Origin: Pseudomonadota bacterium | GTDB lineage: Bacteria > Pseudomonadota > Gammaproteobacteria > Acidithiobacillales > Acidithiobacillaceae | Reading direction: 5' to 3' | NCBI GenBank assembly: GCA_021840785.1 | Contig: JAKBXD010000002.1 | Span: 1-30,652 of the forward strand | Length of the DNA stretch: 30,652 nt | Shown here: positions 1 to 30,652 of the stretch, in pieces | Numbering within the stretch: position 1 is the stretch's first letter | How the letters are laid out: every line of letters starts with the position of its first letter | Notes under the pieces: model-generated | What the model saw: only the letters and a program-made list of their open reading frames with translations | Told to the model about the DNA's origin: nothing | Databases searched by the model: none | Made by a program: the position numbers and the translations under genes

Positions 1-1090
1 CCATGGTGGCCTTACCGGGAATGGCTTCTACCACACGCACCCGCGCCGCCAGCACGCGCGAAAGGTCTTTACTGAGACCGGCGATCTGGCTGACTTTGAC
101 CCCCGGTGCCGGCTCTATTTCAAAACGGGTAATCACTGGTCCGGGATGAGCCGCCACCACGCTTGCCTGCACCCCGAAATCGGCCAGCTTTTCTTCCAGC
201 ATGCGCGACTGCTGCGCCAGCACTTCGGGTTGCAACTGGGAACTGGGGTCTTCCGCATCTGCCGGATCGAGCAGGGCAAGATCGGGAAGACCATCAGCAC
301 GCGGCGGCCCTACGGGTGCGGGCAGTGGTAACTGTCGACTGCCTTTAACGACGGCCTGAGTCGGCGCTGCTGCTGGAGATGTTTTTCGCACGGCAGGCGC
401 CAGCGTCGTGATCGGCACAGGGGTCGTTTCTTGGGCGACCACCCGTCGCCGCAAAGGCCAACGCAGGTGTGGTCGTGGCAAAGAGAAACGCAGAGCGCTG
501 ATATGTGCCGCCATCGCGCGTGGTCCCAGGCCAGTGAGCAGAAACACACCGAGAACGAACAGCAGCAGAAAGAGCAATATGCTACCACCCACGCCGATAA
601 AAGGCTGGGTATGGACACTGATTTCCTGCCCGAGGATACCGCCCGCGCCGTCTCCGGCAATGGGCCACCACTCCGTGGGCCAAGTCAGCGCGAGAAAACT
701 GGTCAGACCCAGCACGACGGCAACAGCGCCCAAAGGGGCCGCCCAGCGCCCCGGATACTGACGGAACCAACACCGCCATAGCTGCCAGGCCCACACGCCC
801 AGCTCCACAGGGAGGAGCCAGGCGATCATACCAAAAATCTGCACCAAAAAATCAGCGAGATAGGCGCCAGCCTCACCACCCCAATTGTGCACCTGGGCAC
901 CTTTACCACTACTAAACCAGCTGGGATCGGAGGGATGAAAACTGAGCACGGACATTGCCATGAAGGCTGCCACCGCGATCATCAGCAGCAGCAGCGCCTC
1001 GCGGCGCCACGGTTTGACACGCGACAGTTGAACCGGCTTTGCGGGGGCAGGCCGGGAGCCTCGGGACACGTTACGGGCAGTGGAACTCAT
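1..1090 (-). CDS. ftsK: DNA translocase FtsK, N-terminal part (cut by window edge)
   Basis: Reading the minus strand from ATG at 1090 gives 363 residues open to the window edge. A basic, proline-containing N-terminus is followed by a membrane segment at about residues 32-48, then three further hydrophobic stretches before about residue 185, the four-helix membrane anchor of FtsK. A proline/alanine-rich linker follows, and then the start of the alpha domain, with text such as [20 protein letters not shown], which is typical of FtsK/SpoIIIE. FtsK sits at the division septum and pumps chromosome ends through it so that XerCD can resolve dimers. The linker seen here is short (roughly 120 residues) compared with the very long E. 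coli linker. The motor and gamma domains lie outside the window. No Shine-Dalgarno precedes the ATG; see the promoter entry. Confidence 0.93.
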
Positions 1091-1096
1091 ACCGGC

Positions 1097-1125
1097 ACGC
1101 TAAACGACCCCTGCACGGGTGTCAA
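1097..1125 (-). promoter_or_regulatory. Putative ftsK promoter, possibly leaderless
   Basis: On the minus strand TTGACA (1120-1125) is followed after exactly 17 bases by TAGCGT (1097-1102). The expected transcription start, about 7 bases downstream, falls on the A of the ftsK ATG at 1090. No purine-rich ribosome site lies between, so a leaderless ftsK transcript is suggested. The -35 is perfect and the -10 matches 3 of 6. On the plus strand TTAGAC (1259-1264) and CATAAG (1283-1288), 18 bases apart, could serve trxB, but this is weak. The rest of 1091-1352 holds nothing else I can support. Confidence 0.5.
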
Positions 1126-1274
1126 GGAGATGCCGGGAAAGAAAGGCAAAGAAATGCTATTGTTAGCGGCTTCTAATGGTTCAGATGCAGGCGTTTATTT
1201 CGTGCCATCCGAATATCACATCAGGACGGAAGGCAGGGACGACAGCGTGGAAATGGTGTTAGACTTTTCGCTAG

Positions 1275-2321
<1,047 letters not shown>

Positions 2322-2325
2322 GCAC

Positions 2326-2901
2326 ATGGGGCGGCGGCCACATGAGCCGGAGAAGCAAGAGCCGGTGACCGATGCAGAAGAAGCAGATTGCTTTCTGCGG
2401 GCGGTGGCTGATGTCCGGCCCCTGCCAGCGCCGCCGCCTCCCCCACGTCCTGTACCACCACCGCCCTTGCCGCAGCAGCGGCATCGGGATGATCTGGCCG
2501 TTCTCGAAGTACTGGACCACGGTCTGAGCGGCGATGAAGTCTTGGAATCCGGAGACGAATGGCTTTATTTGCGGTCCGGCTTATCTCCGGCGCTGCTGCG
2601 GGACTTGCGCCGGGGACGGTTCCGGATTCAGGAGCGGCTCGATCTGCATGGCTGTACCGTAGAAGAGGCGCGCACTGAACTCGCGGCATTTTTGCGGGAA
2701 GCGCGGCAATGGCGCTGGACGTGCATCTGCGTCATCCATGGCAAAGGACTGGGATCCCCTGGTCGTGTTCCCGTCCTGAAAAGACTGGTGGGCGGCTGGC
2801 TGATGCGTCACCAGGAGGTGCTGGCCTTTGCTCAGGCTCGCCCTGAAGAAGGGGGCAGCGGTGCATTGCGTGTTCTGCTGGGCTGGTCGCGTCGAAGATA
2901 A
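2326..2901 (+). CDS. Smr-domain protein (SmrB/MutS2-type endonuclease-like)
   Basis: This 191-residue protein has a proline-rich N-terminal stretch (residues 32-49, nearly all proline with arginine, valine and leucine) and a C-terminal Smr domain. The two Smr signatures are DLHG (residues 106-109) and HGKG (138-141), with a closing GGSGALRVLL segment. Standalone Smr proteins of this size resemble E. coli SmrB, which cleaves mRNA at collided ribosomes; others act on DNA. The conserved D-x-H and H-G-x-G suggest an active nuclease, but whether the target here is RNA or DNA cannot be read from sequence. It lies 4 bases after trxB. The ribosome site is probably AGAGGA inside the trxB end. Confidence 0.85.
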   Translation: MGRRPHEPEKQEPVTDAEEADCFLRAVADVRPLPAPPPPPRPVPPPPLPQQRHRDDLAVLEVLDHGLSGDEVLESGDEWLYLRSGLSPALLRDLRRGRFRIQERLDLHGCTVEEARTELAAFLREARQWRWTCICVIHGKGLGSPGRVPVLKRLVGGWLMRHQEVLAFAQARPEEGGSGALRVLLGWSRRR

Positions 2902-2961
2902 GCACCAAGCCACGAAGCACGCTCAGTTCTGCGCCACGTGTTGTAGGGCGGCTGTGGCTAA

Positions 2962-3420
2962 TCATCCCGGCCGCTCCCAGCGCTCCCGAACAGGCACGGC
3001 ACCTTCCGCACTCGCCAGAGAGGCCAGGATTGGGCAGTTTGCAACAGAACCGTGACCGGGACAGCACTCAGCCTGCTGCGCAAGGGCTGTGCGCATCCGT
3101 TGCAAGTCGGCGATTTTGAAATCAATTTCGGCAAGCTTTTGCGCGGTAAGGGCTTTGACCTCACCCATATCATTCTCGACACGGCTACCGATATCCAGCA
3201 ACTCCTTCACCTCTGCCAGAGAAAAGCCGAGATTCTGGGCACGCCGGATAAAACGCAGACGGGATTCCGCCTCAACATCGTACAGGCGATAGTTGGACCG
3301 GGTCCGCTGCACCGGCTGGATGAGTCCAATCCGCTCGTAATAGCGCAAAGTCTCTGCGGCGAGCCCGGCTTCACGCGCCAAACGACCAATAGTCACTGGG
3401 GGTTGCATATATATGTCCAT
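2962..3420 (-). CDS. MerR-family transcriptional regulator, metal-sensor-like
   Basis: The 152-residue protein has a MerR winged helix-turn-helix (VTIGRLAREAGLAAETLRYYERIGLI, residues 9-34), a long dimerisation helix around residues 87-115, and a C-terminal cysteine loop: Cys119-Cys120, then eight residues, then Cys129, followed by PIL. That loop resembles ZntR (CC-x8-C) and also carries the CueR-like CPG...S...CPI pattern. At the position that is Ser in Cu/Ag sensors and Cys in Zn/Hg/Pb sensors there appears to be Met85. Such proteins untwist promoters with long spacers when they bind metal. No divergent target gene is adjacent, so the target may be itself or distant. ATG at 3420 or ATG four codons later (3408) are both possible; neither has a strong ribosome site. 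The ligand is unknown. Confidence 0.85.
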   Translation of the reverse strand: MDIYMQPPVTIGRLAREAGLAAETLRYYERIGLIQPVQRTRSNYRLYDVEAESRLRFIRRAQNLGFSLAEVKELLDIGSRVENDMGEVKALTAQKLAEIDFKIADLQRMRTALAQQAECCPGHGSVANCPILASLASAEGAVPVRERWERPG

Positions 3421-3440
3421 CCGCTTAAATGACGCTTTTA

Positions 3441-3472
3441 AGCATATACTGTACGCTTAAGTATAGTGTCCA
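3441..3472 (-). promoter_or_regulatory. MerR-type promoter/operator upstream of the regulator
   Basis: On the minus strand TGGACA (3467-3472) and TATGCT (3441-3446) are separated by 20 bases, longer than a normal sigma-70 spacer and typical of MerR-controlled promoters. The spacer contains an imperfect dyad, ATACT...AGTAT, spanning 3446-3464. A second reading, TTGACT about 20 bases before TATACT, exists slightly upstream. The position just upstream of the merR start suggests autoregulation. Confidence 0.45.
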
Positions 3473-3483
3473 TTGTAAAGCAC

Positions 3484-4572
3484 CTAGTCAACACCAGTGT
3501 CCAACCGCCGTACATCAGCCATTTCCTGACCGAAAAGACCCTCCACACAGCTCGTGGCAAAGACTCCGGCGGGGAGAAAAAAACTCAGGACAAGGGTCTG
3601 CGCATCCTGCCAGTCGCTGGTCAGGGTCTCGGGACGCGCGCGCAGGGGCCGCCGGGCGGCATCCAGACCTTGTTCCGCAAGGCGTTGTGCCCAGCGCAGC
3701 CCATCGTCTCCCGCACCAGCGATGATGGGCCCGGCACTCAGGGCTGAGTTCTCTAGCGCAATGGCGGCGGCAGTCGGTGCCAACCCACCGCGACCCGGTA
3801 AAGGGCCGGTGGGATGCAGGTCCCAGTCGGTGGCGCGCGCCTGCAAATCAGACAGATCGTCGTCTGCCGCCAAGAAAATGCTGTGCGAGCCCACCAGTTG
3901 CACGATCTCGCCCGGCAAAATCTGCGCCCAGTTCGCTTGCCGCACCCGTTCAGCGAGGACCAGGTTGAACAGAGCAGAGCGGGCGGCGGACCAGAGCAGG
4001 CCACGCCGATGGCGGTCTATCCGCATCGGCTGCCCAGATAGCAGTCGCGCGGCTTCCTGCAGATTACGATGCCCGAAACGCTGAGCACCGAAATAGTTGG
4101 GGAACCCCTCCTTCATGAGACTTTGCAGGCGAGCGTCCCAGAGACTGCGCGCTCCCGTGGTAGCACGCAAAACGAGCCGGAAGTGATTACCACGCAATAC
4201 GCCTCGACGCAATTTACGGTCATGGCGGCTGATCTGCTGAAAATGCAGGCTGCCATCTTCCAGGCTAGCCCAGTCCGGATCGGGCCCCGGCATGGCCGGC
4301 ACCGTAAAACTCTGCCGGGTAATGGCATGGCGATCCTTGAGACCGGCAAAGCCCACATCGCGCACCGCCACCCCCGCACAGTGCGCCAGGCGGTTGGCCA
4401 CATCCTGGGTATTGAGGCCGCATTTCTCCACCACCAGCCAGTGATGGGCGCCTGAACCAGATGCGGTAAAGGGCAGCAGTTCCGTGACCTGAAAGTCTTC
4501 CGGAGTCTGTCGCAATTCGGCGCCGAGCAGGCCGCCCTCTGCGGGATAGATGCGCGGCGGACTTTCAGGCAT
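3484..4572 (-). CDS. truD: tRNA pseudouridine(13) synthase TruD
   Basis: The 362-residue protein converts U13 of tRNA-Glu to pseudouridine. The catalytic motif FAGLKDRHA is clear, with the nucleophile at Asp80, the same number as in E. coli TruD. Other family landmarks are [10 protein letters not shown] near residues 23-32 and NYFGAQRFG in the middle. It is the third gene of an ispD-ispF-truD operon and overlaps the end of ispF by 8 bases, so it is probably translationally coupled. This order is the same as in enterobacteria. Confidence 0.95.
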
Positions 4573-5044
4573 GTTGAATCAGAACGACGGCATGGGCGGC
4601 AATGCCTTCACCCCGACCGGTGTAGCCCAATTGCTCGGTGGTGGTCGCTTTGATGTTGATCGCATCAAGCTCCACGGCGAGGTCGGCAGCAATATAGGCG
4701 CACATCTGCGGGATGTGAGCTGCCAATCTGGGACGCTGACAGACAATGGTCGCGTCCACATTACCCACCGAAAAACCTTGCCCCTGAACCAACTGGTGAC
4801 AATGCCGGAGCAGGAGCCGGGAATCCGCGCCCGCGAAACGGACGTCGGTGTCTGGAAAATGGCGACCGATGTCGCCCAGGGCAGCCGCCCCCAACAGGGC
4901 ATCGCAGATGGCGTGAAGGAGCACATCGGCATCGGAGTGGCCGGCCAGGCCGAATTTGTAGGGGACCGTCACGCCACCGAGAACAAGGGGTCTACCCGTC
5001 ACCAACGCATGCACGTCAAAGCCATGACCGATACGCAGTTGCAT
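4565..5044 (-). CDS. ispF: 2-C-methyl-D-erythritol 2,4-cyclodiphosphate synthase
   Basis: The 159-residue enzyme performs the fifth step of the MEP isoprenoid pathway, cyclising CDP-methylerythritol 2-phosphate. The metal ligands Asp10, His12 and His44 are all in place (GHGFDVH near the start, then [10 protein letters not shown] at residues 35-44). The C-terminal [18 protein letters not shown] segment, with the usual T-T-E and G-R-x-E-G, is intact. Length equals the family norm. It begins 5 bases after the ispD stop and its end overlaps truD. Adjacent ispD and ispF encode steps three and five of the same pathway. Confidence 0.97.
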
Positions 5045-5049
5045 GGGGG

Positions 5050-5763
5050 TTATCCTTCTTCATCACGAGCCGCAAGAACGGCGGCAGCCAGCACGAGATC
5101 ATCCCGCAGGGTGACTTTGATATTGTCACCATGTCCATGAATCAAACGGGGGCGCCAACCCCGCCATTCCATCGCCGAAGCCTCATCGGTAATCTGCAGA
5201 TTCTGTTCGCACGCCGCTTCCAGGGCAGCCAGCAGGGCGCCGAGGGGAAAGGCCTGGGGTGTGAGAGCACGCCACAACCCTTCACGATCTACGGTACCCA
5301 CGGAGTGAGCATTCTCAGCGCGCTTCAGTGTATCGGCAAGCGGTACGGCGAGAAGCGCACCTTGGGGCGAATCCGCCAGGCTGTCGAGCAGGAGTAACAG
5401 GTCTTCGCGACGCAGACAGGGCCGGGCGGCGTCATGCACCAGCACCCAGTCGGACACCGCTGCCCCCTGCCGCAGCAGCGCCTCCAGACCGAGGCGCACC
5501 GAATCCGCACGCCGAGCACCGCCGACGACAGGGGACAGGAACGGTTCCTGCGTGGGTCCCAGCAACTCCCGCCAGCCTCCGGTCGCAATATCCTCGCCCG
5601 GCAGAACCAACTGAATGCCCGCAACACGCGGCTCCCGAAAAAAAACCGCCAGGGTATGGGCAATGACGGGACGGCCGCGCAGCAGAACGTACTGCTTGGC
5701 CTGCGCCGCGCCAAAGCGCTGTCCCCGCCCTCCCGCCGGGATCACCACCCAGACGCGCTCCAT
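5050..5763 (-). CDS. ispD: 2-C-methyl-D-erythritol 4-phosphate cytidylyltransferase
   Basis: The 237-residue enzyme joins CTP to methylerythritol 4-phosphate in the MEP pathway. The nucleotide-binding start reads [11 protein letters not shown] (usually PAAGxGxR) followed by KQY. Further signatures are [29 protein letters not shown] and DNIKVT, in the normal order. The ATG at 5763 has a strong ribosome site, GGGAGGG, a few bases upstream. It is the first gene of ispD-ispF-truD and diverges from mfd across 156 bases. Confidence 0.97.
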
Positions 5764-5830
5764 ATAACCCTCCCCCGAACATTATGGACCAAAACTGCAA
5801 ACCCGAAGTATCCGCAGTCTTTAGGGGGGG

Positions 5831-5858
5831 TGCAAGAAAGCGACGCCGCTTTTTTGCA
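5831..5858. other. Long hairpin in the ispD-mfd divergent intergenic region
   Basis: Bases 5831-5842 pair with 5847-5858 around the loop ACGC, giving a 12-bp stem with one G-T wobble. On the plus strand the 3' arm ends in a T-rich run, so it looks like a terminator, yet the nearest upstream gene on that strand is far away. It lies between two divergent start regions, so it may instead be an operator or an untranslated-region structure. Confidence 0.5.
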
Positions 5859-5882
5859 GTTTCCACAGCGCCCCTTTACACT
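5854..5882 (+). promoter_or_regulatory. Possible mfd promoter
   Basis: TTGCAG (5854-5859) and TACACT (5877-5882) are 17 bases apart on the plus strand, about 40 bases before the mfd start. The -35 overlaps the 3' arm of the hairpin at 5831-5858. Similarity to consensus is moderate and other readings using TATAGC at 5882-5887 are possible. Confidence 0.3.
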
Positions 5883-5919
5883 ATAGCCCTTCAGAGTCCC
5901 CACATAAGATCAGATATTC

Positions 5920-8900
5920 TTGGATCGAAGTCTTTTTCTCGGCACCCCGCCGCGCGCCGGGGCGGCACGCGCATTTAGTCAACTCTACGGTGCCGCGGAT
6001 AGCTGGCTGGCGGCGCAGATGGCACGCCAGTGGCAGCGTCCGCTGCTGATTTTGCTGCCGAACGCCCGCGACGTGGAGGAATGGCAGCGCGAATGGCGCT
6101 TTTTCGCACCAGACTTGCCAGCGCCGCTGATTTTCCCGGACCGCGAAATTCTGCCCTATGATCGCCTGGCGCCGCCGGCCGACGCCACAGCCACCCGGCT
6201 GGCCACCCTTGCCGCTCTGCCGGACTGGCGTGGCGTTTGCCTCGCTCCCCTGTCCGCCGTCCTGCAACGCCTGCCACCGCGTAGTTTTCTCGACCAGCAC
6301 GCTTTTGTCCTCGCCGTGGGTGACCACCTGAATCCAGAAGGTTTTCGTCAACGCCTGATCGATGCTGGCTATCGCAATGTCAGCGAGGTCTCGGAAGCTG
6401 GCGAATTGGCCTGGCGCGGCGGAATCATCGATCTCTTTCCCAGTGGCAGCGCCCTACCCTACCGCATTGAACTCTTCGATACCGTGGTAGAAAGCATCCG
6501 TGCCTTCGATCCGGAAACCCAGCGTACCCAGCAAAAAGTCGAGCGGGTCTCTCTGCTCCCGGCGCGGGAAGTGCCGGTGGACACTGCCGCACTGCAGGAA
6601 TTTCGCAGCCAGTTCCGCGCCCGCTTCAGCGGTGATCCACAGCGTGCCGAGATTTATCGGACAGCCAACCGTGGACAGGTACCCCAAGGGGCTGAGCATT
6701 ATCTCCCGTTATTTTTCCCCCAGAGCAGCCATCTGCTCATGCACTTCGCCAAAGATGGTATCGTCTTTCTACCCCCCGGCCTGGAGACATCCGCCCGGCA
6801 CATTCGCCAGGACTGGCATGAGCGGCATGAGGAGCGGGCCCACGACACGTCTTATCCCATACTATCCCCCGACGAACTCCTCTTAACCCCCGGTGAATGG
6901 GAAGAGATCCTGCGCGGTCGTGCGCTGGTGCATGGTCAAACGGAAGGCGACGGAGAGCGTCTACTGACAGCCCCCCTACCTGATCTGCACGGCACACCGG
7001 AAGCGCCATTGGCCGCGCTCGACGTTTTTCTGCGCCACCTGCCCACAGAGGGCCGGGGCATTCTCGCGGCAGAATCGCCAGGCCGTCAGGAGGCACTCTC
7101 AGAACGCCTCGGCAAAACGGGGCTGCTTCCTGCCCGTGTCCATGACTGGCCGGAGTTCCTGGGGGGCACAGAACGGATCGCCATCACCGTGGCGCCCCTG
7201 GAACGCGGCCTGCTCATCAAGGAAAATGGCCTGGTCAGACTGGCGTTGATCTCCGAAGCGCAGATTTTCGGCGACCGCGTCTTTGCCCAACGGCGCAGCG
7301 CCCATACCCGACAGCGTAGCATCGAGGGTCTGGTCCGGGACCTCGGCGATTTACAGTCGAATGACCCCGTCACCCACGAAGAATACGGCATCGGCCGTTT
7401 TCAGGGCCTGGCCACGCCCTTTGCGGCGCAGGGCGACATCAACGAATACGTGGTCCTGGAGTACGCCAACGGCGATCTCGTCTACGTCCCGGCGGATCAT
7501 CTGGATCGTATCACCCGTTACGTGGGTAACGGTGCAACGGAGCCGGTGCTCTCCCGTCTGGGCAGCAATCACTGGGAAAAGGCAAAAGCCAAGGCACGAC
7601 AGAAGGCGATTGATGCCGCCACCGAACTGCTGGATATCTATGCCCGGCGCGCGGCGCGCGCCGGGCGGGCTTTTCCCGCCCCGGACGACGCCTACTGGGA
7701 GTTCGTGTCCCGTTTTCCCTTTGAGGAAACTCCGGATCAGCAGCAGGCCATCGACGCCGTCATTAGCGACATGACCAGTCCCCACCCCATGGATCGCCTG
7801 GTCTGCGGCGATGTGGGCTTCGGCAAAACGGAGGTGGCACTCCGCGCGGCTTTCCTGGCGGCGCACGGCGGTACACAGGTGGCTGTGCTGGTACCCACCA
7901 CCCTCCTCGCCCAGCAGCATTACAAAAATTTTCAGGATCGCTGTGCCGGACTGCCCCTGCGCGTGGAAGTGCTCTCCCGTTTCCAGGGCACCAAAGCGCA
8001 CAAGCAGGTGCTCGCCGCCGTGGCCGCCGGGGAGGTGAATATCCTCATCGGCACCCATCGTTTGCTGCAAAAGGATGTCACCTTCCACGATCTGGGTCTG
8101 CTGATTCTCGACGAGGAGCACCGCTTCGGCGTACGTCAAAAGGAACGAATCAAGGCCCTGCGCGCCGAGGTGGATATTCTCACCCTGACCGCCACGCCGA
8201 TTCCCCGCACCCTTAATCTCTCCCTCGCCGGTCTGCGCGACTTATCCATCATCGCCACCCCACCCCAGCGTCGCCAGCCAGTGCGCACCTTTGTCCAGGT
8301 CTGGGATGACGCCACAGTGGTTGAGGCCTGCCAACGCGAAATGCATCGCGGTGGTCAGGTGTACTTCTTGCACAATGAAGTGCGCGACATCGAGCGCATG
8401 GCCACCACCCTGCGCCGCCTGCTGCCCGACGCCCGTCTGCGCGTCGCCCATGGCCAGATGCTCGAAAGCGAACTGGAAGCGGTGATGCTGGATTTTTATC
8501 ACCAACGCTTCGACATACTCCTCAGCACCACCATTATCGAATCCGGCATCGACAATCCGCACGCCAACACCATCCTCATCAATCGTGCCGATAAATTCGG
8601 GCTCGCCCAGCTCCATCAATTGCGTGGCCGCGTGGGGCGCTCGCATCAGCGCGCCTACGCTTATTTGTTCACCCCGGACCCACGCGCCATGAGCAACGAT
8701 GCCCGGCGCCGTCTGGACGCCATCCAGTCTCTGGAGGACCTTGGTGTCGGCTTCGCACTGGCGAGCCACGATCTGGAAATCCGCGGGGCTGGTGAGCTGC
8801 TCGGTGAAGAGCAGAGTGGGCATATGGATGAGATCGGCTTCACCCTCTTCATGGAATGGCTGAACGATGCGGTAGAGGCCATCCGTGCCGGACGCGATCC

Positions 8901-9363
8901 CCACAGTCTCGAAGATCGACGCGCCAACGGTCCGGAAATCCATCTCAACACCCCGGCGCTCATCCCCGACGATTACCTGCCGGATGTACACCTGCGCCTG
9001 CAATTCTATAAACGCCTCAGCGATGTGCGCAGTGATGCCGCGATCGGAGAAATCATGGTGGAGATGATTGACCGCTTCGGACCCATTCCTGCGCCCACCC
9101 GCACCTTGCTCTGTCAGACCCAGTTACGGCTGCTGGCCACCCAAATCGGCATCGAACAGATCGACGCCGGCCCCGCCGGTGCTCGTCTGCAATTCGCCGC
9201 CGAAAATCAGGTGGCTCCTGAAAAAATCATCCAGCTCATCCAGCAGCCCCACAGCATCTACCAACTGGACGGCGAGCACCGCCTGCGCATTCGCCGCGAC
9301 CTGCCCGATGGCGAAGCGCGCTGTCAGGAATTATTGCAACTCATCGACCAACTAAGGATTTAG
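5920..9363 (+). CDS. mfd: Transcription-repair coupling factor Mfd
   Basis: The protein is 1147 residues, against 1148 in E. coli. Mfd binds RNA polymerase stalled at DNA damage, pushes it off and recruits UvrA. Visible parts, in order: an N-terminal UvrB-like region; the RNA-polymerase-interaction domain beginning VTHEEYGIGRFQGL; helicase motif I GDVGFGKT (residues 630-637); the DEEH box (731-734) followed by RFG; TATPIPRTL; STTIIESGID; QLRGRVGRS; and a C-terminal TRCF domain. The start is TTG at 5920, the first possible start after an in-frame stop at 5905-5907. It aligns with the E. coli N-terminus, whereas the next ATG would lose about 35 residues. The ribosome site is weak. serB follows after 2 bases. 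Confidence 0.97.
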   Translation: MDRSLFLGTPPRAGAARAFSQLYGAADSWLAAQMARQWQRPLLILLPNARDVEEWQREWRFFAPDLPAPLIFPDREILPYDRLAPPADATATRLATLAALPDWRGVCLAPLSAVLQRLPPRSFLDQHAFVLAVGDHLNPEGFRQRLIDAGYRNVSEVSEAGELAWRGGIIDLFPSGSALPYRIELFDTVVESIRAFDPETQRTQQKVERVSLLPAREVPVDTAALQEFRSQFRARFSGDPQRAEIYRTANRGQVPQGAEHYLPLFFPQSSHLLMHFAKDGIVFLPPGLETSARHIRQDWHERHEERAHDTSYPILSPDELLLTPGEWEEILRGRALVHGQTEGDGERLLTAPLPDLHGTPEAPLAALDVFLRHLPTEGRGILAAESPGRQEALSERLGKTGLLPARVHDWPEFLGGTERIAITVAPLERGLLIKENGLVRLALISEAQIFGDRVFAQRRSAHTRQRSIEGLVRDLGDLQSNDPVTHEEYGIGRFQGLATPFAAQGDINEYVVLEYANGDLVYVPADHLDRITRYVGNGATEPVLSRLGSNHWEKAKAKARQKAIDAATELLDIYARRAARAGRAFPAPDDAYWEFVSRFPFEETPDQQQAIDAVISDMTSPHPMDRLVCGDVGFGKTEVALRAAFLAAHGGTQVAVLVPTTLLAQQHYKNFQDRCAGLPLRVEVLSRFQGTKAHKQVLAAVAAGEVNILIGTHRLLQKDVTFHDLGLLILDEEHRFGVRQKERIKALRAEVDILTLTATPIPRTLNLSLAGLRDLSIIATPPQRRQPVRTFVQVWDDATVVEACQREMHRGGQVYFLHNEVRDIERMATTLRRLLPDARLRVAHGQMLESELEAVMLDFYHQRFDILLSTTIIESGIDNPHANTILINRADKFGLAQLHQLRGRVGRSHQRAYAYLFTPDPRAMSNDARRRLDAIQSLEDLGVGFALASHDLEIRGAGELLGEEQSGHMDEIGFTLFMEWLNDAVEAIRAGRDPHSLEDRRANGPEIHLNTPALIPDDYLPDVHLRLQFYKRLSDVRSDAAIGEIMVEMIDRFGPIPAPTRTLLCQTQLRLLATQIGIEQIDAGPAGARLQFAAENQVAPEKIIQLIQQPHSIYQLDGEHRLRIRRDLPDGEARCQELLQLIDQLRI

Positions 9364-9365
9364 CC

Positions 9366-10484
9366 ATGAGCAGTACGCGCCTCGCCATTCTCAGTCCCGC
9401 CCCACGCGGCCCCATGAGCCTGCCGGCCAGCATGGGCCAACTGGTGGCGGATGTGGAAAGCCACCAGGAAGTTTGGGGCTGCTGGCTGCAAAGCTGGGAT
9501 TTGCCGGTCACCGTCGGCGAAATCGCCCCCTTCCTCGACGAACTCGCGCGCCAGGCCCTGCATCAGGAGCGAGAAGTGATCTGGGCTCCTATGAGCAGCG
9601 CCAGCAGTGCTGTACGTCTGGTGCTGCATGGTGCGGCACAACCCGAGGCACTGCGCCGGGCACTGACCACCCTGCATCTGCAAAGCTTTATGCCGGGTCG
9701 CGTGCTCCATTGCCAGGGAGACGATCTGGCCATCGTCCTGCACGGTCCCAGCGGTCCCTTGGGCGCCAGCAACCACCGTCTCATCGAAGCCCTGGAAGGT
9801 GTCTTTCTGGATGTTGCCGTGACGCCGCTCTGGGCTAAGGGCCATTTCCGATTATTGCTGGCCGATATGGACTCGACCTTGATCGACATTGAATGCATTG
9901 ATGAAATGGCCGACCATCTTGGTCTCAGGCGCCAGGTCTCCGCCATCACCGAACGCTCCATGGCAGGCGAACTGGATTTTCAAACCTCCCTGCGCGAGCG
10001 GGTGCGCCTGCTGGCCGGGACACCCGCGAGCACCATCGACACCATCATCCATGAGCGCTTGCGGCTCAGCCCCGGCGCCCGTGAACTGGTGGCAGCGGCC
10101 AAGGCCCAAGGCGTGGAGGTCGGTGTCGTATCCGGCGGCTTCACCCAGTTTACCCGCCACCTGCAAGAAACGCTGGACCTCGACTACGCCTTCGCCAATA
10201 CTCTGGAGATCATCGACGGGCAAATCACCGGCCAAGTGCTCGGAGACATCATCGATGCCACCGCCAAGGCCGACCTCCTCGACCTGCTGGCCCTCAATCT
10301 GGGCACCGATGCCAGTCATTGCATCGCTATTGGTGATGGTGCCAATGACCTGCCCATGATCCGCAAGGCTGGAGTTGGCATTGCCTATCACGCTAAAACA
10401 GTCGTCCGCGCTCAGGCGGATTTTCAAATTCGCTATGGGGGTCTCGACACAGCATCTACCTATCTCGGCTGGGGCAACATCTGA
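9366..10484 (+). CDS. serB: Phosphoserine phosphatase SerB
   Basis: The 372-residue protein performs the last step of serine synthesis, hydrolysing O-phosphoserine. The HAD motif I DMDST is at residues 167-171 (nucleophile Asp167). It is followed by IECIDEMAD, the family ERSMAGELDF and LRERV segments, VVSGGFTQF (motif II) and GDGANDLPMI (motif IV). The N-terminal region of about 160 residues is longer than in E. coli SerB (322 residues in all). It is likely to contain ACT-like regulatory folds as in longer SerB proteins, although I cannot define ACT motifs by eye. It starts 2 bases after mfd, so it is probably co-transcribed. Confidence 0.94.
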   Translation: MSSTRLAILSPAPRGPMSLPASMGQLVADVESHQEVWGCWLQSWDLPVTVGEIAPFLDELARQALHQEREVIWAPMSSASSAVRLVLHGAAQPEALRRALTTLHLQSFMPGRVLHCQGDDLAIVLHGPSGPLGASNHRLIEALEGVFLDVAVTPLWAKGHFRLLLADMDSTLIDIECIDEMADHLGLRRQVSAITERSMAGELDFQTSLRERVRLLAGTPASTIDTIIHERLRLSPGARELVAAAKAQGVEVGVVSGGFTQFTRHLQETLDLDYAFANTLEIIDGQITGQVLGDIIDATAKADLLDLLALNLGTDASHCIAIGDGANDLPMIRKAGVGIAYHAKTVVRAQADFQIRYGGLDTASTYLGWGNI

Positions 10485-10515
10485 GATCCGCACTCTGATA
10501 GCCGCCGTTTGATAC

Positions 10516-10544
10516 TTGATTTTGTTTTAGACTACGTCTACCAT
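10516..10544 (+). promoter_or_regulatory. Promoter with dyad operator for the peroxiredoxin-glutaredoxin/gor genes
   Basis: TTGATT (10516-10521) and TACCAT (10539-10544) are 17 bases apart. A perfect inverted repeat, TAGAC-TAC-GTCTA at 10528-10540, sits in the spacer and touches the -10. That placement would suit a repressor or redox regulator. It does not obviously match the OxyR consensus. A strong ribosome site (AGGAG) precedes the ATG at 10577. Confidence 0.5.
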
Positions 10545-10576
10545 CAGTCCTATGCAGCATCCACAGGAGACTTAAG

Positions 10577-11326
10577 ATGAAACTGACCAGTATAGAAGGC
10601 CAAAGCGTCCCCCAGACCGTATTCCGCACCCGCGCCAACCATCAGTGGCGCGACGTCAGCAGCACCGAGCTTTTCAAGGACAAGACCGTGATCGTGTTCT
10701 CCCTGCCCGGCGCCTATACCCCGACCTGTTCCTCTAGCCATCTGCCGCGCTACAACGAGCTCGCACCCACTTTTCGCGCCAACGGTGTTGATGACATCCT
10801 CTGCATATCGGTAAATGACGCCTTCGTCATGGACGCCTGGGCCAAAGAACTTGCCGTCGAAAACATCCATTTGATTCCCGATGGCAATGCAGAATTTACC
10901 AACGGCATGGGTATGCTGGTGGACAAAAGCGACCTGGGCTTTGGCAAACGTTCCTGGCGCTACTCCATGCTGGTGAAAAATGGCGTGATCGAAAAAATGT
11001 TTATCGAGCCCGACAAGCCTGGTGACCCCTTTGAGGTTTCCGACGCAGACACCATGCTTCACTACATCAATCCTGAAGCACGCGACCCCGAATTCGTCAC
11101 CGTCTTCACCCGCGAAGGCTGCCCGCACTGTGCCCGCGCCAAGGCACTGTTAAAGGCACACGATATGACATTTGAAGAAATCAAAACGGGTATGGGAACC
11201 GGCGTCAGTTCGCGGACTATTCGTGCTGTGAGCGGACACTCCACCGTACCCCAGGTCTTTATCGGCGGCAAACACATCGGCGGTGCCGACGATCTGGAGA
11301 AATATTTCAGCTGTCTTCCCCACTGA
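10577..11326 (+). CDS. Peroxiredoxin-glutaredoxin fusion (hybrid Prx5/Grx)
   Basis: The 249-residue protein has a Prx5-type peroxiredoxin domain (about residues 1-165) joined to a glutaredoxin domain (about 172-249). The peroxidatic cysteine is Cys51 in PGAYTPTCS. The glutaredoxin CPHC is at residues 182-185, with TVPQVFIGG and GGADDL completing the glutathione site. The layout and length match the Haemophilus-type hybrid, a glutathione-dependent peroxidase for hydrogen peroxide and alkyl peroxides in which the attached glutaredoxin reduces the peroxidase. The next gene on the strand is glutathione reductase, the enzyme that would regenerate its reductant. The likely controls are the promoter and dyad just upstream. 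Confidence 0.95.
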   Translation: MKLTSIEGQSVPQTVFRTRANHQWRDVSSTELFKDKTVIVFSLPGAYTPTCSSSHLPRYNELAPTFRANGVDDILCISVNDAFVMDAWAKELAVENIHLIPDGNAEFTNGMGMLVDKSDLGFGKRSWRYSMLVKNGVIEKMFIEPDKPGDPFEVSDADTMLHYINPEARDPEFVTVFTREGCPHCARAKALLKAHDMTFEEIKTGMGTGVSSRTIRAVSGHSTVPQVFIGGKHIGGADDLEKYFSCLPH

Positions 11327-11385
11327 AACACATGTCACGGAGAGGACGGCCCACCCTCACCAACACCCAGCAAAAGCGAGATGCC

Positions 11386-12735
11386 ATGACACAATCCTAT
11401 GATCTCATTGTTATCGGTGGGGGCAGCGGCGGCATCGCCATGGCCAACCGTGCCGCCCGCTACGGAGCGCGCACCGCCCTGATAGCCGCCGGCCCCCTGG
11501 GCGGCACCTGCGTGAATGTGGGTTGTGTTCCCAAAAAAATCTTCTGGAACGCCGCACACCTTGCCGAACAGGTGAAAATGGCGAAAGAGTACGGCTTTGA
11601 TGCCTTGCAACCCCAATTTCACTGGGAATCCCTGAAGCGGCAGCGCGACGCATATATTGAACACCTGCACGACCGTTACGCCCAAGGTTTGGACGGTAAC
11701 GGCGTCACCCTCATCCGCAATCATGCCCGCTTCTCCGGCACCCATCAAATCACTGCCGGCGATGAAGTCCTGAATGCGACACATATTTTGATCGCCACCG
11801 GTGGCCAGCCGGTCTGGCCCGACATTCCAGGTGCGGAACTGGGCATCACCTCGGACGGTTTCTTCGCGCTGGAAACGATGCCTCGCTCTGTAGCCATAGT
11901 GGGTGCGGGTTACATCGCGGTGGAGCTCGCCGGGGTACTTCATGCCCTCGGCAGTGACGTTTCTCTGGTCATGCGCCGCAACCATTTCCTGAACGATTTC
12001 GAACCGATGCTCCGTGAAAATCTCATGGACGCCATGCTCCATCAGGGTATCAGCCTCCTTGCCCAACGCCAGGTCCGGGAAGTGGAAAAACGTGCTGATG
12101 GCCTGTACCTGCACTTCCAGGATGGGGACTGTCTTGGTGGGTTGGAAACCATCATCTGGGCCATCGGTCGTCGTCCCAACAGCACCGATCTCGGCTTGGA
12201 GCAGGCAAATATTACCACCGACCCCCAGGGATTCATCACCGTAGATGCGTTCCAGAATACTGAAACATCGGGTATCTACGCGGTTGGCGATGTGACCAGC
12301 GGCCCGGCACTCACGCCCGTAGCCATTGCCGCCGGGCGACGTCTCGCCGACCGCCTCTTCAATGCCCAGACAGAGCGCCGTCTCGACGTCCATCTGGTCC
12401 CCACCGTTATCTTCAGTCATCCGCCCATCGCGACGGTCGGGCTCAGTGCGGCAGCCGCCCAGGCGCAATATGGTGAAGAAGCGGTAAAGGTATATCAAAC
12501 GACCTTCACCCCGTTGGTTCGCGCCTTTTCTGCGGAACCGGAAAGAACCGCGATGCAACTGGTTACCGTAGGTCGGGAGGAAAAAATCGTCGGGCTGCAC
12601 GCCATTGGCGACAGCGTGGATGAAATGCTTCAGGGCTTTGCGGTGGCTCTACGTATGGGGGCCACCAAGCGCGATTTTGATGACACCATCGCCATCCATC
12701 CCACCGGCGCCGAAGAATTCGTCACCATGCGCTGA
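11386..12735 (+). CDS. gor: Glutathione-disulfide reductase
   Basis: The 449-residue flavoenzyme reduces glutathione disulfide with NADPH. FAD-binding GGGSGG is at residues 11-16. The redox disulfide is Cys42/Cys47 in GGTCVNVGC, the same numbering as E. coli Gor. The NADPH-domain GAGYIAVELAGVL and the C-terminal catalytic HPTGAEEFVTMR are intact. The frame is open from 11332, but MTQSYDLIVIGGGSGG at 11386 is the normal N-terminus and has a GAG ribosome site, whereas the upstream ATG at 11332 has none. A 59-base gap separates it from the peroxiredoxin-glutaredoxin gene. It converges with mtnP, 26 bases apart, and no clear terminator is visible there. Confidence 0.96.
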   Translation: MTQSYDLIVIGGGSGGIAMANRAARYGARTALIAAGPLGGTCVNVGCVPKKIFWNAAHLAEQVKMAKEYGFDALQPQFHWESLKRQRDAYIEHLHDRYAQGLDGNGVTLIRNHARFSGTHQITAGDEVLNATHILIATGGQPVWPDIPGAELGITSDGFFALETMPRSVAIVGAGYIAVELAGVLHALGSDVSLVMRRNHFLNDFEPMLRENLMDAMLHQGISLLAQRQVREVEKRADGLYLHFQDGDCLGGLETIIWAIGRRPNSTDLGLEQANITTDPQGFITVDAFQNTETSGIYAVGDVTSGPALTPVAIAAGRRLADRLFNAQTERRLDVHLVPTVIFSHPPIATVGLSAAAAQAQYGEEAVKVYQTTFTPLVRAFSAEPERTAMQLVTVGREEKIVGLHAIGDSVDEMLQGFAVALRMGATKRDFDDTIAIHPTGAEEFVTMR

Positions 12736-12761
12736 TGACCACCGCGTGCAGCCATCGGGGA

Positions 12762-13574
12762 TTACTTTTTGCCATGTAACCGTTTGAGGGCTTCCGGCCC
12801 CACCCCAGTGCCACAACTGCACAGGGGACAAATCGCGAGCAGCGGCACGACCTGTTCCAACACCTTGCGCACCCGTTCCATCCCCTCGTGCATGACCGCG
12901 TCGATGGCCTCCATGGTAATAGGCTCTGCCGACTTGCCCGCCGCCGAATTAACCACCAGCGACAAAGGCGCGTAGCACAGTCCGATTTCCCGTGCCAGTA
13001 CCGCCTCCGGAGCGCCCGTCATCCCCACGACATCCCCGCCATCCCGCTCAATGCGGCGGATTTCCGCCGTGGTCTCCAAACGCGGTCCCTGAGTAGCCGC
13101 ATAGGTACCACCGCCAACCACGGCGATGCCGGCAGTTCCTGCGGCTTGAAGCAGACGCTCACGCACTCTCGGGCAATAAGGCTCGGAAAAATCGATATGC
13201 ACCACCATGCTCTCCCCTCCTTCAAAGAAGGTACTGGGGCGCCCACTGGTATAATCAATCAGCTGATCAGGCAGACAAATAACGCCTGACCGCATAGCTG
13301 CAGAGATTCCGCCCACCGCCGCCACCGCAATAACATGGGTCACCCCCACATGGTGGAGTGCCCAGATATTGGCGCGATAATTGACCCGATGCGGAGGAAT
13401 GGTATGGCCGTAACCATGGCGGGCGATGAAAACAACCTCCTGCCCGCCCAGTTGACCGAATGTCAGGGGGCCTGAAGCCTCCCCAAAAGGAGTACGGATG
13501 ACCCGGCGGTTGTTAATCTGCAGATTCTTGAGACGGGTCAGGCCACTGCCACCGATAATGCCGACCACACCCAT
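12762..13574 (-). CDS. mtnP: Methylthio-nucleoside phosphorylase, probably S-methyl-5'-thioinosine phosphorylase
   Basis: The 270-residue protein belongs to the MTAP/PNP family: GIIGGSGL at the start, phosphate-site RHGYGH, and GGGTYAATQGPRLET and VGMTGAPEAVLARE in the middle. Human MTAP uses two aspartates (220 and 222) to hold adenine. Here the equivalent segment reads VVNSAAGKS, with Asn209 and Ala211, as in enzymes that prefer 6-oxopurines. I infer methylthioinosine as substrate, giving hypoxanthine. The neighbour hpt, which uses hypoxanthine, supports this. The C-terminus holds Cys249-x2-Cys252-x-Cys254, unusual in a cytoplasmic mesophile enzyme. ATG at 13574 shares its last-read base with the hpt stop (TGATG) and has a strong GGAGGA ribosome site at 13581-13586. 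Confidence 0.9.
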   Translation of the reverse strand: MGVVGIIGGSGLTRLKNLQINNRRVIRTPFGEASGPLTFGQLGGQEVVFIARHGYGHTIPPHRVNYRANIWALHHVGVTHVIAVAAVGGISAAMRSGVICLPDQLIDYTSGRPSTFFEGGESMVVHIDFSEPYCPRVRERLLQAAGTAGIAVVGGGTYAATQGPRLETTAEIRRIERDGGDVVGMTGAPEAVLAREIGLCYAPLSLVVNSAAGKSAEPITMEAIDAVMHEGMERVRKVLEQVVPLLAICPLCSCGTGVGPEALKRLHGKK

Positions 13575-14122
13575 CAATTGTCCTCCAGCAACACAAAAAT
13601 GCCCGGCGCATTACGCCCCAAGCCACGCGCGTCCAGTCCGTAACCAAAAACAAAATGATCCGGCACTTCCAGTCCGACATAATCCACCTGCACTTCTACC
13701 GTGCGCGGACGCTTTTTTCGCACCATTACCGCCGTATGAATGGCCGCGGCACCTTCCGCCACGCAGTATTCCTGCAAAGCCTGCAGGGTAATCCCCTCAT
13801 CCAGGATATCATCCACCAGTAACACTACCGCGCCCGCCAGGCTTTCTTTGGGCCGTGTGCGCCACTGCAAACTACCACCACTGGTTTCCGCGCCGTAGCG
13901 GCTCACTTGTACGCAGTCGAGCACCAGGGGGAAATGCAGGTGAGGCATCAGTTGACCAACCACCACCACGGCACCCGTCAGCACACAAAGCAACACCACC
14001 GGACGTCGCGGCGTCAGATGTTCCAGGTCCTTATTAATGGCAACGGCCATCCGCTGGATGGCCGCCTCCACCTCTTCCGCACTAAACAGATGCTCAGCGG
14101 GCCCTAAGTGGGTAGGTGTCAT
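13574..14122 (-). CDS. hpt: Hypoxanthine(-guanine) phosphoribosyltransferase
   Basis: The 182-residue enzyme transfers phosphoribose from PRPP to hypoxanthine or guanine. The PRPP-binding motif VDDILDEGITL is at residues 103-113. VLTGAVVVVGQL (PRPP loop) and the C-terminal FVFGYGLDARGLGRN (base and metal site) are also typical. The open frame extends upstream to 14197 but the start MTPTHLG at 14122 avoids overlap with the DsrE gene, whose stop is 7 bases before it. The end overlaps mtnP by one base, so the two are probably translationally coupled. Together they could convert methylthioinosine into IMP. Confidence 0.92.
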   Translation of the reverse strand: MTPTHLGPAEHLFSAEEVEAAIQRMAVAINKDLEHLTPRRPVVLLCVLTGAVVVVGQLMPHLHFPLVLDCVQVSRYGAETSGGSLQWRTRPKESLAGAVVLLVDDILDEGITLQALQEYCVAEGAAAIHTAVMVRKKRPRTVEVQVDYVGLEVPDHFVFGYGLDARGLGRNAPGIFVLLEDN

Positions 14123-14129
14123 AATGGCA

Positions 14130-14507
14130 TTAGTAGGTAAAGGTGACCACGTTGTCGTCCATGGCCTGCTCAATGACATAAGCACCACCGACGACATCCT
14201 GGATTTCGGGAATCAGGTCTTCCTTGGTGCAATCCCACAATTCAAGGGTTGGGGTGCAGACAAAGAACTTTACGCCCGCCTCGTGGGCATCCTTGATAAA
14301 GTCGTAGACACTCTTGGGGCTGCCCGGCATAACAAACATTTTCTCTGCAACCCCCTTCTTGGCCAGCTCGCCCGCGCGGGCGGTCAGCACAACTTCCACC
14401 TCAAAATCCATCGCCGCAGCCACCGTCGCCTGAAAGAAAGGCGCGCCCAACTCCTGGGGGTTGGAAGGATCGGTGTTCACCATAACCATCAACAATTTAT
14501 CAGCCAT
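14130..14507 (-). CDS. DsrE-family protein
   Basis: The 125-residue protein matches the DsrE/DsrF-like fold: an N-terminal strand (KLLMVMVNTDP), a helix holding ATVAAAMDFEVEVVLTARAGELAKKG, and the segment KFFVCTPTLELWDCTKED. Cys84 lies at the usual place of the sulfur-carrying cysteine in DsrE, and Cys93 is nearby. Family members transfer sulfane sulfur in the cytoplasm in sulfur oxidisers or in tRNA thiolation. No TusA or rhodanese gene is adjacent, so the partner is unknown. AGGAGA precedes the ATG. It leads the hpt-mtnP transcript; the link between sulfur transfer and methylthio-purine salvage is only suggestive. Confidence 0.85.
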   Translation of the reverse strand: MADKLLMVMVNTDPSNPQELGAPFFQATVAAAMDFEVEVVLTARAGELAKKGVAEKMFVMPGSPKSVYDFIKDAHEAGVKFFVCTPTLELWDCTKEDLIPEIQDVVGGAYVIEQAMDDNVVTFTY

Positions 14508-14617
14508 GCGTATCTCCTAAAAAAATCGGCCCGTCCATCATAGCCGCCGCAGACCGACGCCGCGCCATGAAATGATTGATTACGCCATAAAAAGTCGCAG
14601 GGCCTTGGCAAGAATTC

Positions 14618-14974
14618 TTAGCTATCCGTTTCAAGTGTCTCCATACGGCGCGCCCGGCTGGCTCGGGTCAGGATATCCCGCTCCTCCGCCAATGCCCGCT
14701 TGGCCACCTGAATGGCTTCTAGCAGATCCTGGCGTTTGGACTCAACCAGGTCACCACCGGCATCCATCAGGCGTGCGGTTTTCTCCTGGATTTCATCGAT
14801 GAGCACGCCGACACGCACTTCGGCCAGCGACTCCAGATTACGCAAGCGATCCCGTCCCTTATCCATAGCGCGACGCAGTTCCTGACGCGTCTCTGCGCCG
14901 CTGGCCGGAGCCAGCAACAGGGCACCGACCGCACCGACCAGCACTCCGATAACAAAGCCTTCCGCATTCTTCAT
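14618..14974 (-). CDS. YtxH-like small membrane protein
   Basis: The 118-residue protein starts MKNAEGFVIGVLVGAVGALLLAPASG, a glycine-rich membrane segment followed by LLAPxSGxETR, the YtxH signature. The remainder is a charged, amphipathic helix (residues about 28-118) suited to coiled-coil formation. ATG at 14974 has a GAGGAG ribosome site; the longer open frame to 15049 is not needed. It lies 23 bases after the DUF948-like gene, and the pair is often found together in bacteria. The role is unknown; envelope or stress functions are proposed for the family. Confidence 0.8.
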   Translation of the reverse strand: MKNAEGFVIGVLVGAVGALLLAPASGAETRQELRRAMDKGRDRLRNLESLAEVRVGVLIDEIQEKTARLMDAGGDLVESKRQDLLEAIQVAKRALAEERDILTRASRARRMETLETDS

Positions 14975-14997
14975 TGTGGTCTCCTCGCTGTTTCCAG

Positions 14998-15351
14998 CTA
15001 ATGTTTCCGGGAAAAGTAACGCCATCCCGTGCGCAACGCACGGTACCATAAGCCCAGTTCGTGAAGCGGCTGAACCAGGGTATCCGTCGTGTCCATAATC
15101 TCCTGACTCAGATACTTGAGCGTGGAATCCACTCGTTTCATCTGTGCACGCCCGGTCTGGGTAATATGTTTAATGTCCGCCAAGGCTACCTTAATATCAA
15201 ACATCAGCGGTCCGACGTCCTGCTCAACTCTGGCCAACAGCCTTTCCAGACGCAAGTGGGTCCGTATCAGCACAGCCGCCGTCACCGCGATGATCAACAG
15301 AATAATGATCATGACAATGGCAATGATGGTTACCCCTGTGCCGACGCTCAT
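14998..15351 (-). CDS. DUF948-like membrane protein
   Basis: The 117-residue protein has one N-terminal membrane segment (about residues 5-30, rich in Ile, Val and Ala) followed by a long helix of the kind LERLLARVEQDVGPLMFDIKVALADI, as in DUF948 proteins. It ends with a basic, aromatic tail. It pairs with the YtxH-like gene downstream. The start ATG at 15351 has GGGGGA upstream. A hairpin (15365-15383) and a promoter-like site (15451-15479) lie ahead. Function unknown. Confidence 0.78.
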   Translation of the reverse strand: MSVGTGVTIIAIVMIIILLIIAVTAAVLIRTHLRLERLLARVEQDVGPLMFDIKVALADIKHITQTGRAQMKRVDSTLKYLSQEIMDTTDTLVQPLHELGLWYRALRTGWRYFSRKH

Positions 15352-15364
15352 CTTTTCCCCCAGA

Positions 15365-15383
15365 GCTTCCGCATACCGGAAGC
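15365..15383 (-). other. Hairpin in the leader of the DUF948-like gene
   Basis: GCTTCCG (15365-15371) and CGGAAGC (15377-15383) form a perfect 7-bp stem with a 5-base loop. It lies 14 bases upstream of the ATG at 15351, directly before the ribosome site, so it could affect translation or be a protein-binding site. It lacks a U-run and is unlikely to be a terminator. Confidence 0.5.
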
Positions 15384-15450
15384 AAATCCCTTAACGCAGT
15401 GAAGAGCAAAACTTCGGCCATCACGCTTTGCCCACCCGCCATCTCGCCCT

Positions 15451-15479
15451 ATTATAGGCTGCATCTGCAGCCTGGGTAA
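15451..15479 (-). promoter_or_regulatory. Promoter with inverted repeat filling its spacer, for the DUF948/YtxH pair
   Basis: On the minus strand a perfect TATAAT (15451-15456) is preceded, 17 bases upstream, by a weak TTACCC (15474-15479). The spacer is almost entirely a perfect inverted repeat, GGCTGCA-TC-TGCAGCC (plus-strand reading, 15457-15472). Such placement suggests a regulator binding between the two promoter boxes. The distance to the ATG is about 100 bases. Confidence 0.45.
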
Positions 15480-15511
15480 AACCGCAGGTGCCGATGTGAT
15501 ACGCACAGGGT

Positions 15512-16261
15512 TCACTGGAATGACAATACCTGCCCCATCACCGCCAGTCCGGCGATACCCAGCAACCCCAAAGCCACTCTGCTCCAAATCTGTCGCGCAC
15601 CGGTCAGTACATACTGTGGATGCCGGTGATGATACGTTCGCCAAACCACCCAGAGCAGACCCAACCATAAGCCGGACAGCAACCACGCCCCCAACACATC
15701 ACTCGGCCAATGCACCCCCAGGATCAGACGACTCCAGGAGATAGCCGCGACCAATGCCGCGAGCAATGCCACCATCGCCAGACGCAGACCGCGATGCCGC
15801 AGCATGGCAAGGAGGTACAGGGCCAGAAGGCCATAGACCACCAGACTGAGACTCACGTGTCCGCTGGGAAATGCGGGTGACAGCATTTTTATCGCGGTCG
15901 GAGGCCGGGCCCGCGCCGTAGTCATCTTTACCAATTGGACGAGCATGGCGAATACCGCCGTACCTGACACCAGCAGAATGCCATCGAAGAAACGCCATGC
16001 AGCGAAGCAGGCAGCCGCCATCAGCGCCACCAGCCAAGGCAGAAAATCTGGCCCACCGAGCCGGGTCACCCCGGTCCAGAACGGCTGCCAGGCAGGGTCC
16101 CGGAACTGCAGAATCTCCGCCTCCCAACGGGCATCCTGCAGCGCCATCCGATGCAAGAACACACCCGCCAGAAAATCACCCACGTAAAGCCAGAGCAACG
16201 CTGCCACCCCCAGACCGAGCAGCAATAAAGCCAACAACTCCCAGCGTTGTGGTCCACGCAA
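15512..16261 (-). CDS. PAP2-family membrane phosphatase
   Basis: The 249-residue integral membrane protein has the three PAP2 motifs: Lys112 with Arg119-Pro120, PSGH (residues 132-135), and Ser177-Arg178 with His184 and Asp188. These form the catalytic site for removing a phosphate from lipid phosphates at the outer face of the inner membrane. Substrates in the family include phosphatidic acid, phosphatidylglycerophosphate and undecaprenyl diphosphate; the sequence alone does not decide. About six membrane segments are visible. It starts 3 bases after dgkA, a lipid kinase, so the operon holds a kinase and a phosphatase that may act on related lipids. Confidence 0.9.
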   Translation of the reverse strand: MRGPQRWELLALLLLGLGVAALLWLYVGDFLAGVFLHRMALQDARWEAEILQFRDPAWQPFWTGVTRLGGPDFLPWLVALMAAACFAAWRFFDGILLVSGTAVFAMLVQLVKMTTARARPPTAIKMLSPAFPSGHVSLSLVVYGLLALYLLAMLRHRGLRLAMVALLAALVAAISWSRLILGVHWPSDVLGAWLLSGLWLGLLWVVWRTYHHRHPQYVLTGARQIWSRVALGLLGIAGLAVMGQVLSFQ

Positions 16262-16264
16262 ACT

Positions 16265-16630
16265 TCAAAACCCCATATGAAAGCGTCGCCACAACAACAA
16301 TACGGCGATCAATACCGCGACGATGCTCAGCACCAACACCGCCGCCGCGCCATAATCCTTGGCGCGCGCCACCAGAGGGTGATATTCCGGGTTTACCAGG
16401 TCAGCGATGGATTCTACGGCGCTGTTGAGCAACTCTGCCGCCAGCACTGTACCCATAAGCAAAATACCAACCCCCCACCAGATGAGCGATGCCTGGATCC
16501 AGTACAAAAGGATCACACCCATCACAACTGCCAACAACTCTGTCCGAAAACTAGCCTCCTCACGGGCCGCGACCCACAACCCATGCCCCGCAAAAAGGGC
16601 ACGCCGCCAAAGCGCGCTGTTTTTTTTCAC
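16265..16630 (-). CDS. dgkA: Diacylglycerol kinase DgkA
   Basis: The 121-residue protein has exactly the length of E. coli DgkA. Its three membrane helices and the catalytic landmarks are present: REEASFRTE near residue 25, AELLNSAVE in the second helix and [11 protein letters not shown] before the third. The enzyme phosphorylates diacylglycerol with ATP at the inner membrane, recycling lipid left by phosphoglycerol transfer to periplasmic glucans; some relatives act on undecaprenol. Its ATG overlaps the radC stop by four bases (ATGA), and the PAP2 phosphatase follows after 3 bases. Confidence 0.95.
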
Positions 16631-17301
16631 CAGCCCCCCCGTTCGCGCAGTGACAAGGGTTCGCCATCGCCGACAATAAAGTGATCCAGCAAACGCAGGT
16701 CAACCAGTTGCATGGCCTGATCCAAACGCCGCGTCAGGGAAAGATCCGCCGCACTGGGTTCCGCCACGCCGGAGGGATGATTATGCGCAACGATGAGCGC
16801 CGCGGCATTCAACTCCAGGGCACGCTTCAGCACTTCGCGAATGTGCACGGTAGCGCCGTCGATGGTCCCCAGGAACATCTCCTCAAAACGCAACACCCGA
16901 TGGCGATTATCCAAAAAAATCACGGCAAAAACCTCACGACAGCGGTCGCGCAAAGTGGCAGACAGATACTGTCGCACCCGCTGCGGCGAATCAAGACCAT
17001 CTCCTCGCTGCCATTCCTCGGCGAGATGACGCTTGCCCATTTCCAGCACCGCCTGCAAGAGCGCATATTTGGCGTCTCCGAGCCCTTTATGCGCACAAAA
17101 ATCATGATGAGACGCAGTGAGCAATGCCCGCAGACTGCCAAAGTTTTGCAACAAGTCCCTGGCCAAATCCACCGCACTTTTACCCACCACGCCCACTCGC
17201 AGAAAAATCGCCAGCAACTCCGCATCCGACAGTGTCGCCGCCCCTTTTTGCAACAATCTTTCCCGCGGACGCTCATCCGCCGGCCAATCAGTGATGGCCA
17301 T
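16627..17301 (-). CDS. radC: RadC/YeeS-family JAMM protein
   Basis: The 224-residue protein has an N-terminal helix-hairpin-helix region ([12 protein letters not shown]) and a C-terminal JAMM metalloprotease-like domain. The zinc motif is HNHPSG at residues 174-178 in its H-x-H form (His173 and His175), followed by Ser and Asp in PSAADLSLT. The family was once linked to DNA repair, but the actual role is unsettled. GGGAGGGAG precedes the ATG at 17301. It is the first gene of a three-gene transcript with dgkA and the PAP2 gene, and diverges from rmd across 164 bases that hold no other gene. Confidence 0.93.
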
Positions 17302-17468
17302 ACGCTCCCTCCTTCCCTTACCTCAGGAATGTGATATCCATTGACGCCGCCTTGTGGCACCCTCCCATATCGACTAACATTTCGAGAGTGAAGGATTCCT
17401 GAACCGGCATGGCTACGATACGTAAACGGAAGGATCGCTGGCAAGCGATGGTGCACTGAAGAGGAATG

Positions 17469-19375
<1,907 letters not shown>

Positions 19376-19386
19376 TCGCCTTCAGC

Positions 19387-20949
19387 CTAACCGTTCAAAC
19401 TGTGCAAGAACGCTTCCCACTGTGGCAGGATTCGCTCCGGCAGATAGCGGGCGCTTTGCTCCGCACCCTCCGCACGTAGGCGAGCTTGCAAGCTTTCAGC
19501 ATCAGGGCTGTAGATAATCTGCCGCAAAACCTCGACCACACTGGCGGTATCGTAGGGGTCGAAGTAGCGGGCGGCATCGCCGTAGACTTCACGGTGCACT
19601 GGAATGTCGGAGGCGGCGACCACGCCACCGCAGCGCATGGCCTCCGCACCGGAAAAGTCGAAGCCCTCGCCGACGCTGGGACAGACCGTCACCACCGCCT
19701 GCCGGTAGAGCAGGCGCAGGGCATCGGCGGGAACACCGTGGAGCAGAAAGAGGCTGCCCTGCTCGATCCACGGCAAGAAGCCCTCCAGAGCGGTCTGGTA
19801 ATCCCAGCCGATATGGCCGACCAACACCAGCTTGAGATCGGGGTCCGCGGCGCTGCGCAGAGCCTCCCAAGCTTCCACCAGACGGGCATGGTTTTTACGC
19901 GGTTCGATGGTGGAGACCATGAGTACGAAGCGACTGTCCGGCCCAAAGGCGCGGGCATAAAAAGCCGTTTTTTCCTCCTCGTTGCCGAACGCGCGGGACA
20001 GACGATAGACTTTGGTTTTGCCCCTCATCGCCCCACGCACTTTTCCCTCATATTCCCCGTGTAAATGACGGCGCATGATGTCCGGTATCCGTTCCGGCTC
20101 CGGTTCCGCCGGATAATAATGGGTGGGCAGCATGTTGTGGATGGTGTGGGCCAGGGGCTCCGCCTCGGGGAAGAGACTCAGCAGATCGCGGCGGGTGGCC
20201 TCCGATACGCAGACAAAATGCGCCCCGGAACGCACATTGGCGGCCATCGCCTGAAAATGGCTGGCCTGATGAAAGGCACGGTCGGAGATGGTGTGGGGCA
20301 TCAACACCGGAATGGCGTCGTGATAATGCACCACCAGCGCCGTACCCGGACTCACCCGCCCCGGGAAGGGGGTCTGGGCGACAAACACATCCAGCCCCCT
20401 AGTATCCAGCAGCGGATAACGGGAATGCGACAAAACCTGCGCCCGTTCGATGCCCACCAGATGCATGCGCCGCCACGGATAGGCACAGACCCGATAATCA
20501 CTGCGCAGCACCTGCTCCCGGTCGGCGGCGGGCAGGCTTCGGCCGTAGAGTTCCTGCCAAACAAAATCGCGGAAATAGCGAGTCTCGAAGTGGCCCAAAG
20601 GAATACGCCCCAGCCCGGTCCACGCCGCATAACGCAAGCGCCAGGTCTGCCAGAGATTGTCCAGCCACTCTACGACATCGCCTTTCCAGTCCAGCGCACT
20701 GCGACCCTTGAGGGACACCACCACCCGCGCAAAGCGATGCACCCGCTCCGCCTCCGACAGCGCCGCGTTCCTGTAGACCCCGCCGCGCACGCCGCGCTTG
20801 GACATTTGCAGCAAGCCGGACAACTCCAGCCCCGGCAAGGTGGACAGCACCCCATAGAGTAGACGGGTCTCCTGGGGGATACCGTAAAAGCCGTCCAGGG
20901 CGGGGCGCATTTCCATGAGGACGCGCAAATTGTTTGTTGAATTTTGCAT
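19387..20949 (-). CDS. GT4-family glycosyltransferase
   Basis: The protein is 520 residues from ATG at 20949 (TTG at 20967 would add six). The C-terminal half is a GT-B donor-binding domain: STIEPRKNHARLVEAW, KLVLVGHIGWDY, then the E-x7-E box in VGEGFDFSGAEAM, and GGVVAASDIPVHREVYGD. The N-terminal half begins RVLMEMRPALDGFYGIPQETRLLY, as in mannosyl- and rhamnosyltransferases. It probably moves a sugar, perhaps D-rhamnose from the neighbouring gmd/rmd pathway, onto a surface glycan at the cytoplasmic face. The gene starts 11 bases after a PIN-toxin stop on the same strand and no ribosome site is obvious, so it may be read from the toxin-antitoxin transcript. Confidence 0.87.
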   Translation of the reverse strand: MQNSTNNLRVLMEMRPALDGFYGIPQETRLLYGVLSTLPGLELSGLLQMSKRGVRGGVYRNAALSEAERVHRFARVVVSLKGRSALDWKGDVVEWLDNLWQTWRLRYAAWTGLGRIPLGHFETRYFRDFVWQELYGRSLPAADREQVLRSDYRVCAYPWRRMHLVGIERAQVLSHSRYPLLDTRGLDVFVAQTPFPGRVSPGTALVVHYHDAIPVLMPHTISDRAFHQASHFQAMAANVRSGAHFVCVSEATRRDLLSLFPEAEPLAHTIHNMLPTHYYPAEPEPERIPDIMRRHLHGEYEGKVRGAMRGKTKVYRLSRAFGNEEEKTAFYARAFGPDSRFVLMVSTIEPRKNHARLVEAWEALRSAADPDLKLVLVGHIGWDYQTALEGFLPWIEQGSLFLLHGVPADALRLLYRQAVVTVCPSVGEGFDFSGAEAMRCGGVVAASDIPVHREVYGDAARYFDPYDTASVVEVLRQIIYSPDAESLQARLRAEGAEQSARYLPERILPQWEAFLHSLNG

Positions 20950-20960
20950 AGGGATGATCG

Positions 20961-21341
20961 CTACCAAACGGTGTGAGGGTAATACTGCGCAATCAGCCGG
21001 TCTTTGCTCACTAACGGCCGTCCATACACCATCGCCTGAGCGACGATGAGCCGGTCAAAAGGGTCGCGTGTCCAACTCAGCGCCAAGGCCGACCTGCTGA
21101 TCATCGCAAAGGGGATGGTGCATACCGCAAGCCCTATGGTCTGCGCCAACTCGGCAAATAACGTGTCCGGCGCCACCGTCACGACACCCTTCTCGCACAA
21201 ATACTGAACCTCCAGCAAGGCCATAGGAGACACCAGCAGGTCATGAGTCTCGATAACGCGCTGACTCGCCGCCGCGAAACGCTCCACCACGCCGACGTAG
21301 AGCCAAACCAGAGCATGGGTATCAAGATAGGCGACTGTCAT
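20961..21341 (-). CDS. PIN-domain toxin (VapC-like)
   Basis: The 126-residue protein has PIN-domain acidic residues Asp7 (YLDTHALVW), Glu44 (MALLEVQYL), Asp93 and Asp96 (TRDPFDRLIVAQA). The family are Mg-dependent ribonucleases that cleave RNA unless held by an antitoxin. The ATG at 21341 (GTG at 21344 also possible) lies inside the end of the antitoxin gene, a 20-base overlap typical of toxin-antitoxin pairs. The RDPFDR form is common in the PIN branch paired with Phd-type antitoxins. A glycosyltransferase follows 11 bases later. Confidence 0.88.
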   Translation of the reverse strand: MTVAYLDTHALVWLYVGVVERFAAASQRVIETHDLLVSPMALLEVQYLCEKGVVTVAPDTLFAELAQTIGLAVCTIPFAMISRSALALSWTRDPFDRLIVAQAMVYGRPLVSKDRLIAQYYPHTVW

Positions 21342-21570
21342 CACCGCCCTGCCACTCCGACGACCAGTCCAGATGAACGATGCTTTCCATATCGTCCTGC
21401 AAGGCTTCGGGATGGGGCCGGAGGCGCGCGAGCTTTCCTAAAACGGGCAAGGGGTCGCGTGGGACGATCTGCACATGCCGTCCCTTCCACTCAATTTCTT
21501 CTGGCTTGCCGGTACTGAGTACCCGACGCAGCACCACAAAAAGATTCGCCCTAAGCTGTGTCGCATTCAT
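21322..21570 (-). CDS. Antitoxin of the first PIN toxin pair
   Basis: The 82-residue protein starts MNATQLRANLFVVLRRVLSTGKPEEIEWKG, the Phd/YefM-like pattern (a helix with A-x-L-R then V/I-L-x-x-V, then a strand for DNA binding). A longer frame opens to 21696, but ATG at 21570 has a strong ribosome site, GGAGGGGC, at 21574-21581. Antitoxins of this kind block the toxin and repress their own promoter. Its 3' end overlaps the toxin start by 20 bases. The assignment is based on context and N-terminal pattern; similarity to well-known antitoxins is moderate. Confidence 0.75.
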   Translation of the reverse strand: MNATQLRANLFVVLRRVLSTGKPEEIEWKGRHVQIVPRDPLPVLGKLARLRPHPEALQDDMESIVHLDWSSEWQGGDDSRLS

Positions 21571-21679
21571 AATGCCCCTCCAGATGTACATTAACGGCTC
21601 TGACTGTACGCTTAAAAATGCAAAGCGCAACCGGAAAGCGACGACCCGCAAATCAGCGCACGCGCGGAAGCCACACGCC

Positions 21680-22116
21680 TTATCCTTTTGTCCCAATGCC
21701 GGTGCTGGCAGGAAAATCCAATAGCTGCGCGGCCTTTACCATGCCCTGATCCAATGACAACAGCCGGGGACGACGGTGATTGTGGATGATGCCCAAATGA
21801 AGCGCGTCTCCTGCCCGTAATCCCGTAGCCGGGTCATGGAGCAATTGCACCGCTACTGCGCAATCCGCGGAACTGAGCGCCAGCATTTGAAAAGAACTCA
21901 ACAGGGTGACCTCAAAGGCCTCGCGGATTGCATCGGCCTGCGCGATGTCCAACTCCTTCATCCGCACTCTGCGCGCCAACAGACTGGCAAACTCTACGCG
22001 CGTCCAGTCTGACGTGGCCAGAGCGCCATCAAGATGCCGCAGATGGCTTTCGACTGCGTCGCTGCTTTCTTCCGCAATAAACAACGGCGCAATGAAGCTG
22101 GTGTCCAGATAGACCA

Positions 22117-22117
<1 letters not shown>
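21680..22117 (-). CDS. PIN-domain toxin (VapC-like), second module
   Basis: The 145-residue protein begins MVYLDTSFIAPLFIAEESSD, the PIN start with Asp5. It continues with a VEFASLLARRV segment carrying the second acidic site and LRAGDALHLGI near residue 103 with the third. It should be an RNA-cleaving toxin. ATG at 22117 overlaps the antitoxin stop by one base (TGATG), so the two are coupled. It belongs to a different PIN subgroup from the neighbouring toxin, having a longer body and a DALHL instead of RDPFDR motif, so the two modules did not arise by recent tandem duplication. Confidence 0.88.
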
Positions 22118-22365
<248 letters not shown>

Positions 22366-22382
22366 TCACCCTATCTGGTCAT

Positions 22383-22399
22383 ATAGTTGGTCAAACTAT
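22383..22399 (-). promoter_or_regulatory. Palindromic operator of the second toxin-antitoxin module
   Basis: ATAGTT-GGTCA-AACTAT is a perfect 6-bp inverted repeat with a 5-base centre, about 24 bases ahead of the antitoxin ATG. A TTGACC (minus strand, 22389-22394) inside it could act as a -35, but no good -10 is correctly spaced. Position and symmetry fit autorepression by the Phd/YefM antitoxin. Confidence 0.5.
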
Positions 22400-22662
22400 T
22401 ATGGGCGTGATCACGTTAAGGAGCAATCTTCCGGTGCCCGGCAAGGAGCCGTGCCCCCAAAATTATCCTTCCCCAAATCCTAATCCATGTCGGCCATTGG
22501 GGCGGCACGTTGCCCCGCCAAAGTCCCTCTGTCCCTGTCATCCTAACACCTTGATCGGGGTAACGAATCGTTTTGTCACCAACTGGGCATTGAACAGAGC
22601 GTAGCAAATTAGCTACACGATTAACCAAATGTTTCTATTTAAAATAAATAAATTGGCGGGGT

Positions 22663-22845
22663 ATGACATATGATTCTGTAGTAAATCACCTACGGTATAG
22701 ATCTCTGCGCAAAGAATTCTTGCGGAACGCTCTAATCTTACATGCTGTAAACCATAAGAAAATAAAATTGGCATGGATAATGCTTAGGCTCAATGGTGTA
22801 ATCCCCCGAGGCTTATGCATCTGGAAGTGGAGAGCACTCTCATAG
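22663..22845 (+). CDS. Possible small upstream ORF of unknown function
   Basis: A 60-residue open frame, very basic, starting MTYDSVVNHLRYRSLRKEFL and ending in tryptophan-containing sequence. GGCGGGG is almost touching the ATG, a poor ribosome spacing. Its stop lies 8 bases before the DUF4214 start, and the AGGA of that gene directly follows the stop codon, so it might be a translated leader. No family is recognised, base use is unlike the neighbours, and chance is a real alternative. Confidence 0.2.
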   Translation: MTYDSVVNHLRYRSLRKEFLRNALILHAVNHKKIKLAWIMLRLNGVIPRGLCIWKWRALS

Positions 22846-22853
22846 GAAATCGC

Positions 22854-23465
22854 ATGAATCTGTATCTCTTGCTCAATCTACCGGATGAAGCGTTTCTACC
22901 CGCAGCCTTTGAAAGCGTCATTGGCCGCGAACCGGATGTTATTGGTCTTGCGCATTATGTTGAGCGGTTGCGCTCCGGTGCCAGCCGTGCGTTGGTGCTG
23001 GCGGAGATGCGAAGTTCCGCGGAAGGGCAGGCGCATGCCGCACACGCGCCCGACCGTGAGCTGGACATTTTGCAGAGACGTTATCGCCGTGTGCGCGGCT
23101 GGCCATTAGGCCGCTGGCGTTGGATTTTCCTGTCACGTTATGCGGCAAGATCTCCGCGTGGGGATTTTGACTGGGCGCTCTGGTTTAGCCATTACTCAGA
23201 GGCGCAGAAACCTAAGCATGCTTCGGTGACGACGGGGCCAGAGACAGAAAATAAACTCGCCGCCATTGAACGGCGTGTCGATGCTTTATCCGCCGTACTG
23301 CAACAGGCGGCACCGTTGCTACGGGAATCAGGCGCAGCAGAGCAAGAGATCGTCTCCATACAGCAAACCGTGTCTGAAGCATATCCTCCAGCAGTACCAC
23401 TGACCGAGGTTTCCTGGGCAGCACGGAGCATCTATGCGCAAATGCTGCAACATATATCCGCCTAG
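22854..23465 (+). CDS. DUF4214-domain protein with coiled coil
   Basis: The 203-residue protein opens with a DUF4214-like segment (about residues 12-60: FLPAAFESVIGREPDVIGLAHYVERLRSG...), a helical motif found in many surface-polysaccharide and S-layer related proteins. A basic, tryptophan-rich middle (GWPLGRWRWIFLSRYAARS) follows, then a probable coiled coil at about residues 132-160 (NKLAAIERRVDALSAVLQQ). No signal peptide or catalytic motif is seen. ATG at 22854 has AGGA seven bases upstream; the longer frame from 22815 lacks one. It leads an operon of glycosyltransferases, starting 27 bases before the triple enzyme, so a scaffold or chain-length partner for the transferases is a reasonable but unproven guess. 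Confidence 0.7.
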   Translation: MNLYLLLNLPDEAFLPAAFESVIGREPDVIGLAHYVERLRSGASRALVLAEMRSSAEGQAHAAHAPDRELDILQRRYRRVRGWPLGRWRWIFLSRYAARSPRGDFDWALWFSHYSEAQKPKHASVTTGPETENKLAAIERRVDALSAVLQQAAPLLRESGAAEQEIVSIQQTVSEAYPPAVPLTEVSWAARSIYAQMLQHISA

Positions 23466-23492
23466 CCATAAATAATTAGGAAACACTCCGGT

Positions 23493-26400
23493 ATGCGTAT
23501 TGTCATTGACCTCCAGGGTGCCCAGAACGACAGCAGAAATCGTGGTATCGGGCGCTACTCTTTATCCATCGCGCTGGCGATTGCCAAGAACAAAGGTCCA
23601 CACGAGATTCTCATCATGCTGAGCGCCGCATTTGCGGATACGATTGATGAGATACGTGCAGCTTTTGGTGAATTGTTATCAGATTCGGCGTTTAAAATTT
23701 TTAATCCACTGGGTCCGACACATACCGCCGATCCGCTAAATATCTGGCGACGGGATGCCAGTGAACTATTGTATGAGCATTTTCTCGCCGCGCTAAATCC
23801 GGATGCGGTCATTGTTTGTTCGCTCATGGAAGGGTGGGGTGACCAAACCATTTCGTCGGTGCATAAGGTAAAGCAGAATTATCTCATTGCTCCGGTGCTA
23901 TATGATCTGATTCCCCTGGTGCAGCATCATCAGGATGATCTGGATTGGCCAGAGGCTACACTGGCCTGGTATTTGCGCAAGGTGGACGATTTCCGGCGCA
24001 CGGATTTCGGGCTTTCCATTTCGGAGTCGAGCAAATCCGAGGCGGTCAGCTTCTTGGGTTGTCCCGCGGAAAAGATAACGAATATCTCCGCGGCGGTGTC
24101 AGACCTGTTTCATGAAGTGGTTCTTGAAACCGAGGAGATCGCCGCGCTCAAAGCACAGTACGCCATCGTCAAGCGTTTTGTGCTGACCTCCTCCGCCATT
24201 GAGGAAAGGAAAAATCCGGAGCATCTTATCCGTGCGTTCGCTCTATTGCCAAAGGCTGTACGTAACGACATCCAATTGGTGTTCATCGGTAAATTCACAC
24301 ACCCCGATTATAAGTATTCGCTCCTTGCTCTGGCTGCACAATCAGGTCTCGACGATAACGATGTGCTCTTTACGGGATATGTTCCAGACAACGACCTGGT
24401 TCGGCTGTACGCAGCCTGTGACCTTTTTGTGTTTCCATCACTGCATGAAGGATTCGGCCTACCGGCCTTGGAAGCCATGGCTTGTGGCGCACCCACCATC
24501 GCAAGCGATACGACCAGCCTGCCGGAAGTCATGGGTTGGGATGAGTCGCTATTCGACCCCAATGAACCGCAGTCCATCGCGCACAGTATGGAGCGGGTGC
24601 TCACGAATGAACGATTTCGTCAGCAACTTATCCAGCACGGCTTGCAACAGGCCAAGAAATTTTCCTGGGACCGCAGTGCCCGACTTGCGCTGCAGGCGGT
24701 GGAAGCGGCACATGCCCAGTGGCAGACCCAAAACATGGGCGAATCCGTGCATGGACAACCGCCTCGCCGTCAACGGCCACGTCTGGCCTATTTTTCCTCC
24801 CTGCGAGAGGCCAGGAGCGGCATTGCCGACTATAGCGCCGAATTGTTGCCAGAGTTATCCAGGTACTACGCCATCGAGGTGATCGTCGATCAGGAGGAGC
24901 CCGTCACGGACTCATGGGTGCTGGGGAACGCCACGCTGCGTTCTGTGGCATGGTTTGAGCAGCACGCGTATCACTATGATCGTATCCTGTATCAATTCGG
25001 CAATTCCGAATATCATGCCCATATGTTCAATTTGCTTGAACGCTATCCGGGTGTGGTCGTGCTGCACGATTTTTACCTGAGCGGTGTTCTTGGCTGGGTT
25101 TTGGCGAACCAGCAGCCCAGTGTATGGGATCGGGCTCTGCTGCATGCCCATGGCTGGCCAGCCATGGTGGAGCGCTATCGGGCCGAGAATCAGCGGGATA
25201 TCGCCGAATTGATCGCTAAATATCCCTGCAATCTGCGGGTATTGCAGCAGGCACGAGGAATCGTTGTCCACTCTGATTGTTCTCTCCGAATGGCAAAGCA
25301 GTGGTATGGCGCGGAATTGGCCGCGGATTGGTCAGTCATTCCGCATTTGCGTGTTCCAGTGGTCGATATACCTCGTGCGCAGGCACGGACAGAACTCGGA
25401 TTTACCGATGATATTTTTCTGGTTTGCGCCTTTGGCTTGCTGGGAGAGACCAAGCTCAACCACACACTGATTGAGGCTTGGGCATCGTCCGCATTGGCGA
25501 AAAATCCGCGTTGCCGATTGGTATTCGTGGGCAAACTGCCGGATGGCGGTAGCTATGGCGACCGATTGCGACGCTTGCTGAAATCCATTCAGGGACACAT
25601 CACCATCACGGGTTGGGCGGATGGTGCGACCTATAAACGATACTTGGCGGCTGCCGATTTGGCGGTACAACTCCGTACCCAATCGCGGGGAGAAACATCG
25701 GGCACAGTGCTGGATTGCATGAATTACGGTCTGCCCACCATCGTCAATGCCAATGGGAGCATGGCCGATTTACCGTCGAATGTGGTGTATCGCCTACCCG
25801 AAGCGTTGAATGTCGACGCCTTGAGTGAAGCGTTGGAACAACTCTATGACCAACCGGCGTTACGCAGCGAACTGGGTCGACGTGCCGCGGCACATATTCG
25901 GAAGAATCACCTGCCCAGAAAGTGCGCTGCGCAATATGCCCAGGCGATCGAGCGTTTTTATGATGCGTCCGAGGAGGGCGCCCAGGGGCTGGTCAAACAG
26001 TTGCAATCACTGCCCCCCCCACCGCATCCCGGTGACTTGGTAGCCTTGGCGGAGCACGTGGCGCAGATTTACCCCCCACGTCGCCCAACCATACAGCAGC
26101 TCCTGCTGGATATTTCTGGGTTGGCCCGGCACGACGGTAAATCCGGTATCGAGCGTGTCGTGCGCAGCGTGCTGCAGGAATTGCTACGGAATCCGCCGGA
26201 TGGATATCGGGTGGAACCCATCTATGCCACACCGGAACACGGTTATCGTTACGCCCGCAAATTCACGGCGCGACTCCTGGAGTTGGGAGATTTTTCACTC
26301 AGCGACGATCCCGTCTGCGCAACCATGGGCGACGTATTTTTTTCGCCGGACTGGGTACCGGATATCGTGCGCATTCATGAACCTGCATTATCCATGTGGC

Positions 26401-28130
26401 GGTTGCAGGGGATCAAAATGATCTTTATGGTTTACGATGTTTTGCCATTGACGCTTCCCGAAACGACGCACATCTCCGTACACGAAGCCCATATGCGTTG
26501 GCTGCTGACATTGGCGAAGATCAGTTCTGGCCTCATCTGCATTTCAGCCACCGTGATGGCAAGCCTCAAAGAGTGGCTCCGTTTATTCGGCCCGCAAACA
26601 GGTCATTCGATTCCATTGGGTTGGACGCCATTGGGGAGCGATGTGGTCGATCCCACAACCAGCGAGTCCTTTCATGCCACTTCCGAGCAGTCGGCGCAGT
26701 TGGCGGCCATCCGGCGCTTTCCGGCCTTTTTGATGGTGGGCACCGTGGAACCGCGCAAGGGCCATGCTCAGACCCTCGCCGCCTTCGACAGGTTATGGGC
26801 TCAGGGCATCGAGTGTAATCTGGTCATCGTGGGCAAGCAGGGTTGGAAAGTGGATGAACTCGCCGAGCGTCTGCTGACGCATCCACAGCGTGAACGGCAT
26901 CTGTTCTGGTTGCAAGGCATCGACGACGACCTGTTGGAGCAGGTCTACGCGGCCAGCCGCTGCCTGATCGCGGCATCACTGGATGAAGGTTTTGGGCTAC
27001 CGCTGATCGAAGCGGCACGACATAAATTGCCCATCCTCGCGCGTGATATCCCGGTATTCCGCGAGGTGGCGGGAGAACACGCCAGTTATTTCAGCGGACT
27101 CGCGCCGGAAGATTTGTCCAGGGCGATTGTGCGATGGCTGGAGCAAGAGCATGCCGGCACCGCCGTGAAATCGGACGCGATGCCCTGGTTGACCTGGGCG
27201 GCAGCCACCCAAGAGATGCTGGACGTGATCTTGAACGATCAGTGGCAAGACCTCTGGACACCCGTCAAGGATGACGACCTTGTGGCGCGGCACTGGGGGT
27301 CGGATCACCGCGTGATGACAGTCGTCGGCGAGCGTATCGGCACGACGATCCGGAGCACCGGTGTTCCAGGTTACCTGACCTATGGTCCCGCGAGATTATC
27401 GCTCAGGGTCGGGAGTTACATAGCCACCTGGACGGGCCATGTGGGGCTTGGGGGCTGTGACGATGGCGCGCATATGGACGTGAGCTACCAACAGGGCGCC
27501 AAGATGCTTGCTCGTGCTGACTTGGCGAGCCTAGCGCAAAATGATGGCCGTTTTACTGTTACCTTGCCGTTTATCCTGGATGAAGATCGGCATGATCTGG
27601 AGGTCAGGGTATGGGTGGGAGAAAGGAGCGACGTCTCTCTGGATAAATTGGAGATCCGCAAAGCCACATCTGAACCGGCGTTGAAGCCTCCGAGAGCGGT
27701 CGCAACCACCACAGCCATTCAAGCGACGTCTTTTCCTGCCCGAACTTATCGCTACTGGGCCACACACCCCAAAATGACCACATTCGCGGGGTACCCCGTT
27801 GGTCGCAGCGTGCATGCCACGGGAACGCAGGGATGGTTGCTTTCAGGCCCGTATGTGGAATTGCCCAAAGGGCGGTATCTGGCCACGGTCCGTGGCGCAT
27901 CCCCGGCGGTCGGTGGTTTGGACGATTGCCGGATGGATGTGGCGTGGAATAAAGGCCTGGATATCGCTATCGCGCAGCCCCTCTATGCCACTAAAGCCGC
28001 GTCCTCCTGTGAATTGGGCCGAGCGGCTTTTGAATTGACTGCCTATGCGTCGGATGTGGAGGTAAGGGTGTATGTGGGGAGTGGGATTTCACTGCGTATC
28101 GATGGCATCGTCTTGGAGGAGGTGGCATGA
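23493..28130 (+). CDS. Three-domain GT4-type glycosyltransferase with two C-terminal beta modules
   Basis: The 1545-residue protein starts MRIVIDLQGAQNDSRNRGIGRYS. Domain 1 (about 1-412) is a complete GT4 unit with IEERKNPEHLIRAF and an E-x7-E box at Glu319/Glu327 (HEGFGLPALEAM). Domain 2 (about 428-826) is GT4-like, with FGLLGETKLNHTLIEAW and RGETSGTVLDCMNYGLPT; the first Glu is shifted to Glu734 and the second is Asp741, so its chemistry may differ or be lost. Domain 3 (about 870-1246) is GT4 with VGTVEPRKGHAQTLAAF and LDEGFGLPLIEAA. Two related modules follow at about 1267-1390 and 1420-1544. It should build a repeating glycan at the cytoplasmic membrane face. AGGAAAC precedes the ATG, and the stop overlaps the next start (ATGA). 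Confidence 0.88.
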   Translation: MRIVIDLQGAQNDSRNRGIGRYSLSIALAIAKNKGPHEILIMLSAAFADTIDEIRAAFGELLSDSAFKIFNPLGPTHTADPLNIWRRDASELLYEHFLAALNPDAVIVCSLMEGWGDQTISSVHKVKQNYLIAPVLYDLIPLVQHHQDDLDWPEATLAWYLRKVDDFRRTDFGLSISESSKSEAVSFLGCPAEKITNISAAVSDLFHEVVLETEEIAALKAQYAIVKRFVLTSSAIEERKNPEHLIRAFALLPKAVRNDIQLVFIGKFTHPDYKYSLLALAAQSGLDDNDVLFTGYVPDNDLVRLYAACDLFVFPSLHEGFGLPALEAMACGAPTIASDTTSLPEVMGWDESLFDPNEPQSIAHSMERVLTNERFRQQLIQHGLQQAKKFSWDRSARLALQAVEAAHAQWQTQNMGESVHGQPPRRQRPRLAYFSSLREARSGIADYSAELLPELSRYYAIEVIVDQEEPVTDSWVLGNATLRSVAWFEQHAYHYDRILYQFGNSEYHAHMFNLLERYPGVVVLHDFYLSGVLGWVLANQQPSVWDRALLHAHGWPAMVERYRAENQRDIAELIAKYPCNLRVLQQARGIVVHSDCSLRMAKQWYGAELAADWSVIPHLRVPVVDIPRAQARTELGFTDDIFLVCAFGLLGETKLNHTLIEAWASSALAKNPRCRLVFVGKLPDGGSYGDRLRRLLKSIQGHITITGWADGATYKRYLAAADLAVQLRTQSRGETSGTVLDCMNYGLPTIVNANGSMADLPSNVVYRLPEALNVDALSEALEQLYDQPALRSELGRRAAAHIRKNHLPRKCAAQYAQAIERFYDASEEGAQGLVKQLQSLPPPPHPGDLVALAEHVAQIYPPRRPTIQQLLLDISGLARHDGKSGIERVVRSVLQELLRNPPDGYRVEPIYATPEHGYRYARKFTARLLELGDFSLSDDPVCATMGDVFFSPDWVPDIVRIHEPALSMWRLQGIKMIFMVYDVLPLTLPETTHISVHEAHMRWLLTLAKISSGLICISATVMASLKEWLRLFGPQTGHSIPLGWTPLGSDVVDPTTSESFHATSEQSAQLAAIRRFPAFLMVGTVEPRKGHAQTLAAFDRLWAQGIECNLVIVGKQGWKVDELAERLLTHPQRERHLFWLQGIDDDLLEQVYAASRCLIAASLDEGFGLPLIEAARHKLPILARDIPVFREVAGEHASYFSGLAPEDLSRAIVRWLEQEHAGTAVKSDAMPWLTWAAATQEMLDVILNDQWQDLWTPVKDDDLVARHWGSDHRVMTVVGERIGTTIRSTGVPGYLTYGPARLSLRVGSYIATWTGHVGLGGCDDGAHMDVSYQQGAKMLARADLASLAQNDGRFTVTLPFILDEDRHDLEVRVWVGERSDVSLDKLEIRKATSEPALKPPRAVATTTAIQATSFPARTYRYWATHPKMTTFAGYPVGRSVHATGTQGWLLSGPYVELPKGRYLATVRGASPAVGGLDDCRMDVAWNKGLDIAIAQPLYATKAASSCELGRAAFELTAYASDVEVRVYVGSGISLRIDGIVLEEVA
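27291..27662 (+). repeat. Beta module copy A (protein-level repeat)
   Basis: Residues about 1267-1390 of the triple glycosyltransferase. Landmarks shared with copies B and C: STG..GYLTYGP, then L..GSY, a central D...MDV, and DLEVRVWVG near the end, closing with LEIRK. The pattern of alternating hydrophobic residues suggests a beta sandwich, possibly sugar-binding. That fold is inferred, not recognised. Confidence 0.75.
27750..28124 (+). repeat. Beta module copy B (protein-level repeat)
   Basis: Residues about 1420-1544, ending the triple glycosyltransferase. Shared landmarks: ATG..GWLLSGPY, L..GRY, LDDCRMDV, DVEVRVYVG and a closing IVLEEV. It is joined to copy A by about 30 residues of proline/alanine/threonine-rich linker. 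Confidence 0.75.
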
Positions 28131-29254
28131 AGCCCCAGTTTGTCGCCCGTTTTTTGGGGTCCGATGCCGCATTATGCACTGAAATCGGACAGCGCAAGGG
28201 ACATGCCCTGGTGAGTACCGGACAGGCGGGGCATTTACTGTACGGGCCATATATGGCGCTGGAGCCGGGGCATTACCGAGTGGATCTGTACGGCAGCGCC
28301 GCCAGTGTGAGCGATGCCTTTGTGGATGTGTGTATGGAAACCGGTCAGCGCATCCTCGCTGAGCAAGGGCTGCAAGCGACGATGGATGGGCAGGAAGGCC
28401 TGCTGGTCGCGCTGAGCTTCGCCGTCGAGGCGGAGTGCCAGGATATGGAAGTGCGCGTTCGCGTGGGTCGGCACCACAAGATTCAGCTGGGATTGATGGA
28501 AATATATAAAGTTGCGGATTTTCCGAGAGTCGGAATTGTTGTGGTTACCTATGGAATGGTTCCGACACGACTGGTTGACTCCATACATTCCAAACATATG
28601 TGTGAATGGTACGTGCATCATCATGGTTCGGAATCATTGGTGGATGACATAACTCATCTCTTTGCGGAGAGGCGGTCTCATCTGCATTTCCACTGTGAAA
28701 ATAGGGGGCTGGCAAAAAGCTGGAATGACGGAATCATTGAATCCACGAAATCCGGGAATGATATCACAGTGGTCATCAATGATGATGTTGAGTTTCTGCA
28801 GACCGGATTTGACGACTGGATTGAATTTATACTGACGCATAGAGATCATGGGCTGATTTTTTTGACTGGCGAAGAACCGCAGGAGGATGGCACAACGGTT
28901 GTCAGGCCGCAGGATTTCGCCTGTTTCAGTTTTGGGCCGCAAGCCAGAAAATTGGTCGGCGCCTTTGATGAAGAATTTACCCCGGCCTATTATGAGGATA
29001 TGGATTACATAGTGCGTGCATCCTTGTGTAACATTTCAACGCATACCGATGAACGCATATTATGCAGACACGAAAGAAGCTCGACAAAAAGACAGAATGT
29101 GGAGATTTATGAGAAGGTATCTTACTTCTGGCAAAAAAATAGGGAGCTAATGATAACCAAGTGGGGGGATGCAACGCCGGGGGTTGGGACTTATTCATAT
29201 CCCTTTGACGATGCAAAAAACAGCATATTCATTCCTTTCAGGGAGGCGATTTAA
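28127..29254 (+). CDS. GT2-family glycosyltransferase with N-terminal beta module
   Basis: The 375-residue protein has beta module copy C (about 7-128) followed by a GT-A fold transferase (about 133-350). Key parts: VGIVVVTYG at the nucleotide-binding start, NRGLAKSWNDGI, the metal-binding INDDVEF with Asp219-Asp220, and the acceptor-side GAFDEEFTPAYYEDMDY with Glu290-Asp291. It resembles rhamnosyl- or galactosyltransferases of GT2; the sugar is unknown. ATG overlaps the previous stop. The part encoding the module is GC-rich (39 of 60 bases in 28261-28320), while the transferase part is AT-rich (23 of 60 in 28501-28560; 21 of 60 in 29101-29160), suggesting the two were joined from different sources. 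Confidence 0.85.
   Translation: MKPQFVARFLGSDAALCTEIGQRKGHALVSTGQAGHLLYGPYMALEPGHYRVDLYGSAASVSDAFVDVCMETGQRILAEQGLQATMDGQEGLLVALSFAVEAECQDMEVRVRVGRHHKIQLGLMEIYKVADFPRVGIVVVTYGMVPTRLVDSIHSKHMCEWYVHHHGSESLVDDITHLFAERRSHLHFHCENRGLAKSWNDGIIESTKSGNDITVVINDDVEFLQTGFDDWIEFILTHRDHGLIFLTGEEPQEDGTTVVRPQDFACFSFGPQARKLVGAFDEEFTPAYYEDMDYIVRASLCNISTHTDERILCRHERSSTKRQNVEIYEKVSYFWQKNRELMITKWGDATPGVGTYSYPFDDAKNSIFIPFREAI
28145..28510 (+). repeat. Beta module copy C (protein-level repeat, in the next gene)
   Basis: Residues about 7-128 of the GT2 protein. Shared landmarks: STG..GHLLYGPY, L..GHY, FVDV, DMEVRVRVG and a closing LMEIYKV. It occupies the whole N-terminus of that protein, directly across the ATGA junction from copy B. 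Confidence 0.75.
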
Positions 29255-29273
29255 TGATTGCCTCCATTGCGGC

Positions 29274-30652
29274 TTGCGGCTGATCGTCGTCGCGTGGGCC
29301 CTCGTAGCCCTTGGCGGATGCGCGTCGGCGCTCTCGCCCAGCATGTCCGCTGCGTCGGCCTCAACGAGGACGTCCGTTTTGCCAGCACATGTTCTTTTGC
29401 CCCAGATCAAAAGAACATACCCGACCCTCCAGCCGAAGATGCCACCGCCGGCCCGGCACCTGTATGTGGCGAATATCAGCGCACTCCCGCCAGATCAAAA
29501 ACGGCTGCTGGTGACGCTACAAGGGATTGTCAACCGCACCCAGCCGCGTATTTACCTGATCTGGAAACCGGATGACCAGTTCTGGCTACGCCAGATGCAA
29601 AAACAGGGACAAACCGGCACGCCGATTCGGGTGAAACAGCCATTGTCGCTGGTACGGATTTTTCGCGGTGACATACGGGGCGCGGTGATCCCGGACCCGA
29701 AGGTGTATATCTCTCCGGACATCGCGGTGGATATTGCGGCGGTGGACCGCCTGGTGGTGGCCACGCCCGCCCTGGCGCGGCAACTGAATGTGCCGATCAA
29801 GGTAGATTTGCGCGGGCGTTTCAAGAATGACGCGGAAGCCCTGCGCTACCTGCGGACACGATTGGCGCCGCGGATGAATCCCTTTCTGTTTTTATGTTTG
29901 GACCCAGAGCTTTTGGCCGATGGCGCGGAGGATCAGATCATTGCCGCGCGGGGGATGACGTTTTGGGTAACAGGTCCCAGGGAACAGCGGAAGCCGGGAG
30001 CAGACATGGCCGAGGAAAAACAACAGATAGAAAAGCTCTTTGCCGCCACGCCGCTGGATGGGGTGGTGCGGGGCTTCTGGTGGAACGGCGACGGTGTTGG
30101 CCTCGGGGAAGGTGAGGGGGTCAAACTGGCGTCGGAATTCGGCAAGGTCACCGTGGTCAGCAATCATGTGCATAATCTTTCCGTATTCAGCGGCGTGCGG
30201 TTGGCGACGCTACGGCAGAAGTCCGCCCCACCTCCGCCACTGGATCGATCCAAGGTGTATCTCTCGCTGACCGTTTCCGATGGCGACAACTTGAATACCT
30301 GGCAGAATTTTTTCTGGCGTTGGTTCAAAAGCCCGTACCATGGCAAATTCGCCGTCGGGTGGACGATGGGACCGACCCTCATCGATGTGGCGCCTACGCT
30401 GGCGGAATGGTACTACCGGCATGCTGGACCGGAAGATGAGTTCATAGGGGGTGTTTCCGGTATCGGTTACATCTATCCCTCCGTCTGGGCGGAGCGCACG
30501 GATCATCCCCATGCCGCCCTGCAGCATTTTTATCGATGGACCGGGGATTACCTGCGGCGGATGGATATGCGCACTTTTCGTACGCATCAGGCTTTCACGC
30601 CGGATAATCAAGACGCCATGCAAGACATCGCGCAGGCCGCGGCGGCGCTGCC
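29274..30652 (+). CDS. GxGYxYP-family putative lipoprotein (runs off the window)
   Basis: 459 codons are visible and the frame is open at the edge. From TTG at 29274 the protein reads MRLIVVAWALVALGGC, a lipoprotein signal with lipobox LGGC and Cys16. A proline-rich spacer follows, then LYVANISALPPDQKRLLVTLQGIVNR. The family signature GIGYIYP is at residues 396-402, and SDGDNLNTW precedes it. GxGYxYP proteins are proposed glycoside hydrolases; no activity is proven as far as I know. It would be anchored in the envelope and could trim or remodel the glycan made by the operon. The TTG has no ribosome site, whereas a strong one serves an out-of-frame ATG at 29254, so a frameshift near the start is possible. 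Confidence 0.78.
   Translation, partial: MRLIVVAWALVALGGCASALSPSMSAASASTRTSVLPAHVLLPQIKRTYPTLQPKMPPPARHLYVANISALPPDQKRLLVTLQGIVNRTQPRIYLIWKPDDQFWLRQMQKQGQTGTPIRVKQPLSLVRIFRGDIRGAVIPDPKVYISPDIAVDIAAVDRLVVATPALARQLNVPIKVDLRGRFKNDAEALRYLRTRLAPRMNPFLFLCLDPELLADGAEDQIIAARGMTFWVTGPREQRKPGADMAEEKQQIEKLFAATPLDGVVRGFWWNGDGVGLGEGEGVKLASEFGKVTVVSNHVHNLSVFSGVRLATLRQKSAPPPPLDRSKVYLSLTVSDGDNLNTWQNFFWRWFKSPYHGKFAVGWTMGPTLIDVAPTLAEWYYRHAGPEDEFIGGVSGIGYIYPSVWAERTDHPHAALQHFYRWTGDYLRRMDMRTFRTHQAFTPDNQDAMQDIAQAAAAL

Follow-up and report, generated by a model that had tools for sequence, protein, structure and literature searches.

The window, a stretch of 30,652 nucleotides analysed as a whole, holds two adjoining glycosyltransferase genes whose products share a repeated module, with copies M1 and M2 in the 1545-aa protein and M3 in the 375-aa protein (Table 1). 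As originally predicted, the genes meet in an ATGA overlap, the ATG of the second lying over the TGA of the first. Pfam matches place them among two GDP_Man_Dehyd-type enzymes, a GT4 protein, a DUF4214 protein and a GxGYxYP protein; the frame of the latter, as listed, overlaps the last 86 bases of the 375-aa gene (29169-29254). The second GT4 unit of the 1545-aa protein reads GETSGTVLD at 25689-25719, where units 1 and 3 have EGFGLPxxE; the unit is possibly inactive or relies on a different residue pattern. The genome assembly splits the region: the module genes lie on G000:C208, and the window is placed at G000:C212, partly beyond that contig. The source organism is perhaps an Acidithiobacillus-like acidophile.

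Table 1 Features of the window with their coordinates and the basis of each assignment.
Feature	Position	Strand	Basis or remark
Two nucleotide-sugar enzymes, both GDP_Man_Dehyd matches	17466-18359, 18338-19375 (17466..19375)	+	Pfam
DUF4214 protein just upstream of the 1545-aa gene	22815..23465	+	Pfam
1545-aa protein: three GT4 glycosyltransferase units, then M1 and M2	23493..28130	+	ORF; Pfam Glycos_transf_1, 3 stretches, E 5.6e-76
Module M1	27282..27665	+	Residues 1264-1391 in the 1545-aa protein; homologous to both other copies; profile match
Module M2	27747..28127	+	Residues 1419-1545, end of the 1545-aa protein; profile match
Stop codon overlapped by start codon (ATGA)	28127..28130	+	Sequence; conserved in G002
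375-aa protein: M3, then a GT-A type glycosyltransferase without Pfam match	28127..29254	+	ORF
Module M3	28139..28516	+	Residues 5-130 in the 375-aa protein; homologous to both other copies
GxGYxYP protein (putative glycoside hydrolase) that continues beyond the window	29169..30650	+	Pfam

The proposal that one beta module occurs three times across the gene boundary was confirmed by pairwise identities and a shuffle test. In pairwise alignments, 36/125 residues are identical between M1 and M2, 44/119 between M1 and M3, and 38/124 between M2 and M3. Chance similarity is ruled out because the corresponding alignment scores of 124, 155 and 122 lie far above the maxima of 18.5, 18.0 and 9.5 reached in 300 shuffles per module pair. 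The motifs named in the original prediction appear in M1, M2 and M3, respectively, as STG, ATG and STG; GPA, GPY and GPY; GSY, GRY and GHY; MDV, MDV and VDV; and DLEVRVWVG, DVEVRVYVG and DMEVRVRVG. Five polar positions (R8, Y42, D67, E108 and R110 in the numbering of the 375-aa protein) are nearly invariant among modules. The N-terminal motif is WATH in M2-type modules and WGSD or WGAD in M1-type and most other modules, a residue difference that possibly reflects a difference in ligand.

The module matched no Pfam or NCBIfam family, as had been suspected, the NCBIfam comparison being one of whole proteins. A Pfam scan of 27 modules gave 11 families at E ≤ 10, none of them a carbohydrate-binding module (CBM) family, so that by sequence the module matches no named CBM family represented in Pfam, and no PDB chain matched it at E ≤ 10. 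The structure model of M3 (pLDDT 95.3) is a discrete beta-sandwich domain of a known CBM fold, which supports the beta-module reading. The module is also attached to carbohydrate-active enzymes (GT4 units in P0001, GT2 in P0006), the second feature by which CBMs are generally recognized. A search of a library of viral structures returned jelly-roll matches, many of them in phage tail proteins, and gave no closer lead. On the predicted model, the module is thus a CBM-like jelly-roll of about 125 residues without a family name; an open-literature search of limited depth found no published description of it.

The glycosyltransferase unit that follows M3, hereafter the window's GT2, matches no Pfam family, and a search of PDB sequences with an alignment of the GT2 proteins gave unrelated matches alone (E 0.17 or worse). 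Residues of about 131-370 of the 375-aa model have GT-A structural matches. The top Foldseek rows for the full model are the galactofuranosyltransferase GlfT2, with 315 residues aligned at an overall rmsd of about 13 Å and residues 1-39 poorly modelled. GlfT2 has an N-terminal beta domain, and the 375-aa model resembles it in the order of its parts, an N-terminal part followed by a GT-A unit, but the two proteins have no sequence match. The window's GT2 type is present in 2 of the 29 genomes of the family, and P0020 and P0024 are of this type with no module match.

The same genome encodes a paralogue of the 1545-aa protein (C262:5164-9765), 53% identical to it across residues 1-1543 and likewise ending in two modules. 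The second of these shares 71/126 residues (56%) with M2, and the first is identical to M1 at 54/123 and to M3 at 52/123 positions. Directly before the paralogue lies a methyltransferase gene whose product has a diverged C-terminal module, and a Capsule_synth gene (Pfam) is found beside it. Elsewhere, a 469-aa frame (G000:C76:2901-4094) holds a further protein that shares 40% identity with the third GT4 unit (residues 854-1258).

Beyond this genome, a five-module profile, narrow enough to miss diverged modules in G003 and G016, found matches in 9/29 family genomes, one of which (G004) has a fragment alone (8.1e-5, with an internal stop). With wider profiles, matches occurred in at least 6/369 class genomes, three of the six being weak (1.6e-4 to 9.5e-4), and in at least 7/398 phylum genomes; the two draws overlap in some genomes, and 10 or 11 candidates were scored where many existed. 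A named scan with one peptide pattern confirmed six loci in 15 stretches, among them loci of Thiomonas delicata, a Moraxellaceae MAG and a Campylobacterales MAG. Most of the module's carriers are glycan-building or glycan-decorating enzymes. Distant copies stand at the end of polytopic membrane proteins (by hydropathy; profile comparison 98.7%) and Sulfatase-family membrane proteins (profile comparison 97.0%, for the C-terminal part of the module alone), which we take to be of the kinds called GT-C and OpgB. The Sulfatase-family matches (hmmsearch domain E-values of about 1e-6 to 1e-5) are likely but not certain; both sets were gathered with module profiles and hence are not independent discoveries.

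Copy number and fusion state differ among homologous loci, the number of modules ranging from one to three. Two are present in L040 and L041, and one in L035, L036, L038 and L039. In L034 (identical to L042) and L043, a single module separates the GT4 units from a fourth glycosyltransferase-like unit of the same chain. In G002, a window-type pair, a protein of the paralogue type and a methyltransferase bearing a diverged module lie within 20 kb, and a GxGYxYP protein adjoins the pair. In G006, the GT4 array carries three modules and precedes a sulfotransferase-like protein that has two, the sulfotransferase label being weak (E 8.2e-4, short of the Pfam cut-off). Behind the gene for the latter come methyltransferase, PAPS_reduct-domain and GTPase/APS-kinase genes (L032 11213-16524), an arrangement that suggests a sulfated polymer. 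No open literature on polysaccharide sulfotransferases with CBMs was found. In P0006, an M3-type module is joined to a GT2 plus a methyltransferase. Among side observations, several GT4-module proteins (P0016, P0017, L038, L039 and L032 ORFs) have a strongly basic, K-, R- and N-rich C-terminal tail, possibly a membrane or partner contact, that is absent from the window's 1545-aa protein; in G017 (L037, L074), an in-frame TAG separates the sole module from the GT4 array, meaning that the gene is either broken or naturally split.

The gene neighbourhoods of the relatives share several elements with the window. DUF4214 genes flank relatives in L032, L033, L039 and L043, and the GDP_Man_Dehyd-type pair recurs in L039 and L043. 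No open literature linking DUF4214 with capsule glycosyltransferases was found. Loci of relatives also hold a ManC-like protein and FkbM methyltransferases, together with an ABC-2 permease and an ABC ATPase in L032 and L039 and a permease in L043. No ABC transporter was found among 22 window proteins scanned, a subset of the window ORFs. From the relatives, we infer that the polymer would be assembled in the cytosol and then exported.

The history of the modules was approached with a tree of 57 rows (53 distinct, with four near-duplicate rows from L039, L040 twice and L043). P0003, P0007, P0021, P0022, the L007 and L042 copies and weak-score rows were left out, and the modules of L037 and of G011 and G012 C150 were not among the sources. 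M1 and M2 each fall into a supported clade of their own (both 100/99; 10 and 12 rows, respectively), which marks them as old positional copies and not as recent repeats. M3 also forms a supported clade (95/98, 6 rows), placed with weak support nearest to M1 or the first module of the paralogue; further groups comprise P0016-P0018 (99/98, 7 rows) and a weaker Thiomonas-type group (97/72, 5 rows).

The original prediction offered two origins for the gene boundary, the splitting of one longer protein and module duplication. In the first, one ancestral chain of GT4 units, modules and GT2 would have been cut at the ATGA overlap. In its favour, GT4-module-glycosyltransferase chains exist in L034 and L043, and in P0021, whose N-terminus looks out of frame, the window's GT2 type is attached to a Thiomonas-type module. 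However, by BLAST the fourth enzymes of L034 and L043 are not similar to the window's GT2 (best E 0.64, remote GT-A kinship being possible), their module lies outside the M3 clade, which is itself apart from the Thiomonas-type modules, and a single chain with a GT4 array, several modules and the window's GT2 was not found. We therefore consider splitting improbable. An old duplication with exchange of the attached enzyme fits better, in view of the tree and of P0022. In P0022, residues 5-54 have 78% identity with the M3-type module of P0005, whereas residues 55-131 do not exceed 38% identity with any of the modules compared, the nearest being of the Thiomonas type. By this comparison P0022 looks chimeric, and its presence on 15 contigs in the source table speaks against an assembly error; its second half could also have arisen by fast divergence and not by recombination.

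Such exchange leads to a tentative proposal, to which we give somewhat less than even chances, that the module serves as a plug-in port: itself constant and holding the glycan, it would mark an enzyme as belonging to one polysaccharide assembly line, while the cargo (a GT2, a DUF6492 protein, a GT2 plus methyltransferase or a sulfotransferase-like protein) would be swapped through recombination within or next to the module. The cargoes of P0002, P0006, L034 and L043 are mutually dissimilar by BLAST (best E 0.46; remote GT-A kinship is possible). P0006, with its M3-type module and unrelated cargo, and P0022 would be examples of such exchanges. If this proposal is true, a surface polymer could be re-decorated through cargo swaps, and the module may mark a site at which bacteria exchange polysaccharide enzymes.

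As to function, the fold and the spread across different carbohydrate enzymes make glycan binding plausible, and we favour the view that the modules, in one to three copies each, probably hold the glycan for the enzymes of polysaccharide assembly. Beyond the homology, fold, copy number and spread described above, we infer that the module would bind the nascent glycan and affect its retention: the bound chain would stay near the active sites, and several enzymes would thereby act on one chain. Docking, in which modules bind each other or a common scaffold and so hold the enzymes in one complex, was the other role originally suggested. It calls for at least two module-bearing partners per genome, and a 27-row profile, the widest used, gave six matches in G002, five in G006 and four in G012 but one each in G003, G016 and G017, of which G003 and G016 are single contigs with a completeness of 99 and 100%. 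In these last three genomes, pairing with another enzyme's module is thus unworkable. Obligate pairwise docking is rejected on this ground, and docking is not general; self-association of modules or binding to an unrelated scaffold is possible. Distant copies also end polytopic and Sulfatase-family membrane proteins outside such loci, and we regard docking as unlikely. Still less credible is a mere structural spacer that folds and separates catalytic units without a ligand of its own. The position of the module between catalytic units in L034 and L043 would suit this role, but the module is terminal in P0001, P0018, L032, L035, L040 and L054, tandem modules have no following catalytic unit to space, and the polar positions are nearly invariant.

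One nameless module type is common to several chain-building or chain-decorating enzymes of a locus, partly in tandem. The module thus offers a handle on how soluble glycosyltransferases remain on one growing chain and can be used as a marker in the search for other enzymes of these pathways. Modules of CBM fold are familiar mainly from glycan-degrading enzymes and from transporters that read finished chains. The closest known systems include CBM6, CBM35, CBM4, CBM16 and a porphyran-binding module, from which the present module differs in that its carriers are synthetic and not degradative enzymes. The ATPases of L032 and L039 (217-218 aa) have Pfam matches to ABC_tran and MeaB alone. Wzt CBMs are described in one report, together with one predicted CBM of a terminator enzyme (PMC11231755). 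The C-terminal CBM of Wzt is similarly linked to polysaccharides made before export but sits on the ATPase of an O-antigen ABC transporter, whereas the modules described here were found on other proteins. According to a second report, the C-terminal CBM of ORF12, a GT-C enzyme of family GT136, binds O-polysaccharide yet is dispensable for activity, and the CBMs of EmbC and AftD contact the acceptor (PMC11127046). By these descriptions, ORF12, EmbC and AftD share with the present proteins a CBM-fold domain on glycan-building enzymes; they are GT-C membrane enzymes, however, whereas the main carriers here are GT4 arrays with tandem modules.
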